A stretch of 64,000 bases of DNA from Thermoplasmata archaeon (GCA_021797355.1 JAJZZX010000003.1:1-64000), one strand, 5' to 3'; numbered from the stretch's first letter, positions 1 through 64,000 are shown. The notes: a model not told the origin generated them from the sequence alone. A program made the numbers and translations.

Positions 1-167
1 GTACTGCTGTCAAGTTTGAAGAGGGTAAAATCCTCAAAATGCATGCATTGGGGTTCTGTCAGGGTGCGATTGACGGCAGTGGATACGCCGCAATAAGGGC
101 ATCGCACGGGTATGGAAGGATCCATTTCAGGATCGATCTTCTTCTGGACCTTTGTAATGCTCTTCAT
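1..167 (-). CDS. Small zinc-finger-like protein, N-terminal part (runs off left edge)
   Basis: Reading leftward from an ATG at 167 the frame is open to the window edge (55 codons). The product begins MKSITKVQKK and contains a CPYC pair near residues 24-27 and a CMH pair near residues 42-44, so a small zinc-binding fold is likely. It lies 34 bases after the stop of the preceding gene and is probably the next gene of the same leftward operon. The C-terminus is outside the window and I recognise no family. Confidence 0.45.
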   Translation of the reverse strand, partial: MKSITKVQKKIDPEMDPSIPVRCPYCGVSTAVNRTLTEPQCMHFEDFTLFKLDSS

Positions 168-201
168 AATTGCAAAGTCATAAAGAGGAAATTAAAGGTA
201 A

Positions 202-432
202 TCACCTGTCCAGTCTCTTTCTGAATGCAAGGATCTCCGCACACAGAAATGATAGCCGTCCACTTCCAGTCTTTACAGCAATTCCTGGATTCTCATAATC
301 ACGGCCGGACCTTATATTTTCAAGAAACGATTCAACATTAACCATGAGCTTATTCCACTCATTCTGAAATTCCCGCATTGATTCTGAAAGCCCTTTATCG
401 GCATTCTCATAGGCCTCACTCTGTCTGCTCAT
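202..432 (-). CDS. Hypothetical protein of the tRNA-linked element
   Basis: A 76-residue, charged, probably helical protein of unknown function. I place the start at 432 because that ATG overlaps the stop of the upstream gene (ATGA) with GTGG just before it; a longer frame begins at 462. The C-terminal part contains AVKTGS, a hexapeptide also seen near the end of the first gene of this operon (1534-1815), which may be chance or may mark a shared fold. There is no membrane segment. It is translationally coupled to its upstream neighbour. Confidence 0.5.
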   Translation of the reverse strand: MSRQSEAYENADKGLSESMREFQNEWNKLMVNVESFLENIRSGRDYENPGIAVKTGSGRLSFLCAEILAFRKRLDR

Positions 433-689
433 TCCACATGCCTTCCTGTTATCCTCTGCCATTTCCAGAAGTAGGATATTATCTGGTCCTCTGAGAACAG
501 CTTGAAGTGCCTCAGTTCAAATGGCAGCCTGCAACTATGCACAAACTCAAAGACCTGGTAACCGGATTCAGGGGCCTTTCCTCTGGTCTTAATGTAGAAC
601 TCACACAGTTTTGTGAATTTCTCAGTTCTCTTGGTAAGAGGTTTTGGAATGAAATCATCCAGTGTCGGCATTGCTCTATTGGAAATCAT
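429..689 (-). CDS. Hypothetical protein of the tRNA-linked element
   Basis: An 86-residue basic protein, rich in aromatic residues in its C-terminal half (EFVHSC, YFWKWQR). Family not recognised. It sits about 106 bases after the Cys-rich gene at 796-1284 and its stop overlaps the next start by ATGA. The size, composition and tight packing are what one expects of small genes on archaeal plasmids or proviruses. Start at the first ATG; no alternative is better supported. Confidence 0.5.
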   Translation of the reverse strand: MISNRAMPTLDDFIPKPLTKRTEKFTKLCEFYIKTRGKAPESGYQVFEFVHSCRLPFELRHFKLFSEDQIISYFWKWQRITGRHVE

Positions 690-795
690 GATATCCCATC
701 ACCTGTAGTTATGTCTCCCAGGAACTTTGATTTCTGAGAGCAACTACAAAATGGAGAAAAATTGAGCGACATTGCCATAATGCCATACGCTGAGG

Positions 796-1284
796 TCATG
801 ACTTTGCCCTCCTGGATTCCATCAGTCTGGCCCTGCCCATTTCCCTGATTCTGTTCTTTTCGTCATCACTGAGGCTATCCCATCTTCTCCTTGCGGCTTC
901 CATCCTGTTATATTCCGATCTAAAATATCCCTGGAAAGGCAATGCTTTCCTGAGATCTTCCGGCATGGATTCCCAGTATTTGTGTCTGGTAGATTTGGCC
1001 ATGCCGCATACTGGATCCCAGTCATTTTCAGATCTCCTGTCAATGAGGGGATCCAGAGGGCACTTTGGAACTGAGCAGGTGTTGAACCGGGAACAGTACA
1101 TCATGGATCTCAGTGCTGCATCCTCATCCATGTTATTGTTTGAGCGTGATTTTATGCCGTTTATCGTTGGTATCATTTTGGAAGGTAAGTTAGCTGAATG
1201 TTTTACCGTTGCAATTGAACCATCAAATGAAAAAAGGGAAAGATTTGAGGTATTGACTTCAGCTTGATTTGTTTTGTTTATCAC
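796..1284 (-). CDS. Cys-rich putative zinc-binding protein of the element
   Basis: A 162-residue protein. Four cysteines near residues 64, 70, 75 and 93 lie in the pattern CSRFNTCSVPKCPLDP followed by DPVCG, which should bind a metal. The C-terminal third (about 100-160) is very basic and helical (EAARRRWDSLSDDEKNRIRE) and could bind nucleic acid. I recall similar C-x5-C-x4-CPLDP clusters in other archaeal mobile-element proteins, but cannot name a family. The start is taken as the GTG that overlaps the TGA of the Hfq-like gene (GTGA); ATGs at about residues 37 and 52 are alternatives. Confidence 0.6.
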   Translation of the reverse strand: MINKTNQAEVNTSNLSLFSFDGSIATVKHSANLPSKMIPTINGIKSRSNNNMDEDAALRSMMYCSRFNTCSVPKCPLDPLIDRRSENDWDPVCGMAKSTRHKYWESMPEDLRKALPFQGYFRSEYNRMEAARRRWDSLSDDEKNRIREMGRARLMESRRAKS

Positions 1285-1547
1285 ATAACCACCACGGTGT
1301 CAATGGAATGCTTCATGACAAAGAGAATCTTCCGGTTGGGGAGTTCCAGTGCAATGTCGTACTGACCGTATCCCCTCAGCACCCCAGATTCAATGCGGCC
1401 TCCCCTAAGTGTTACCGTTACGGATCTTCCTATCTGCTGCCTCCCGAAGTTGTCTATTGTCGAGGATCCAGTTTCATATCTCCTGTTGTCTCTTACATTG
1501 TCTTTTGCCTGTGTCTGCTTACCGCTGTTCACTTTAATCATCCTCAT
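1281..1547 (-). CDS. Hfq-like Sm-fold RNA-binding protein
   Basis: An 88-residue protein with an Sm-like domain at about residues 40-87. The Sm1 part reads VTVTLRGGRIESGVLRGYGQ and the Sm2 part FVMKHSIDTV. The KH pair in Sm2 is the hallmark of Hfq (YKHA in bacteria), not of archaeal LSm/SmAP proteins, which usually have RG there. Residues 1-38 are polar and probably disordered, unlike the short N-terminal helix of bacterial Hfq. The start at 1547 lies inside the end of the upstream gene, so the genes are coupled. A role in RNA annealing or mRNA control within the element is an inference. Confidence 0.65.
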   Translation of the reverse strand: MRMIKVNSGKQTQAKDNVRDNRRYETGSSTIDNFGRQQIGRSVTVTLRGGRIESGVLRGYGQYDIALELPNRKILFVMKHSIDTVVVM

Positions 1548-1815
1548 TAAGTCCGTTGGAATAATGCAGCTGTACACTGCCGGTCTTCACGGCCATGATG
1601 AGTGAATCCAGGTTTCCTGGTGAGAAGTCATCCAGAAGCTTTGCAACCAGAATCTCCGAGAGATCATCAAGGAATTCATCCGGCATGTCTAGGCCAAAGA
1701 TTTCCCTGAGCTCCCATGAATCCTTTTGGATTTTGTTGATTCTCTCCAGGGAGGCTATAAGCAGTTCCCTGGCGTAGTCTGCTGTATATTCAGTGCTGAC
1801 GGTATTCATGGCCAT
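1534..1815 (-). CDS. Hypothetical protein, first gene of the element operon
   Basis: About 93 residues from the ATG at 1815 (another ATG follows at 1809); the frame stays open to 1977 but that extension reads poorly. The sequence is acidic and helical, with EIFGLDMPDEFLDDLSEIL in the middle and AVKTGS near the end. Family not recognised. Its end overlaps the start of the Hfq-like gene, so the two are expressed together. There is no membrane segment. The start is uncertain because no clear ribosome site precedes either ATG. Confidence 0.45.
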   Translation of the reverse strand: MAMNTVSTEYTADYARELLIASLERINKIQKDSWELREIFGLDMPDEFLDDLSEILVAKLLDDFSPGNLDSLIMAVKTGSVQLHYSNGLNEDD

Positions 1816-1998
1816 CAGACAAGGCCAGAAAAACAACCCATAGACCATCCCAAGATATCGACGATCCTGGATTACTTCGCAATCTACAAAATTAGAGATA
1901 ACAGTTCGTTGGATGATAGGGTTTCCCACGTTTACGACTCGTTCATACACCCTAATCTTATGATAGAAATGAAGCAATTGATTGAGTTAGTTAAATAA
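1816..1998 (+). pseudogene. Possible 3' remnant of a gene
   Basis: A rightward frame ending in TAA at 1996-1998 reads like protein for its last ~50 codons (ILDYFAIYKIRDN, SFIHPNLMIEMKQ) but has no convincing start, and its 5' part overlaps the element operon in antisense. It may be the truncated end of a gene broken when the element inserted beside the tRNA gene. No family recognised. Coding by chance is possible. Confidence 0.25.
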
Positions 1999-2126
1999 AT
2001 TCAGGTCGACAAAGATCGCTAATTATTTCTATTCTCCCATTAATATATTCCAGAATTTCCCTCCTGAGTATTTAAAGGAAAAATAAGAAATGCAATACGG
2101 AAATATGACCTATACCATATAGAGAA

Positions 2127-2201
2127 CGGGCCCGGTGGGATTCGAACCCACGATCACCGACTTAGAAGGACGGTGCCTTATCCAGACTAGGCCACGGGCC
2201 C
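2127..2201 (-). tRNA. tRNA-Arg (anticodon UCU)
   Basis: A 75-base cloverleaf on the minus strand: acceptor GGGCCCG pairing with CGGGCCC, D-stem GCCT/AGGC, anticodon loop CTTCTAA giving UCU, T-arm GTGGG-TTCGAAT-CCCAC and discriminator G. CCA is not encoded and there is no intron. One U-U mismatch sits in the anticodon stem. Its 3' end faces the operon of small orphan genes at 1-1815, the usual orientation for an integrated archaeal element. Confidence 0.95.
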
Positions 2202-2284
2202 GCTTCCCTCAATGCAGGGTTGAATTTGAAAGTTTCCTTCCGCACTCCAGGTAACATTTATTTTCAACATGCTATTGCTAAAGA

Positions 2285-2539
2285 GTGCCCAAAAAGGTCC
2301 CCAATTATCCATTCAGGGTAAAGATAAGCCTAGAAAAGGGGAGTTTCATGACTCACATTCTTGCCATTAAGCCAGACATTGAAACAAGCGTCGGTAGATC
2401 CAGGACTTGGATTGAAGAGGATGAGAGCAGTTTCTATGTTTATATAGGTTCACCAGATACAGTTGCACTCAGGGCCGCTATTGGTTCTATCACCAGGTGG
2501 TTCAAGGTAGTAAATGATGTGCTGGAGGTATTAGGATAA
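2285..2539 (+). CDS. pcc1: KEOPS complex subunit Pcc1
   Basis: An 84-residue protein matching Pcc1, the dimerisation subunit of KEOPS, which makes the t6A modification of ANN-reading tRNAs with Kae1, Bud32 and Cgi121. The segment from ILAIKPDIETSVGRSR to DTVALRAAIGSITRWFKV is the typical Pcc1 core, including the conserved RAAxxSxxRW helix. The start is GTG at 2285, about 28 bases after a TATA-like TTTATTTT, so the mRNA may be leaderless. Its TAA overlaps the ATG of prefoldin beta by one base, forming an operon with pfdB and mptA. Confidence 0.85.
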   Translation: MPKKVPNYPFRVKISLEKGSFMTHILAIKPDIETSVGRSRTWIEEDESSFYVYIGSPDTVALRAAIGSITRWFKVVNDVLEVLG

Positions 2540-2913
2540 TGGAACCCAATCTTAGTCAATACATTCAAAATCAGCTTAAGCAGGCTCAGCAGATTGAAGC
2601 TCAGATTGAGCAGATTGCAACCCAGAAATATCAGCTGGACTTGAGGATCAAAGAATTAGACAAGACACTCAAAGAACTTGCAAATATTGGCCAGGAAACG
2701 CCTGTCTACAAGAGCGTAGGGAATATACTCTACAGGGTTGAGGACAGAAAGAAGCTGATCGACGACCTTTCTGAGCAGAAGGAACTGAGCGAAATAAGGA
2801 TAAAGACCCTGGAGAAACAGCAGAAGACCCTCGAAGACAAATATCGTGAGCTTGAATCTCTAATACAGCAGAAGTACCAGGAAGAGACGAAGAGAAGAGG
2901 ATCTTCACAGTGA
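2539..2913 (+). CDS. pfdB: Prefoldin beta subunit
   Basis: A 124-residue protein made of two long coiled-coil stretches (about 5-50 and 70-120) joined by a short beta region containing PVYKSVGNILYRVED, the conserved prefoldin-beta hairpin. In archaea it forms an alpha2-beta4 jellyfish-shaped hexamer that delivers unfolded proteins to the thermosome. The length is typical. The gene overlaps pcc1 (TAATG) and its end overlaps mptA, so all three are probably co-transcribed; pcc1-pfdB adjacency is common in archaea. Confidence 0.9.
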   Translation: MEPNLSQYIQNQLKQAQQIEAQIEQIATQKYQLDLRIKELDKTLKELANIGQETPVYKSVGNILYRVEDRKKLIDDLSEQKELSEIRIKTLEKQQKTLEDKYRELESLIQQKYQEETKRRGSSQ

Positions 2914-3812
2914 TAGACCTAGTTGATGTGCAGGCAGGAAAACCAAAAATCCAAGTTCCGCTCACTTCGGTGGGCTTGAAGGGGATTACTTACCCGGTTC
3001 GGGTCAGACGCGATGGCAAGGAAATAGATTTGCTTACAAGAATAGATATTTTTGTGGATCTTCCGGCGAACAGGAAAGGGGCAGATTTTTCACGGAAGAT
3101 CGAAGCGATCAACGAGATAATACTGGGCAATAGCGTTGTTCCGGGTGTGGAGGAACTTAGCGGCAAAATTGCAGAGAAAGTGCTGGAAAAGCTTCCCTAT
3201 TCTACGTCGTGCAGGGTGAAAATCTCGGCGGATTATCTCAGAGAAAAACAATCTGATGAAAAAAAGCGACAGATAGTCATACCATACGGTCTGGAGGGTG
3301 AAAGCGTTGTCAGCAGATCTGGAACTCATTACAAGATGGTAGGAGTTAACGTGACAGGAATGAACGCTTGTCCGTGCGCCATGGAAACGACGAGGGCACT
3401 GATTTCCAGGGATTTTCCTGGAAACGATGAATTCCTGTCGAAGATCCCTTCCATAACGCACAATCAGCGCAATCATGTCAGGATTATGATTGAAGTCCCT
3501 CCAGGCAGGGATGTTGAAGCGGACGATCTAATTGAAGCATCGGAAAAGGTCCTGGGAGGCTCACTTCACTCTCTCCTCAAAAGGCTTGACGAAGGCGAGC
3601 TCGTTTACCAGGCTCACCTACACCCCAAATTTGTTGAGGACATTGTGCGTGAAATTTCACAGGAGATTCTGACCAGATACGTTGATTTTCCCGATGAAAC
3701 CAGAATCATTATATCTTCGGAAAGCGAGGAAAGCATTCACCCGCACAACGCTTTCGCAGAAATTGATTCAACACTGGGAAAGATCAGGTCAGGAACCGTC
3801 AAAGCTGATTAG
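2910..3812 (+). CDS. mptA: GTP cyclohydrolase MptA (type IB)
   Basis: A 300-residue FolE2/MptA-family enzyme that opens GTP to 7,8-dihydroneopterin 2',3'-cyclic phosphate, the first step of methanopterin-type pterin synthesis. The metal-site CPC motif (C154, C156) lies in GMNACPCAMETT, and THNQR follows near residue 183. The length matches archaeal MptA. The start is GTG at 2910, overlapping the end of pfdB. The archaeal aldolase MptD of the same pathway is encoded at 17.6 kb. The 3' end overlaps the convergent MBL gene by 24 bases. Confidence 0.9.
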   Translation: MIDLVDVQAGKPKIQVPLTSVGLKGITYPVRVRRDGKEIDLLTRIDIFVDLPANRKGADFSRKIEAINEIILGNSVVPGVEELSGKIAEKVLEKLPYSTSCRVKISADYLREKQSDEKKRQIVIPYGLEGESVVSRSGTHYKMVGVNVTGMNACPCAMETTRALISRDFPGNDEFLSKIPSITHNQRNHVRIMIEVPPGRDVEADDLIEASEKVLGGSLHSLLKRLDEGELVYQAHLHPKFVEDIVREISQEILTRYVDFPDETRIIISSESEESIHPHNAFAEIDSTLGKIRSGTVKAD

Positions 3813-4406
3813 TTCCCCATGGCCCGGCAGGATTACAGACGGCTTCATTGTCAATATCTTATCCTTTGAGATGAGGGCTTCCCTGTAGTCAAGGGTAAAT
3901 GGTCTATTCACCGTGATTTCAGATCCTTTTTTGATAATGGCATCGCCCACGAAGATGGCACGGTTCCCCTCAATAAAATATGAAGTGCTGCCTGGTGTAT
4001 GCCCATGCGTGGCCACTGCAATGATTCCCGGGACAGACAGTGATGAAACGGGTCTGGCATCTTTTACGGGCTCAATCCTGGCCATACTGGCCACAAGCCT
4101 GGATAAAATGGACTTGGCCGGTGTTATTCTGGCATTTCCGGTAACTACTGAAATTTCCTCATCCGGGACATATATTTCCGGGGAGAATGTTTTGGAGACA
4201 AGGGAGAGCCCACCCACATGATCAGGATGATAGTGTGTAATCAGCACTACATCAGGTTTCTTTCCATTTTTATGGAAATATTCTATTATCTTTTTTGCGG
4301 ATGACTTCATGCCGGTATCAATAAGGAATATTCTGCCATCAAGCTCAAGGGAATAGCAGTGGGCGGTTGTACCGGGAATCTGCCATATTCCCTGCGGCAG
4401 CTTCAT
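3789..4406 (-). CDS. Metallo-beta-lactamase-fold hydrolase
   Basis: A 205-residue MBL-fold hydrolase. The metal motif THYHPDHVGG spans residues 57-66 (H58, H60, D62, H63), and further ligands are likely in ATHGHTPGS, VGDAI and LPGHGE. It resembles glyoxalase II-like small MBL proteins of unknown substrate. It is the last gene of the riboflavin operon: its ATG overlaps the ribH stop (ATGA). Whether it works on a flavin intermediate, for example as a phosphatase, is open. Confidence 0.75.
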   Translation of the reverse strand: MKLPQGIWQIPGTTAHCYSLELDGRIFLIDTGMKSSAKKIIEYFHKNGKKPDVVLITHYHPDHVGGLSLVSKTFSPEIYVPDEEISVVTGNARITPAKSILSRLVASMARIEPVKDARPVSSLSVPGIIAVATHGHTPGSTSYFIEGNRAIFVGDAIIKKGSEITVNRPFTLDYREALISKDKILTMKPSVILPGHGELISFDGS

Positions 4407-4810
4407 AGTTCCGATATCCTCCTTAGCATTTTAGCCACGCTTTCAACAGCGTCCTTGGCCATCTCTATCCTCGCCTGTGCCTGCAACCTGGTCTGATTGG
4501 GGCCAGATATGCCGAGTGCAACCGGCTTGGAATATTCTACCGAAAGATCTTCGATCTTCCTGGCAGCGTTCTGCATTATCACCTGATCATGATCAGTTTC
4601 CCCTTTGATTACAGCACCAAGGGTCACGACACCGTCCACATCGCTTCTTTCAAGCAGCTTTCTGACTCCAAGGGGAATATCAAAGGTTCCAGGAACCTTG
4701 AGGACATGGGAAACATCCAGGTTCATGAAACCAGCGTGTTCTTGTGCTCTCTGCAACATCATCATGGTGATGTCATAATTATATTCAGATACAACAATTC
4801 CAATCTTCAT
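4403..4810 (-). CDS. ribH: 6,7-dimethyl-8-ribityllumazine synthase
   Basis: A 135-residue lumazine synthase. It condenses 5-amino-6-ribitylaminouracil with dihydroxybutanone phosphate and usually forms 60-mer or pentameric shells. Typical segments are IGIVVSEYN at the N-terminus, VPGTFDIPLGVRKLL, GAVIKGETDHDQVI (H near the active site) and PVALGISGPNQTR. The length is normal for archaea. It lies 14 bases after ribC and overlaps the MBL gene, within the ribB-ribL-ribC-ribH operon. Confidence 0.92.
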   Translation of the reverse strand: MKIGIVVSEYNYDITMMMLQRAQEHAGFMNLDVSHVLKVPGTFDIPLGVRKLLERSDVDGVVTLGAVIKGETDHDQVIMQNAARKIEDLSVEYSKPVALGISGPNQTRLQAQARIEMAKDAVESVAKMLRRISEL

Positions 4811-4824
4811 TCAAATCACCTACT

Positions 4825-5744
<920 letters not shown>

Positions 5745-6447
5745 CAATCCACTCGTCAATGATGTTTTTTCCTTCTATAAATGTTAGTTTATAGTCCTCT
5801 GCAAATTTGGCTGCACTTTCATGTGATAGTGAATAACCGTTATCATCCAGCATTTCAACTATGGTTGCTGAAGGTATTAGACCCGCCTTCTCCACCAGAT
5901 ATGTGCTTAATTCTGTATGGCCTCTCCTTACCCTGAAGTAGCCATCCCTGGCTATGAGAAGTATTACATGCCCTGGTATCCTGAACTCCCTGGCAAAAAT
6001 TTCAGTTGCTGAAGTGCCATAGGTGGGGAGTTCCTTAAGGTAGGATGCGAATGCCCTGATTGTAAGAGATCGGTCCCTGTCAGGAATTCCTGTGAATGTA
6101 CTTCTATGGTTAATGGTAACTGAAAACGAACTGCTAACATCGTATTTCAGATCCGAAGCGTCTGTAACTTTTTGGCCTAGTCCAAGATGTTTGCTGTATA
6201 AATCCTCAAGAAATGGAAGACCGATGACTCCAGCATCCTTCTCTCTCATTGTGGTGCATATCAGGCCTCCGCCTGTTTTCCTCATGAACCTAATACTTTC
6301 CATTGATGCAAATTGAGAAGCAAAAACAATATCAGTTTCCCCCTCGCGGTCGCTGGAATCGAATATGAGAACAGGTCTTCCGGCTCTCAGTTCTTCAATT
6401 GCCTCCCTTAACATCGGTTCATATTATTCCCTAACTAATAAAAGTGA

Positions 6448-6508
6448 TGGTAATAACCTGAATTTTGGTAATAATATTTGCAGAAAATAAATACTACCAA
6501 TGGTAATT
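6448..6508. promoter_or_regulatory. TGGTAAT repeats, candidate RbkR operators
   Basis: TGGTAATAA occurs at 6448-6456 and again at 6466-6474 (18 bases apart, same helical face), and TGGTAAT at 6501-6507. The last one forms a perfect TACCA-A-TGGTA palindrome at 6495-6505. They occupy the divergent promoter region between ribB and the acetyltransferase gene. The riboflavin kinase at 24.4 kb has an N-terminal winged helix like archaeal RbkR, so control of the rib operon by it is likely but inferred. Confidence 0.45.
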
Positions 6509-6515
6509 CAGTCTA

Positions 6516-6974
6516 GTGGAAGTCAGAGCCTACAGATCTGCTGATCTTGACTCAATAGTGGAGCTGGAATCGCGAGCATTTCCAGTCGGTCCTTATAGCA
6601 GAAGGATGTTATCGTCTATATTCAGAAATCCACTTTCATTTACATTCGTTGCGGAAGAAGATGGAAGAATCATAGGATATGCCTCGGTGCTTCCTCTAGA
6701 TGCAGAGAGTGCGGATGTGGAAAGCATAGCTGTTGATCCAGATTACCAGGGAAGGGGCATTGGCGGAATTCTTCTTGAAGCGATTGAGAGGGAAATGATC
6801 CGGCGAAGATACAAAAGATCAGTCCTGGAAGTCAGGGACAAAAATGAAGCCGCAATAGCTTTCTACAGAAGGCACGGATACGATATTGTTTCTCACATGC
6901 CCAGATATTATCATGAATTGTTCGGCGGCTCACGTGGCGCCTACAGAATGACAAAATTACTGTCCCAACCCTAA
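6516..6974 (+). CDS. GNAT-family N-acetyltransferase (RimI-like)
   Basis: A 152-residue GNAT acetyltransferase. The acetyl-CoA loop is in VESIAVDPDYQGRGIGGILL (Q/R-x-x-G-x-G at about residues 79-84), and NEAAIAFYRRHGY is the standard C-terminal GNAT motif. It is similar to RimI/Ard1, so N-terminal protein acetylation is plausible, but the substrate is not visible. The start is GTG at 6516, with a candidate operator only 10 bases upstream. Convergent with the HD-domain gene, overlapping by 18 bases. Confidence 0.8.
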   Translation: MEVRAYRSADLDSIVELESRAFPVGPYSRRMLSSIFRNPLSFTFVAEEDGRIIGYASVLPLDAESADVESIAVDPDYQGRGIGGILLEAIEREMIRRRYKRSVLEVRDKNEAAIAFYRRHGYDIVSHMPRYYHELFGGSRGAYRMTKLLSQP

Positions 6975-8117
6975 TGCTGCTGAGACAGCATCAAACTTAT
7001 CTCTGCTTGCTGAGACAATAATAGATTTATTTTCAAGGGCCTCCTTGAGAGTCCTGATAAGTGGCGACACTTCTGTTATATCAACTGGCTTTCCACCCCT
7101 GAGAACGCTCATATCTGATTTCACTCTCCCTGGTCCCGAAAATTCGAGCGGAGGTATTACATCCACTATGTACTGCCAGTCTTCAAGGTTCTTCAATCCT
7201 GAAAGGATATCGTTGATCTCCTTCATTTTATCCTTTGAATATTCCACCTTCAGCACGGGCTTGTGAAGGTTTCTTGTCAGAATTGACCGTGAAATGGGGT
7301 GCTCATCCCTTGACAGATAGCTGTAGAATTCATTGTCGGTCATTGCAAAAGGATTCCGAAAACATTCTCTGTTCATCCAGATTGCCTTGGATGCCATTAT
7401 CTGCGCTATTCTGGAGGTCTTGTGAAAGTATACAGAACCATACATCAGTATTCTTGCTATTAGGATGGATTCCATGGTACCTAGCCCTTTCTCCTCTATG
7501 AACACATCATCGCCAGAAAGCATGGCAACATTCAGAATCCTCCTGTGATCCACGTTACCTATGGAAACGCCAGTGTAGAGAGAATCCCTGCGGAGGTAGT
7601 CCAGTTCATCAACATCAACAGGGCCGCTGATAAGCCTGGAAATTATCCGGTTCTTTCTGCTTTTGAATAGAAGCACGTCTGCCACATCAGACGGCTTGAT
7701 TCCAGCATCTTCTATGACAGACGGAATTGCACTCTCTTGGAATGGCTTCTCTCCAAGTATTATCCTGACGCCTGCATTGAGGTGATCCAGGCCAGTAATC
7801 TTTTGGAATGTCTCTTCGGCGCCATGGCTCAGGGGAGGATGGCCAATATCATGCAGCAGGGCGGCCACGGCGAGCAGCATTTCATCCTCTACATGAAGGC
7901 TTTCTGCGAACATAATAGCCAGATGCATTGTTCCTAGTGAGTGCTCAAATCTTGTATGGTTTGCCCCTGGAAAAACAAGATGGCACATACCAAGCTGCCT
8001 GACATAACGCAGCCTCTGGAACTCTGGTGTGTCTATGATCTTTTGAAGTGGTGCCGATATCTTCACAGGGCCATTTATCGGGTCCTGCACTATTTTGAAT
8101 TCCCCACGTATTGACAT
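6957..8117 (-). CDS. HD-domain phosphohydrolase (SAMHD1/dGTPase-like)
   Basis: A 386-residue HD-superfamily hydrolase. The metal ligands are visible as TRFEHSLGTMHLA (first His), ALLHDIGHPPLSHG (the HD pair plus the HxxxH-type follow-on) and VDELDYLRRD (last Asp). This arrangement is that of the SAMHD1/YpgQ-like dNTP triphosphohydrolases found across archaea and bacteria. Nucleotide-pool control is the likely job, but the substrate is not shown. Transcribed alone, from the AT-rich region at 8118-8160. Confidence 0.8.
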   Translation of the reverse strand: MSIRGEFKIVQDPINGPVKISAPLQKIIDTPEFQRLRYVRQLGMCHLVFPGANHTRFEHSLGTMHLAIMFAESLHVEDEMLLAVAALLHDIGHPPLSHGAEETFQKITGLDHLNAGVRIILGEKPFQESAIPSVIEDAGIKPSDVADVLLFKSRKNRIISRLISGPVDVDELDYLRRDSLYTGVSIGNVDHRRILNVAMLSGDDVFIEEKGLGTMESILIARILMYGSVYFHKTSRIAQIMASKAIWMNRECFRNPFAMTDNEFYSYLSRDEHPISRSILTRNLHKPVLKVEYSKDKMKEINDILSGLKNLEDWQYIVDVIPPLEFSGPGRVKSDMSVLRGGKPVDITEVSPLIRTLKEALENKSIIVSASRDKFDAVSAALGLGQ

Positions 8118-8250
8118 TATTATCCTTTATTTGCATAAGTATATCAGGCTATATTTAAAAATGGCAGGTAGAATTACACTTGCACTTCATGTCATAGTTT
8201 CCGACAAACTCTCCGTCCTAAAATAGGGAGTTTCCCACTTTCACTTCCCC

Positions 8251-8560
8251 CTATTCATGCCTCACTCTCTCCACTATGTTGCGAACACCAAACGCTGAGT
8301 TTCAATGCCACTCCAGTCCTGAGCATTTACTGTTTAGTCCATTCCATCCATCGAACTGGGAAAAAGATTCATTTCCTACCTTGTGATGAAGCCCATTCAG
8401 ATCAATCACCTTCTGAAGTTATTCATGCACTGCTTCACAAAAGAGCAGTTTCGGGCTTGGAACAACACACCATACCATGATATACGGTCTTAACACCTCA
8501 TCCACACTGCCAAATTCAGTGGCTCTCATTCTTAAAAGGACCTTAAACTTGTACCACAAC
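8251..8560 (-). pseudogene. Decayed IS6/IS240-like transposase fragment
   Basis: A leftward frame with two in-frame stops (TAA at 8419-8421, TGA at 8302-8304) and a TAG at 8251. It reads SVDEVLRPYIMVWCVV (like the first DDE aspartate strand), then CSGLEWH-stop-NSAFGVRNIVER, close to the GLxxxxxxFGxRNxVER region around the last acidic residue of archaeal IS6-type transposases. The second Asp and the N-terminal part are not evident. It fills most of the 459-base gap between the HD gene and the membrane protein gene. A chance resemblance is possible. Confidence 0.4.
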
Positions 8561-8576
8561 CATATTTAGCAACCAG

Positions 8577-9023
8577 ATGATGAACCATCCCATGGGTTTA
8601 TTTCTCGGTTTAGGGATCATTGGTCTCATTCTTGTATTTCTAGTGGCCTGGTTCGTTGCCGCCTTTCCGCTTTACATAGCAGGCAGAATGATCTCAGGCA
8701 GGAATGCAACATTTGGCGAGGCACTGGTCGCAGCCGCCATTGGTCCCTTGGTCACAATATTCTTCTTCATCGTAGTTTCAGCACTGCTTTTCCCATTCAT
8801 GCTGGGATTTGCATATATTATAGGATTCATTGTCGCTATTGGTGCATTGAGCTACATCTTCGGAGCATTGTTCAGGACCAGCACTCTCGGCGGGTTTGGA
8901 ATCGCATTGATCACTTTCATCTTCACAGTTATTATATTCGCCGTGGTTTCACTGTTTGCCATATTGCTGACTGGACAGCCAGTTGTTGGCGTACATAAAA
9001 TGCCAGTTGGAATATTCCCGTGA
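8577..9023 (+). CDS. Small multi-pass membrane protein
   Basis: A 148-residue, very hydrophobic protein with four likely membrane segments at about residues 10-33, 46-70, 74-95 and 104-130 and little outside them. No catalytic or binding motif is visible and I recognise no family. The start is the first of two adjacent ATGs, about 30 bases after a TATA-like CTTAAAC. It stands alone between the transposase remnant and a Lrp-type gene. Confidence 0.6.
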   Translation: MMNHPMGLFLGLGIIGLILVFLVAWFVAAFPLYIAGRMISGRNATFGEALVAAAIGPLVTIFFFIVVSALLFPFMLGFAYIIGFIVAIGALSYIFGALFRTSTLGGFGIALITFIFTVIIFAVVSLFAILLTGQPVVGVHKMPVGIFP

Positions 9024-9178
9024 TCGCGTAAAGAGATTACCTTGTTCGGATATGGCACTAGCCAACTTATGTCTTGTTCTTAGTGGGCTAGTCATGCCAT
9101 GGTTGTCTTATGCGTCATTTAAAAATACCATTATTAGATACCTGATAAATTCCGTCATAAAGGTTTCTGGAGGATATT

Positions 9179-9493
9179 ATGGAAGTTGAAGAGCTTACCG
9201 CAACGATGGGAAAATACTACGGCGCAAGGATAGTTACCGCAATAGTCGGAATCGAGACTGACGTCAACAAGGTTGAAACTGTAGCTTCCCAGATAGTGAG
9301 GTACCAGAACGTTGAGGACATATTTGTTGTAACCGGAGATTACGACATAATCCTCAAGGTCAGGTTTCCAGACTATGAGGAATTCCAGAATTTCCTCGTT
9401 CATGACCTTGGAAGGATAGACGGAATTAAGAGAACCAGGACGATGATGGTTCTGACAATAAAGAAGGAAATGGGCCAAAAAATTGGAGAGTGA
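9179..9493 (+). CDS. Lrp/AsnC-type ligand-binding (RAM) domain protein
   Basis: A 104-residue protein made only of the alpha-beta RAM domain of Lrp/AsnC regulators; VTAIVGIETDVNKVETVASQ and DIFVVTGDYDIILKV are typical. No DNA-binding helix-turn-helix precedes it. Such stand-alone RAM proteins bind amino acids and may assemble with full-length Lrp proteins to alter their DNA binding. Its TGA lies just before the start of the UPF0147 gene, so the two probably share an mRNA. Confidence 0.8.
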   Translation: MEVEELTATMGKYYGARIVTAIVGIETDVNKVETVASQIVRYQNVEDIFVVTGDYDIILKVRFPDYEEFQNFLVHDLGRIDGIKRTRTMMVLTIKKEMGQKIGE

Positions 9494-9498
9494 TTTGC

Positions 9499-9756
9499 AT
9501 GGATTCAAAACTTTATGAGGAGGTGCTGTATCTACTCGACGAGCTTTCGCAGGATACCACTGTTCCAAAGAATGTAAGAAAGACGGCACAGGATTCCAAG
9601 ACTCGGCTGCAGAATGAGAAGGAGAGCCTGGACATAAGGTGTGCCACAGCGGTATCTATGCTGGACGATATGGCTAACGATCCCAATGTCCCCTCGCATG
9701 GGAGGGCAGCTCTTTACACTGTGATCAGTAGGCTAGAGGCACTGGCTAAGTCCTGA
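9499..9756 (+). CDS. UPF0147 family protein
   Basis: An 85-residue, all-helical protein with an internal duplication: LLDELSQDTTVPKNVRKTAQ and MLDDMANDPNVPSHGRAAL repeat the same D-x3-VP-x-x-x-R pattern. This is the archaeal UPF0147 family, of unknown function. I place the start at ATG 9499, with GAGTGA five bases upstream; a GTG at 9490 is in frame. It follows the RAM-domain gene with almost no gap. Confidence 0.85.
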   Translation: MDSKLYEEVLYLLDELSQDTTVPKNVRKTAQDSKTRLQNEKESLDIRCATAVSMLDDMANDPNVPSHGRAALYTVISRLEALAKS

Positions 9757-9768
9757 TTCCGCCAAATT

Positions 9769-9781
9769 TCCGAATTTCGGA
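9769..9781. promoter_or_regulatory. 13-base palindrome upstream of the HTH gene
   Basis: TCCGAA-T-TTCGGA is a perfect 6+1+6 inverted repeat, 13 bases after the UPF0147 stop and about 115 bases before the regulator gene at 9898. It could be an operator for that regulator or a weak hairpin ending the upstream mRNA. The following 100 bases are AT-rich and contain several possible TATA boxes. Confidence 0.25.
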
Positions 9782-9897
9782 CACAAATCAAAATTTTCAA
9801 TCATTTCTTAGAGGTTAGCAATCAAAAAGTTCATATAGACCTTAATATAAAAAATAGTTAGATATATATAGCATTATAATATTTATCCTCGAACACA

Positions 9898-10254
9898 ATG
9901 GTTCTATCTGAGGTAAACGACAAACTAGCAAAGTATCTCATAATATCTGACATTCCCCGAAGCGTAGCGTATACCCTGGTGTACATACGGGACAAGGGTG
10001 AAGTTACTAGTGTTGAAATTGAAAGAGAGACCGGGTTGCGCCAGCCGGAAGTATCAATAGCCATGCAATGGCTAAGAAGAAAAGGATGGATCAACAAGAG
10101 GAACATGAAGAAGGAAGGAAAGGGGCGCCCCATACATGGCTACAGGCTGTCCAAGGATTTCAATGACATCCTTGACGAGATAATTGGGGAACTTACAACC
10201 AAGATCAGCGAAATAAACGAGAACATTGAGCAGCTAAAATCTTTCAGGGACTGA
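9898..10254 (+). CDS. Winged-helix transcriptional regulator
   Basis: A 118-residue regulator. A winged helix-turn-helix occupies about residues 18-85 (SVAYTLVYIRDKGEVTSVEI, then RQPEVSIAMQWLRRKGWI as recognition helix, then a basic wing KKEGKGRP). The C-terminal helix (about 88-116, EIIGELTTKISEINENIEQL) should form a coiled-coil dimer. It resembles the MarR/TrmB-like small archaeal regulators; target unknown. The upstream region 9757-9897 is AT-rich with a small palindrome. Convergent with rpiA. Confidence 0.7.
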   Translation: MVLSEVNDKLAKYLIISDIPRSVAYTLVYIRDKGEVTSVEIERETGLRQPEVSIAMQWLRRKGWINKRNMKKEGKGRPIHGYRLSKDFNDILDEIIGELTTKISEINENIEQLKSFRD

Positions 10255-10939
10255 CAGGGTTCCTGAATTTTTTAACCTCAACCACCCCAGCTCCTGAGAT
10301 AAGGGCGAGTGTGGTCAAACCAGTAAAGATTCCAACCTCTGCCACGCCTGGAATCATTTTGATCTTTGTTTCAAGGTCGGCTGGATTTCTTATGATACCG
10401 AAATCACAATCCATCACCAGATTTCCGTTGTCCGTGACAAACTCGCCATTTTTCCTGAAAATACAAATGCCTCCTAACTTTTCAACCTGTTTGCGTGTCA
10501 TATCCTTCAAATAGGGTATAACCTCAACGGGAACTCTGAATTCTCCAAGTCCCCTCTCCTTGAACTTTGTAGAGTCTGCAATTATGCATACTGTCTTGCT
10601 GTTGTAAGCTACAATTTTCTCCCTGAGCAGTGCTCCTCCGCCACCCTTTATCAGATTGCCTTCTGCGTCTATCTCATCTGCCCCATCTACGTCCAAATCT
10701 AACTGCCCTGAGAAGTCATTCTCGATGGCAATGCCCGCGTTCCTGGCAAGCGTCTCACTCTCAATTGAGGTAGCAACGGCCCTGAGCCTGACTCCCGCCT
10801 TGACAAGGTCACTAAGTCCATCAATAAAATATTTTACTGTGGAGCCTGTCCCAATACCAAGCATCATGCCATCCCTGACTAGCTTGAGCGCCTCAATGGC
10901 CGCCGCTTTCTTGTCACTTTCCTGCGTCACGAGTGGCAA
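10244..10939 (-). CDS. rpiA: Ribose-5-phosphate isomerase A
   Basis: A 231-residue RpiA, which interconverts ribose 5-phosphate and ribulose 5-phosphate; the latter feeds RibB. The motifs GIGTGSTVKYFI (phosphate loop), LDVDGADEID and IKGGGGALLREK (catalytic Lys/Glu region) are all present and the length is normal. The start is TTG at 10939 or GTG at 10930; no ATG fits. It overlaps the end of the convergent regulator gene by 11 bases. Confidence 0.92.
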   Translation of the reverse strand: MPLVTQESDKKAAAIEALKLVRDGMMLGIGTGSTVKYFIDGLSDLVKAGVRLRAVATSIESETLARNAGIAIENDFSGQLDLDVDGADEIDAEGNLIKGGGGALLREKIVAYNSKTVCIIADSTKFKERGLGEFRVPVEVIPYLKDMTRKQVEKLGGICIFRKNGEFVTDNGNLVMDCDFGIIRNPADLETKIKMIPGVAEVGIFTGLTTLALISGAGVVEVKKFRNPVSP

Positions 10940-11159
10940 ACTGATGAAAGTAGTTAATCCTTTCAGTCATTTCAACATTTAAAATTAAAAGATAATAATT
11001 TTTATGAGAAAATTATGTCACCATGCTTTCCGAAGAAATTTTTACGGGAATGGATACCGACAGATTAGTAGTGAACTAGCTTGGATATGCCCAATATCAT
11101 TTCAAGTCCTGCCGCATAACTATTTTAGAGATAAGACAATATATCAGCCGGGAGAATTA

Positions 11160-11654
11160 ATGGAAAAGAAATCGTGGAAGGAATCATATACTGAACTTCA
11201 AAGGCTTGTCCTGCCCCCGGACACAAACATTTTCAATGACCTTTATGGTGGGAGGCTTGTAGAATGGATAGATAATGTGGCTGCCATAGTGGCAGCTAAG
11301 CATTCCAGAAGGAGAACAGTTACAGGCAGCATTGACAGCCTGTTTTTCCTTTCGCCGATCCACATGGGTGACATAGTGCACCTAACTGGCAGGATCAATT
11401 ATGTGACTAGATCAACCATGGAAATTGAGGTCGATGTCTACTCTGAAGAGGGGCTCACAGGTGAGAAGAGCTTTACGACTACCTGTTTCCTTACATACGT
11501 TGCAATAAACCAGGACAGCAAGCCAACTGAGGTTCCTGGACTGGTTCTGGAAACAGATGACGACATACAGAGATTTAAGCAAGGTGAGGCCAGGAGTCTC
11601 GTAAGGCATCAGAATCTGCTGGAAGCAAAGAAGAAACTTGAGAATTTTAAATGA
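11160..11654 (+). CDS. Acyl-CoA thioesterase (hotdog fold)
   Basis: A 164-residue hotdog-fold thioesterase of the YciA/BFIT type. NIFNDLYGGRLVEWIDNVAA carries the conserved N/D-x-x-G-G-x-L-x-x-W motif at the start of the central helix, and GDIVHLTGRINYVTRSTMEI is the usual second strand region. It probably hydrolyses acyl-CoA. I start it at ATG 11160, preceded by GGGAG; the frame is open back to 11004 but that part does not look coding. Confidence 0.8.
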   Translation: MEKKSWKESYTELQRLVLPPDTNIFNDLYGGRLVEWIDNVAAIVAAKHSRRRTVTGSIDSLFFLSPIHMGDIVHLTGRINYVTRSTMEIEVDVYSEEGLTGEKSFTTTCFLTYVAINQDSKPTEVPGLVLETDDDIQRFKQGEARSLVRHQNLLEAKKKLENFK

Positions 11655-11797
11655 GTATTGACGGCAGTCACTTAAATGCTGGCTGGCTGCCATACATATT
11701 GAGGATTACCAAGATTATTTGCCATATTGTACAAGTGTTTATAATTCCGCCAGAGACCAGCATGAATTTTTATAGTTCAGATGCATCAAATTAATTA

Positions 11798-12088
11798 ATG
11801 GTATTTCATGCATTAAGTACCTTTATTGCACTTAGTGTCCAGACAGCAACAAGTGGTCAATTGACCACAATTGTTAATCGGCTATATGAAGTAGTGATTT
11901 CAGTCTCCGCAGTTATCATTGCAATACTGTGGATCCCCATTGCAATAAGTTTTTTCGGTTCAGACGAAAATCGGCGGTATGAAGCTAGAGGAAGGCTGAA
12001 AAATGCTCTCATTGGCACCTTTATCTACGTAATTGCGGTGAGCGGCGTTCTCTACGCTGTGGTGAATTTCATAGTTACCGGTTCCTGA
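11798..12088 (+). CDS. VirB2/TrbC- or CedA1-like small membrane protein
   Basis: A 96-residue protein with a hydrophobic N-terminus (1-20), then two membrane helices at about 30-53 and 70-93 joined by a short charged loop (GSDENRRYEARGRLKN). This two-helix hairpin with a basic loop is the architecture of VirB2/TrbC pilins and of the archaeal CedA1/TedC pilins. It is two bases upstream of the VirB6-like gene. The identification rests on topology and context, not on a sequence motif. Confidence 0.5.
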   Translation: MVFHALSTFIALSVQTATSGQLTTIVNRLYEVVISVSAVIIAILWIPIAISFFGSDENRRYEARGRLKNALIGTFIYVIAVSGVLYAVVNFIVTGS

Positions 12089-12089
12089 C

Positions 12090-13142
12090 ATGCTTGGCTA
12101 TTCAGAAGTCATTACCATCCTTTCATATCTTATAAGGGCTGTGACTGCCTTATATTCGCCGCTGCTTGGCCTGATATGGGAAGCCACGGTGAAGTATGGA
12201 CTGGAACCGGGATCAGCGTTTCCAAGCAGCTCCATCAATAGTTCAGGATTTCTCTCACTTTATTCATACATCTACAAAGGATCCATACCAATACTGGTGT
12301 CGGTATTGATCGCTGGTTCAGCACTCCTTCTCATATCGCCAGCCGGCAATCCCAGGAAGCAGAGAATCGGTGGAATATATATCCGCATGTTTGTGGCTAT
12401 CCTGATCTCCGTCTGCTCACTCCTCATTTTTACAGCACTATTTCAGTTACTGGGTTTTGCCTACGACCTTCTCTTTAACCATGCAGGCCCCTCAATATCA
12501 AGTTTCAGCCAAGTTACTGGGATTTCACCTGCTCTCAGTTCCTCCAATGGAACATCCATACTGCTTGTATTAATGAGATTCCTCCTGCTCTCTGCTTATT
12601 TTCTGGCAGTTGGATCGGTCTTTTCCATACTAATCTTCAGGCAGGCACTTCTCATAGTTTTCGTTCTGGTAATGCCGTTTCTTACAATTCTGTCAATTAT
12701 GGACATTGGGCAGAAATACGCAAGGATGGGGTGGGAACTTGCAATCGAGCTAACGCTATTTCAGTTTGCTGCTCTTTTATCCATAATGCTTGCTGTCATA
12801 TTTAGATCCAATGTTCCCCTGAATCTTGCCTTCTTATTTCTGCCATCAATACTTCCCGGATACCTGCTTTTTTCCGGACGGGGTCTTGCATCAGCCCCAG
12901 TTCTAGGTTTCCTTGGTGGAATGACACTTGGAAGTTCAGCCACTCGAATTGTCGGCATGGCCTCCGCGGTGGCAGATTCGACTTCTGGAGGAAATCCATT
13001 CCCATTTGTAGCCACAGGTGCCCTGCTTCCAGCAGCAGATTACAGGTCGATTCAGGGGATCAAGATCAGCAGGAGAGTCCCCTCATCAATAACTGAAGAT
13101 GCAGTTAAAGAGGAACTGAAGTACAGAAAGGATGATTACTAA
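12090..13142 (+). CDS. VirB6/TrbL- or CedA-like multi-pass membrane protein
   Basis: A 350-residue integral membrane protein with seven or eight likely helices between residues 5 and 285 and a hydrophilic C-terminal tail (about 300-350). The central stretch FRQALLIVFVLVMPFLTILS, an Arg-led helix broken by proline, resembles the core of TrbL/VirB6 and CedA proteins, which form the inner-membrane channel of type IV secretion systems. It lies between the pilin-like gene and the VirB4-like ATPase. Its TAA overlaps the ATG of a 33-codon frame. Confidence 0.55.
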   Translation: MLGYSEVITILSYLIRAVTALYSPLLGLIWEATVKYGLEPGSAFPSSSINSSGFLSLYSYIYKGSIPILVSVLIAGSALLLISPAGNPRKQRIGGIYIRMFVAILISVCSLLIFTALFQLLGFAYDLLFNHAGPSISSFSQVTGISPALSSSNGTSILLVLMRFLLLSAYFLAVGSVFSILIFRQALLIVFVLVMPFLTILSIMDIGQKYARMGWELAIELTLFQFAALLSIMLAVIFRSNVPLNLAFLFLPSILPGYLLFSGRGLASAPVLGFLGGMTLGSSATRIVGMASAVADSTSGGNPFPFVATGALLPAADYRSIQGIKISRRVPSSITEDAVKEELKYRKDDY

Positions 13143-13243
13143 TGTATGCAGAACTTACCCGGCATCACGGAATTCTTTCATGCTGCAGGAATAAAAATGA
13201 CAGTCATCCCATGCAAGTCCAAAACTGTGGCAGAATAGGGTGA
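13142..13243 (+). CDS. Possible 33-residue small protein
   Basis: A 33-codon frame fills exactly the space between the VirB6-like and VirB4-like genes. Its ATG overlaps the upstream TAA (TAATG) and its TGA ends one base before the next ATG, and that TGA is part of the AGGGTGA ribosome site of the ATPase gene. The product is hydrophilic with three Cys and three His (MYAELTRHHG, SCCRNK). It may simply be a translational bridge. Confidence 0.3.
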   Translation: MYAELTRHHGILSCCRNKNDSHPMQVQNCGRIG

Positions 13244-13244
13244 A

Positions 13245-15323
13245 ATGTTGATCAGGCTCCGTATTCCCGCAAATCTGCTGAACTATCGCCCCACCATATT
13301 GGGATTTGATCTCCAGAGAATAATTATGGCATTCTTAATTACGCTTCTATCCGTCTTGGCATTCCGGATCTCAGCGATTCCTGAGTTTCTCTCTATCTCA
13401 CTGCTGTCTGCAATAGTTCTGCTCCGCCACAAGGGAAACTACGTTTCAGACCTAATTTTACAGAAGATCAAATATGCGGTATCACGCAAGGAAATTTCGC
13501 ACCTTAAACTTGATCCTTCCATAAGAACAACTATCGCAAGCGGCATTACGGTATTTGAGCATGACAGTGAAAAGTTCTGCCTGATCAAGATAAGCGGCAG
13601 AGAGGTTTCAAGCCTGAGGGATCGTGATCAGGTCAGCCTTTACAGATCGCTGGAAAATATGATCAACACTTCGGGTCTCGCAGTTGATGTCTATCTATAT
13701 TCGCCTGGTGATTCCAAGGGGAGCGGTAGCAAACCGTTCCAGATCATGAGAGTAGTATCATCACCAGGGGGCAATACACAAAGTGCAAATAATCTGGCTG
13801 CAGAGGCCATAAGAATAATGGAAATGCTGAATACCATGGAGTTTCAGTGTGAACCTGGAAATTTAGAAATGTTCAGGGAATTTTCCTCAAATTTCATGGG
13901 TATCCGGCACCATAGGAAATCCATAGAAGCAGGCAATGAAAATCAACGGTCCAGGCCAGCGCGGAGGTATTTCAGATACGTTTCATCAGACAGGAGCTAT
14001 TCAGATCTTTGCCTAACGGATGCAACATACGATCTTGGGCCCTCCTTCATGGAATTAGCCCGCTCCATGAACATTGAATTTTCCATAAAAACCACGTTAC
14101 GAAATTTCAGTAGGGAAAATGGCTCGGCAATGCTGAAGCGAATGATTGCGGAGAGAAGGGCCGAATCTAGGTCAGCAGGTTCAAGCTTCAAGAATTCTAG
14201 AAATCGGCTCAAACTCCAGGTCGAGGATGGATCCAGAATGATCCAGCTCCTGGACGAAGAGGGAATTCTGCCAACAATGGTTAGCGTGACAGCTAGAATC
14301 TATTCCCAACATCCCGCAGAGCTGACAGATAAGATAGCCAGGTTTCAAAATGTGATGTCATATTTGGGCCTGGAATTTTCTTTTCCTGGCGGCTCAAACG
14401 CAATCCCGGTGAATCCAATTGAAGGGGTTACACATGCAGTTTCGCACAGGAATCAATACCTCATGAACACACGGGCTGCAGCAACAATCCTTCCAATCCT
14501 GACCGATTTATCCGTAAGTGCAAGAGGAATTGAAATCGGATACAATGATCTTAACGAGCAGCCAGTATATCTTGACCTCTACTCAGGGACATCACACAAT
14601 GCCCTGGTGCTTGGTGAAACAGGTTCAGGAAAATCTTTCTTTTCCAAAAGGATGCTGGATAAATGTTTCAGCACCTACATGGGATTCTCCGCCATTATTT
14701 TTGATCCTCTAATCGAATATGACTGCTCTGGCAAGGAGGAATCCTGCAGAATCATTACAATGAGGTCCTTGGTTTCCCAAATGGGAGAAAATTGGGATAG
14801 CGTCAATTGCACCCCCATTCTCAATACTGGACAAGGCAAAGATAGTATATACATAGTCAGGCCTGATCATTCTGGACTCGAGGAGGACAGCCAACTGCAG
14901 TTGGCCCTGCTGGACTTTATTCTGGAAATATTCAGGACCAGAGGAGGTTACAAGATGGCTGTACTTGATGAATTCCATCTCCTGATGAAAAACGGGGCAG
15001 TTCTTGAGAAGCTTGACTCCATGATGAGGCACTCCCGCCATTATCAGGCTTCCATAGTAGGGATATCACAGAACGTTACTGATTTCACTGGAACCTGGGG
15101 TCACTCGATAGTTTTCAACAGCGCCAATATTTTTGTCTTCCGGACACGTAGCATTTCCCGGCATGATCTTGTATCACTGAAGCTAGATGATTTCGATATA
15201 GACCGCCCGGAAACTTTACTCGGAGGAAAAGGTCATCCATTCTCAGAATGCATTTACACCGACGGAACGTTTGCCAGGAAAATACGAATCGTTGATAACG
15301 GATCTGGGAAAAATAATTTTTGA
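13245..15323 (+). CDS. VirB4/CedB-like T4SS ATPase with VirB3-like N-terminus
   Basis: A 692-residue ATPase of the VirB4/TraC-HerA superfamily. Residues 1-85 hold IPANLLNYRPTILGFDL and two membrane helices (26-60), as in PrgI/VirB3 proteins, so VirB3 appears fused to VirB4. The middle (90-420) matches the VirB4 N-domain only in size. Walker A is GETGSGKS at 457-464, Walker B AVLDE with D575-E576, and GISQN near 605 fits the Q motif. It would power DNA or pilin movement at the membrane. No relaxase or VirD4 gene is adjacent. Confidence 0.75.
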   Translation: MLIRLRIPANLLNYRPTILGFDLQRIIMAFLITLLSVLAFRISAIPEFLSISLLSAIVLLRHKGNYVSDLILQKIKYAVSRKEISHLKLDPSIRTTIASGITVFEHDSEKFCLIKISGREVSSLRDRDQVSLYRSLENMINTSGLAVDVYLYSPGDSKGSGSKPFQIMRVVSSPGGNTQSANNLAAEAIRIMEMLNTMEFQCEPGNLEMFREFSSNFMGIRHHRKSIEAGNENQRSRPARRYFRYVSSDRSYSDLCLTDATYDLGPSFMELARSMNIEFSIKTTLRNFSRENGSAMLKRMIAERRAESRSAGSSFKNSRNRLKLQVEDGSRMIQLLDEEGILPTMVSVTARIYSQHPAELTDKIARFQNVMSYLGLEFSFPGGSNAIPVNPIEGVTHAVSHRNQYLMNTRAAATILPILTDLSVSARGIEIGYNDLNEQPVYLDLYSGTSHNALVLGETGSGKSFFSKRMLDKCFSTYMGFSAIIFDPLIEYDCSGKEESCRIITMRSLVSQMGENWDSVNCTPILNTGQGKDSIYIVRPDHSGLEEDSQLQLALLDFILEIFRTRGGYKMAVLDEFHLLMKNGAVLEKLDSMMRHSRHYQASIVGISQNVTDFTGTWGHSIVFNSANIFVFRTRSISRHDLVSLKLDDFDIDRPETLLGGKGHPFSECIYTDGTFARKIRIVDNGSGKNNF

Positions 15324-15331
15324 AGTGCACT

Positions 15332-15574
15332 TTATTGGGGTGCAGAATCTTCTTGCTTTATCTTTGCCTGGACAAGAGCAAGTTCAAGAATGCCAAAGAT
15401 TACCATTGGTATCACGAATGAAGTGAGTCCAACATCAGCCCAGGTGTTGTATACAATTGACCACGCAACATAGAAACCAGCGCCTATGAAAAGAAGCCCG
15501 AATCCCATGAATTTGCCCCAGAAGTGTCTCTGCCATCCCTTGGGAAGTATTCTTGCTAATGAGTTCACTGCCAT
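15332..15574 (-). CDS. Small two-helix membrane protein
   Basis: An 80-residue protein with two membrane helices at about residues 20-42 and 49-69 and a polar C-terminal tail. No family recognised. It converges on the VirB4-like gene with an 8-base gap, so it is not part of that operon. The start is the ATG at 15574, the only one before the first helix. Confidence 0.5.
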   Translation of the reverse strand: MAVNSLARILPKGWQRHFWGKFMGFGLLFIGAGFYVAWSIVYNTWADVGLTSFVIPMVIFGILELALVQAKIKQEDSAPQ

Positions 15575-15795
15575 GTGTCCTGCTGGTGCCTATGGAAACC
15601 TAATATTTCATAGTATCGATTCCTCGCTTCTCTAGCAGGGATTAATACTGAAACAGCAGGGATGCTGGAACATTGCAGTATAACAGTTAACCCTGAAAAT
15701 CAGCCTTTAATATGGACCTGCAAAGCCTCGCGATTTCACCATCATGTATACTGAAGCGCTGGAATAGTTTAAAATCACGAAGGGAATAACGGCTG

Positions 15796-16749
15796 ATGAT
15801 TGCCCATCAGGAAAATGCCATTGAGGTACACAACCTGACAAAGACTTACGATGGCAGGCATAAGGCCGTTGATAATATTTCATTCCATGTATCGAAGGGT
15901 GAAATTTACGGTCTTCTTGGCAAGAATGGTGCTGGCAAGAGCACAACGATTAAAATGCTGACAACCTTAATCAGACCAACTTCTGGGGAAATATCAATTC
16001 TTGGGCTTGACCCCTCAAAACATTCCCTTCAGATCAGAAGGAGAATTGGAGTAGTCCAGCAGTCAGAATCCTTCGACTTCGCAACTGTTGAGAACAACCT
16101 GAAAATATATGCAATGCTTTGGGAAGTGCCGCGAGAAACAGCTGAAGCCAGGATAGAAGAAGTTCTCGAACTCTTCGAACTCGCCGACTTGAGAAAGGTA
16201 AGGGCATTTGAACTTTCAGGGGGACAGAAAAAGAAGCTGCAGGTTGCGAGGGAACTCATCCATGACATGGATATACTCTTTCTTGATGAGCCAACTGTGG
16301 GAATGGACCCAATAATGAGGAGGCGCATACTGGATAGCATAAGGAAAAGGGCAGACAGTGGCCTTACTGTCCTGTTCACCACTCATTTTCTTGATGAAGC
16401 TGACTACCTCTGCGATCGCATAGGTATCATGTCTGACGGCAAGATAAGAGCAGAGGGGACATCCTATGACCTGAAGGAGAAATATGGCGGAATGAGGACG
16501 CTTGATATCGTTCTGCGAGACCCGATAACTGAGGACCTGTATTCTAAACTAAAAGAAGCAATATTGGCCGGTTCCCTGGCGGAGGAATCACGAATGGAGA
16601 GGAAGCAGCTTAAGATCCTTGGTAAGAATATTACCAGGAACCTTGATCAGATACTTTCCCTGCTCAGGTCTATGGGAATAGCAATAGACGGAATCAACCT
16701 GAGGGATGCTACTCTGGATGACGTGTTCATAGAGGTTGTGAATGCGTAA
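15796..16749 (+). CDS. ABC-2 type transporter, ATP-binding protein
   Basis: A 317-residue DrrA-type ATPase. Walker A is GKNGAGKST (about 41-49), the Q-loop is near VVQQSE, the signature ELSGGQKKK, Walker B DILFLDEPTVGMD, and the switch His is in FTTHFLDEADYL. The last 80 residues (RTLDIVLRDP onward) are the usual C-terminal domain of antibiotic or lipid exporters. A TATA-like AGTTTAAAATC lies 27 bases before the ATG. The permease gene follows with no gap. Confidence 0.88.
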   Translation: MIAHQENAIEVHNLTKTYDGRHKAVDNISFHVSKGEIYGLLGKNGAGKSTTIKMLTTLIRPTSGEISILGLDPSKHSLQIRRRIGVVQQSESFDFATVENNLKIYAMLWEVPRETAEARIEEVLELFELADLRKVRAFELSGGQKKKLQVARELIHDMDILFLDEPTVGMDPIMRRRILDSIRKRADSGLTVLFTTHFLDEADYLCDRIGIMSDGKIRAEGTSYDLKEKYGGMRTLDIVLRDPITEDLYSKLKEAILAGSLAEESRMERKQLKILGKNITRNLDQILSLLRSMGIAIDGINLRDATLDDVFIEVVNA

Positions 16750-17523
16750 ATGAGGCTTCCTGCTTTCCTCCGGCTCACATACAGAAACATACGGGTTAAC
16801 ATGGATCTAGGCACGATGATATTCATGCTGGGACTCCCGGCACTGTACCTTCTCGTAATGGGAACCATGTTGCAGAACATAATTCCTGGTGTTGATGTTA
16901 GTTCGGCAAGAATATCATACACTCATTTCCTCGGGCCAGGCATTGTCGCAATGCAGACACTTACTGCTGGCAATATTGGTGGTGGTATGCTCTGGAGTGA
17001 TAGGCGTTGGGGTATGTTTGAGCAGCTTCTTGTTGGCCCTTTCAAGAGAACAGATTACCTGTTGGGAATAATAATGGTTGCAATAATCTTTGCAGTTGCG
17101 GGCAGCATGATAATGCTGGGGCTGTCAGTGCTCATATCTGGCGGTTTTGTCTTCAATATGTTATCCGTATCGCTCACAATGTTATCTCTCATTCTTGGCA
17201 CAATGCTCTTCTCTTCTCTATTCTTGATCATTTCCACGGTTGCAAAGACCATGCAAACGTACAACACAATAACAATTGCACTATTTTTTGTACTGGACTT
17301 TGCCAGCTCTGCATTCTATCCAATTCCAACCACAACTGATGAAGTGATCAGGATCATTTCACTTAGCAATCCGCTCACTTATATAGTGGATGTTACTCGA
17401 ACAGCACTGATTGGAGTCCCGGACACTACGACTTATGTTTATGCACTTGCCATGTTACTGCTTACCGTATTCTTGTTTGTACTAGCAAGACTTCTATATC
17501 GCACTGTGAGGAGCGGAGTATAA
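16750..17523 (+). CDS. ABC-2 type transporter, permease
   Basis: A 257-residue ABC-2 permease with six predicted helices (near 22-40, 58-75, 100-125, 135-160, 167-190 and 226-250) and the characteristic ABC-2 pattern around SNPLTYIVDVTRTALIG. Its ATG directly follows the TAA of the ATPase gene, so the two form one exporter. The substrate is not evident; related pairs export drugs, lipids or polysaccharides. Confidence 0.85.
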   Translation: MRLPAFLRLTYRNIRVNMDLGTMIFMLGLPALYLLVMGTMLQNIIPGVDVSSARISYTHFLGPGIVAMQTLTAGNIGGGMLWSDRRWGMFEQLLVGPFKRTDYLLGIIMVAIIFAVAGSMIMLGLSVLISGGFVFNMLSVSLTMLSLILGTMLFSSLFLIISTVAKTMQTYNTITIALFFVLDFASSAFYPIPTTTDEVIRIISLSNPLTYIVDVTRTALIGVPDTTTYVYALAMLLLTVFLFVLARLLYRTVRSGV

Positions 17524-17638
17524 GGTCCGTGGCATATCAAGCTTAGTTAACATTTTTGCAGTTTTCAATGATTGTAGACTTCAATTCCATTATGAGTTAA
17601 AGAAAATTTATTTGCGTCCAAGCAATAAAGGGAGAGCA

Positions 17639-18001
17639 ATGCACGATCCTGCCGCAAGGTTTTTCAAATGCAGTGATAGAGAAAGAGCCATTTTCGAAGC
17701 AGGGATAAAGCTTGGGACAATATACCACCAGTATGTCGGGGCTCCGCTGAATCTTAGCAATGTACATTCGCTGGAAAGGGCAATGGAGGACAGCGCTAAG
17801 GTGCAGCCATTTGTGGAGGAAGCAAGTGTCAGAATAGATAAGGATATTATCTCGAAGCGGCAGGGTGTATACAAATATATTACGCTGGCAGGAGAGATGC
17901 TTGACGTCAGGATAGTGGTCAGGTACAAGGAAGAACGTATCACAGCGTGCCTGAAGTATGTTCCTGAGATTGACTATCCGTTGATGTATGTTGAAGGATG
18001 A
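17639..18001 (+). CDS. mptD: Archaeal dihydroneopterin aldolase MptD
   Basis: A 120-residue protein of the archaeal DUF372/MptD family, which cleaves 7,8-dihydroneopterin to 6-hydroxymethyl-dihydropterin plus glycolaldehyde. The N-terminal FFKCSDRERAIFEAGIKLGT followed by IYHQYVGAPL is the family signature. The start is ATG 17639 with GGGAGAG just upstream, not the earlier in-frame codon at 17612. It serves the same pathway as mptA at 2.9 kb. The nucleotidase-like gene follows after 7 bases. Confidence 0.8.
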   Translation: MHDPAARFFKCSDRERAIFEAGIKLGTIYHQYVGAPLNLSNVHSLERAMEDSAKVQPFVEEASVRIDKDIISKRQGVYKYITLAGEMLDVRIVVRYKEERITACLKYVPEIDYPLMYVEG

Positions 18002-18008
18002 GGTAAAA

Positions 18009-18551
18009 ATGGCAGTGAAAATAGGAATCACAGGACCTGTGGGGTCTATCAAGGCTGAGGCCCTGCGAAAGATTATTGATATGCTGGAAAAAGACGGGGT
18101 GGTTGTCCAGGGAGTTCTTGTATCCGAAATATCGGAACATTCAAAGCTCCTCGGCTATTCCCTGTTTGATATTGCAACAAAGAAGAAAATAACTTTTGCC
18201 CAGGCGGGCATTGTTTCCAGGGTTAAGATTGACAAACTGGGAGTTGACACGAGGCTGCTGGAGGAAATCCTCATTCCCAGCCTTCAGAAGGCACGGGAAT
18301 CTGCTGACGTCATAGTGATAGACGAGATTGGGAAGCTGGAAAATACGACGAGAAATATTCAGGCTGAGATCGAGACGACCCTGAAATCGGAGAAACCACT
18401 CATTGTTACACTCCACAAGAAGTCAAGGAATCCTGTGCTGCAGGAGATAAGGGCACTTGAGGGAATTAGAGTCTTTGACATAACACCAATAAACAAGAGC
18501 ACGTTGCCATTCAAGGTTCTAAGGGTGCTGAAGGGAGAGGAAGGGCCATGA
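18009..18551 (+). CDS. THEP1-like nucleoside-triphosphatase with altered P-loop
   Basis: A 180-residue P-loop protein of the THEP1/NTPase family. Walker B is intact (VIVIDEIGKLE, about 101-111) and IVTLHKKSRNP matches the family's later motif. The P-loop, normally GPPGVGKTT, reads GPVGSIKAE (residues 9-17): the lysine is kept but the preceding glycine and following Thr are replaced by Ile and Ala. It may bind nucleotide weakly or not hydrolyse it. The start is ATG 18009 after GAGG. It lies in an operon with mptD. Confidence 0.65.
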   Translation: MAVKIGITGPVGSIKAEALRKIIDMLEKDGVVVQGVLVSEISEHSKLLGYSLFDIATKKKITFAQAGIVSRVKIDKLGVDTRLLEEILIPSLQKARESADVIVIDEIGKLENTTRNIQAEIETTLKSEKPLIVTLHKKSRNPVLQEIRALEGIRVFDITPINKSTLPFKVLRVLKGEEGP

Positions 18552-18793
18552 TGCCGGCATTCTTGGGTTTCATAATGCGAAGGCTCTAGGTTCAGCAGTT
18601 TTTAACCTTTATATGAAGACTTTAATCTTCCAGTGATGATCTACTTCAGCAGTTGAACTTTCAATTGACCTGAAGGGACTGTGTCTGTTTCCGGCTTCAG
18701 TATAATACTGGAACCTTCAGGCATTGAAGATTCCCTCATTATACATGACAGAGATGAGGCACGTATTCCAGGATAATCCATTGGCGGAAAAAA

Positions 18794-19867
18794 ATGAAAA
18801 CGTCTACGAGAATAACTGAGGGTTTGGCAGAAATTGAAGTGCCCGATTCATATGCAAAGAAAGGGCCAGGAACACGGTCTGCTGGATTTTATAACGCGGA
18901 ACAGGTGTTGAACAGGGATATCACCATAGCTATACTCTCAGCACTTAAGCCAAAGAGATATCTGGATGGTTTCGGAGGCACTGGTATCCGCGCCATCCGC
19001 GTTAAAAAGGAACTTGGCTTAGATGCCACGGTGTGCGATATAAACCCAGTATCTGAGAACATAATAAGGAACAATGCCAGAATTAATGGTACTGATATAT
19101 GCATAATAAGGGATACGTTCCACTCCGTGGTATCAGGAAACCTGTTTGATTTCATTGACGTTGATCCTTACGGGTCAACTGTGCCTTATCTTGATGCAGC
19201 CATATTTTCAGTTAAGAATCGGGGTTACGTAGCTACTACTGCAACCGACCTGTCGGTGCTGACAGGATCTGTTGGCGTGAAGACGAGACGAAGATACAAT
19301 GCATTTATTGGTAATAATTCCCACAGGCATGAGATGGGTCTCCGCCTTCTTGTTGCTGATGTGGTGAAAAGGGCTGCGGCACTTGACAGGGCTGCTATTC
19401 CAGTCGTATCATTCTGGCACGGGCATTATTACAGGGCAGTTTTCAGGATAGAAAATGGAGGGTCTAGGGCAGACAAGGCCTTGCATAGCATCGGTTTGCT
19501 CAACAGGCGCAGGATGTTTGTCAGTCACTATGATGACATGGACGAGGGGCCCGTCTGGACAGGAAAGCTTCAAACGTCCAGCGTTATCAGGGAGGCTATC
19601 AATAATCGGCCGGCTTATGTACTTAGCCGAAACATGGCTTTTCTATCTTCTCTCTTAAATGAGGATCTTTCGATATTATTCTTCGAGATCACGGATATGG
19701 CGAGATTCCTTGGAAGCAGCATTCCCCCAATGGATAGCATAATCACTGAACTGGAGAACAGGTCAGGGCAGAAGGCTGCTAGAACACACTTTTCCAACAC
19801 CGGAATAAAATTCGGAGGAACTTGGGATATGGTTGAGGAGGCATTTAGGCTCCTGACCCGGTCTTGA
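18794..19867 (+). CDS. trm1: tRNA (guanine26-N2)-dimethyltransferase
   Basis: A 357-residue Trm1, which makes N2,N2-dimethylguanosine at position 26 of tRNA. The SAM-binding motif is YLDGFGGTGIRAIR (about 56-69), the catalytic DVDPYGSTVPYLDAA comes near residue 119, and TATDLSVLTGSVGVKT follows. The length is slightly short of the usual 370-380 residues. The 240 bases upstream hold TATA-like AT stretches but nothing else I can identify. Confidence 0.92.
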   Translation: MKTSTRITEGLAEIEVPDSYAKKGPGTRSAGFYNAEQVLNRDITIAILSALKPKRYLDGFGGTGIRAIRVKKELGLDATVCDINPVSENIIRNNARINGTDICIIRDTFHSVVSGNLFDFIDVDPYGSTVPYLDAAIFSVKNRGYVATTATDLSVLTGSVGVKTRRRYNAFIGNNSHRHEMGLRLLVADVVKRAAALDRAAIPVVSFWHGHYYRAVFRIENGGSRADKALHSIGLLNRRRMFVSHYDDMDEGPVWTGKLQTSSVIREAINNRPAYVLSRNMAFLSSLLNEDLSILFFEITDMARFLGSSIPPMDSIITELENRSGQKAARTHFSNTGIKFGGTWDMVEEAFRLLTRS

Positions 19868-19964
19868 GGGTTGCAAGATAATGGTGCTGCCTAAAAAAAA
19901 GGGGCGGGGCTATTGGAGTCTTGCAACTGAAGATATAAAAACAGCCTACACCTTCAGGTAAGGA

Positions 19965-20783
19965 ATGAACCCATGGATAAGGATTATAAGGCCAGTTAAC
20001 GGCATCATGGGAATCCTGGCAACATACATATCGGGTCTAATTGGCGCTGGCCTCAGGCTGGGGCATTTTCTGATTCCTGTTTCGTTTGCTGCTTTGTCGG
20101 TTTTTCTTGTCACATCAGGAGGTAACATTATCAACGATGTGGTAGACATTGAGACAGACCGCGTGAATCATCCCCGCCGCCCTCTTGTTACAGGCCAAAT
20201 TTCAATAAGAGCCGCGAGAATTGCAGTTGTTGTATCGTTTTCACTAGCATTCGTGCTTAGTGTCATTTTCATATCTCTGCTTTCAGCTTCCGTTGTTGTC
20301 CTTGCCGAACTATTCCTGGTAGCCTATGAGTTCAGGACAAAAAAGCTCGGACTTTCAGGAAACATAATGATAAGCATACTTGTTGGCCTAATATTCATTT
20401 TCGGAGGCATAGCTGTGGATTCCCTGGACAGGATGCTCATTCTCTTCTTCATGGCCACAATGGCGAATCTCTCCCGGGAAATTATCAAGGATATTGAGGA
20501 CATTAATGGAGACACCGACAGGATCACATTCCCAAAAAAACACGGCATTAAGTTTGCAGCCTACGTTGCCGCAATTTCTGTCATTGTTGCCATCATTGCG
20601 TCTTACATTCCATATTATCTTAAAATATTCGATGTCTATTACCTGATCCCAGTGGCACTTTCAGATCTCCTGTTCCTTGTGTCGGCCGGACTAATAGTCA
20701 GGAACCCGGGAAAGAGCCAGCAGGTCTCCAAGATTGCCATGATAGTGGGCCTGGTATCATTCGCAGTGGGCGGTTTAACTTGA
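19965..20783 (+). CDS. Digeranylgeranylglyceryl phosphate synthase (UbiA family)
   Basis: A 272-residue UbiA-family prenyltransferase with about nine membrane helices. The two Asp-rich motifs are NDVVDIETDRVNHPRRPLV (first) and KDIEDINGDTDRITFPKKHG (second). The family member that adds the second geranylgeranyl chain to GGGP in archaeal lipids has this size and spacing. It is immediately followed by GGGP synthase, whose TTG start overlaps its TGA, so the two consecutive steps are co-encoded. Confidence 0.88.
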   Translation: MNPWIRIIRPVNGIMGILATYISGLIGAGLRLGHFLIPVSFAALSVFLVTSGGNIINDVVDIETDRVNHPRRPLVTGQISIRAARIAVVVSFSLAFVLSVIFISLLSASVVVLAELFLVAYEFRTKKLGLSGNIMISILVGLIFIFGGIAVDSLDRMLILFFMATMANLSREIIKDIEDINGDTDRITFPKKHGIKFAAYVAAISVIVAIIASYIPYYLKIFDVYYLIPVALSDLLFLVSAGLIVRNPGKSQQVSKIAMIVGLVSFAVGGLT

Positions 20784-21535
20784 GTGTATATTCAGACATA
20801 CTTGAACAGCTGAAGCAGCACAAGCTTCACATGACGCTGATTGATCCTGCAAGGCAGGATCCGGAAGATTCTGCAGAGATTGCAAACCAGGCAGGACTGG
20901 CTGGGACAGATTTCATAATGATTGGAGGGTCCACAGAAATCGACAGGTATCGCATGGATGAAGCAATTGTTGCCATAAAGAAGAAGTGCCAGCGGAAGGT
21001 CATAATTTTTCCAGGATCGTCATCAATGATCAGCAGGCATGCAGATGCCATATATTTCATGAGCCTCTTGAATTCACGATCGCCGGAATTTCTATTCAGG
21101 CACCAGGTGAGGGCAGCCCCCCATCTTAGAAGGATGAAAATAGAATCCATACCAATGGGTTACCTTGTTTTCAAGCCAGGCATGACAGTTGGACGGGTAG
21201 GAGAAGCAGATCTTCTTGACAACGAGGACCCGGAGAGTGCTGTTTCATACTCTATGGCTGCAGAAATGATGGGCATGAAGATAGTATATCTCGAAGCTGG
21301 CAGTGGCTCCCCCACTACAGTAAGCCCTGCACTGATCTCACATGTCAAGAAGGCCATTAGCATTCCACTCATTGTTGGCGGTGGCATAAGGAACGCATCA
21401 TCAGCTGCAGATATTGCAAGGGCAGGCGCTGACATAGTAGTAACCGGAACTATTGTGGAGGGATGCAGGGATATTTACCAGCGTCTCAGTCCAATAGTAG
21501 AAGCTGTACATAGTGCCAATATGAATACATTTTAA
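20780..21535 (+). CDS. Geranylgeranylglyceryl phosphate synthase
   Basis: A 251-residue PcrB/GGGPS TIM-barrel enzyme, which joins glycerol-1-phosphate to geranylgeranyl diphosphate, the first committed step of archaeal lipids. Visible motifs are LIDPARQDPED, IMIGGST (phosphate), IIFPGSSSMIS, YLEAGSGSPTTVS and VGGGIRNASSA plus ADIVVTGTIVE (phosphate-binding loops). The start is TTG at 20780, overlapping the upstream TGA; the next in-frame ATG would remove the first strand. Confidence 0.92.
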   Translation: MSVYSDILEQLKQHKLHMTLIDPARQDPEDSAEIANQAGLAGTDFIMIGGSTEIDRYRMDEAIVAIKKKCQRKVIIFPGSSSMISRHADAIYFMSLLNSRSPEFLFRHQVRAAPHLRRMKIESIPMGYLVFKPGMTVGRVGEADLLDNEDPESAVSYSMAAEMMGMKIVYLEAGSGSPTTVSPALISHVKKAISIPLIVGGGIRNASSAADIARAGADIVVTGTIVEGCRDIYQRLSPIVEAVHSANMNTF

Positions 21536-21557
21536 TTTTACGTTACGCTTGGGTATC

Positions 21558-21803
21558 ATGCCTGTCATTAGAGTAGATGTTGAATACCTTCCGGGTGTAG
21601 AAGATCCGGAGGCCATTACAATCCTGAAAAATCTCAAGATTCTAGGCTATGATACCATAACAGAAACCAGGACTGCCAAATCCTATGAATTCAGAATAGA
21701 AGGAAAGTTGGAGGAGGCCAGGAGCACAGTTGACGAGATTGCCTCTAAGATTCTCACAAATCCAGTCATTCAGAAATACTCATTACAGGTTGTTGATCCA
21801 TGA
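21558..21803 (+). CDS. purS: Phosphoribosylformylglycinamidine synthase subunit PurS
   Basis: An 81-residue PurS, the small subunit that bridges PurQ and PurL when FGAR is converted to FGAM in purine synthesis. The pattern YLPGVEDPEAITILKNLKILGYD and the closing LTNPVIQKYSLQVV are typical. The start is ATG 21558; a TTG at 21549 is in frame. It overlaps purL by four bases. PurQ is not in the window. Confidence 0.9.
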   Translation: MPVIRVDVEYLPGVEDPEAITILKNLKILGYDTITETRTAKSYEFRIEGKLEEARSTVDEIASKILTNPVIQKYSLQVVDP

Positions 21804-24106
21804 AAGAATCCCTCTCAGGCGTTCGGTCTGTCCCAATCAGGGGTATGGATTTGCGTGCACTGGAATCAACCAGCCAGTCCATGGCTCTCGGACTATCGGG
21901 CGAGGAGATGTTGCGGCTTTCTGATTATTTCAAAGGCTTGGGCAGGGACCCTACTGACGTTGAACTTCAGGCAATGGCTCAGGCATGGAGCGAGCACTGC
22001 TGCTACAAGTCTTCAAAATTCTATCTTAAGAAGTATTTCTCGGGCCTGGAGAAGCATGACGCCATCCTAGCCATGGAGGACGATGCAGGAGTTGTTTCGT
22101 TTGACGATGAGTACGCCTACGTTCTCAAGATGGAGAGCCATAACCACCCGAGTGCCATCGAGCCCTATGGCGGTGCTGCAACAGGAGTTGGCGGCATCAT
22201 ACGGGATGTCCTGTGTATGGGGGCGCAGCCAATTGCGCTTCTGGATTCAATATATTTTGGCGATGTAGGGACACGCCAGTGGAATGACCCCTCACTTCAT
22301 CCGAGATTTGTGCTGGACAATGTTGTTGCAGGCATAAGGGACTACGGCAATAGAGTTGGACTTCCCAATGTGGCCGGATCTGTTGATTTCGATACCTCAT
22401 TCAACCATTCTCCCCTGGTTAACGCTGGATGTATTGGCATAGTGAGGAAGGACAGGATTGTCAGAAGCTTTGTGAACAGGATCGGCGACATATTTGTCCT
22501 GGCAGGGGGAAGGACCGGCAGGGACGGTATTCATGGGGTAAACTTCGCATCGGCCACGCTTGAGGAGCGGAGTGGGCAGAATCGATCAGTGGTTCAGCTG
22601 GGAAATCCAATAATCAAGGAGCCACTCATACATGCCGTGCTTGAGGCTAACGATCTGGGCATGATTGATGGAATGAAAGATCTGGGCGGAGGCGGCCTTT
22701 CTAGTTCTGTTGGAGAAATGTGCTTGGCTGGAGGAGTGTCGGCGGAGATAGACCTTGAAAAGGTTTTGCTCAAGGAACCTAATATGGAGGCCTGGGAGAT
22801 ATGGATTAGCGAGAGCCAGGAGAGGATGCTGATGGCAATAGATCCATCCAGGCTCCCCGAGCTTGAGGAAATCTTCAACCGGTGGGGAATTGAGTTTTCT
22901 GTTATCGGCAAAATTGTTGAGGGAACCAATCTCATATTAAGATACATGGGGGAAAAGGTCCTGGACCTGGATCTGGAATTTCTCACATCAGGGCCGGTTT
23001 ATTGCAGGAATTACGACATACCTCAGAGAAAAGATATTGACTATGTGCTCCCCTCGGAGAGCTTTGACATGGGTGACCTCATAAAGAGGTTTCTGTCCCA
23101 GCCTGAAAATTGTGCAAGATTCAACATTACAAGGCAATATGATCACACTGTGAGGGGTGACACTATCATTCGGCCCATGTCCGGATTCCCAAATCATGAG
23201 ACACATTCAGATGCTGCTGTGATCAAGCCTCTCGAGCATTCAATGAAGGGACTCGCGCTTACCGCAGGTTCAAGGTACAACATGGTGGCTGTGGATCCAA
23301 TGGGGGGCACATTTGGCACCATGGTGGAGGCATATCTTAACATAATGGTAACCGGTTCCAGGCCGACTTCGGTTGTGGACTGCCTGAACCTTGGAAATCC
23401 GGAGGATCCTGCAATTATGGGCCAGCTTGTCCAGATATCATCAGCAATCTCTGAATTCTGCTCAAGACTGGGGCTTCCCGTGGTAGCAGGAAACGTAAGC
23501 CTCTATAACCAGTATCAGGGCATAAATATCAAGCCTGTGCCCAATATAATGATGGTCGGTGTCATAGATGATGTGTCAAACTCAATAAGCTCAGATTTCA
23601 AGGCTGTCGGCAATTCCATTTTCATAATCGGAAAGGAAAGCACAAGCCTTGGAGGCAGCCACCTGCTGAAGTTCCTTGGCAAAACGTCTTCATCCGTTCC
23701 ATGGTTTGATATGGATGAACTGAAGATAATATCTGAAAGTTACCTTAAGGCAGTTCCAAGCGGGATCATAGTCTCCGCACATGATGTATCATCAGGTGGC
23801 CTTATCCAGGCACTCCTGGAAATGTCTTTTGGCGGAGGAATTGGCTTTGACACAGACATAACATTGGTCTCTGGTGCGCGCACACTGGAAAAGCTCTTTT
23901 CTGAGGGTGGTGAGAGGATCATCGTTGAAGTGCCACAATCAAGGGAAAAGGAATTCCTGGAACATTTCAGAGGCATAGCTGTGACAAAACTAGGGAAGAC
24001 AACAGAAGGAAGTGTGCACGTGGATGATTTCGGAATGACAGTAATTGACGGGACAGTTGAGGAATTCAAGGAACCATGGGTACATGGTCTTGACGGGCTC
24101 GTGTGA
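21800..24106 (+). CDS. purL: Phosphoribosylformylglycinamidine synthase subunit PurL
   Basis: A 768-residue small-type PurL, the ATP-dependent synthetase subunit. MAQAWSEHCCYKSSK and KMESHNHPSAIEPYGGAATGVGG are the conserved ATP- and metal-binding regions; DLGGGGLSSSVGEM and, in the second half, SAHDVSSGGLIQALLEMSFGG are the paired AIRS-type motifs. The length fits PurL that works with separate PurS and PurQ. Its ATG overlaps the purS stop. Confidence 0.95.
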   Translation: MKESLSGVRSVPIRGMDLRALESTSQSMALGLSGEEMLRLSDYFKGLGRDPTDVELQAMAQAWSEHCCYKSSKFYLKKYFSGLEKHDAILAMEDDAGVVSFDDEYAYVLKMESHNHPSAIEPYGGAATGVGGIIRDVLCMGAQPIALLDSIYFGDVGTRQWNDPSLHPRFVLDNVVAGIRDYGNRVGLPNVAGSVDFDTSFNHSPLVNAGCIGIVRKDRIVRSFVNRIGDIFVLAGGRTGRDGIHGVNFASATLEERSGQNRSVVQLGNPIIKEPLIHAVLEANDLGMIDGMKDLGGGGLSSSVGEMCLAGGVSAEIDLEKVLLKEPNMEAWEIWISESQERMLMAIDPSRLPELEEIFNRWGIEFSVIGKIVEGTNLILRYMGEKVLDLDLEFLTSGPVYCRNYDIPQRKDIDYVLPSESFDMGDLIKRFLSQPENCARFNITRQYDHTVRGDTIIRPMSGFPNHETHSDAAVIKPLEHSMKGLALTAGSRYNMVAVDPMGGTFGTMVEAYLNIMVTGSRPTSVVDCLNLGNPEDPAIMGQLVQISSAISEFCSRLGLPVVAGNVSLYNQYQGINIKPVPNIMMVGVIDDVSNSISSDFKAVGNSIFIIGKESTSLGGSHLLKFLGKTSSSVPWFDMDELKIISESYLKAVPSGIIVSAHDVSSGGLIQALLEMSFGGGIGFDTDITLVSGARTLEKLFSEGGERIIVEVPQSREKEFLEHFRGIAVTKLGKTTEGSVHVDDFGMTVIDGTVEEFKEPWVHGLDGLV

Positions 24107-24124
24107 CGCTGGTGGTTGATGTGT

Positions 24125-24391
24125 ATGGCTGATGATATATATTCTAGGACTACATTTTTGCGTGAAAAGGACGTTACTGTAGAAGTAAATTACAGGCTTG
24201 GCTTCGACGCGGACAGAACCTGCGGATACTCAAGGATATACAAGGGGAAGATATCAGATTCCCAGGATGATGAAAACTACGAGATATACCAGGAACTCTA
24301 TGAGTGCGGCCTTGGGGTCGAGGAAGTTCAGAGGAGATATGAGCGCCTCATAGCTGAAGTCATGGATGGGAAAATTGATGTTGATTTCTAG
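24125..24391 (+). CDS. Hypothetical acidic protein after purL
   Basis: An 88-residue acidic protein with mixed alpha/beta character (VTVEVNYRLGFD, then NYEIYQELYECGLGVEEVQR). I recognise no family. It begins 18 bases after purL and may be co-transcribed with it; the ATG at 24125 is chosen over 24116 because GGTGG lies at a better distance. Convergent with the riboflavin kinase gene, overlapping by four bases. Confidence 0.5.
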   Translation: MADDIYSRTTFLREKDVTVEVNYRLGFDADRTCGYSRIYKGKISDSQDDENYEIYQELYECGLGVEEVQRRYERLIAEVMDGKIDVDF

Positions 24392-25062
24392 TTGAATGGT
24401 CCTTCAATTTCCACTGCAACTCTCTGGCCGTCAGCAAGCGAAAGCTTCTCTCTCAGGTATACTGGCGAGATTATTTCCATGACATCACTGTATACCGATC
24501 TCTCCGGAAATATAACTGCGCACTGAACTCCCCCTATCTTACCAGTGAAGCACTTCACCGGGCCGTACGTCCTGTCTTCAGTTACGAAGCCATCAATGTG
24601 TATGCCGTCCATGGACCGGAGTTTCCTTAATGACAGCTCAGAGGACTGATCTATCCTGACATTCAGGGTGCCAAGGTAGGGGACATAGCCCAGCTTTTCC
24701 TGGAACTGGATGACATAGAATTTCCTTGAGATGTAGTACCGTCCTTCCCCCAGGCCACTCTGGACAATTCCGGAAAGATTCATCTTCGCCTGTTTCTCAA
24801 GCAGTATCCCAAGATCAGTGTATTCCTTGAGCAGAATTTCCAGGCCCTTTGGAGTGATCTCAATTTCCTGCCTTCTTCCGTTCATCTGCCTAGTTATGAG
24901 GCCCTGCTTCAGTAGTTCAAGTATCATCCTTGATGCTGATTGCTGGCTTATTCCCATATATCTGGCTAGTTCGCCTGAAGATATGCTTACTCTGGACCGT
25001 GAGCCAGCAATGCTTTTCAGCGCCTTGATAGCCCAGTATCTGAAATTGAGGTATTCCGCCAT
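24388..25062 (-). CDS. ribK: CTP-dependent riboflavin kinase with regulatory winged helix
   Basis: A 224-residue two-domain protein. Residues 1-90 are a MarR-like winged helix (SGELARYMGISQQSASRMIL is its helix-turn-helix). Residues about 93-224 are archaeal riboflavin kinase, which uses CTP to make FMN: GLGEGRYYISRKFY is the CTP loop and LGTLNVRI the substrate strand. This fusion is the RbkR type known to repress riboflavin genes in archaea, so it probably controls the rib operon at 6.4 kb. Transcribed leftward, opposite to purL. Confidence 0.88.
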   Translation of the reverse strand: MAEYLNFRYWAIKALKSIAGSRSRVSISSGELARYMGISQQSASRMILELLKQGLITRQMNGRRQEIEITPKGLEILLKEYTDLGILLEKQAKMNLSGIVQSGLGEGRYYISRKFYVIQFQEKLGYVPYLGTLNVRIDQSSELSLRKLRSMDGIHIDGFVTEDRTYGPVKCFTGKIGGVQCAVIFPERSVYSDVMEIISPVYLREKLSLADGQRVAVEIEGPFN

Positions 25063-25103
25063 TCCTTTGCCCCGGAGTAATTGCTATCTGTATAATCTAC
25101 TTT

Positions 25104-25463
25104 TCACAGGGAGACACCGATCTTGCGCCCGCCATGTATCGAATATGTACGGATGCCGGCACTGCGAGCTCGATCCAGGAGAAGCCGGTCATTGGTAAGA
25201 ATTGCTGACCCTGAGGCTGAGGCGGCATCAAGAATACAGTCATCACCTCTGCCAGAGCCGTGAAGTTGCGGGAAGGTGAGAGCCAGCTTCAGTGCGCCAG
25301 AGGCGAATGGAACCCTGCTGGACAGGCCCTGCAATTCCGCAATGGTGCAATCGGTAACATACAAAGCAGATATTTCAGGAAAGAGGAGCAGCTGTGATCT
25401 TATGTCAACCTTGTTCTTCAGGGCATAGATTAGTGAATTTGTGTCAACGATTATGCCGCTCAT
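25104..25463 (-). CDS. PIN-domain ribonuclease-like protein
   Basis: A 119-residue PIN-domain protein with the acidic pattern intact: IIVDTNSLIYAL (Asp7), CTIAELQGL (Glu43), DDCILDAASASGSAIL (Asp) and TNDRLLLDRA (Asp). It resembles the archaeal Fcf1/Utp24-like PIN family, which sits beside translation genes, more than VapC toxins; there is no antitoxin gene next to it. It follows aIF2-beta by six bases, suggesting a role in rRNA processing or translation. Confidence 0.75.
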   Translation of the reverse strand: MSGIIVDTNSLIYALKNKVDIRSQLLLFPEISALYVTDCTIAELQGLSSRVPFASGALKLALTFPQLHGSGRGDDCILDAASASGSAILTNDRLLLDRARSAGIRTYSIHGGRKIGVSL

Positions 25464-25469
25464 TTCTGC

Positions 25470-26093
25470 TTATTTTTCCCTATCCACAACTTCTGCAATG
25501 GCTGTGTTGTTCCTGATCTTCTTGATAACAACCTTGACAGTTTCACCCCTCCTCACACCGGGGACGAAAATATTGAATCCGCGGTAGAAAGCCCTGCCTT
25601 CACCGGAATTTCCTACTTTTGATATCTCCACTGTGTACTCTTTTCCCTCCTCTATCTTGGTATCATCATCCCTGGATTCATTGACGATTCTGATTGGATG
25701 TTGAGCACCGCATGCCTTGCAGGAGAGGACATAGGTCCTCCCAATCTTCTGAATTTCTGTATCAGGAGAATTGCATTCATAACAGATAACATATGAGTCC
25801 ATATACTGCTTTATTTTGGATGATATTTGGTCAGCGGAAATTTTTCTGTTAATTATGAGTCTGCGTCCAGTTATTGTAACTCCTATTCCAAACTCTGTCA
25901 TGAGGAATTTTGCAATATGTTTAGGATCACGATTGATCATGTCTGCAATATCTATGAAATTCCGGACTATTGTTACTTTCCCCTCCTGGATGATATCTGG
26001 GTCAGGTATCTGGAGCCTCTGCTGATTCATGTTTGATTTTGAAAGCACACTTTCAGCTTTCTTTAGAAGATCTTCATAGTTCTGGTTATCCAT
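25470..26093 (-). CDS. Translation initiation factor aIF2 beta with TRAM domain
   Basis: A 207-residue aIF2-beta. Residues about 38-95 are the alpha-beta core (RNFIDIADMINRDPKHIAKF), followed by a zinc ribbon with C104, C107, C125 and C128. Residues about 145-207 (GKEYTVEISKVGNSGEGRAF to IRNNTAIAEVV) form a TRAM domain, an RNA-binding OB-like fold absent from most aIF2-beta proteins, which end near 140. The factor helps bring initiator tRNA to the ribosome; TRAM may add rRNA or tRNA contact. Confidence 0.92.
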   Translation of the reverse strand: MDNQNYEDLLKKAESVLSKSNMNQQRLQIPDPDIIQEGKVTIVRNFIDIADMINRDPKHIAKFLMTEFGIGVTITGRRLIINRKISADQISSKIKQYMDSYVICYECNSPDTEIQKIGRTYVLSCKACGAQHPIRIVNESRDDDTKIEEGKEYTVEISKVGNSGEGRAFYRGFNIFVPGVRRGETVKVVIKKIRNNTAIAEVVDREK

Positions 26094-26472
26094 GACAGGT
26101 TATTTCTTCGCAGTTATTAACATTAGATGGTTTTGGAAAACAGAATGATCAGGCTGTAAAATCCTTGAAATTAGATGCTTCTGGCGTAGTTTATAGAAAT
26201 GAGATGCATATTTAGGACCGTACTGTGTTCCAAAGTTGATCATGATCGCGTATCAGTTTGTATAATATTGTATAGAATAAATAATAATGTCACTTGTCCT
26301 ACCACAACAGAAACCAATATCTCATTCAAGTTGAAATAATTGTTGAAAAGTTAGCTATTTAGTTGAATTATAATTTCCTTACAATTTAAATGAGTGTAAG
26401 ACATGTGACGAAATTTGTATGTACTAAGAAAAAGATTTAAATATAAATCTAGTTATAATCTTTGGAACTGAA
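26094..26472. other. 379-base AT-rich intergenic region
   Basis: A long divergent spacer between aIF2-beta and the RHH/FtsZ-like pair. I see no ORF, tRNA or stable hairpin; the sequence is very AT-rich. The right end carries the palindromic TATA-region repeat listed separately. Its size suggests extended control of the RHH operon or an undetected small RNA. Confidence 0.4.
26434..26449. promoter_or_regulatory. Palindrome over the TATA box of the RHH operon
   Basis: GATTTA-AATA-TAAATC is an inverted repeat of 6-base arms that coincides with the probable TATA box of the next operon, about 24 bases before its TTG start. A ribbon-helix-helix protein bound here would block TBP, so autorepression is a reasonable guess. 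AT-rich palindromes can arise by chance. Confidence 0.4.
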
Positions 26473-26895
26473 TTGACCCTCGACAACAAGGATACTAAGT
26501 TGACAATCCGGATATCCGAAGATGACCTGAAGGAAATCGACGAGTTTCTGGATAGCAATCCCAGGTTTGGGAGTCGATCAGAATTCATTAGGCATTCAGT
26601 TTTGGATTACATATCCAGAACAAGAATTGGCATAGTTGATCAGTCTGAGACTGGGATACGGCTGAGCAAGATCATGGAAAGTGTGATATCGAGGACGGTG
26701 CAGAAAGGCTTCTTCAAGACAAGGGAGGAAGTAATTGAAGCCCTTCTGGAAAGAGCAATGAGAAACAACGCACTTCATGAAATACTCAGCGAGAAATCAA
26801 GAAGCCTGACATCTGTACTTGAGGATCTGGAGAAATTTGACACGCTTGAGGGTAAGCTAGATGATGGCGGGATTAAGAAAAGGATACAGGATTGA
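26473..26895 (+). CDS. Tandem ribbon-helix-helix regulator (CdrS-like)
   Basis: A 140-residue regulator. Residues 8-48 are a clear RHH domain (LTIRISEDDLKEIDEFL, then GSRSEFIRHSVLDYI), and residues 70-100 (SVISRTVQKGFFKTREEVIEALLERA) look like a second, variant RHH unit. The start is TTG at 26473; no ATG is available in frame before the first strand. Six bases after its stop begins the FtsZ-like gene. In haloarchaea the RHH protein CdrS is encoded beside ftsZ2 and controls cell division genes, so the pairing is suggestive. Confidence 0.7.
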   Translation: MTLDNKDTKLTIRISEDDLKEIDEFLDSNPRFGSRSEFIRHSVLDYISRTRIGIVDQSETGIRLSKIMESVISRTVQKGFFKTREEVIEALLERAMRNNALHEILSEKSRSLTSVLEDLEKFDTLEGKLDDGGIKKRIQD

Positions 26896-26901
26896 TGACG
26901 G

Positions 26902-27675
26902 ATGGAAACTGTAAGTGTTCAGAATATTGAAGGAGTGGTAAAGGGGCTCATAAGGAAGTACTATTCAGAGAGGATGGATAATGTTGTCATAGCGTTCGGC
27001 TCTGCTGGAGACAGGGTGCTGAGAAACATAAGGCCGTTGCAGATAAGGCGAACTGTATACAGATCAATACAGCTCAAGAAGGATAGGGCATTGTCGCCTA
27101 CGCTTGAATCAAGAGAGGCGGAAATCTGTCTTCAGGAACCAGATCCAGTTAAGGTATCCTTGGTATCAAGGGAAGAGTACGAGTACAGGAAAAATATCGA
27201 CCAGTTTGCCTGCTGGCAGGACCCCCTCGAAACTGCTACGGTAAACACAACATTCATCGACGGTTCAGATGATGCGGATTCCAAGGCAAGAGAACTTCTC
27301 TGCGATATAGAGAAATCAAATTCCTACATACTCCTCAGCGGTTTTGGAGGAGAATTTGCACAGGAGATGCACATGGCTTTCTCGAGGCTTCTGACAGCCA
27401 GGAAGATTCCTCATCTGAATATAATAATAAAACCTTCAAAGGAAGACGTTCTAAGAAGAAAGAAAGCAGAGAAAGGGATAAAGGCTCTGGAGTCCATTTC
27501 AGGCTCAACGTGCATATTTGATAACCAGAAGCTCATAGAAAGAAACAGGGACGCCGCCAGGGAAAAGGATAAAGTGATCCAGAAAATAAATGTAAGAATA
27601 GCCAGGCAGGTTGAGGTTTACTCCACCAGGCTGTCAAACACAGTAGAGGTCTTGAAGTACCAGCTGTCAGCCTAG
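26902..27675 (+). CDS. Degenerate FtsZ/tubulin-like protein
   Basis: A 257-residue protein that resembles only the nucleotide-binding half of Fts[18 protein letters not shown] (27-43) corresponds to the FtsZ N-terminal GxGGxGxN loop, [18 protein letters not shown] (143-160) to the GGGTGTG tubulin signature strand, and [23 protein letters not shown] to the following TxPFxxEG..R..A..G region. The GGGTGTG motif is lost and the C-terminal domain with the T7 catalytic loop is absent, so GTP hydrolysis is unlikely. It may modulate FtsZ. Family assignment is mine, from pattern only. Confidence 0.5.
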
Positions 27676-28139
27676 AACAGGCTGGCAGTGGCTTCTTTTT
27701 CATTCATTGTTCTTTCACAATAGTTGCACCTTATCTGAAGTGGATGCTTAGAAAGGAGTGTGAATTCCCCGACCACTGGTTCCTTCGTGTTGGTTATGCA
27801 ATTTGTGTTTGAACATTTTACAATTCCCACAAGCCTTTGCGGAAGATCAACCGAGAATTTCTCAGTGATCTCATAATTTTTTACAATGCTGATTGTCGCG
27901 TCGGGCGCAATGAGTGATATCTTGTCTACCTCAAATTTCTCCAGATCTCTGTTTTCTATTTTAATCACATCCTTCTGGCCAAGGCGTTTGGACATAACCC
28001 GTATACCAATGCTTATGGAATTGCCATCTTTCTCGTCTATCCTGAGTATTGACAGAACTTTCAGCGCTTTCCCAGGAGGAATGTGGTCAATTACTGTCCC
28101 ATCTTTTATCTTTGATATTTTCAGCGTCTGTTCTTCCAT
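27672..28139 (-). CDS. pyrI: Aspartate carbamoyltransferase regulatory subunit
   Basis: A 155-residue PyrI. The N-terminal allosteric domain (about 1-100, with [17 protein letters not shown] near the nucleotide site) is followed by a zinc domain with CSNTNC and CNYC cysteine pairs that bind PyrB. The start is ATG 28139, preceded by GGGGTGAT at the right spacing; a GTG at 28148 overlaps the pyrB stop. It gives nucleotide feedback on pyrimidine synthesis. Confidence 0.92.
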
Positions 28140-28144
28140 ATTTA

Positions 28145-29059
28145 TCACCCCAGTATCAAGGAAATCATGGCCATCCTGACTGGCACTCCGTTGTTTGCCT
28201 GCCTGAAATATGCAGCCTTTGGCGATAAGTCAACTTCGGGTAGGATTTCGTCAACTCTGGGCAGCGGATGCATTATTATGGATTTCTGCTTCATGGAGCC
28301 TACAGTCTCGTTGCTTATGCTGTATGAACCTATGACACTCTGGTACTCATTGGGATCCGAGAACCTCTCCTTCTGAATTCTTGTCACATAAAGTACATCG
28401 GTATCCTCAATCACGCTCTGGAGGTCATCCACAACATCAACCCTGAAATCCCTGGGCAGCATTGACATAACATAATCAGGGATTTTAAGCATCGGAGGTG
28501 ATACGAGGTTTACCTTAGTATCAAACCTCGCAAGGGCAAGCAGCAATGAATGAACAGTCCTTCCGTATCTCAAGTCCCCTACGATTGTAACGGTCTTGCC
28601 ATTTATGTCACCAAGTTCTTTTTTTATGGTGTAAAGATCAAGAACTGTCTGGGTGGGATGCTGACCTGATCCATCGCCTGCATTGATTATCGGCTTGTTT
28701 GTGAAGCGTGAGGCAAGCCTGGCTGCCCCCTCCATACTGTGCCTAATGACAATTATGTCCGAATAGCCTTCAGCCATTCTAACCGTATCAGCCAGGGTCT
28801 CACCCTTTGCAAAGGATGATGACTTAGCTTCAGCAACACTGATGACGGAACCCCCAAGCCTGTGCATCGCACTTTCAAATGACAGCCTTGTCCTAGTGCT
28901 CGGCTCATAAAAGAAAGTGGCCATTATTTTTCCGTTCATCAACGCAAGCGACTTTCCAGATTTAAGAGATTTTTCCATGTCATCTGCTATTCTGAATATC
29001 TCCGAAAGCTCATCATTCCCGATATCGGCAATGGATACAACACTCCTGTTTCTTAACAT
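28145..29059 (-). CDS. pyrB: Aspartate carbamoyltransferase catalytic subunit
   Basis: A 304-residue PyrB, which makes carbamoyl-aspartate. [20 protein letters not shown] holds the STRTR carbamoyl-phosphate motif, [16 protein letters not shown] the HPTQ motif, and HPLPRVDE the aspartate-binding loop. The length is standard. It is the first gene of the pyrBI operon; pyrI follows with a near-overlap. The promoter must lie in the 258 bases shared with the divergent hmgA gene. Confidence 0.95.
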
Positions 29060-29318
29060 CGGGATATCGCATGGTGGCGGCGATTAATAATCTTTGTAGG
29101 ATTGATAGTATCTCCTGCATTGCCATCAGGAATTCCAGTATAAATAACAACCTTTTCGATCGCAGTAGTGTTGTTCCTGTGACACAGACGACATGGGAAT
29201 GTATGTACACTGGCTGACAACTGGAGGATGATCAGTGCCATCGGGGCATTACATTTTCTCCAATCTGGCAGACATTTGTGATTACATTTTTAAGAAAGCC
29301 ATACCTGAACCATGGAAA

Positions 29319-30590
29319 ATGACAGTACATCATTCCGACATTTCCGGTTTCTACAAGCTTTCAGTTCAGGAAAGAAGGCGGATTGTTTCAGAATTTGCTG
29401 GATTGGAAGGGGGCGAGGCTCAGGAATTATCCGTAACAGGATCACTATCTGAACTGGTTGCAGATAAGATGATTGAGAATGTTATATCTACGCTTGAAAT
29501 TCCAGTGGGAATAGCGGTTAATTTCCGCATAAATCAGAAAGATTATCTCATTCCGATGGCAATTGAGGAGGCATCAGTTGTCGCTGCATGCAGCAATGCA
29601 GCAAGAATCGCCAGGGCCAGCGGAGGATTTACATCGGAATCCAGTGATCCGATCATGATCGGGCAGATACAGATTATCCAGTATGATGATTACGAAAGGG
29701 TAAAAACCACCATCCTAAGAGAGAAAGAGAAAATACTAAAGCTTGCAAATACAAGGAGCAGGACACTTAGTTCCATGAATGCAGGCGCAAAGGAAATTGA
29801 GGTCCGCATCCTAAATGACCCTAACCGTAGCATCGTTGTCCACATTCTTATTGACGTAAGGGATGCCATGGGTGCAAATGTTGTTAATAGCATGTGCGAA
29901 GCTGTAGCTCCGTACATAGAGGAAATTACAGGTTGCAGGACAAATCTGAGGATACTCAGCAACCTCACGCCACATAGGGTGGCAAGATCTAGGGCTGTTT
30001 TTAGGAAAGATCTCATCGGTGGTGAGGAAATCGCAAGGAGGATAGTCAGGGCATACGAGATGGCCGACGTTGACCCGTATAGGGCCGCAACACACAACAA
30101 GGGAATCATGAATGGCATTGACGCGGTCCTCCTGGCCACACTTAATGACTGGCGCTCTGCGGAGGCAAATGCACACACCTACCATACAGTGAGTGGACAC
30201 CTTTCACTCACAAGATACTGGCTGACCGAAAACGGTGATGTTGCTGGCGAGATAGAAATACCACTGGCAGTTGGGACAGTCGGTGGTTCAACAAATACGG
30301 TGAAGAAAGCTGCCATATTTCGGAAAATTCTTGGAGTAGGGGATTCGGCTGAGTTCTCCAGAGTTCTGGCAGCCGTCGGCTTGGCACAGAACTTCGCTGC
30401 ACTGAGGGCCCTTTCAGCAGAGGGAATACAGAAAGGGCACATGTCCCTTCATGCAAGGAGCATAGCAATATCAGTTGGTGCAATGGGGGAGGAAGTTGAT
30501 GCAGTTTCACAGGCAATGGTCTTGGAAAATAATGTATCAATGACAAGGGCAAAGGAGATTCTTGAAGCAATAAGAAGTGGCAAGAACTAG
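29319..30590 (+). CDS. hmgA: HMG-CoA reductase, class II type
   Basis: A 423-residue class II HMG-CoA reductase, which makes mevalonate for isoprenoid lipids. Catalytic elements are visible: Glu in PMAIEEASVVAAC, Lys in ATHNKGIMNGIDAV, Asp in DVRDAMGANVVNSMC, and His in KGHMSLHARS. The class II form, usual in mevalonate-degrading bacteria, also occurs in Thermoplasmatales and Archaeoglobus, which fits this window. I start it at ATG 29319 because SDISGFYKLSVQERR is the family's beginning; the frame is open back to 29235. Confidence 0.9.
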   Translation: MTVHHSDISGFYKLSVQERRRIVSEFAGLEGGEAQELSVTGSLSELVADKMIENVISTLEIPVGIAVNFRINQKDYLIPMAIEEASVVAACSNAARIARASGGFTSESSDPIMIGQIQIIQYDDYERVKTTILREKEKILKLANTRSRTLSSMNAGAKEIEVRILNDPNRSIVVHILIDVRDAMGANVVNSMCEAVAPYIEEITGCRTNLRILSNLTPHRVARSRAVFRKDLIGGEEIARRIVRAYEMADVDPYRAATHNKGIMNGIDAVLLATLNDWRSAEANAHTYHTVSGHLSLTRYWLTENGDVAGEIEIPLAVGTVGGSTNTVKKAAIFRKILGVGDSAEFSRVLAAVGLAQNFAALRALSAEGIQKGHMSLHARSIAISVGAMGEEVDAVSQAMVLENNVSMTRAKEILEAIRSGKN

Positions 30591-30690
30591 TGCAAGATAG
30601 CTGCCCAAAGATTTCTTAGCTTGCGGTACATTCCGTGATCCTGACATATTTATAAATACAGTTATTAAATCCTGCTAGCAAGGTATTCCA

Positions 30691-31434
30691 ATGGAACAGA
30701 GCGTCGAAGAACTGGTTAGCAATGGTGATAAATTCTTCCAGAAGGAGAAATTAATAGATGCCATAAGGGAGTATCAGAAAGCCTTCGAAATAATAGGCAC
30801 TAAGGAGGACGATGACACTGCGGATCTGGCATATAAGCTATCCCAGGCTTACAATGCACTGGAAGGTAAGAACGACCAGAATTCAGTTAAGTACGCACAG
30901 ATCTCCCTGGACATACACAGAAAGAACAACCAGAAGGATCTGGAAGTCCTTGATCTCATAAACCTTGGCTATATCGAGCTTGACGCTGGAAAGAAGGAAG
31001 AAAGCGAGAAATATTTCAATGAGGCCCTGTCCATAGCCGATTCATTGAAGGACCCATTTCTCTTTTGCACAACACTGAATGCACTTGCTGAAATTAAAGC
31101 CACCTCAGCCAAAGGAAAGGAGGAAGCAGTAAGGATCTACGAGAACGTAATGAAGATTTCAGAGGAGACCCAGGATTGGGATAATTACTTCGAGGCAAGG
31201 CGTGGCTTGATCACAATAATCAGGGAGAAGCAGAACGAGGATGAGGCGCTTAAGAATGCCCTGGACGCCCTTGATATGATAGACAGGATTGCCGGAGGAA
31301 TCAAGAACAAGAAAGAGAGGAAAGAATTCAGGAAGTCACTCTCCTTCATGTACGATCTTGCATCAGACATAGCAATGGAGATGGAAAATGTGGACGAGGC
31401 AATCAAGATAGCCCAGAGATCAAACGCCGAATGA
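30691..31434 (+). CDS. Tetratricopeptide-repeat protein
   Basis: A 247-residue, wholly helical protein with about five TPR-like helix pairs, e.g. NGDKFFQKEKLIDAIREYQKA (10-30), LDLINLGYIELDAGKKEESE (88-107) and EALKNALDALDMIDRIAGGI. No enzyme domain is attached, so it is probably a protein-binding scaffold. It has its own TATA box (ATATTTATAAAT, about 38 bases before the ATG) and AAGGTA as ribosome site. No operon partner. Confidence 0.75.
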   Translation: MEQSVEELVSNGDKFFQKEKLIDAIREYQKAFEIIGTKEDDDTADLAYKLSQAYNALEGKNDQNSVKYAQISLDIHRKNNQKDLEVLDLINLGYIELDAGKKEESEKYFNEALSIADSLKDPFLFCTTLNALAEIKATSAKGKEEAVRIYENVMKISEETQDWDNYFEARRGLITIIREKQNEDEALKNALDALDMIDRIAGGIKNKKERKEFRKSLSFMYDLASDIAMEMENVDEAIKIAQRSNAE

Positions 31435-31552
31435 AAACGAGCTATGCCATTTCCAGCAAAGAAATACAAGATTAGCTTAGGACAGGCTTCCATTATTTAG
31501 TATAAGGCTGCTGCCTATTGAATCATATATTACCCAGCAGCGGAGCTTTGTT

Positions 31553-32041
31553 TTAGTTCTTGGCTGGAGTGGACCACTTGGCTGACATCTCTGATAAATA
31601 GTCCTTGATGTCAATGCCCTCATCAGACATCACAGCCAGAAGCGCCAGTTCGAAGTTTATGTACTTGACCGACTGCAGAATTTCCCTTGCCCTTGCTATT
31701 GCCTCCTTTTTTGTCAGTTTTCCAGATGCCGAGACAGCCTCAAGAAGCCTATCTACAAGAGGCCTTTCTCCTGATTCCTGGAAGAGTGCGTCCCTTGTTA
31801 TTGTGAAATCTAGAGGCACGATGATTCCCGCTGTGCTGAAATTGGGCACATAAGCTGATTCCTTGTGGACGAGAAGGCCGTCCTTGACTGCTGCAGAAAG
31901 GAATTCCTTCACTGTATCCGGATCGAGAAGATTCGTTTTGAAGGATAGCGTGGTAATGAAATCCTGCTGGCTGAATGAGCTGGCACCCTTTCTTGAGCTC
32001 GCAACTATGGCAATAAGTTTCCGGCCCAGATCCTTATTCAT
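31553..32041 (-). CDS. DUF2240 family protein
   Basis: A 162-residue protein of the euryarchaeal DUF2240 family, of unknown function. SFSQQDFITTLSFKTNLLDPDTVKEFLSAA and the middle KDGLLVHKESAYVPNFST look like a small winged-helix module followed by a helical tail. I use ATG 32041; the open frame to 32224 does not resemble protein. A TATA-like AAATTTAA lies 40-50 bases upstream. Confidence 0.65.
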   Translation of the reverse strand: MNKDLGRKLIAIVASSRKGASSFSQQDFITTLSFKTNLLDPDTVKEFLSAAVKDGLLVHKESAYVPNFSTAGIIVPLDFTITRDALFQESGERPLVDRLLEAVSASGKLTKKEAIARAREILQSVKYINFELALLAVMSDEGIDIKDYLSEMSAKWSTPAKN

Positions 32042-32544
32042 ACGGAGGTTAATAATCGCTAGCTTATGCTTCTTTGCCTTAAATTTTACACCTTGTGCAT
32101 CCCCCCTCCACAACAACGTGCATGGCATGCTGAAGCCTGGGTCATTCCTAGAAGAATTGCGGACCCTGCCTGATATGCCCATGGAAACAGAAGAAGCAAA
32201 AGTTTCAACTGCACGAATAATCAATATGTTAGCAGATACTCTGTAGATTACTGCAGTGGCATGCCGAAGAACTAAAGACTGTCCAGCACAATGTCAGCAT
32301 GCTTGCAGGAACGAAAGTAGTTGCTTGGCGCGATTGGAACCAAAGCGATTATGCATTAAATGGACTGCTGCCTGAAAAATGAACTGATTGCATTTCATAC
32401 ATTCTATTCAGGACGATAAAAAAATGCAGAAAAATTTATTTAAGGTGGATAACCCAAATACCTGGCATAGGTGAAGAGCCACGCCATCATATTGTCATAA
32501 TTCAAATAATAATGTTGATATAAAGTCACATGTTATCTATAATC
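32042..32544. other. 503-base intergenic region with promoters
   Basis: The space between the divergent DUF2240 and permease genes. It holds their promoters (TTTATTTAAGG near 32435-32445 is a possible TATA for the permease) and one 39-codon rightward frame listed separately. I see no tRNA, strong hairpin or repeat. Confidence 0.4.
32127..32246 (+). CDS. Possible 39-residue protein
   Basis: A 39-codon frame from ATG 32127 to TAG, reading MLKPGSFLEELRTLPDMPME and then EEAKVSTARIINMLADTL. The composition (acidic, amphipathic helices, no rare residues) looks coding, and a TATA-like CTTAAATTTTAC lies about 40 bases upstream. There is no homologue I recognise and no ribosome site, so this is weak. 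Confidence 0.3.
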   Translation: MLKPGSFLEELRTLPDMPMETEEAKVSTARIINMLADTL

Positions 32545-33960
32545 ATGACAGAACAATCAGCAAACAAATCCGGTCTTGCCGTTGGCTCCCTCACGATGTG
32601 GGAGGCTCTCGCTCAAGGACTAGGAACCAATGGACCTGCAGCAGTGACTGCACTATTTTTTGTGGGGCTTGCGTTTTCTGTGGGTGGAGCACTGCCACTT
32701 GTTGTTTCACTTGCTTTTGTAATATACCTCGGTATGACGCTGATTTCCTATGAGTGGTCGAAGGAGGTTGCATCCACTTATTCATGGGCAGCCTACCACA
32801 AGAGGGCATACAAGAGAATAGGGGGGTTTCTCTCATTCTTCGGGGGAACTACCTATTATTACTACTATCTGCTGGGATATACGGGATTCGCAATGCTTGG
32901 CCTTGCATCATTTCTATATGTGCTCTTCCCCGGGGTCGCGGCAGCATACCCATGGATCTGGATACCAATTGTTATTGCGGTCATAGTCGAGACAACGGCC
33001 CTTAACTACTTTGGAATAAAGATTTCAATGCGTTATGTCCTTTACACAGGCCTGGCGGAGATTGCCTTCCTACTTGTCACATCTCTTGTGATAATCGTGG
33101 AGGCAGGGCCCAGCAATACTCTTACAGCATTTACTGCTGCCCCTGTCTCTGGCAACTTAACCACAATTCTTGTAACCATGGTGTTGGGAATAGCCACTTT
33201 CGGAGGCCTCAACAGCGTGGTACCAGTGGCAGAAGAGACTAACAACCCAAAGAAGAACGTTCCGCTTGCCCTGGGTCTCCTGGCAGGAATACTCGGAATA
33301 ACCATAATCCTGAACTCGTATGCACAGACCGTTGGCTACGGGGTTTCAAACATGTTTGCTTATGCAAACCTGAACGATCCAGGTATAACCGTGTACCTCA
33401 AATATATAGGTACTGCCGGAGCAGTTATTTTCGCCATTTTCATAATAAACAGCTTCAACTCATCAGGCGTATCCTTTGAAACCAGCGCCGTACGCACATC
33501 CTATGCCTACACCAGGGACGGCATTCTCTTTCCAAAGTCATTTAGCAGGATCAACAAGCACAAGGTACCAGGAAACCTGGTCATTTTTACCGGCGTTGCT
33601 AGCATTTTGATAGCCCTTGTTTCCGGAGTTATACTGGGCCCCCTCACAGCCGGGCTGTTCCTGATAATCAGCAACTCCATTTTCAGTTTTACAAATCATG
33701 CTCTTGCCGGAGTCGGCCTTGGGCTGTACCATCACAGAAAGGGCACCCTGAAGGTAGTCCGCCATGTGATAATACCAGTGGCAGTTGTTGTGGCTCTTGC
33801 GGTTGCAATAGTATACGTTGTCTATCCTGCACCTGCGCCGCCGCTAAATTACTCTGCCTATGTTGCAGGAGCATACTTTGCATTCGTGGTAATACTCTAC
33901 CTGGTCTACAGGAAGATTGATCCGGAGAGGATATCGAAGGTTGGGGATTTCTCCCTGTGA
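32545..33960 (+). CDS. APC-family amino acid permease
   Basis: A 471-residue permease of the APC superfamily with 12 predicted helices. LTMWEALAQGLGTNGPAAVTALFFV is the substrate-binding first helix and FGGLNSVVPVAEETNNPKKNVP the typical loop after helix 6. Amino acid or amine uptake with protons is likely; the substrate is not visible. The start is ATG 32545 (an in-frame ATG at 32530 is also possible). It converges with the ABC exporter genes. Confidence 0.85.
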   Translation: MTEQSANKSGLAVGSLTMWEALAQGLGTNGPAAVTALFFVGLAFSVGGALPLVVSLAFVIYLGMTLISYEWSKEVASTYSWAAYHKRAYKRIGGFLSFFGGTTYYYYYLLGYTGFAMLGLASFLYVLFPGVAAAYPWIWIPIVIAVIVETTALNYFGIKISMRYVLYTGLAEIAFLLVTSLVIIVEAGPSNTLTAFTAAPVSGNLTTILVTMVLGIATFGGLNSVVPVAEETNNPKKNVPLALGLLAGILGITIILNSYAQTVGYGVSNMFAYANLNDPGITVYLKYIGTAGAVIFAIFIINSFNSSGVSFETSAVRTSYAYTRDGILFPKSFSRINKHKVPGNLVIFTGVASILIALVSGVILGPLTAGLFLIISNSIFSFTNHALAGVGLGLYHHRKGTLKVVRHVIIPVAVVVALAVAIVYVVYPAPAPPLNYSAYVAGAYFAFVVILYLVYRKIDPERISKVGDFSL

Positions 33961-33979
33961 ATTCGAAGCAACGTATGCA

Positions 33980-35755
33980 TCAGGTATCACCATACTGAAT
34001 CCTGTACATTCCAGAAAAAACTCCATTTTTCTTAACGAGTTCGTTGAATGTCCCCTCCTCAATTATGTTTCCATTCTGCAAAACGACGATCTTTTCGGCA
34101 AGCACAATCATTGAGAAACGATGCGTTATAAGAATCAGGGTCTTTTCCCTCAAGAAATTACGGAGTGCTTCTATAATGAGTTTTTCGGAATATGGATCGA
34201 TCTGTGACGTAGGCTCATCAAGTATGAGAATTTCCGGATCCCTGACAAATGCCCTAAGGATCGAAACAGCCTGCCTCTGCCCCTCTGAAAGGTTTCTTCC
34301 CATCTCGCCAACGTTTGTATCAACACCATCAGGGAGGGAAGCGAATATACCGCTGAGCCCAAACCTTTCAATGAGTGACTCCACCTGCTCCCGCGTTGCC
34401 GATGGTTCAACGAAAAGTATGTTTTCCAGAACCGTTCCCCTGAACAAAAATGGGTCTTGCAGCACCGGTGTCATGAGCTTCCGGTAAGATCTTGTGGGAA
34501 TATCAGCCAGATCTCTGCCGTCTATCCTTATCTCACCCACAACAGGGTGGTAGAATTTCAGCAGCAGATTGGAAAGCGTCGTCTTGCCTGCACCCGTATG
34601 TCCCACAATGGCAATCTTCTCTCCCTTCCTTATCTTGAGATCTATCTTACTGAGTGCGTCTCCCTGCCCATAGGAAAACGAGAGCCCAGTGATTTCTATT
34701 GAATCACGGAATACCAGCTTTTCATTGGTATCGCCAACATTCTCCTCTGCCGGGTGATCTATTATCCCATAAATCCTGGCGATTCCAACAAGGGAGGATT
34801 GGTAAGAGTTGTACAGCTGGGAAAGCTGTATTACAGGATCAAAGAACTCCTGCACATATACTATGAAAGCGACAAGGAGTCCAACGGTGGTTCTGCCATG
34901 AATTAGCTGTAAGGCGCCAGCAAGAATGACGATTATTATGCCTGCAGCTTCAAGAAGCCTTATTATTGCACCGTAAGAGGATGAAAGCTTCGATGCCCTC
35001 ATGTTTGCAGTAAAATTCTCCTGGTTCAGGCCCCTGTATTTGTCCTGAACCTTTTCCTCCACATTGAATGCCTTTATTGTCCTAATTGCTGCAATGTTCT
35101 CAGCCAGGTTGCCTGTGATGGCTGCTATTGTCTTCCTTGTGCGGAGATAGTTATCCCTCACTCTCGGCTGAATGGAGATGGTGAATGCCATGAGGACAGG
35201 TATAATTATTAGTGCGTACAGCGTCAGGTCAAAATCCTTGTAGAACATGATTGAAATAGACACTACGACGGTCGATATGCCAGAAATAACGGAGGGCAAC
35301 TGAAATGTCAGGAATTCGCTCAGGGTCTCAGCATCGTTCGTAATTCTGCTTATCAGATAACCAGTTTTGACCTTGCTGTAGAAATCCTCAGGTACATACT
35401 GAAGATTTGTGAAAGCCCTGTCCCTAAGGCTCTTAATCTCTGTCTGGGCGAGTTTGGTTGACTTGATTGTCCTGACCCTGTTTGAGAAGAACTGTATCAC
35501 ATACAGCAGAAAGAAGGAACCTGCAAAGTATTCCATAAGGCGAATATTGTGCCCCAGTATCGCGTTCACGGCGTACCCTAGGGCAAGCGGATACAGTGTC
35601 CCGGCAATTGCAGTCACTACAACAGTTGTGACAAGGATTGCACTGTCTCTCCTCATTCCTAGTATTTCTCTTACCATCCTCCTGAATGGGGCTGATCCAC
35701 TGGAGGTCTTAATGAGATCATCCTCAATCTCCTCATATGTCCTTGCCATGGTCAA
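33980..35755 (-). CDS. ABC exporter half-transporter, canonical site
   Basis: A 591-residue fused permease-ATPase. Six helices lie in about residues 35-310; the nucleotide-binding domain follows, with Walker A GHTGAGKTT, a variant signature LSEGQRQ, Walker B ILILDEPTSQID with the catalytic Glu, and LITHR as switch. Its start overlaps the end of the upstream half-transporter by 23 bases, so the two form a heterodimer like TM287/288. Substrates of such pumps are lipids or drugs. Confidence 0.88.
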   Translation of the reverse strand: MTMARTYEEIEDDLIKTSSGSAPFRRMVREILGMRRDSAILVTTVVVTAIAGTLYPLALGYAVNAILGHNIRLMEYFAGSFFLLYVIQFFSNRVRTIKSTKLAQTEIKSLRDRAFTNLQYVPEDFYSKVKTGYLISRITNDAETLSEFLTFQLPSVISGISTVVVSISIMFYKDFDLTLYALIIIPVLMAFTISIQPRVRDNYLRTRKTIAAITGNLAENIAAIRTIKAFNVEEKVQDKYRGLNQENFTANMRASKLSSSYGAIIRLLEAAGIIIVILAGALQLIHGRTTVGLLVAFIVYVQEFFDPVIQLSQLYNSYQSSLVGIARIYGIIDHPAEENVGDTNEKLVFRDSIEITGLSFSYGQGDALSKIDLKIRKGEKIAIVGHTGAGKTTLSNLLLKFYHPVVGEIRIDGRDLADIPTRSYRKLMTPVLQDPFLFRGTVLENILFVEPSATREQVESLIERFGLSGIFASLPDGVDTNVGEMGRNLSEGQRQAVSILRAFVRDPEILILDEPTSQIDPYSEKLIIEALRNFLREKTLILITHRFSMIVLAEKIVVLQNGNIIEEGTFNELVKKNGVFSGMYRIQYGDT

Positions 35756-37505
35756 CCTCGTAGAAATTCATCCTTATGCCATCGGTGATGCCCTGCAGAT
35801 CAACAGAAACATCAATTACAGGGAATATCTCCCCATTCTCGAGCTTCCAGACCGAATCTGCATATTTGAGGGCAGATGGCCTGTGCGTAACAAGGAGTAT
35901 GGTTGCACTCCTTATCTCTTGCCGGATATTGTTAAATATGCGGAGTTCTGTTTCAGGGTCCACGCTTGATGTTGCATCATCAAGTATTATCACGCCTGGG
36001 AGGCCAGCAATTGTTCTTGCCAAAGCGACTCTCTGTTTCTGTCCTCCGGAGAGTGTTATGCCACGCTCTCCAACCTGGGTATCATATCCGTCGGGTAGCG
36101 ACATGACAAAATCGTCTATCTCGGCAATCCGTGCGGCCCGCCTGACATCGGCAAGTGATATACCTTCCCTATGGAAAGATATGTTTTCCCTGATGGTGCC
36201 TGAGAGGAGATTTATTTCCTGGGGAACAAGCGATACATGCCGCCTCAGTGCAGCGAGAGGAATCTTCCTGACATCTTTTGTGCCAATGAGAATATCCCCT
36301 TCATCCGGGTCATAGAACCTGGGAATCATGCTTACTAGCGTTGTCTTGCCTGATCCTGTCCTCCCTGTTATGGCTGTAAACTCACCAGGGCGGATTTCCA
36401 AGTTAATTCCTTTCAGGATCTTCTTCCCTCCCTTGTGGAACGAAACATCCCGGATCGTAATACTTCCCGAAAGATTCACGGAGTTTTTGTTGTCAACATC
36501 CTCCTCCATTGAAGTTTCAAGCAGTGTTGAAATCCTCTCAATGCCAGCCCTGGCATTCTCAGAAAAAACGATAAGCCTTCCAAACGAACTCACAGGGGAA
36601 CTCATGAGGCTGAAAATGTTCACGGCAGCCACCAGGGGCCCAACGGCTGCTGATGATATAATGTCGGAATAGCCGCCATATATGAGCACTCCAGTGGCAG
36701 CAGCACTTACTATCAATGGCATGATGTTGTTATAGAATCCCCTAAGCTTAGCAACCTCCATATACTCATCGTAATAGCTGCCCGTAGTCTGTGAAAATCT
36801 CTGAATCTCAAGGTCCTCTGCAGAAAAGCCGCGGACGACCCTGTTTCCAACTATATTCTCCTGAAGCCTCTCATTCATGAGGCCATAGTAAGTCCGGATT
36901 CTTCTCCATCTGGTTCTCTGCTTCTTCTGGAATATGGCCCCTGTAAGTATAAGGAGCGGAACCGCCACGAGAAATATCAGGGCAAAGTAAGGATTTATGG
37001 AGAACAGGAAATAGAGGGCAAATACTATCAAGAAGATTGTGGGAAGCATCTGGGAGAACAGATTGTTCAAAAAATTCCTGACTGCATGGACATCCATTGT
37101 ATTGCGCGACAATAGATCTCCAGAAGTCTGGCCCTCGTAAAAGGAGTAGTTCTTCCGGAGCAAATGCCAGAAGGCATCATTCCTAAGGTTGTATTCGAAC
37201 TTCTGGCTCACATACAGCGAGCCGTAGCTCACTATGAACTGGAAAACTGCTGTTACAGCAGACGCTGCAATTATGAGGAGGCCAACGGAAAGGACCCCTG
37301 AATAACTAAGGTTCTCGATTTTAGTTACTGCCTCTCCAATGAACACCGGGATAAGAAGTCTAGAAACCGATGATACTATTCCCGCAATTATTACAACTGC
37401 AACGATGCCATACCTCCCCTTCAGGTAGGGCAAAGAGAATTTGAATGGATAGAATATTCCCAGAACTTTCTTGGCACCTGCTGAGATCCGAGACAATATG
37501 GCCAT
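35733..37505 (-). CDS. ABC exporter half-transporter, degenerate site
   Basis: A 590-residue partner of the next gene, with six membrane helices and an ATPase domain. Walker A is GRTGSGKTT and the signature LSGGQKQR, but Walker B ends LDDATSSVD: the catalytic Glu is Asp. With the LSEGQ partner this gives one canonical and one degenerate ATP site, the normal state of heterodimeric exporters. It is the first gene of the pair. Confidence 0.88.
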   Translation of the reverse strand: MAILSRISAGAKKVLGIFYPFKFSLPYLKGRYGIVAVVIIAGIVSSVSRLLIPVFIGEAVTKIENLSYSGVLSVGLLIIAASAVTAVFQFIVSYGSLYVSQKFEYNLRNDAFWHLLRKNYSFYEGQTSGDLLSRNTMDVHAVRNFLNNLFSQMLPTIFLIVFALYFLFSINPYFALIFLVAVPLLILTGAIFQKKQRTRWRRIRTYYGLMNERLQENIVGNRVVRGFSAEDLEIQRFSQTTGSYYDEYMEVAKLRGFYNNIMPLIVSAAATGVLIYGGYSDIISSAAVGPLVAAVNIFSLMSSPVSSFGRLIVFSENARAGIERISTLLETSMEEDVDNKNSVNLSGSITIRDVSFHKGGKKILKGINLEIRPGEFTAITGRTGSGKTTLVSMIPRFYDPDEGDILIGTKDVRKIPLAALRRHVSLVPQEINLLSGTIRENISFHREGISLADVRRAARIAEIDDFVMSLPDGYDTQVGERGITLSGGQKQRVALARTIAGLPGVIILDDATSSVDPETELRIFNNIRQEIRSATILLVTHRPSALKYADSVWKLENGEIFPVIDVSVDLQGITDGIRMNFYEVDHGKDI

Positions 37506-37582
37506 TAAAATTCTAGCCCCTAAATAGAATGGAATATCGACTCCTCACAGATTAATATTTTGCAGCGTCCATGGCGAACCAG

Positions 37583-38482
37583 CTAGCTGGAATCAGATAC
37601 CAGCGACACGTAGAGATTCTCAAGGTAGTCTCTTGGCCTGACCCATCTGATTCTAGCCCCACTGCTTACAAGGTAGTTTATTATGTCTGCATTTGTGGCT
37701 CCAGACCGCATCCTCACCATGATGCTGTTGCCGTCCATAAATGCGTCCTGCACAAGATGGTCAGGAAAATCAAACGTGGAAAGCTTGCTGTCCAACTCAA
37801 TCTCTATTATCCTGTCTGCTGGATCATTAATGGTGTCATGAACAATTTGCCCATGGTTTATTATTATGACCCTGTCACAGATCTCCTGCGCTTCATGGAT
37901 AAGATGCGTGCTCATGAGGATAATCCTATTGCGGTCCTGGTTGAGCCGGTTTATGAGATCCCGCATTTCCTTCATGCCAGTGGGATCAAGGCCAAACGTT
38001 GGCTCATCCAGTATTATTATGGAGGGATCGCTGACAAGGGCACAGGCAAGGCTTAGCCTCTGCTTCATCCCCCTGGAAAAATTGCCTGTTTTCCTGTCAA
38101 GGTAGCCCGATATGGATGTTAGTTCTGACACCCTGCTGATCTCGGATTCCAGCCTATTCTCAGGAACCCCCTTTACCCTCGATACAAATTTCAAAGTTTC
38201 CCTGGCAGTCAGGTATGGATAGAACTCTGGCTGCTCTACAAGTGCGCCAACATTCATGAGCGCTCTTTCAGGCTCATCTGAGACATTGATCCCGTTGATA
38301 AGTGCAACTCCGTCACTTGGCTTCACTATATTTGTGAGTACTTTCAGAAGTGTTGTTTTGCCCGCACCATTTGGCCCGAGTATTCCTATGCAGCCCGGCT
38401 CCTGGAGATTCAGGCTAAAATCCTTCAGGGCCACAACATCCCTGTAACTTTTGCTCACTGATTCTACCAGAACAGAAGGCAT
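37583..38482 (-). CDS. ABC-2 type transporter, ATP-binding protein
   Basis: A 299-residue ATPase: Walker A GPNGAGKTT, signature FSRGMKQRLSLA, Walker B IIILDEPTFGLDP, switch MSTHLIHEA. The C-terminal tail (about 210-299) is the usual regulatory part of NatA/CcmA-type proteins. The start is ATG 38482, with a strong GGAGGT six bases upstream inside the end of the permease gene. It is the last gene of a three-gene leftward operon with the permease and a secreted protein. Confidence 0.85.
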   Translation of the reverse strand: MPSVLVESVSKSYRDVVALKDFSLNLQEPGCIGILGPNGAGKTTLLKVLTNIVKPSDGVALINGINVSDEPERALMNVGALVEQPEFYPYLTARETLKFVSRVKGVPENRLESEISRVSELTSISGYLDRKTGNFSRGMKQRLSLACALVSDPSIIILDEPTFGLDPTGMKEMRDLINRLNQDRNRIILMSTHLIHEAQEICDRVIIINHGQIVHDTINDPADRIIEIELDSKLSTFDFPDHLVQDAFMDGNSIMVRMRSGATNADIINYLVSSGARIRWVRPRDYLENLYVSLVSDSS

Positions 38483-39324
38483 CACTTAACCTCCTTTCTG
38501 TCAAATATTATGAGAGCCGCCGTGAAGGAGACAATGGCATAAACTACCATGACGCCGATAGAAGTGTATATGGTTCCAACAGTGGCTGGCGCAAAGGTGG
38601 AAGATGCCGTAGAGAAGGGATTGGTGGAAATGTTAAGATAAACCTTCTCCATGGCATCGGCAGCCACATTCAATAAATAGTACGGAGTGACCTTGTATAG
38701 GAATTCTACTATGATCTCGTAGGCATTGAATACAAGTAAATAAATCAAGAAGACGGTTATGTACGCATATGTATTCCTGTTGAATATGCTGCTGATGAGG
38801 AACGTGAAGGCAGTTATTGAAAATACAAAGATCACGAGCAGTCCAATGGACTGGTAATATCCCAGGATAAGTGGCCCAGGAAACAGGTACTCAAACACCG
38901 CAGCCTGGAAAATGAGGTAAATTGCCACAGTTATCAGGGTTACAGCCACTGCGGCAACATATTTTGCCGTCAGCAGAGTAACCCTGCCAATTGGCAGGGG
39001 AAAAATGTGGAAGGCGGTCTTGTTCTCAATCTCGCTTGAGATTGCAGTTGAACCGAAGAATACGGAGGCAAAGACTGGAAGATCCAAAAGGACAAAGGCC
39101 CAGAAATATCCAAAAATCTCAGCTTTCCCCGTGTTTCCAAGAGCTGCTAGCAATTTTGGAGGAACTATGAGATCAAGCTTGTTCACATATTTCAGGGAGA
39201 AATATGTCAGCAGGGCCGAAACCAGAAGTGAAATAACCAGCATCAGGTAGAAGCTCCTTGATCGGTAATAATTCCTGAAATAGTAGGATGAGGCAACACT
39301 GAAAGTTCTGAAAGTTGATGGCAT
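38482..39324 (-). CDS. ABC-2 type transporter, permease
   Basis: A 280-residue permease with six helices. SSEIENKTAFHIFPLPIGRVTLLTAKYVAA is the E-x-E/G-rich coupling region typical of NosY/ABC-2 permeases with cleaved-substrate export. The start is ATG 39324 with GTGAT nearby; a GTG at 39333 overlaps the upstream TGA. Works with the ATPase that follows. Confidence 0.8.
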   Translation of the reverse strand: MPSTFRTFSVASSYYFRNYYRSRSFYLMLVISLLVSALLTYFSLKYVNKLDLIVPPKLLAALGNTGKAEIFGYFWAFVLLDLPVFASVFFGSTAISSEIENKTAFHIFPLPIGRVTLLTAKYVAAVAVTLITVAIYLIFQAAVFEYLFPGPLILGYYQSIGLLVIFVFSITAFTFLISSIFNRNTYAYITVFLIYLLVFNAYEIIVEFLYKVTPYYLLNVAADAMEKVYLNISTNPFSTASSTFAPATVGTIYTSIGVMVVYAIVSFTAALIIFDRKEVK

Positions 39325-39329
39325 TGCTA

Positions 39330-40172
39330 TCACTGAATGGTTCCATTAAAGCCGGTAAATGAGAAATTTGCAGACGTTCTTAAATTTTCCAGGCCATATC
39401 TTGTTGTCAGATTCATGTACGGGTAGCTGTAATACATCTTCGTAAGGTTGCTTCCGAGAACAAGGGGGACTGCCTGATCCAGCTTTGTGGCAAAAGTCAT
39501 GTTACTGAAGACCAGGCTGAAGGACGAGGAGTTCCAGAAGACATTGCCGCTAGCTCTGCTGAAATACTGGTTCGAATAATTGACGTAGAAAGAGTCGTTT
39601 GCAGTGCTGTTGAAATACAGGTTGGAAATCCTTGAGAAGGCAGTGTTTTCAACCGCAGAGAGTATGCTTAACTTGACTGAGGAAAGGGATCCGAGGCTGA
39701 CTGTGGAACCTGATATTTCAGCTATATAAAGCGTATTGTTCTGTACAAACCTGGAAATATTCAGAGAATTGTAGATTTTGAGAAAAACTGAACTGTTTCT
39801 CCCTACAGCGGATGAAATGGATATGTTGCTGATGCTGTAGATCTTGTAGCCATGGAATGTCTCAACATAAGATGGCACAATAGAGACTCCTGAGGAGATG
39901 TTTCCAGATGTTGAAGCATTTCCAGAAGAAAGGAGGGACGACACCTGCGAAATTCCAAGGGATGCCACCGCTCCTGTTTCATTTCCGGCGGTGAAGAGAT
40001 AGATTGTTGTGTTGTTGTAGTTAAACTTCATAACGAAATTTGAATCCAGCGGAATGAAATGCAACATGGACGGGTTTGATGCCCCAAAAGCCTCATATGC
40101 CATATACCCGGAGGGCACAGCCACTCCTGCCGCCACTATTACGAGGACGATAGCCTTGATAAATGGCTTCAT
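39330..40172 (-). CDS. Membrane-anchored, sequon-rich extracellular protein
   Basis: A 280-residue protein with one N-terminal membrane anchor or signal (about 5-28) and an outside domain rich in Ser, Asn and Tyr. I count about 17 N-x-S/T sequons, so it should be heavily N-glycosylated, as expected for the cell surface of an acidophile. No family recognised. It is the first gene of the ABC-2 operon (overlap of four bases if the GTG start of the permease is used), so it is probably the transporter's outside partner or cargo-related protein. Confidence 0.6.
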   Translation of the reverse strand: MKPFIKAIVLVIVAAGVAVPSGYMAYEAFGASNPSMLHFIPLDSNFVMKFNYNNTTIYLFTAGNETGAVASLGISQVSSLLSSGNASTSGNISSGVSIVPSYVETFHGYKIYSISNISISSAVGRNSSVFLKIYNSLNISRFVQNNTLYIAEISGSTVSLGSLSSVKLSILSAVENTAFSRISNLYFNSTANDSFYVNYSNQYFSRASGNVFWNSSSFSLVFSNMTFATKLDQAVPLVLGSNLTKMYYSYPYMNLTTRYGLENLRTSANFSFTGFNGTIQ

Positions 40173-40205
40173 ACGTAGATATGTAACTTACCTATATAAA
40201 CAGGC

Positions 40206-40673
40206 ATGATGTATTTTTTGATCTATTTGATTCTTCAGGGTTTCACTGTTTTGGCCGCATGGAAAAGATTATTGTGTATCCAGGCCTTGATCCCGTGGGG
40301 ATTTACTTTGGATTTTGACGCCAGGATTGAGGACGTTATGCTGGACTGGTACAGAGATGGCAAGAGCAAGATCGAGGATCTGGCCGATGTTGAGGATGAT
40401 AAATGGGATAGCCTTATAGAAAAGACCCTGCAAGACGTAGAGGGAGACATGGCAAAATTTCCGGAAAGGGCATTCTCGAAGATGATGAACTTCCTTAATT
40501 TCATGGAGAGCGCTGCCAGATCCCTGCCACACATAGCCAGGATAGTTGCGGCCTATATAGGCAGGATAAGAAAAATCCTGGGGGGAATCGCAAAATTCCT
40601 TGGCGCATCATCTTTCTCCATCTCAATTGGCACCCCGTTCTATCTCAACTTCAGCATGAACTTCAATGAATAG
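40206..40673 (+). CDS. Hypothetical protein, start uncertain
   Basis: Up to 155 residues. From the first ATG it would begin with a signal-like MMYFLIYLILQGF; a TTG at 40308 after GTGGGGA would instead give a soluble acidic 121-residue protein starting at DFDARIEDVMLDWYRDG, which I find equally likely. The C-terminal part (ARSLPHIARIVAAYIGRIRK, then IGTPFYLNFSMNF) is amphipathic. Family not recognised. It is divergent from the sequon-rich protein, with TATATAAA between them. Confidence 0.5.
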   Translation: MMYFLIYLILQGFTVLAAWKRLLCIQALIPWGFTLDFDARIEDVMLDWYRDGKSKIEDLADVEDDKWDSLIEKTLQDVEGDMAKFPERAFSKMMNFLNFMESAARSLPHIARIVAAYIGRIRKILGGIAKFLGASSFSISIGTPFYLNFSMNFNE

Positions 40674-40677
40674 TTTA

Positions 40678-41055
40678 TCAGTGGGTAGGAGATGCCCCCG
40701 GTACCTTCATCCTGGGCTTCCAGACCATCCCCATTATTCCTCCAATAAAGGCGATAAGGAAACCAAAGAAAAGGCCGCCTGAAGTACCATACCAGCTGGC
40801 TGCTGAAAGTGCTATTATGGCTGCCCCATAGGCTATATGGAAACGCCTGTGCATGAACAGAAGAATGCTGAATATTATTATGAGAATTCCCCAGAGGGTG
40901 CCCATTGCTTCCTGAAACAATCCATAGCCGCTGGCTGATCCATGCATAATAAGTATATGGAGCCCAATTGCTCCAACAATAAGAATAATTGCGCCGCCCA
41001 CTGCTGAAACAATGGCAGAATCCAGCGGCGATTCCCTCAGTTCTTTCCAGGACAC
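40678..41055 (-). CDS. Four-helix membrane protein
   Basis: A 125-residue protein with four helices (about 15-37, 50-66, 72-90, 93-112) and a short polar tail. It resembles small archaeal DUF-type membrane proteins; function unknown. It lies 90 bases downstream of the archaellin gene on the same strand, separated by a GC-rich hairpin, so it may have its own promoter or be read through at a low level. Confidence 0.55.
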   Translation of the reverse strand: MSWKELRESPLDSAIVSAVGGAIILIVGAIGLHILIMHGSASGYGLFQEAMGTLWGILIIIFSILLFMHRRFHIAYGAAIIALSAASWYGTSGGLFFGFLIAFIGGIMGMVWKPRMKVPGASPTH

Positions 41056-41110
41056 ATACCTGGATGCACCTTCAATATTTAAGTTAAGGTATGCCAGGAT
41101 GATAGGTGTG

Positions 41111-41132
41111 CCCCCACCTGGCCTGGTGGGGG
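41111..41132 (-). terminator. GC-rich hairpin after the archaellin gene
   Basis: CCCCCACC and GGTGGGGG form a perfect 8-base stem with a 6-base loop, 13 bases after the archaellin stop codon. It is the most stable simple hairpin I saw in the window. No T-run follows on the minus strand, so it may stabilise the 3' end of an abundant mRNA rather than terminate it. Confidence 0.5.
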
Positions 41133-41144
41133 GCAGCGAGGTGT

Positions 41145-41870
41145 CTACTGCAGCGTGATGGTTCGTGTTGTGAATGACTCCGGTGCCGTAAACTGTATTA
41201 TGGCTGGAGCTCCCTGTTCAGGCGTTATCTGTCCCTGGACTGGCTCATTTTGTGTTATATTGGATCCAAAGGTGTTGGTCACGTTCAGGATTATGGCAGC
41301 AACTGCCCCTGTAGACAATACAGGGTACTGAGCCGTCAGGGAATGTGCAGGATCGCTCTCCACCAGTACTCCGTAGCTCGTGGGATCATTATGGCTCTTA
41401 CTGAGGAGCCCCCAGACGGAGTTTCCGAACAGATTATCCGTACCGGATGATGAAACGCTGGCAAATATTGAATCATTGTAGACCAGCACCGCGGTCACTC
41501 CGTTTACAGTCAGGGAAACAGTTACGTTTGCAAGATTTACGGAGCTACCGCCAGTATTCACACTCATGAATATGGCCAGATATTCCACACCTCCCGCTTC
41601 AGCGGGCGTGGCCCCATCATATCCTATTACCTGATCCACCACAATACCGGTGGAAACTTGCCTTATTGTTGTTGTCCCTGTTGAATCTGCCCTCTGCTGC
41701 AGTATTCCCGCAGTATGTATGAGGACAGATGCAGCCACAGCAGCAACAAGAACCAGGGCGATGAATATGATAAGGACACCTATACCGGTCTCAGCTCTCT
41801 CTTCCTCATTGAAGGAGAACTGTTTCCTTATTTGTCTTCCAACCCTCGCCAGATTTCTATACAGTGTCAT
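41145..41870 (-). CDS. Archaellin (archaeal flagellin)
   Basis: A 241-residue archaellin. The class III signal is long (about 27 residues, ending ERA) and is followed by ETGIGVLIIFIALVLVAAVA, the invariant hydrophobic helix that packs in the filament core; cleavage before ETGIG by prepilin peptidase is expected. The outer domain is rich in Thr, Ser, Val and Asn, with several N-x-S/T sequons. A TATA box (TTTATATA, near 41930) and GGTAATG lie upstream. No other archaellum gene is within the window. Confidence 0.92.
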   Translation of the reverse strand: MTLYRNLARVGRQIRKQFSFNEEERAETGIGVLIIFIALVLVAAVAASVLIHTAGILQQRADSTGTTTIRQVSTGIVVDQVIGYDGATPAEAGGVEYLAIFMSVNTGGSSVNLANVTVSLTVNGVTAVLVYNDSIFASVSSSGTDNLFGNSVWGLLSKSHNDPTSYGVLVESDPAHSLTAQYPVLSTGAVAAIILNVTNTFGSNITQNEPVQGQITPEQGAPAIIQFTAPESFTTRTITLQ

Positions 41871-42084
41871 TACCTTTTACCCCTCATTGTTGTCTGTATG
41901 AGCATATGTAGATGGGTATGTCTGTATATAAACAGCCTAACGCTGGGAACGAAAATATTTCGCAATGGTTATTAAGCATATGCATGAAGCATACATACTG
42001 ACATGCCTGCCATATGCACAAATCCCTGTAGCATTCTATGCAAAAAAGTGATATGATTGCCTTAAGGCATGGTATGAAGATAAC

Positions 42085-42945
42085 ATGCTAAGCGGAGATG
42101 ACAAGAGATTCATAGTGAAAAGTGTAGAGAACGGTTACAAGGTAAGCGACCTTGCCAAGATGTTCAACGTGACGCCAAGAAGGGTGCAGCAGATACTAAA
42201 GGAAGATCTGAACGGCAGCCTTGAGAGGAAGCGTATGGCATCGCTGACAGCAGAGGAAGCAAAGGAAATAGAGGATTTGTGGCTGAATTACAAGATAGGG
42301 TCACGGACAATATATTATCTTATGAAGAGCAAGGGGAAGAGTGTGTCATATTACCAGATATACAACTTTATGCGCACAAAGAACATGATAAAGTCAAAAG
42401 CTTCCCAGTCTTCAGGTTCAAGAAGCAAGTATGAGGATACCCCGCTGGCAACAATCTACATGGATTACCACCAGTCAACTATGGAATCTCCATACGCTGT
42501 TGTCTGCGTAGACATGGCCACAAAGAAGATACTGTCTATGGTGGAGTCCAGGAAGATAACAAAGGAGCTGATCCAGAAGCTAGCAGATTCGGTTGGGAAG
42601 ATTACAGACAGCACAAGCCTTCGTATCCAGCATCTTCACCTGAGGAGTGGCGTTCTTAGCATACTATATGGGGCAACTGACCTTAAGTACTACATGAAGA
42701 AGAGGGGGATTGAGGAAGTCACGCCAGACAGGCATGGAAATAGGATACACCTAGCCCTTTCAAGGCTATGGCAGAACTACGACAGGTTCAGGTGGACATT
42801 TGACTCGCCTGAGGCTTTCATCTACTGGTATAACAACAGGCCAATAGTGGACAAAGCGCAGAACAGGGTGACAACGCCAAATGAGATCATGGAGCGTTTC
42901 CTGATGGAGCATGGAAATCTCCCCATGGCGAGCGGTTCATCCTGA
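42085..42945 (+). CDS. Integrase-core transposase-like protein, catalytic residues lost
   Basis: A 286-residue intact ORF. Residues 8-40 form a helix-turn-helix (NGYKVSDLAKMFNVTPRRVQ) and 60-100 a second one, as in IS481-like transposases. The integrase core follows: IYMDYHQ keeps the first Asp (127), but where TDxGxxF is expected there is LHLRSGVLSI, and where NGxxERF is expected there is HGNRIHLAL. The tail FRWTFDSPEAFIYWYNNRP is typical. So two of three DDE residues seem absent. It may be a domesticated DNA-binding protein. The end overlaps the btuD-like gene. Confidence 0.65.
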   Translation: MLSGDDKRFIVKSVENGYKVSDLAKMFNVTPRRVQQILKEDLNGSLERKRMASLTAEEAKEIEDLWLNYKIGSRTIYYLMKSKGKSVSYYQIYNFMRTKNMIKSKASQSSGSRSKYEDTPLATIYMDYHQSTMESPYAVVCVDMATKKILSMVESRKITKELIQKLADSVGKITDSTSLRIQHLHLRSGVLSILYGATDLKYYMKKRGIEEVTPDRHGNRIHLALSRLWQNYDRFRWTFDSPEAFIYWYNNRPIVDKAQNRVTTPNEIMERFLMEHGNLPMASGSS

Positions 42946-43689
42946 TTCGCTTATTGAGGCAGGAGCGAAGCGATAAGGGCCTCCGTCAGCCACTTCCCTG
43001 AACTCCACGGAATATGTCTTCCTCAGGTTGTCAAGTGTCATTACGTCTTCTTTCTTTCCCGCTGCAACTATCCTGCCATTGTTGAGCAGAACCACATTAT
43101 CACATATCCTGTAAAGGAGATTCACATCATGAAGGACAAGCACTATGTTCCTTCCCTGTTCGCGTAGCTTCCTCACAATCCCTATTACGCGCAGCTCCTT
43201 GTCTACGTCCAGGAAGGCCGTGGGCTCGTCCATCAGCATTATGCCAGAATCCTGGTAGATCGCAGCCGCAATAATCGAGAGGCGGCGTTCCCCGCCGCTT
43301 ATCTCGTTGAAGGGTCGATGCTCCAGGTGCTCAATTCCGCACATTGAAAGAACATCAGAAACAGCTGGTTTACCATTTTCACGGCTGTATCCCGATATGG
43401 AAACAACTTCGCTCACTGTAAAATTGAAAGGCTCGGAAACCTCCTGGTTAACAACAGAAATTCGCCTTGAAATCTCCCTCGGAGACATGGTTCTAATGTT
43501 CCTGCCTTCCACGAGGACATCTCCGCTCTCTGGCTTGTAGAATCCATAAAGGAGCCTGAGCAGGGTAGACTTGCCAGAACCGTTCCGTCCCCCGATCCCA
43601 GTTATGGTGCCGGGTTGGGCAGTGAATGATATGTACTCAAGGCTGAATCTCCCCCTCCTGAAAACCAGATTGCGTGCCTCAAGCAACAT
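42937..43689 (-). CDS. btuD: Corrinoid/siderophore ABC transporter ATPase (BtuD-like)
   Basis: A 250-residue FecE/BtuD-type ATPase: Walker A GRNGSGKST, signature ISGGERR, Walker B IMLMDEPTAFLDV, switch VLHDVNLL. It partners the FecCD permease upstream, whose stop lies 11 bases inside its start. Substrate by context: corrinoids, since cobalamin-assembly genes follow from 47.3 kb; iron chelates cannot be excluded from sequence alone. Confidence 0.8.
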   Translation of the reverse strand: MLLEARNLVFRRGRFSLEYISFTAQPGTITGIGGRNGSGKSTLLRLLYGFYKPESGDVLVEGRNIRTMSPREISRRISVVNQEVSEPFNFTVSEVVSISGYSRENGKPAVSDVLSMCGIEHLEHRPFNEISGGERRLSIIAAAIYQDSGIMLMDEPTAFLDVDKELRVIGIVRKLREQGRNIVLVLHDVNLLYRICDNVVLLNNGRIVAAGKKEDVMTLDNLRKTYSVEFREVADGGPYRFAPASISESG

Positions 43690-44764
43690 AGCTTCCCCTT
43701 GAAATCCGGTTCAACAGATACATGAAGAACGGAACACCGATGATGCCTGTAACTATTCCCACTGGCAGAACTGTATTGTGAACCACTGTCCTTGCAATGT
43801 CGTCAGAAAGGAGTAGAAAGACTGCTCCGAACACTGCAGACGCTGGAACCACCTTCCTGTTTGTACCACCGAAGATCATCCTTGAAACATGAGGTATTAT
43901 GAGCCCAACAAATCCAATGAGCCCGCTGATGGAGACAGCGGCAGCAACTCCGACTGTTGTTATGAGGAGTGCCATCAGTTTCACCCTTTCAACAGGAACT
44001 CCTATGGACTGGGCATGTGCCTCACCCATCTGAAGTGCGTCCAGTTCCCGGCTCATGGCACCAAGAATTATGCCGCACACGGTCACTATAACCGCTACTA
44101 TGGTAATCTCACCCCACGTTATGCCACTCAGTGAACCAAGCAGCCAAGCAAACGCCTCATTCTGAAGCCGGCGGCTGGAAAATAGAATGAGCCCAACAAT
44201 TGCCGATATGAATAACGAGACAGCAATGCCTGAGAGGAGAAGATATATGGGTGGGACCTTGCCTGACCTGAATGAAAGGACGTATATGAGCAGAACCACA
44301 GCAACACCAGATAGAAAGGCAAGAAACTGTACGCTGTATGCCCCCATGATGTCAGTTCCTGTGGCAAGGGCAACAACTGCCCCCAGAGTGGCTCCACTGG
44401 ATATCCCTATTATGTAGGGTTCAGTGATCGGATTCTTGAAAACGCTCTGTACTGAAGCGCCTCCCATACCGAGGGCCGCACCAACAAAGACAGCCCCAAG
44501 GACCTCAGGCTCCCTGATAAGTACAATGATGTTATACTGCACCACGCTGAATGTTCCGTTAAAGTATCTTCCTGCGAAAGGTATCTGGCTAAGGTAAATT
44601 CTTGATATTGCCAGGGGAGAAATTGAAACCGATCCTATGTAAGTAGAATAGACAATGGCCGCGAACAGGAGGGCCAGTGATCCCATGGCCCTGGCTGTCA
44701 GGCCTGTATTCTTCCTTATGAATGAGAGCGCATGCATCCTGCTATTGAGTTCCATTGACACCAT
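43679..44764 (-). CDS. btuC: Corrinoid/siderophore ABC transporter permease (BtuC-like)
   Basis: A 361-residue FecCD-family permease with about ten helices. GAALGMGGASVQSVFKNPITEPYIIGISSGAT is the conserved FecCD stretch, and SGLIGFVGLIIPHVSRMIFG is the coupling region with the ATPase. The listed start ATG overlaps the end of the binding-protein gene; an ATG at 44755 after GGTG is possible. Second gene of the btuF-btuC-btuD operon. Confidence 0.82.
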   Translation of the reverse strand: MVSMELNSRMHALSFIRKNTGLTARAMGSLALLFAAIVYSTYIGSVSISPLAISRIYLSQIPFAGRYFNGTFSVVQYNIIVLIREPEVLGAVFVGAALGMGGASVQSVFKNPITEPYIIGISSGATLGAVVALATGTDIMGAYSVQFLAFLSGVAVVLLIYVLSFRSGKVPPIYLLLSGIAVSLFISAIVGLILFSSRRLQNEAFAWLLGSLSGITWGEITIVAVIVTVCGIILGAMSRELDALQMGEAHAQSIGVPVERVKLMALLITTVGVAAAVSISGLIGFVGLIIPHVSRMIFGGTNRKVVPASAVFGAVFLLLSDDIARTVVHNTVLPVGIVTGIIGVPFFMYLLNRISRGSYVA

Positions 44765-45848
44765 CCTGGGGTGGCGGATTCAGGTATATACCTGTGGTCT
44801 GATCAAAAGGGGTAACGTTTGCCAGGCTAATATAGTCTGGGTAGAACTGGCTCCCCATCCAGAATGCTGCATATACAGTCCGGAAATCATTCTCGTTAAG
44901 GAAGCTGTCATTTGCGATCCTTGTTGCGTTGTCATGTATGATCGAAAGGTAGCCGGGAACAGACTGGTTAAAACTGCTCTGGTTATAGTACTGGTCCAGT
45001 AGAATCCAGTCAGGCTTAAGATCCTCAATCTGTGATGCGGAGAGTTCAGGATATCCTGTCTGGTTAACAACATTCTTCAGGTGGACGAGGCTGAAGATCT
45101 GATCTATGAAAGTGCCGTTTCCCGCAGTGTAGAGTCCGGTGCTTCCAGGGCCAAGGTCATAGAATACTGTGATCGGCTTCCCCGGAATTCTTTCCGTGTC
45201 GTCGTGCAGTATGGCCAGATTGCTGTTCATCCATTCATTGATCTTAAGGGCATTCTGGTATGTTCCGGTGAGTATGCCTAGCTGGACGTTCTGGCTCTCA
45301 ATTTGCGACATGTTGTTTGGGTTGAACACGAAGAAAGGAATGTCAAGAACGTTAACGATCTGATTTATTACCTGCGTTGTGAAATAGCCTGACGTGGACA
45401 TAACAGCATCTGGTGAGAGGTTGGCAATATCTTCCACAGGCAGGGAGGAGAGCTCGATGTTAATTACCTGGACGCCAACTGGAGGTGCCGGGTACGTTGA
45501 GTATTGATCCACTCCGACAACAGTGCTGTAATATGCATCCAGGCCGTAGAGTGTCACAGTCACGGAAGGAACAAGCGATACTATCCTGTGCAGAGATTGG
45601 TTTATTACCAGATTTCCATGATCTATGTTCGGAACATAGACAAAACTGTTTGAATATGAAAGATTAAGGGATGTGTTAGTGCCATTTGAGTTATGTATTA
45701 TGACAGTGCTTGCCTCTTGAAGAGATATGCTGGGCGACGACGTACTCGATGCCCTATGCAGGACAAGGTAGCCAGAAAAGCCGGCAAATACCACCACAAT
45801 GGCGGCAACAATTACAATGACGTTTCTCCTTGTTGCTTGATCCATCAC
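44742..45848 (-). CDS. btuF: Corrinoid/siderophore-binding protein (BtuF-like), membrane anchored
   Basis: A 368-residue periplasmic-binding-protein homologue with an N-terminal membrane anchor (about 10-30) instead of a lipobox. HRIVSLVPSVTVTLYGLDAY, VGVDQYSTYP and DIANLSPDAVMSTSGYF are typical BtuF/FepB strands. Many N-x-S/T sequons suggest surface glycosylation. First gene of the operon, divergent from an APC permease; an 18-base palindrome lies in the shared promoter region. Confidence 0.8.
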   Translation of the reverse strand: MMDQATRRNVIVIVAAIVVVFAGFSGYLVLHRASSTSSPSISLQEASTVIIHNSNGTNTSLNLSYSNSFVYVPNIDHGNLVINQSLHRIVSLVPSVTVTLYGLDAYYSTVVGVDQYSTYPAPPVGVQVINIELSSLPVEDIANLSPDAVMSTSGYFTTQVINQIVNVLDIPFFVFNPNNMSQIESQNVQLGILTGTYQNALKINEWMNSNLAILHDDTERIPGKPITVFYDLGPGSTGLYTAGNGTFIDQIFSLVHLKNVVNQTGYPELSASQIEDLKPDWILLDQYYNQSSFNQSVPGYLSIIHDNATRIANDSFLNENDFRTVYAAFWMGSQFYPDYISLANVTPFDQTTGIYLNPPPQDGVNGTQ

Positions 45849-45908
45849 TCATCACACCCTTTCCTTGATATTTCTCTTTTAGCCATGGTAAATCACACTT
45901 GACTAAAA

Positions 45909-45926
45909 AGTGAAGTCAACTTCACT
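45909..45926. promoter_or_regulatory. 18-base perfect palindrome between btuF-like and APC genes
   Basis: AGTGAAGT-CA-ACTTCACT is an inverted repeat with 8-base arms and a 2-base spacer, 61 bases upstream of the btuF-like start and 51 bases before the APC permease start, within an AT-rich divergent promoter. Its form suits a dimeric metal or ligand repressor. Which protein binds it is unknown. Confidence 0.6.
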
Positions 45927-45977
45927 ATTTTAAAATTTGCTTCAAAAATTTTATGGCATAAAGTTCATTGCCCATGT

Positions 45978-47324
45978 ATGTCCAATAAAGATGGCAATAG
46001 TTTACTTGGTTTTGGCAGCAGCATATCACAGGGGCTTTCCTCAGCGGGCCCAATGCTGAATATTTTTGGGCTTTTCCCAGTACTTGTATCAATTGCATTC
46101 AGGATGTCATTCTATGTGATAATTGCATCAGCGCTCGTAGGATTCCTGGCGGTTTACACCGGATATACCTTCAGCAGGATCATGCGGTCAAACGGCGGCT
46201 ACTACACTTATGTGGGGAGGATCATGGGAAAGAAAGCTGGCTTCATCACGGCGCTGCTCTACTTTTCATATGGCCTCCTGGCCATTCCTTCAGTTGTTCT
46301 ATTTCTTGTCTTCTTTACTGGTTTCGCACTTCAAGTGCCATCGCTTAGCCGGCTACCTTATGAAATACTGCTTTCACTCACCTATTCAGTGATAGTTGCA
46401 GTGATTGCTGCTAAAGGGCTTAGGACGGTATCCAAATTCGTTACCATTTCATCCTCTGTTGAGGTAGCTGCAGTCATTGTGTTCACCTTTACGGTGCTGT
46501 TCTATAGGGGTTCAGAGTTCATTGTGCCCTCTGGCCTGAACCCTGCGGCCATGATGCAGGCTCTACCGTTCGGGATTCTTGCCTTTGCGGGAGTTGGCTC
46601 TTCAATATTCCTGTCAGAAAACGTAATGATGTGGGAAAGAACAATCAGCCGATCGGTAAAGTATTCATTTCTGATTCTTTTCATTCTGATGGCATTGCCC
46701 GTTTTCGTGATATCATTTACAACAAGCTCTGTTTCCCTCACTGCATATGCCTCGGATCCGTTATCAATAATCTCTGGAAATGGCGCTGTGCTCAAATTTT
46801 TGACCATTATGATCATCCTTCTCGCAATAAACAGTGCCGTAAACCTGGCTGCGGGCTATATTAACGCATTAAAGCAAGCGGCTTCCCGGATGGTGAATGA
46901 TGGACTGCTGCCCGATTGGCGAGGGATTGCAAGCCACCGAATATGGATAATAATAGTTGTGGCAGGTTCATTACTATCAATGATTGGCATTCTCATTGCC
47001 GGCCCTTACATAGCGTTCGTAGTCATATCAGGAACGGTGAGCCTCCTGTTCTTGATGGTTCATTCCATCTCCAATGCTGCCCTGCTGAAATATTTCCGGT
47101 CCACTGGTAAAAGTGCAAGGATTGCAATACCTGCCTTCTCCACAGGCTCATTTGGCATCGTTGTAGCATACGAGGCCATTGGTGGAGGCCCTTTCACATT
47201 TTCAGCCGTTATTTCAATTGCTCTCCTATCATGCGCAATAACTGCCACAATAATTGTTGGAAGGAGATGGCATGAAAAATTCAGGAGAATTGAGTTCAAT
47301 GCTGAGACCATTGATGCTCAATAA
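45978..47324 (+). CDS. APC-family permease
   Basis: A 448-residue APC-superfamily permease with 12 helices. ISQGLSSAGPMLNIFGLFPV is the unwound first helix and GILAFAGVGSSIFLSENVMMW the helix-6 region. The substrate is not visible; amino acids are usual for the family. The position opposite the btuFCD-like operon, sharing a palindromic site, hints at common regulation. Its 3' end overlaps cobY by 29 bases. Confidence 0.8.
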   Translation: MSNKDGNSLLGFGSSISQGLSSAGPMLNIFGLFPVLVSIAFRMSFYVIIASALVGFLAVYTGYTFSRIMRSNGGYYTYVGRIMGKKAGFITALLYFSYGLLAIPSVVLFLVFFTGFALQVPSLSRLPYEILLSLTYSVIVAVIAAKGLRTVSKFVTISSSVEVAAVIVFTFTVLFYRGSEFIVPSGLNPAAMMQALPFGILAFAGVGSSIFLSENVMMWERTISRSVKYSFLILFILMALPVFVISFTTSSVSLTAYASDPLSIISGNGAVLKFLTIMIILLAINSAVNLAAGYINALKQAASRMVNDGLLPDWRGIASHRIWIIIVVAGSLLSMIGILIAGPYIAFVVISGTVSLLFLMVHSISNAALLKYFRSTGKSARIAIPAFSTGSFGIVVAYEAIGGGPFTFSAVISIALLSCAITATIIVGRRWHEKFRRIEFNAETIDAQ

Positions 47325-47853
47325 AATGCCTGGCCTCTTGCAGGTCTTCAGGCGTATTGACATTGATGCAGAATCTCGCTGGGACCTCGATTGAGATAAA
47401 GTCCCACTGATCATCCTGCACGCCCTCCCTGTTGTAGATGCTTATGCCAATAAACTCTCCCTTTTGGAGCACGGTGGAAATGGCACTTTTAGATTCCATT
47501 GCCATGTTGACTGATTCACCAAACAATTGTTCATGGATGATAAATATGTCGGCTGGAAGAATGAGTACTGTCTTTTCCCTGATAAATGACAGGCACAGAG
47601 AAAGGTCGCGGGAATAATCTTCGCCACTTCCCTCCACAATGTTTATTCCCATTGACCTGGCAAAGTCTGCCACTTCAGGAGCGTTAGGGCTTGCACAGAG
47701 ATACACCTGTTGCGACATTGGCTTGGCGATGCTGAATATCCTTTCCAGCAAGCTCTGCCCTCCTACCGCCAGGAGAGGTTTTGAAGGATTCAGCATCCTT
47801 GATCCCCTTCCTCCGGCCATTATCAACACCGATACCGGTAATGGGGACGCCAT
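47296..47853 (-). CDS. cobY: Adenosylcobinamide-phosphate guanylyltransferase CobY
   Basis: A 185-residue archaeal CobY, the non-orthologous replacement of bacterial CobU, which loads GMP onto adenosylcobinamide phosphate. VLIMAGGRGSRMLNPSKPLL is the nucleotidyltransferase P-loop and VLILPADIFIIHEQLF the metal-binding strand. I choose ATG 47853 because the TATA box TTTATAA lies 29 bases before it, giving a leaderless mRNA; the frame is open to 47889. Confidence 0.82.
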   Translation of the reverse strand: MASPLPVSVLIMAGGRGSRMLNPSKPLLAVGGQSLLERIFSIAKPMSQQVYLCASPNAPEVADFARSMGINIVEGSGEDYSRDLSLCLSFIREKTVLILPADIFIIHEQLFGESVNMAMESKSAISTVLQKGEFIGISIYNREGVQDDQWDFISIEVPARFCINVNTPEDLQEARHFIEHQWSQH

Positions 47854-47878
47854 TGCAGCTTCAGCATATCCAGAATGC

Positions 47879-47885
47879 TTATAAA
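47879..47885. promoter_or_regulatory. Shared bidirectional TATA box
   Basis: TTATAAA reads as a TATA box on both strands. Leftward it is 29 bases before the chosen cobY start; rightward it would start an mRNA near 47908, just before the TPP riboswitch. B12 salvage and thiamine transport may thus share one promoter element. Confidence 0.5.
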
Positions 47886-47911
47886 CCATATTTGCATTCC
47901 CATTCAGTCAG

Positions 47912-47993
47912 TTCAGGGGAGCTCCACACGGGGCTGAGAGGACCTGAAGGTCGACCCTTAGAACCTGATCCAGGTAATGCTGGCGGAGGGAAA
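47912..47993 (+). promoter_or_regulatory. TPP (THI-box) riboswitch
   Basis: The sequence has the conserved parts of the thiamine-pyrophosphate riboswitch in order: GGGGAGC near 47916, GGGCTGAGAG (47931-47940), ACCCTTAGAACCTGATC (47954-47970) and GGTAATGCTGGCGGAGGGA (47973-47991). The outer ends can pair to close the P1 helix. It lies 78 bases before the start of an MFS transporter gene, so TPP should control uptake of thiamine or a precursor. TPP riboswitches are rare in archaea but known in Thermoplasma. Confidence 0.9.
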
Positions 47994-48070
47994 GAAATGA
48001 AACTGCGTTGTTTCGGGTTAAGGAATAGTCTGCTACATTGTGTTATTATTATCGAAGCAGGGGTGGCTTG

Positions 48071-49351
48071 ATGTCTCTCACTAGAGGGCACAGATCACTC
48101 CTGCTGTCAACTGCGGCCAGTTTTTTTATGTGGGGGATTATAGGGACCATAGCTCCCCTATCACTGTCATTCCCTTTCCTTGCTGCAGTCCCAAGATATG
48201 TGAGTACCGAAATCCTGTCCATTGGGCCAGTATTCGTTATGGTCGGTAACGTCGGCATGGGAATACTGGCGGACAGGATAGGCAGGAAAAAGGTGTTTGT
48301 CATAACCATGATCAGTTACGCAATTGGCGTGATTCTCATCACGGTAGCCTTCAACCTTGCTTTCCTCATTATTGGCCTTATTCTTTCTGAATTCGGTGTG
48401 GGCGGAGAGGAACCAACAGGTCTGGCAATAGTTTCAGAGGATTTCCCGGCTGATACGAGGTCAAAATTCCTCACGCTTGTTGCTAACTTCGACAACATTG
48501 GAAGTGCCTTTATATCAGGAATATTCCTCGTGGAATCCGCCATTGCAATATATTTGCACCCAGTCCTTACGGCATTCTTCGGCTCGCTATCATCTGAAGG
48601 AGAACTTACCTTCCGGTTCATTCTCCTGGTCTCCGCATCAGTGCTCATTGCAATCATGATATATGCAAGGGTGACGATGCCGGAGTCGTACAGGTGGCTT
48701 GGCTCTACGGGGCGCAGGGAGGCGGCCCAGAAAGAGAAGGAAGCACTTAACATTTCAGCAAGCGAGATATCCCGCCCCAGGGCGCCGTACAGGCTGACCA
48801 TACCCATCCTCATGGCTCTTGGCATATCACAGTACCTCACATTTGGGCTCATGGCCTACATAGTGGGTCCATATGACTTTCCCTCTGAGACGCCAACGCT
48901 CATCTTCGTTGCACTTTTAGGCGCTTCTGCCGCCGGTTTTGCAGCCATGTACCTAATAAACAGGGAGAGAAAGACTTACACCCTGCTCTCATTCCTTGGA
49001 GGTACGCTGGTAATGCTGGTAATACTCCTGGCAACGCCACTTCTCCAGTCTCTCATATTTTTCCTTCCACTTCTGTTCCTCAATATGGTTTTCAGTGAAT
49101 TTGCTTGGGCATCCAGAACAACGCTTGAACCTGAGCTTGTTCCAACGAGGATAAGGTCCAGCGCTATAGGCATTATCCGGCTGGCACCAATGATTGGCTA
49201 TGCCCTGTCCGTCTATCTAACTGCATCATTCAGCCTGCAGGAGTTCCTGCTTTACAATCTTGCACTCTGGATAATTGGGCTTGCAGCCGCAGCTGTCTGG
49301 TTTGTATACGGATATGAGACCAGGAACGTAAACATAGACTACGGCTCGTGA
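48071..49351 (+). CDS. MFS transporter under TPP control
   Basis: A 426-residue MFS permease with 12 helices. GILADRIGRKKVFVITMISY is the MFS loop 2-3 motif, and GVGGEEPTGLAIVSEDFPADTR the helix 4-5 region of metabolite:H+ symporters. Control by a TPP riboswitch argues for thiamine or a thiamine precursor as substrate. The start is ATG 48071 after GGGGTGG; the frame is open back to 48038. Confidence 0.85.
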   Translation: MSLTRGHRSLLLSTAASFFMWGIIGTIAPLSLSFPFLAAVPRYVSTEILSIGPVFVMVGNVGMGILADRIGRKKVFVITMISYAIGVILITVAFNLAFLIIGLILSEFGVGGEEPTGLAIVSEDFPADTRSKFLTLVANFDNIGSAFISGIFLVESAIAIYLHPVLTAFFGSLSSEGELTFRFILLVSASVLIAIMIYARVTMPESYRWLGSTGRREAAQKEKEALNISASEISRPRAPYRLTIPILMALGISQYLTFGLMAYIVGPYDFPSETPTLIFVALLGASAAGFAAMYLINRERKTYTLLSFLGGTLVMLVILLATPLLQSLIFFLPLLFLNMVFSEFAWASRTTLEPELVPTRIRSSAIGIIRLAPMIGYALSVYLTASFSLQEFLLYNLALWIIGLAAAAVWFVYGYETRNVNIDYGS

Positions 49352-49356
49352 TTGGA

Positions 49357-50124
49357 TCAGAGTGCCACCGTGGCATGTATCAATAGAAAGGATATAGCAG
49401 CGGAGAGCATGTATATGAGGCGGGTACCTTCACCCACAAATCCAAGAAGATCACCGTTCAGTCCTGAGAATGCCCTGGAGAGGGCAAAAAGGATGGGTAT
49501 GGTGAGAATTAGTGATATAATAGAAGCAGCCAGGAAAGGGGTGCCAGCGATGATGGATGCTATCATTGGTATTCCCGCATTTATGGCAAGGGCCCCTACT
49601 CCCTTTTCCGCAGCAAATTTTCTGAACTGGTTAAAGAGTCCGGTCTGCGAGAAAGGCTTGCCGTAGTTGAGGCCGATGGCGAATGACGCTTTGGAGATCA
49701 TCTCAGCTAGAACGATGGTTATGAATCCTGACAGCGGATTCAACACTGTCAGGACTGCAAACGTGGGCAGGTATATGGCTACCGTCCAGCCAATTGCACC
49801 GGCACCGAGGAAATGATCTTTCAGGATTTCCCTCCTGTGCTCCAAGTCACCACGAAACATCAATGCGTCTCCTGTATCCAGGACACCGTCCAGGTGGCTG
49901 AAGCCTGAAATCACAAGGATCAGAACCAATGCAGCTGAAGACGCCAGTATTGGACCTGTGTATAGATAAAGCAGATAATAGGTTATCCCGGAAAGAAATC
50001 CTATGACTAAACCGGGCATGAAGAACCAGTAAACCATGTTAGGGCTGAATTCCCCGCAGGATGCCGGTATTACAGTGAAAAATGAAAGGGCGCATCCAAA
50101 GCCAGTACCGCCTGTTTTCGCCAT
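49357..50124 (-). CDS. cobS: Adenosylcobinamide-GDP ribazoletransferase CobS
   Basis: A 255-residue CobS, the membrane enzyme that joins alpha-ribazole (phosphate) to adenosylcobinamide-GDP to give adenosylcobalamin (phosphate). Six or seven helices; the metal motif SHLDGVLDTGDALMF is intact. It converges on the TPP-controlled transporter gene (6 bases apart) and is divergent from the PLP enzyme gene, together with which it completes the nucleotide loop. Confidence 0.88.
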   Translation of the reverse strand: MAKTGGTGFGCALSFFTVIPASCGEFSPNMVYWFFMPGLVIGFLSGITYYLLYLYTGPILASSAALVLILVISGFSHLDGVLDTGDALMFRGDLEHRREILKDHFLGAGAIGWTVAIYLPTFAVLTVLNPLSGFITIVLAEMISKASFAIGLNYGKPFSQTGLFNQFRKFAAEKGVGALAINAGIPMIASIIAGTPFLAASIISLILTIPILFALSRAFSGLNGDLLGFVGEGTRLIYMLSAAISFLLIHATVAL

Positions 50125-50218
50125 TACATAAACTTGATGTCCAACCTGGCTTTTAAGTATTCCATCATCAGGCTATTGTGGAACTCTTTTTAACAGTACA
50201 GCGAATCATATTCAGACG

Positions 50219-51280
50219 ATGAAAACAGATCATGGTGGAAACATCTGGAGTGCAGCAAGACGAACCGGCCTGAGTCCAAGAGAGATAATGGATTTCAGCT
50301 CAAACATCAATGACGGACCTGTTGAGATACCTGAAAAAATACTGGGCAGGCGTGATCTGCTCATTCCGTATCCGGACCTGGACACGGCACAATATCTCGG
50401 GGCGTATTCCCTCTATGCAGGTGTTCCTGCCGGCAACATTCTTCCTGGGCCAGGCTTGACGTATCTGATATACAGGTTCTGCCAGGCTCACAGTGGAACT
50501 GCGGCTGTGATCGTAGAACCTTCATTCTCGGAATATGCAGGAGCTTGCCAGGCTGCAGGAATAAATGCATTACGTATACTTTCGGATCCTGACATGATGC
50601 AGAAAATTGCCGGAACGGACTTTGGCATCATCTTTCTTGCAAGCCCATCCAATCCGGTGGGAGACATTATTGTGCCATCAATGCTGGAAAGGATAGTTAG
50701 CACTGCAGAAAAAAAAGGTGCAATTGTCTTCCTTGATGAGGCTTTTGCTGATCTTGCCTCCGGATATGATCGGGAGTTTTCAGTAAAACTTGCTCTTGGG
50801 TCAGATAATCTCATTGTTGGAAGGTCCCTTACAAAGCTCATAGGGATGGCTTCTTTCAGGATGGGCTTCCTCATTGGAAGGGCAATGGAGCTCCAGAGAA
50901 TCAGGGATGTCATGGAGCCATGGTCACTGGGCCAGGATGCACTGGAATTTCTGAAGGAATTCAATTTCTCGCAGTTCTCGGATCTTCCCGAAACAATAAG
51001 GCGATGGAGGACAGAACTTGTGGAATTCATGGAAGCAAACAGGTTCAGCGTTGCGGGAGATCCAAGGGCCAACTTCATCTCAGTTCGCCTTCCGCCGGAG
51101 ATACAGTGGGATGATCTTGACATGTTTCTTATGGAAAGGAAGATACTGGTTAAATTCGTCACCAGTGTCAGCCATGGCGGAGTTCTAATGAGGGTAGCCG
51201 TAAAATCGCCACAGAAAAATGCTGTTCTGATGAATGCTATCTCTGAATACCTCCGCAGGGGAGTTGACCGGCAGCCTTGA
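50219..51280 (+). CDS. cobD: Threonine-phosphate decarboxylase-like PLP enzyme (CobD/CobC)
   Basis: A 353-residue fold-type I PLP enzyme. SPSNPVGD (PLP-pocket Asn), VFLDEAFADL (Asp) and VGRSLTKLIGMASFRMGFLIG (Schiff-base Lys, then Arg) are all present. Beginning with HGGNIWSAARRTGL, it looks like the CobD/CobC group that decarboxylates threonine phosphate to aminopropanol phosphate for cobinamide. Histidinol-phosphate aminotransferase is the alternative, but cbiB follows with an overlap (TTGA). Confidence 0.85.
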   Translation: MKTDHGGNIWSAARRTGLSPREIMDFSSNINDGPVEIPEKILGRRDLLIPYPDLDTAQYLGAYSLYAGVPAGNILPGPGLTYLIYRFCQAHSGTAAVIVEPSFSEYAGACQAAGINALRILSDPDMMQKIAGTDFGIIFLASPSNPVGDIIVPSMLERIVSTAEKKGAIVFLDEAFADLASGYDREFSVKLALGSDNLIVGRSLTKLIGMASFRMGFLIGRAMELQRIRDVMEPWSLGQDALEFLKEFNFSQFSDLPETIRRWRTELVEFMEANRFSVAGDPRANFISVRLPPEIQWDDLDMFLMERKILVKFVTSVSHGGVLMRVAVKSPQKNAVLMNAISEYLRRGVDRQP

Positions 51281-52218
51281 ACCAGTTTCTCTCTGAACCC
51301 TTTTTTTCTGTCATGGTCATCATGATTGCAGTTGCCATTGATGCTGCGGCCGGAGAATATCCGTCCATGGCACATCCCGTGGTCTGGATAGGGTACATTA
51401 TCTCGGCGCTTGACAGCTATTTTCGCAGGCTTGGCAACGCTGCCGGGGGCATCATTTTTGTGCTTTCAGTTGAGGCATTGTTCCTTGCCCTGGTTTACGC
51501 AGTGCTTGACCTGATCTCATTTAGTCTCATTCTGGAACTTGCCGTGTCTGCCTACTTCCTGAAGGCCACATTTTCAATACGAGGAATGAGGCAGCACATA
51601 ATGCCAATCATCCATGCCCTGGAAGGCAATGACATGGAATCAGCCAGGAAGAGCCTTTCAATGGTTGTGAGGCGGAGTACTGAGGGGATGGATAGCCACA
51701 TGATTTCATCAGCGGCCATAGAAACTGTGGCGGAAGGTCTGGTGGACGGTGTTGTTTCCCCGGTTTTCTATTATACATTTTTTGGTGTCCTGGGCGCCAT
51801 GTTATACCGGATAGCAAATACTTTTGACTCCAATATCGCATACAAGGATTCGAGGAACTTCATCTTCGGCAGGTTTGCTGCAATGCTTGACACAGTGCTG
51901 AATTATGTGCCTGCCCGCCTGTCGGCATTCATGATATACATTGCAAGTTCAATTAGCGGCATTCCGCCAGCCTCATACGATATCATGGCCAATGCAAGGA
52001 TACCAGATAGCGCCAATGCAGGCTGGCCCATGGGAGCAATGTCAAACTGCCTTGCCGTCAGGCTGGAAAAACCTGGAGAATATGTCATAAACGATGGGTT
52101 TGCACGCCCCGGAGCCAGCGATGTCAGGAAGGCCCTGAGGCTCTTCACCATTTCCTCACTGATTTCCATCTTCATTCTATCCATTCCAGTGATGATATTC
52201 ATTTATACAGTCCTGTGA
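51277..52218 (+). CDS. cbiB: Adenosylcobinamide-phosphate synthase CbiB
   Basis: A 313-residue CbiB, the membrane enzyme that attaches aminopropanol (phosphate) to adenosylcobyric acid. IDAAAGEYPSMAHPVVWIGY at the start, then DGVVSPVFYYTFFGVLGAMLYR and IPPASYDIMANARIPDSANAGWPMGAM at the end are conserved. The start is TTG 51277, overlapping the upstream TGA. The next gene, cobT, begins 16 bases on. Confidence 0.9.
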   Translation: MNQFLSEPFFSVMVIMIAVAIDAAAGEYPSMAHPVVWIGYIISALDSYFRRLGNAAGGIIFVLSVEALFLALVYAVLDLISFSLILELAVSAYFLKATFSIRGMRQHIMPIIHALEGNDMESARKSLSMVVRRSTEGMDSHMISSAAIETVAEGLVDGVVSPVFYYTFFGVLGAMLYRIANTFDSNIAYKDSRNFIFGRFAAMLDTVLNYVPARLSAFMIYIASSISGIPPASYDIMANARIPDSANAGWPMGAMSNCLAVRLEKPGEYVINDGFARPGASDVRKALRLFTISSLISIFILSIPVMIFIYTVL

Positions 52219-52233
52219 TACGTTTCTGATGTT

Positions 52234-53229
52234 ATGACAACAGGCAGGAGGATATTTGTTTTGCTGGCTGGCTGCACGGGCCTGTCAATGGTTCCTGGCA
52301 TAACGGCTGCTGGTGCTTCGCCAGATCTCACATTCCTTACCCCAGTAGTGGACTCAGAGATAATCAGTTCAGGGCAGGTGATGAGCATGAATGATCCCCC
52401 GATGACACCAGATGGCATCCCCACGCCCGCAATAATCACATCTGCTTCACTCTCAATTGCTGGTGTTCCGGCACTAATCGTAAACGCGGGGCTCAGGGAG
52501 AGGCCCATGGTTCCATATATTGAGACGGGCCTTGAACCTGCCATTGATCCCAGGGCCGGAATAGCACTGCCCATGATCCAGAAGGCCCTTTCATATGGCA
52601 GGACCCTGGGGAATTTCCTTGGCAGCATCGCTGATGATGTATTTCTTGCGGAGAGTATTCCCGGGGGGACAACGACTGCATACCTCGTACTCAGGGCAAT
52701 GGGCTACAGCCTTTCAACAAGCAGCAGCATGCAAGCCGGGCCTGATAACATGAAGGATGAAATCTGGGATTCTCTTGGACAAGACAGGAACTTTCAGAAG
52801 AATCCAATGGGCGCAGTGGAAAGCTTCGGTGATTACATGATGGCCCTGGCGCTGGGGATCAGCAGGGGCATGAACAGGGGCTTCCTGCATTATTGCGGAG
52901 GAACACAGATGGCAACAGTCTACAGGCTGGACAGGCTGATAAACAACCCAAATGGTCCCAGGGAAGTGATCACAACGGGATGGGTAATGGACCACCGCCC
53001 TGAGACCATGAAGAAGCTTGCTGGATCAGCCATAAGGAGGGTAGACATAACTTTCAGGGATTCGCAGTTCCTTGGCCTCAGGAAGTACGACGAGGGGCAT
53101 GTCAGGGAGGGAGCAGGAATGGGAGCGGCATATTATCTCGCTTCTGAGGCAGCAAAAAGAGAACAGATCATGGATTCAATCGGCGGTCTTTACGCCCAGC
53201 TTGGCAAACCGCCCATCAGGAACAGCTAG
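52234..53229 (+). CDS. cobT: Archaeal nicotinate-nucleotide phosphoribosyltransferase CobT
   Basis: A 331-residue protein of the archaeal CobT/UPF0284 family, which activates the lower-ligand base as alpha-ribazole phosphate. VLLAGCTGLSMVPGITAAGASPDLT, ESIPGGTTTAYLVLRAMGY and HYCGGTQMATVYRL are the family's strongest blocks. It ends the cobD-cbiB-cobT operon. The lower base used in this archaeon is not visible from sequence. Confidence 0.85.
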   Translation: MTTGRRIFVLLAGCTGLSMVPGITAAGASPDLTFLTPVVDSEIISSGQVMSMNDPPMTPDGIPTPAIITSASLSIAGVPALIVNAGLRERPMVPYIETGLEPAIDPRAGIALPMIQKALSYGRTLGNFLGSIADDVFLAESIPGGTTTAYLVLRAMGYSLSTSSSMQAGPDNMKDEIWDSLGQDRNFQKNPMGAVESFGDYMMALALGISRGMNRGFLHYCGGTQMATVYRLDRLINNPNGPREVITTGWVMDHRPETMKKLAGSAIRRVDITFRDSQFLGLRKYDEGHVREGAGMGAAYYLASEAAKREQIMDSIGGLYAQLGKPPIRNS

Positions 53230-53268
53230 CCTTATCTGATGGTAATGCAGCCCGCAAACAGGAAAACA

Positions 53269-53277
53269 TTTTATAAG
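53269..53277 (+). promoter_or_regulatory. TATA box of the SRP RNA gene
   Basis: TTTTATAAG is centred 24 bases before the expected 5' end of the SRP RNA (53297), the standard archaeal spacing; an A-rich stretch just upstream (GGAAAACA) suits a BRE. Confidence 0.6.
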
Positions 53278-53296
53278 CGCTTTGGGATTGCATTTT

Positions 53297-53600
53297 GCCG
53301 GACTTGGCCGGGAAGCCAGGCACTTCCTGTTACCCGAAGTCTACATGCGGGGGCGACAGCCGGGCGAGGTCAACCAGACTTCTGTCAGGCCCTGTGGAGT
53401 CAGTGAAATTCTGTCCTCTCGGATCGAAGGTTGGCGGATCACAGATCGAAGGAACTGTGGTCTACCATCTGCCAGGAGAATCCGCCAGGACCGGAAGGGA
53501 GCAACGGTATCCTGGACTCTTGATGCTGAGGGGGTGCGGGATCGAGAGGAAGCAGGGGGCACCTGGCAGGACATCTGGCCCGAACCCGGTGTGTCCGGTA
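53297..53600 (+). ncRNA. 7S signal recognition particle RNA
   Basis: About 304 bases. The ends pair (CCGGAC near 53298 with GTCCGG near 53593) as SRP helix 1. Helix 8 is unmistakable at 53485-53515: CCAGGA, then CCGGAAGGGAGCAACGG, then TCCTGG, with the SRP54-binding loop. Helix 6 (CACAG at 53440, loop GAAG, CTGTG) precedes it. A TATA box (TTTTATAAG, 53269-53277) lies 25 bases upstream, and TTTTTCTTATT follows as terminator. Frames here are not genes. Confidence 0.92.
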
Positions 53601-53723
53601 TTTTTCTTATTCCAAAGCCTATGCGTTTTTTCTGCAGCAATATACTGCAAATGCTAAGGCATGCTATTACCATTTATTTAGTAATAACTCAAAGACTTAA
53701 ATAAATGCCAGCGATATCAGCAT

Positions 53724-55100
53724 GTGTTTGATGATATTGATGCCAGCCCTCTTGGCAGATTTCACTTCAGGAACATAATCGTAAATGGAATGGGTGTCTT
53801 CTCCGATTCTTACAATCTATATGCGTTCTCCCTTGTTTATTACACAGCCATACAGTACCTAAGCATGAACAGGGCCCAGGTTTCCGTTGTCACTGCAGCC
53901 TCATACTATGGGGCGGCACTTGGGGCACTGCTTTTTGGGGTGCTTGCTGACAGAATTGGGAGAAAACCCATGTACGGCATAGATCTCGCACTCATATTCA
54001 TTGGGTCACTGACACAGCTGTTCATATTCAATTTCTCATCCCTCTTTGTATCCAGGTTTGTGATGGGCTTTGGTATAGGCGGTGACTACGTGATGTCCCC
54101 CGTAATAATGGCAGAGAACTCCAACGTAAGGGACCGGGGAAAACTCATGGCAACAACATTCTCCATAATGTTCCTCTTGGGGGCTACACTTGCGGCATTC
54201 GTCCTTCAGGTAGGTTCAGGGCTTCTGCCAGCTGCAATATCATGGAGGGTGGTTCTGGCATTTGGGTCAGTGCCCGCCCTCTTTGTCATATATTACCGCA
54301 GGAAGATACCGGAGACTGAAAGATTCATGGTACGCGTAAGGGGAAAAGCTCCACAGCCCGCATCACAAGATGGGCATAGTGACGTGGTCTCTCCAGGAAA
54401 AGACACTGTGCCATTCAGAAGCAGATTACGCAGGTCAATGCCTCTGATTCTTGCTGGCTCAGTCCTCTGGGTTCTCTACGATACCTATTCCAGCACCTTC
54501 ACCATATACGGACCCATAACAATAGCTGCCAATCTGGGGCTCTCCGCGGTTGGATTCACCTACGCTGCAGTATTTCTTGCAGGAATTCCAGGGACACTTC
54601 TGTCACTATTCTTAATTGACAGGGTGGGGCGCAGGAAGCTTGTTACTGTAGGCTATGCTGGGGTGTTTCTTGCCCTTGTTCTGTTTGCCATGCTTGAACT
54701 GAACCCTTCGATCCTAGGCCTTCCAGGCGCTGACAGGCTTGCATCTGGACTTGTGGGCATTGCCGCCTTGGCAGGATTCGTATTCTACCTCCTCAACTAT
54801 CTTTTCTCATCCCTGGGTCCGGGCACCATAATAGGCGGCACCATACTTGTACCCGAGGTTATACCTACAAAGGTGAGGGCAAGCGGCCAGGCCATAAATG
54901 TATCCATAGACAGGTTTGCCTCAGCTCTTGCCATAACCTCTTTCCCAACCTTGCTGCTTGCATTCGGCCTTGGCTACATAGTTCTGGTCTATGCAGCCAT
55001 TGCAATAATCTCCAGTGCAATAGTGCTGACTGCATTTCCCGAATCAAGAGGGAGGAATCTTGAGGAGGTATCAAAAGAAGTATCTTCACCGGAAAGCTGA
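53724..55100 (+). CDS. MFS transporter, phosphate/sugar symporter type
   Basis: A 458-residue MFS permease. GVLADRIGRKPMYGIDLAL and the repeated DRVGRRKLVTVGYAG loops, and GFGIGGDYVMSPVIMAEN, place it in the PHS/SP-like group that carries phosphate, sugars or organic acids with protons. The start is GTG 53724, about 24 bases after a TATA-like CTTAAATAAA, so probably leaderless. It stands alone after the SRP RNA. Confidence 0.82.
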   Translation: MFDDIDASPLGRFHFRNIIVNGMGVFSDSYNLYAFSLVYYTAIQYLSMNRAQVSVVTAASYYGAALGALLFGVLADRIGRKPMYGIDLALIFIGSLTQLFIFNFSSLFVSRFVMGFGIGGDYVMSPVIMAENSNVRDRGKLMATTFSIMFLLGATLAAFVLQVGSGLLPAAISWRVVLAFGSVPALFVIYYRRKIPETERFMVRVRGKAPQPASQDGHSDVVSPGKDTVPFRSRLRRSMPLILAGSVLWVLYDTYSSTFTIYGPITIAANLGLSAVGFTYAAVFLAGIPGTLLSLFLIDRVGRRKLVTVGYAGVFLALVLFAMLELNPSILGLPGADRLASGLVGIAALAGFVFYLLNYLFSSLGPGTIIGGTILVPEVIPTKVRASGQAINVSIDRFASALAITSFPTLLLAFGLGYIVLVYAAIAIISSAIVLTAFPESRGRNLEEVSKEVSSPES

Positions 55101-55159
55101 CCGGTTTTAACGCGGAACAAGACATCAAAAGAGCATAAATTGCAATCCGGGAAACTATC

Positions 55160-55174
55160 TATCGGTATTCGATA
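55160..55174. promoter_or_regulatory. Upstream palindrome of the padR promoter
   Basis: TATCG-GTATT-CGATA is an inverted repeat with 5-base arms, just upstream of the TATA region of the PadR gene. With the second palindrome it forms a probable double operator. Confidence 0.5.
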
Positions 55175-55180
55175 AGTATA

Positions 55181-55199
55181 TATATCGATTATCGATATA
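55181..55199. promoter_or_regulatory. 19-base palindrome at the padR promoter
   Basis: TATATCGAT-T-ATCGATATA is a perfect inverted repeat (9-base arms around one base) that overlaps the TATATATA box, 15 bases before the padR ATG. The core ATATCGA/TCGATAT half-sites repeat those of the neighbouring palindrome. Autorepression by the PadR protein is the likely use. Confidence 0.65.
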
Positions 55200-55213
55200 C
55201 ATTAGGTGATAAA

Positions 55214-55693
55214 ATGCATGGTGGAATGCACGGACGCATGCACATGATGGGCGACGATGACATGGCAATGGGAATGAGAGGGCGCGGCATGTTTGGAGGA
55301 CTTAGGAATCTTGTCCTTAACCTTCTTGACGAGAAGCCGCTTCGCGGTTCGGAACTAATCGACGAGATAGGCCAGAGGACAATGGGTTGGTGGAAGCCAA
55401 GCCCTGGATCGATATATCCTCTTCTCGCCAAACTCGAGTCTGATGGTTACACAAAGAAGAACCAGGAAGGAAAGTATGAACTGACTGATCTCGGAAAAAA
55501 TGAGGTGAGCGTTAGGAAGAATGTGATGAGAAGCTTCTCACCCTTTGCCAGACCCTCCTCCGTGGACGATATGATTTCTGAGATGGAATCCTACGTGGAC
55601 TATTTCACGGATCTGGGAAAGGAGATGGAAAAGTATAGTGCGAGGCTTGAGAAGCTCAGGGAGAAGCTGGAAAAGATCACCTCTTCCAGGTGA
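55214..55693 (+). CDS. PadR-family repressor with His/Met-rich N-terminus
   Basis: A 159-residue PadR regulator. Residues 30-100 are the winged helix (LDEKPLRGSELIDEI, KPSPGSIYPLLAKLESDGYT); the last 40 residues are a long coiled coil (KYSARLEKLREKLEKI). Residues 1-28 are unusual: about eight Met, four His and a DDD patch (MHGGMHGRMHMMGDDDMAMG), which could bind Cu, Ni or another metal. Ribosome site AGGTGAT. The drug/metabolite transporter gene that overlaps its stop is the likely target. Confidence 0.82.
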   Translation: MHGGMHGRMHMMGDDDMAMGMRGRGMFGGLRNLVLNLLDEKPLRGSELIDEIGQRTMGWWKPSPGSIYPLLAKLESDGYTKKNQEGKYELTDLGKNEVSVRKNVMRSFSPFARPSSVDDMISEMESYVDYFTDLGKEMEKYSARLEKLREKLEKITSSR

Positions 55694-56673
55694 TTTTCCA
55701 GAAAATTAAAATTCTATTTTTTTCTTACCCTTTCTTGCGGTTTCCAGGACTTCACAACAGAAAGGGCATATTCCTTGCTCTTGCAGCAAATATTCTCTGG
55801 GGTACAACTTTTGTTGTTTCACAGGTTGCTCTTTCGTATGTGAATCCATATGATCTAGTGTTCCTCCGATCCCTTGTAGGGACAATTATCATCCTAGCAA
55901 TATTCATTTTCACGCCCCAGTTGAGGCATATGGCATTTCTGGAGCTTATGCGGCTCCGCATCTGGATACTATCCATACTCTATGCTGTTGGCTTTCTGCT
56001 TCAGTATCTCGGGCAGGACTATTCGGACGCATCAAACGCCACAATGCTTGCCAACCTTGCACCCGTATTTATCCCGATAATGGCAGCACTCTTCCTGCGA
56101 GATAGAATAACCAGGCTTGGCATCCTTGTCATGGTAATGGGCGGTTCCGGGCTTGGGCTGATGTCGCTGGGCAGCCTTCATCTCAATCCTGATGAGATCC
56201 TGGGAGATGCCCTTCTTATTGGGACCTCATTATCATACTCACTATTCATTGTGCTCAGCAAGAGGTACAGGGCAAGCGGCCTAGAATCATCGTTCCTTGT
56301 AATAATATTGGTGACATTGATGCTTTTGCCCCAAGCCATATTCCTCGGGCATCTGGGCCCTGGTTCGTTCGACATTCCAATACGAGCACTCATTGACATT
56401 ATATGGCTGGGGGCAACAGGTACAGTCATTGCACTGGCACTTTATCTCAGGGCACTGCGGTCAATAAATGCAACAGCCTCCGGCATATTTCTCCTGCTTC
56501 AGCTCGTCTTCGGGCTCGTGCTTGCTTTCCTTATGCTGGGAGAAAGGCTGAGCCTGCTTCAGATGCTTGGGGCTGCACTGATCCTGTCTGCCATCGTGGC
56601 GATATCCTTTGACGGGTCCGGGCGCAGTGAAGGTGAGCTGCAGGATAAATCAACCTTTCCCGAGGTAAGGTGA
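55690..56673 (+). CDS. EamA/DMT-family transporter
   Basis: A 327-residue transporter with ten helices in two EamA repeats (ANILWGTTFVVSQVALSYVN and DALLIGTSLSYSLFIVLSKR are the repeat starts). The GTG at 55690 overlaps the padR TGA; an internal start after LHNRKG is possible because the first 25 residues are poorly conserved-looking. Efflux of amino acids, nucleosides or drugs is typical. It is co-transcribed with the PadR repressor. The 3' end overlaps the convergent gene by 24 bases. Confidence 0.82.
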   Translation: MIFQKIKILFFSYPFLRFPGLHNRKGIFLALAANILWGTTFVVSQVALSYVNPYDLVFLRSLVGTIIILAIFIFTPQLRHMAFLELMRLRIWILSILYAVGFLLQYLGQDYSDASNATMLANLAPVFIPIMAALFLRDRITRLGILVMVMGGSGLGLMSLGSLHLNPDEILGDALLIGTSLSYSLFIVLSKRYRASGLESSFLVIILVTLMLLPQAIFLGHLGPGSFDIPIRALIDIIWLGATGTVIALALYLRALRSINATASGIFLLLQLVFGLVLAFLMLGERLSLLQMLGAALILSAIVAISFDGSGRSEGELQDKSTFPEVR

Positions 56674-57582
56674 AAATTTTCTCATGAGCATATTTTCGAT
56701 TTCAGGAAGACTGGCCTGGAACTGGGCTGCAATGCCGGGAGTGGCAGACACCGTCAGTATGGTTCCGTTTGCATTTTCCTGTGCCACAAGCGGACCAGTG
56801 CCATGCATTCCAACTACAGTCCAGCCTCCAATCCTTGAAAGTTTCTCTAGAAAGCCGCTTCCCTTCCTGAGCCTATAGTATGGATATCTGATTTCAATGT
56901 TCTCTGATGCAAATTCTAACCATGCAACATCCATGTACTGGTCCCTCTGAAACAGAGCAATGCCATGCCCTCCTTCCCCTAGTCTGAGGACTCCTAATCC
57001 TGAAGCCTTCAGCATAACATCCCCGAACCTCAAAGCCTCACCGTGTGGTGATAAGGTCCAGTGTAGCCTCCGGATTCTCTCCTCCTCGTACCACTGGGCA
57101 GGGTTGCCCCTTGCGAAAAATGATCTCTCTGGGAACTGCAGATTCGCTACCTTTCCCGCCACCTGTCCTGCCGGTACGAGGTGATCAGCGGCCAGCGACC
57201 GGAAGATTTCGTGTGATATGCTGCCTGCACCCTCGATCTCGATTTCAGTTCCATGTGAATATATGGATGCGGCGATGTTCCCCCGGTAGTTAAGTCCTGT
57301 GTAGATTTGGTATGCACCTTCCATTGAAAACTCAACAGGTGAATAGGCGTCAGCAAAGCTGCTCATCAGTGCCTTCGGGAATCCAGTAAAGAACCAGTCC
57401 ATGAAGAATTGCTTCACCCTGAACCTGTGGCCGAGGAAGTGAACCAGGTACCTCAATGTGGGCCAGCGGGAATCGGCAGTCCTGATGCTGATTTCTTCGG
57501 AGGCAAGATCCCATGGTATGTATGGTATGAAGGGCAGTTCAAATTCATCGATCCTTGAGAAATCATTTAGGCTTACAATCAT
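56650..57582 (-). CDS. Unknown protein coupled to the HerA/VirD4-like ATPase
   Basis: A 310-residue soluble protein of unknown family. It has mixed alpha/beta character, with many aromatic residues (YIPWDLASEE, RVKQFFMDWFF) and a likely beta-rich middle (SFFARGNPAQWYEEERIRRL, then FGDVMLKASGLGVLRLGEGG). I chose ATG 57582, which overlaps the TGA of the ATPase gene (ATGA); the frame is open to 57633. Strict coupling suggests a subunit or regulator of the ATPase. No NurA nuclease motif is seen. Confidence 0.6.
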   Translation of the reverse strand: MIVSLNDFSRIDEFELPFIPYIPWDLASEEISIRTADSRWPTLRYLVHFLGHRFRVKQFFMDWFFTGFPKALMSSFADAYSPVEFSMEGAYQIYTGLNYRGNIAASIYSHGTEIEIEGAGSISHEIFRSLAADHLVPAGQVAGKVANLQFPERSFFARGNPAQWYEEERIRRLHWTLSPHGEALRFGDVMLKASGLGVLRLGEGGHGIALFQRDQYMDVAWLEFASENIEIRYPYYRLRKGSGFLEKLSRIGGWTVVGMHGTGPLVAQENANGTILTVSATPGIAAQFQASLPEIENMLMRKFSPYLGKG

Positions 57583-59492
57583 GGCCTGACACCGAACACC
57601 TTCATTATGTCTATGCTTCCGTCGCTGCTGCACATTCCTGCGATTCTGGAGGCATTCGCCTCGCCGAACATGCTGATCACCTCCCTCGCGTTCACAGACA
57701 CATGTCCGGAACAGTACCTTTCATAAAGGAAAACCCTCATCTGTGGGTTGGGAAGCCCTTTCAGGGTCAAGATGAAGCTTCCTGTTTCCAGATGCCCGTG
57801 GATCAGTGATCTGAGCTTCCCGGAAGCGAAGAACCTGAATTTTTCACTGTATTCTATTATGCTTATCTCGCGGAGAGCCGATATTAGATCGTACTGCCTC
57901 TGTTCGGCTTTCTGGGCAGCTGCCGTTAGCAAGCGCCTGAAAAATTCGCCTGAATGCCCTGGCGGGACAACAAAGATTATCCTGTATCCGGCGTAGTTGA
58001 TCACCTTGTTAATAACCCTCCCGAAAGCCACTAGATCTGAGACCTCAACCTCAACTATGAATTTCAGTGGACCAGATTCTGCAACGCAGTCAGGTATGCC
58101 CCCCTCAATCCTGCTTCCGGCAGTCACTGTCATTCCATGCTTTGTCAGGTAGTCGCATATCTTTGTTACCAGGTATTCATGAAGATCAATGGCCTTGTTA
58201 TCACTCTCAAGGTGCAGCTCATTGCCATAATGCATTACAGATCTCTCTTTTACAGCCTCAATGTCAGCATCCGCAGTAACTTCAGGCATTTCAGGCACGA
58301 AGGAAAGCGGCCCATGGCTCCCCTCACCATCCCGGGACCAGATGACGCACCTATGGAACCCCTGCGAGGTCAGCACGTCAGTGAGCTTTGATGCCAGAGG
58401 ATCAGGAAAGAACGCTGAGGAAATTGCCTTGGCCTCCTCCCTTGGCAGTGAGAAAGAAAAGAAGCACCCAGGATTAGATATTAGATTCTCCGCCATATAA
58501 GATTTCGCAGATGATGCGAACTGGGTGGCGAGTATCATCCTGATATTGTATTTTCTTCCTTCTCGCAGAATTCTGTCCATAATGTTCTCTGGAAGAAGCT
58601 GGGCCTCGTCTACCACTATGTACAGCGGAACGCTCGAATCGCCACCCGTTAGCCTGTATCCCCAGGCTTTCAGTATCATAAGTATGGAGATGATGCCATA
58701 GGTCTCCTCTGAAACAGACCCTTTCCATATTTCTGGCACGATGAGATTCCCAGCAGATGAAAAGATAGTGGAGAAATCCGCTGAATCAGACTGCCCAGAA
58801 ACAATGTTCCTGATACCTGCATCAGTAATCAGGGGGAGGAGTTTGTTGATGGAGCTTGCAACGTACTGGTTCCAGCCTTTCCAGTCCGCCATGGCCATTT
58901 TAAGGAAGGCTGAAAGCTGGGGAGAAGGCACCTTTCCGGCAAACCTCCTCATCTTGCCGCTGTCAAGTAGCATATCCAGCAGATCGGACAGCCTTGTCTC
59001 TTCCGATGCCCGGATCAACGATGACAGTAGGGATGAGAAAATGACCTCAAGCCTCGGTCCCCATGTGCCCTGGGAAAAGACCCCGTTGGAGGAGAATGCG
59101 TCCCTAACCCATCCGCTGTAGAACTCCGGATTTGATCTTGATCCATGGAGCGGGTTCATTGTGATGGCCCATTCCCTGCCGTCCAAGGTCACAGGACGTG
59201 ACGGAATCACTATTGCATCATTGGGGAACTGTGAAATCATCCATCTGGCAAGATCACCGTGGGGATCAAGGATGAGCACAGAACACTTTCCAGAACTGGC
59301 AAGATTCTTTCCTAGTATCTTCAGAAGGCTTGACTTGCCGCTTCCTGTCCTGCCCAGGATCACGCTGTGTGTTGAGAGCATCTTGTCGTCAACTGAAACC
59401 TCCCTGCCGGTAAATGTCCTGCCAATGGGCCTGCCTGCCCGGGAAAGGAACGCATCCACCGAATGCGATATTAACGGTTCCCTTCTGTACAT
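57579..59492 (-). CDS. HerA/VirD4-like ATPase with C-terminal nuclease-like domain
   Basis: A 637-residue FtsK/HerA-superfamily ATPase. Walker A is GRTGSGKS (47-54), LILDPHGDLARW (73-84) is the conserved DNA-pump strand, Walker B VVDEAQ (293-298) and LATQ (321-324) the Q motif. Residues about 433-530 look like a PD-(D/E)xK nuclease fold: GIPDCVAES, then KFIVEVEVSD. It has no membrane segment. This set fits the TraG/VirD4 or HerA group that moves DNA through membranes or repairs it. The partner gene overlaps its end. Confidence 0.72.
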   Translation of the reverse strand: MYRREPLISHSVDAFLSRAGRPIGRTFTGREVSVDDKMLSTHSVILGRTGSGKSSLLKILGKNLASSGKCSVLILDPHGDLARWMISQFPNDAIVIPSRPVTLDGREWAITMNPLHGSRSNPEFYSGWVRDAFSSNGVFSQGTWGPRLEVIFSSLLSSLIRASEETRLSDLLDMLLDSGKMRRFAGKVPSPQLSAFLKMAMADWKGWNQYVASSINKLLPLITDAGIRNIVSGQSDSADFSTIFSSAGNLIVPEIWKGSVSEETYGIISILMILKAWGYRLTGGDSSVPLYIVVDEAQLLPENIMDRILREGRKYNIRMILATQFASSAKSYMAENLISNPGCFFSFSLPREEAKAISSAFFPDPLASKLTDVLTSQGFHRCVIWSRDGEGSHGPLSFVPEMPEVTADADIEAVKERSVMHYGNELHLESDNKAIDLHEYLVTKICDYLTKHGMTVTAGSRIEGGIPDCVAESGPLKFIVEVEVSDLVAFGRVINKVINYAGYRIIFVVPPGHSGEFFRRLLTAAAQKAEQRQYDLISALREISIIEYSEKFRFFASGKLRSLIHGHLETGSFILTLKGLPNPQMRVFLYERYCSGHVSVNAREVISMFGEANASRIAGMCSSDGSIDIMKVFGVRP

Positions 59493-59497
59493 CAGGA

Positions 59498-60337
59498 TCA
59501 GCTGGAATCAGCTACTATTGTGTGTCTCAGGGTACCAATTCCGCTTACGGTTATCTCAACGGTATCACCAGGGTTCAGGTATTCCTTGGATCCATATTCT
59601 GCCACGCCAGATGGTGTCCCTGTGGATATAAGGTCTCCGGGATCAAGCGTAATTGCCATGGAAAGCCTGGAAATTAGCCTCGCTGGCCCAAATATCATGT
59701 CATCCGTATCTCCGTTCTGCCTAAGTTTTCCGTTGACGTAGGTCTGAATTGTCGCATGAAACGGTTCAATCTCCTTCTTTGGGACAATCCACGGTCCCAT
59801 TGGTAGGGCAGCATCAGCATTCTTTCCCAGGACCCAGTCTTTCCCGTATACTGGATGCCCGGAATTCTGGTAATCGCGAAGGCTGACATCATCTACTATG
59901 GTGTAGCCGAAGACATGATCCATAGCATTTTCCTCACGTATATATTTGCCGCGCTTTCCAATGATGATACCGATCTCACCTTCGTAATCCATTCTCTGTA
60001 TGCCCCTTGGCTTCACAACCTCGCCGCCATGGGGAACAAGCGTGTGGGAAAATTTGGTGAAGAAATATGGCTCATCAAGCTTAGGCATGGATGTTTCCGA
60101 TGAATGGCTCCTAAAATTCACGGCTGGAAGGAACATCTTTCCAGGCACAAGAGGAACGCAGTACCTGTACTTCCCGGAAATCTCCGCCCGATCAGCGTTC
60201 AGAAGGTTATCCCAATTCCTTATTGCATCAACAGGATCGACCGGCTTGCTGTCAGGATCAACAAACCTGTATAGACGTCCCTTTTCCTGCACTGCCACCT
60301 CTCTCTTTCCTCCTATCTCCACTGTCAGCAGATTCAT
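59498..60337 (-). CDS. Fumarylacetoacetate hydrolase family protein
   Basis: A 279-residue FAH-family hydrolase/decarboxylase. MDYEGEIGIIIGKRGK (metal-binding Glu), FGYTIVDDVSLRDYQ (DD) and GKNADAALPMGPWIV are the catalytic blocks, and ISTGTPSGVAEYG closes the site. Related archaeal enzymes act on 2-keto-3-deoxy sugar acids or oxaloacetate-like diketones, which would fit non-phosphorylative sugar breakdown. It ends 6 bases before the ATPase gene starts; co-transcription is possible but a functional link is not evident. Confidence 0.82.
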   Translation of the reverse strand: MNLLTVEIGGKREVAVQEKGRLYRFVDPDSKPVDPVDAIRNWDNLLNADRAEISGKYRYCVPLVPGKMFLPAVNFRSHSSETSMPKLDEPYFFTKFSHTLVPHGGEVVKPRGIQRMDYEGEIGIIIGKRGKYIREENAMDHVFGYTIVDDVSLRDYQNSGHPVYGKDWVLGKNADAALPMGPWIVPKKEIEPFHATIQTYVNGKLRQNGDTDDMIFGPARLISRLSMAITLDPGDLISTGTPSGVAEYGSKEYLNPGDTVEITVSGIGTLRHTIVADSS

Positions 60338-60352
60338 GCAGGAATATGCGCT

Positions 60353-60703
60353 TCAGAAATATCTGAATGTCGATCTGTCAAGGACATCAACAAACTCCCT
60401 GGCCAATTTTGGGTGGACATCAGGCTCTATGGTTACCGAATCCCACGAAATCTCTATCCTGCAGGCAGAATTTCCGCTTATGCCGGTTACAGCCACTGCA
60501 AGGCTTTTCAGGCGATCAATTTCATCACTGTCCGGGAATTCGTTTTTTCTGTGGCCCTCCATCGTGTCCAGATCATCGATGACGAAGCATGAATCGTATT
60601 CAATTCTGTACCTGTCTATAAGAAATGTCCTCATGTTCTTCTTATGGAAAAGCTGAGCCAGGTAGACAACAAGATCAGAATAATCGCCGTCTGTGAGTTT
60701 CAT
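60353..60703 (-). CDS. Hypothetical protein
   Basis: A 116-residue alpha/beta protein (MKLTDGDYSDLVVYLAQLFH, YDSCFVIDDLDTMEG, RIEISWDSVTIEPDVHPKLA). Family not recognised. ATG 60703 is used; the frame is open to 60901 but the extension runs antisense through the promoter and start of the MFS gene. It lies 15 bases before the FAH gene on the same strand and may share its mRNA. Confidence 0.55.
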   Translation of the reverse strand: MKLTDGDYSDLVVYLAQLFHKKNMRTFLIDRYRIEYDSCFVIDDLDTMEGHRKNEFPDSDEIDRLKSLAVAVTGISGNSACRIEISWDSVTIEPDVHPKLAREFVDVLDRSTFRYF

Positions 60704-60794
60704 CTCTCTATCCTCATAAGGACAAGTAGTTAAGGCTTTTCGATCCGCATAAACAGCACAGAAATCATATTTAATGATAGATTTATCAAACCTA

Positions 60795-61976
60795 ATGCCT
60801 TCAAACGAAAAACTTGGGAGAGATGTCAAGCTCATATCATTTTCCGCATTCTTCGCTGATTTTGGATACCAGGCAGTCATTGTCGGGCTGCCACTCTTCA
60901 TAGTCCTTGTGCTGAAGGTACCCGTATATTATTACGGGATAGCAGAGGCGCTAAATTATGGTGTCGGTTCAATATTTTCCTACGCTGGAGGGCGGCTTTC
61001 CTCAAGATATGGGAGCAAGAAGATTGCCATTATTGGCAATTCATTGATACCAATACTCTCCTTCACAGGCTTTGCAGCCACAGTTTATGAGGCCATTGCC
61101 CTTTTTGCCGGAGGGTGGTGGCTGAGGAATTTCAGATCTCCTGCAAGGAGGACCATGATGAGCTCTGCGGTCACCGAGGAAAACAGGTCAAGAGCATACG
61201 GCCTGCTGCATGGACTGGACGTTGGCGGAGGCATACTTGCAACTCTGATGTTTATTCTGCTGATCTCGCTTGGGTATCCATTCAAGCTTGTCTTCCTGCT
61301 GACCCTGATTCCTCTGGTAGTTTCCACACTGGTTCTTGTGCCTGTGAAGCAGGGAATGAGGGGCGGCGATGTCGCGGAAAGAATAAAAAGTAGCAAAAAA
61401 CCCCTTTTCAGGTCAATAATGGCTGCCACAGCACTATTCGGCTTCAGCTATTACAGCATGGGGTTCCTTGTGCTGACAGTAGCAATAGTTTCCGGCAGGA
61501 TTGTTCTTGGTGCCCTGACATATACAATATTTCTTGCGGTATCCGCATCAATGGGTTTCCTCCTGTCGAGGTTTAGGGTAAGATATGAGGCCAGGACACT
61601 TGGGCTCGCCGGATATATTTTAGCTGGTATGGGGGCTCTATCCTATGCCATTTCTCTCATATTTGCCATGCCGGTGTATTACCTTTACATTTCCACCGTG
61701 ATCATAGGTCTGGGCAGTGGTTTCATAGAGGTGCTGGAGCCTACAATCATATCTAAGATAGCCGGAAATATAGGTATGGGAATGGGCTGGCTTTCTGCTT
61801 CCAGGAGTGCAGGGCTTTTCCTTGCCAACATACTCATGGGATTCCTCTTCTTCATTAATCCAGCATATTCTTATCTATATGCATTTGCCGTAGCGTTAAT
61901 CGCAGGAATTATAGTGATCGCATCTGGCAGATCTTACGACGAAGGCATATTGGCTCGTGTGGAGAAACAGGCCTGA
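60795..61976 (+). CDS. MFS transporter
   Basis: A 393-residue MFS permease with about 12 helices. RNFRSPARRTMMSSAVTEENRSRAYGLLHG is the helix 4-5 loop of drug- or metabolite-efflux MFS proteins. I choose ATG 60795 because TATA-like ATATTTAA lies 25 bases before it (leaderless); an ATG at 60774 would sit almost on the TATA box. Substrate unknown. Confidence 0.8.
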   Translation: MPSNEKLGRDVKLISFSAFFADFGYQAVIVGLPLFIVLVLKVPVYYYGIAEALNYGVGSIFSYAGGRLSSRYGSKKIAIIGNSLIPILSFTGFAATVYEAIALFAGGWWLRNFRSPARRTMMSSAVTEENRSRAYGLLHGLDVGGGILATLMFILLISLGYPFKLVFLLTLIPLVVSTLVLVPVKQGMRGGDVAERIKSSKKPLFRSIMAATALFGFSYYSMGFLVLTVAIVSGRIVLGALTYTIFLAVSASMGFLLSRFRVRYEARTLGLAGYILAGMGALSYAISLIFAMPVYYLYISTVIIGLGSGFIEVLEPTIISKIAGNIGMGMGWLSASRSAGLFLANILMGFLFFINPAYSYLYAFAVALIAGIIVIASGRSYDEGILARVEKQA

Positions 61977-62105
61977 CTTGTGAAACATGAATTGTGGAAT
62001 GGACATGCAAGGTCCGTGTGATACTGGTGGTACCAAATTTGCCCCTTTAATATGCAGGATTGATGGAAACGGATAATATTAAACCTGATGAAATATTATA
62101 GAATC

Positions 62106-62924
62106 ATGGCAGAGAATGGTATGAATCTGAGGCAGGCCGGCATATCTTTGGACCTCTCAGGGAAGGTTGCCCTCGTAACCGGTTCAAGTTCAGGGCTGGG
62201 AATGTCAATAGCCAGATATTTTGCAAAGGCAGGCGCAAAGGTTGCTGTGCACTATCACTCTGAGAAAGACCAGGCGGAGCAGCTCGTCAGGGAAATTATC
62301 AGCAATGGGGGAGTCGCGTCAGCATTCGGAGGGGACGTATCAAGCCTTAGCGATGTGGAAAGCATCTTCAGGCAGATAGACCAGAAATTAGGGCCGGTAG
62401 ACGTGCTGGTCAACAATGCAGGCATAGATGGAAAAAGGGCTCTCTGCGGCGAGGACAACCCTGAGGACTGGCAGAAGGTAATTGCCATAAATCTAGTAGG
62501 GCCTTATTACTGCTCCAGGGAGGCTGTTAAGAGAATGAAGTCCAGGAGGAGCGGTGTCATTATAAATATAACCTCAGTGCATGAATTTATACCTTGGGCA
62601 GGCTATTCTGCCTACGGAAGCGCAAAGGCGGGGCTTTCCATGTTCACCAAGACACTTGCGCAGGAACTTGCTGAGTTCGGCGTCAGGGTTGTAGCCATTG
62701 CACCGGGAGCCATAAAGACTCCAATAAACAGGGACGTGTGGAGCAATCCTGAATCCCTTAAGGATCTTCTGGATAAAATTGCAATGCCCAGGCTAGGGGA
62801 GCCAGAAGACATAGGTAAGGCCGCAGTGTTCCTAGCCAGCGATCTTGCCTCCTACATAACAGGGGTGACAATTTCCGTGGACGGAGGAATGCTCATATAT
62901 CCTGCATTCAAGCATGGGGGATGA
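62106..62924 (+). CDS. Short-chain dehydrogenase (glucose 1-dehydrogenase-like)
   Basis: A 272-residue classical SDR. VTGSSSGLGMSIA is the dinucleotide loop, LVNNAGID the NNAG motif, ITSVHEFIPWAGYSAYGSAKAG the catalytic Ser-Tyr-Lys, and IAPGAIKTPINRDVW the substrate lid. It resembles glucose 1-dehydrogenases and 3-oxoacyl reductases; AVHYHS after strand 2 suggests NADP preference. With the FAH gene nearby, a sugar-oxidation role is tempting. ATG 62106 is used because a TATA-like AATATTAAA lies 26 bases upstream; ATGs at 62088 and 62121 are in frame. Confidence 0.85.
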   Translation: MAENGMNLRQAGISLDLSGKVALVTGSSSGLGMSIARYFAKAGAKVAVHYHSEKDQAEQLVREIISNGGVASAFGGDVSSLSDVESIFRQIDQKLGPVDVLVNNAGIDGKRALCGEDNPEDWQKVIAINLVGPYYCSREAVKRMKSRRSGVIINITSVHEFIPWAGYSAYGSAKAGLSMFTKTLAQELAEFGVRVVAIAPGAIKTPINRDVWSNPESLKDLLDKIAMPRLGEPEDIGKAAVFLASDLASYITGVTISVDGGMLIYPAFKHGG

Positions 62925-63147
62925 AAAATTCCATAGTATTTGGCACTAGTTTTCCCTGCAATTTGCATTAATTCCCATGAGGTTGCAGCAAAGGGCATTC
63001 ATACCTTTAAATCCATTTGAGGCCGAACGAATAGCCACGGTTGATCTGCGCTTAAAGCAAAGCTAAAAAAAGGCAGATTGCCCATCTGTCAGCAGTTATA
63101 ATAAATATTTTATGGAATATTTTTATAGCAATATTACATGATAGCGT

Positions 63148-64000
63148 ATGGTTCAACTGAAGAAGAACCAGATCGCAAGCATTACCGCGTATTTACTGAG
63201 CATACTTGACCTCCTTTTAATTCCTCAAGCCATTAATATAGGAATAATTTCCATTTACGAAGGCATAGCTATTACAGTTATTGTTTCCATAGCAGTCTCC
63301 TTTATTATGGTCTATTCAAATAAAAATATCTCGAGCAGAAAGACAAGAGCGAAATTCTTTGCCATTTTTGCTTCCATCATATTTACTTTCCTTGCTTCAA
63401 TTATTATGGTAATGTCAGTAAATAAGCCACTTGTCAGAGTTGCCTTTCTCGCCCCAGTCACCATTCTGATTTTCCTGCCTATGCTGTATTTGTACCATAA
63501 GATGTCGCAGCCGGCCCCAACAATTGGATTGGAATACAGCCCGGAATATACTGAACGGCTGGCGAAACTGCTTGGGCTGGACAAGAAGCCGGATCATGAT
63601 GTCTGGATATCCAGCAATCCACGGATGAGAGCCTATGCGGATGCATCATTAGGCAGAGACTGGAGGTTGTTCGTCAATGGGCGAAACTTTTCAGATCTCA
63701 CATCTGAACAGCAGGATATTGCAATGCTGACTTCGTATTTCTCAAGAGAAACCAATTCCTCTTTCAGGCTAGTTGTTAAGGCATCCATACTTGTCGCATT
63801 ATATGTGGACCTGCTACTATCAGGAACCATCATCCAGTTTTTTTCGGCATTGATCATTCCCTCCCTGGCAATGGTTATTGTGGGTTTTGCAGGTATTGTT
63901 TCGTTTCCATTCCAGCTATCATATCTTCTTGGAAGATCGCATGAAAAAGTTGACAGGATGGTGCTATCCAAAGTCAGGAACAGTGATGAGATAGGTTCTT
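63148..64000 (+). CDS. Multi-pass membrane protein, N-terminal part (runs off right edge)
   Basis: From ATG 63148 the frame is open to the window end (284 codons). Four membrane helices occupy about residues 10-27, 34-55, 72-95 and 102-123; a soluble segment (about 125-205) follows, and two more helices lie near 207-230 and 235-262. The order (four helices, a short domain with MRAYADASLGRDWRLFVNGR, then helices) recalls HtpX/M48 membrane proteases, but no HExxH is seen in this part. TATATTTTTATAG-like sequence precedes it. Unrecognised. Confidence 0.55.
   Translation, partial: MVQLKKNQIASITAYLLSILDLLLIPQAINIGIISIYEGIAITVIVSIAVSFIMVYSNKNISSRKTRAKFFAIFASIIFTFLASIIMVMSVNKPLVRVAFLAPVTILIFLPMLYLYHKMSQPAPTIGLEYSPEYTERLAKLLGLDKKPDHDVWISSNPRMRAYADASLGRDWRLFVNGRNFSDLTSEQQDIAMLTSYFSRETNSSFRLVVKASILVALYVDLLLSGTIIQFFSALIIPSLAMVIVGFAGIVSFPFQLSYLLGRSHEKVDRMVLSKVRNSDEIGS

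Follow-up and report, generated by a model that had tools for sequence, protein, structure and literature searches.

Ced and Ted, the closest described functional precedents for the locus analysed here, are chromosomal sets of VirB2, VirB6 and VirB4 proteins that lack a relaxase and move cellular DNA (PMC9905601, PMC11868833), and Ced has been described as a domesticated type IV secretion system (T4SS) (PMC9905601). Our locus lies in a 64,000-nucleotide stretch of DNA from a Thermoplasmata archaeon (GCA_021797355.1), hereafter the window. With Ced of the Sulfolobales (CedA1, CedA and CedB, with CedD) it shares a chromosomal pilin, a polytopic channel, an ATPase of the VirB4/HerA superfamily and the lack of a relaxase. 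While CedB and CedD have been proposed to share the ATPase role (PMC11868833), here a single chain of VirB4 type also contains a PrgI-like part and a VirB4 N-terminal domain (NTD). Ted of the Thermoproteales (TedC, TedA and TedB), with which we compared the locus by description, likewise has a pilin gene adjoining the channel gene, a VirB4-type ATPase and no reported relaxase; however, TedB is often encoded a few genes away with HerA, ParA and Rad50 alongside (PMC9905601), whereas the present trio is contiguous and stands alone.

In sequence, the best family match of the ATPase is not CedB but the monoderm CD1110/PrgI-type machinery of Bacillota plasmids (for example L130 and L141-L149 in our collection), which has the same order of PrgI, VirB4-NTD and VirB4 ATPase, although these are three genes on large plasmids there and one chromosomally encoded protein here. 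Within the Thermoplasmatales, a VirB4 component, a multipass protein and small membrane proteins are clustered in Cuniculiplasma divulgatum (CSP5_1185-1189) and were listed as type IV secretion components in 2016, in one sentence that gives no VirB2, VirB3 or VirB6 assignment, distribution or function (PMC5155288). The initial annotation of the window knew of no earlier description in such an archaeon, which holds for analysis of the genes but not for their listing. Euryarchaeal DNA transfer requiring a VirB4-like ATPase is also known from the conjugative plasmid pT33-3 of Thermococcus (PMC12857230), which differs from a chromosomal trio in being plasmid-borne and in carrying both VirB4 and VirD4. 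Our searches of openly accessible papers yielded no assignment of the parts of the trio, no demonstration of its fixation and no link to Ced or Ted.

The three genes are read rightward on the plus strand, as initially annotated, and encode a VirB2/CedA1-like pilin forming a two-helix hairpin (11798-12088, 96 aa), a VirB6/TrbL/CedA-like polytopic membrane channel (12090-13142, 350 aa), for which hydropathy gives seven clear TM segments instead of the eight helices first proposed, and a VirB3(PrgI-like)-VirB4 fusion ATPase (13245-15323, 692 aa). The tight spacing described for the trio applies to the pilin and channel genes, which are 1 bp apart, but not to the channel and ATPase genes, between which lies a gap of 102 bp. 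A putative TATA box (TTTATAA, 11738-11744, plus strand), proposed from the sequence alone, precedes the pilin start by approximately 55 nt.

Profile searches showed that the pilin is a homologue of T4SS (VirB2-like) pilins. All 26 aligned pilins (alignment A2) matched the Pfam T4SS_pilin model PF18895 at E<=0.01, the best at 9.9e-8, and the window copy matched with an E-value of 8.3e-6 and 26.2 bits, falling 0.4 bits short of the cut-off of 26.6; it also matched the NCBIfam model for a pilin-like conjugal transfer protein (E 2.3e-4). The two helices noted initially were recovered as hydrophobic segments at residues 32-50 and 75-93, and an AF2 model built from two sequences gave a helical hairpin (helices 22-52 and 57-94, pLDDT 70). 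A Foldseek search with this model returned no PDB match under E 0.001, a result that is little informative for a two-helix hairpin, and the pilin profile found nothing relevant in the PDB. The pilin is the most conserved member of the trio (identity 81-85% within a genus and 45-66% across the family), and throughout the family it is small and bare, with 83-108 aa. Pilins of another build were observed in a relative of family f5 (G040), where four tandem genes of 320-405 aa (L064:12826-17685, minus strand) end in a C-terminal T4SS-pilin hairpin that is preceded by an apparent signal peptide, an ectodomain of approximately 200-300 aa and, in three of the four, a linker rich in Gly, Ser and Trp. 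A fifth pilin of 160 aa adjoins the four, these headed pilins adjoin the channel gene, and similar C-terminal pilin domains are encoded at L067:12262-14031 and L110:11925-14030.

The window channel protein matched no family in the family-model search, and its AF2 model from two sequences was unusable (pLDDT 39). Its assignment as VirB6-like is well supported by homology, since the channel profile aligned in hhalign with class-level orthologues (99.6% at order level, 99.1% for f7 and 96.8% for f18, the f7 and f18 proteins being those encoded beside VirB4); the f18 orthologues matched TrbL/VirB6 (PF04610) in three of four genomes as the genome-best hit (E 5.7e-5, 1.6e-4 and 2.5e-4); a direct comparison with R388-type VirB6 gave a moderate 66% against 0.1-0.2% for controls, including a reversed one; and the residues R184 and P196 never vary across six families. 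These two residues, the only invariant columns in the alignment of 26 sequences, bear out the Arg-proline helix of the initial annotation, and the protein groups with TrbL/VirB6 and not with an unrelated transporter family, the outcome that had been named as speaking against the reading. We saw no homology between pilin and channel (0.3%), unlike in Ced, for which homology between CedA1 and CedA has been reported. In three f7 loci (L108:10063-15351, L125:13015-18573 and L113:13295-14899), the neighbourhood of the VirB6-like channel gene includes genes for large surface proteins that have PKD domains and few TM segments.

The ATPase was shown by its family matches to be a T4SS VirB4 homologue. 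It matched the NCBIfam models CD1110 (1.7e-16), Mbov_0397 (2.9e-16) and TraC (3e-16), its family profile matched a solved VirB4 structure (PDB 4ag5, 4.3e-13), and hhalign with the Bacillota plasmid VirB4 set gave 100% (E 3e-45). Both motifs of the initial annotation are present, the Walker A motif GETGSGKS at residues 457-464 (14613-14636), of which G457, T459, G460, S461, G462 and K463 are invariant in alignment A1, and the Walker B pair D575-E576 (14967-14972), of which E576 is invariant in alignments A1 and A5. The annotation did not describe an N-terminal membrane segment; the N-terminal part of the protein was compared, as profile A7, with genes of plasmids ordered PrgI, NTD, ATPase. Profile A7 aligned with PrgI (94.1%, E 1.3e-7; reversed control 0.9%), with the bacterial NTD genes (97.7%, E 1.8e-12) and, colinear from end to end, with PrgI and NTD joined (98.7%, E 3.1e-16; reversed controls approximately 1%), but not with the pilin or ATPase genes (under 1%); PrgI, TcpE and VirB3 were the Pfam families matched, weakly, by most A7 members. 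This colinearity is good evidence for a VirB3-like part and marks the 692-aa product as a fusion of VirB3 with VirB4, with a PrgI/VirB3-like membrane segment at approximately residues 1-85 (13245-13499) followed by the VirB4 NTD at approximately residues 88-232 (13506-13940). VirB4 is fused in 17 of the 33 family loci, the window copy included, and split in 16, where split denotes an ATPase of <600 aa preceded by a separate gene of approximately 190-300 aa for the PrgI-like and NTD parts and where some short ATPases, such as those of L049 and L055, are perhaps miscalled or fragmentary. A VirB3-like part would contrast with a published statement that archaea lack VirB3 homologues (PMC11868833).

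A survey of the trio across related genomes, proposed with the initial annotation, was run on the family and the wider class and revealed that the trio is near-universal in the family. Of the family genomes with a completeness of at least 80%, 32 of 33 in the phylum sample had a VirB4 profile match, while the channel was found in 55 of 57 and as a single copy in nearly all. In 31 of 33 family loci the three genes retain their order and strand; the other two lack a called pilin, and one of them lies at a contig end. This recurrence excludes a chance origin of the trio. Profile searches of genome contigs identified relative L071 as that of Thermoplasmata archaeon S147_20_esom, a family-mate (G007). 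VirB4 also occurs in many genomes of f3, f4 and f5, which belong to the same order, presumably the Thermoplasmatales, and, more widely in the class, in f7 and f18.

The surroundings and sequence divergence of the trio are those of a resident locus. Upstream, a regulator, rpiA and a thioesterase gene are repeated across many genera, and the window flanks are metabolic, with genes for pterin, riboflavin, tRNA modification, lipids and purines. No mobile element was seen around the trio, the second outcome that had been named as speaking against the reading. In all three genes dN is well below dS, with dN/dS between L031 and L033 of approximately 0.06 for the pilin, 0.09 for the channel and 0.15 for virB4. 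Trio distances correlated with those of rpiA (Mantel r 0.53-0.67) much as did those of the adjoining thioesterase gene (0.57), as vertical inheritance would predict, and the family VirB4s form one clade (tree support 0.97). The trio is a fixed chromosomal locus, vertically inherited and held by selection, as is a domesticated T4SS. As a separate observation, the trio genes of L039 (G002) and L040 (G017) are identical (dN = dS = 0) despite different genus labels, probably due to a misbinned contig in G002.

The initial annotation had reported neither relaxase nor coupling protein near the trio. The first statement can be extended, as the relaxase family PF03432 is absent from the whole genome. 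As for the second, no dedicated coupling protein was found, but an ATPase of the HerA/VirD4 superfamily is encoded 42 kb away and is unlinked in relatives. The gene of this 637-aa protein (57579-59492), which matches the NCBIfam models CedD (3.3e-8) and HerA (4.6e-8), overlaps a 327-aa gene matching no known family (together 56650-59492, minus strand) and is itself kept in most of the family. We rejected it as a linked coupling protein, since it is conserved without linkage and the ATPase that adjoins VirB4 in f3 represents another paralogue; it may still serve as an unlinked coupling protein. That f3 ATPase, a second HerA/AAA_10 protein of 677-679 aa encoded directly after VirB4 (L068:1421-4107 and L069:10332-13009), is a candidate coupling protein of its own loci, and it is followed by a GINS/Sld5-like gene in L068 and by a gene of the same size in L069. 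The sole PF02534 match in the genome was dismissed as a VirD4, being an ordinary HerA beside a NurA-like gene, and nothing ties HerA-NurA, which lies elsewhere in the genome, to the trio. T4SS without VirD4 are known, so that a coupling protein is not required of the superfamily (PMC12857230). A convergent gene for an 80-aa protein with two TM segments (15332-15574, minus strand) was considered as a CedA2-like fourth part and rejected as an unrelated neighbour, because it is present in 60 of 61 relatives, lies distant from the trio outside this family and also occurs in genomes without VirB4. Its product carries a motif resembling FYxxWSIxYxTWxDxGLYSF; the gene is order-wide but convergent with VirB4 only in the studied family.

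We propose, with a probability of about 0.6, that the trio is a minimal domesticated T4SS for contact-dependent, pilus-based exchange of chromosomal DNA. The DNA-exchange reading rests on the anatomy of the trio, which is that of the Ced/Ted core: pilin, pore and motor, chromosomal and without relaxase. Subunits of the two-helix pilin would be drawn out of the membrane to polymerise as a hollow mating pilus, at whose base the 7-TM protein would supply a VirB6-like pore in the membrane. Anchored to this pore by its N-terminal membrane segment, the VirB3-VirB4 fusion would spend ATP on pilus assembly, DNA pumping or both. Chromosomal DNA could then move between relatives on contact, as in Ced and Ted without a dedicated relaxase, and the transferred DNA may afterwards undergo homologous recombination. 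DNA as the substrate, and the direction of transfer, we infer. Against this reading count the lack of a dedicated coupling protein beside the trio, the moderate direct match of the channel to VirB6 and the ectodomain pilins and nearby PKD proteins of other families, which would suit adhesion as well.

The main alternative is a domesticated T4SS whose surface pilus serves adhesion, aggregation or protein delivery and not DNA transfer. The four tandem pilins of the f5 locus, with N-terminal ectodomains before the hairpin, the PKD-domain surface proteins that neighbour the channel gene in f7 and the lack of a linked coupling ATPase are all compatible with such a role. However, pilins of the studied family are exclusively of the small bare kind, the trio has no conserved candidate effector gene beside it, and Ced and Ted, as the nearest functional precedents, exchange DNA (PMC9905601). 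We regard a purely surface role as rather unlikely, if the most serious competitor. We give still less credence to the trio being a true orthologue of Ced or Ted that was acquired from the Thermoproteota or is shared with them, which would account for the same three components being chromosomal and without relaxase. Here, the ATPase reached only 11.2 bits (E 0.098) against the CedB model, whose cut-off is 700; the Ced models matched neither pilin nor channel at E<=1; and in a VirB4 tree built without Ted sequences, the family grouped with VirB4s of other Thermoplasmata, of monoderm bacteria and of haloarchaea. Of the Ced/Ted-like importer initially suggested, the functional likeness is supported, while membership of Ced by sequence is not. 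That the trio is an integrated conjugative element or its remains, the minimal relic also offered in the initial annotation, is very improbable even though T4SS genes usually reside on mobile elements and the VirB4 is nearest to conjugative-element models, given its fixation as a near-universal locus with a single-copy channel, the conserved rpiA and thioesterase synteny and metabolic flanks, purifying selection with housekeeping-like congruence, the lack of a PF03432 relaxase or of a sporadic, mobile distribution with an integrase, and the finding of no close relative on plasmids and, at the search sensitivity applied, none among viral contigs.

Populations of Ferroplasma recombine freely (reviewed in PMC2704941). 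The trio is a concrete gene set that can be tested as the driver of the heavy recombination in acid-mine populations of this genus. Ferroplasma is also a member of the Thermoplasmatales, and we know of no machinery assigned to its recombination. A further proposition, evenly balanced to us, is that a domesticated T4SS distinct from Ced and Ted belongs to the class Thermoplasmata itself, exchanges chromosomal DNA there and might account for the free recombination among acidophile populations. Archaea would also gain a recognisable VirB3-like part through the VirB3-VirB4 fusion, which half of the relatives encode as two genes. To our knowledge, only for the Thermoproteota has the exchange of chromosomal DNA by domesticated conjugation machines been described. 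A fixed and selected version across a Thermoplasmata family would extend such machines to a second archaeal phylum.
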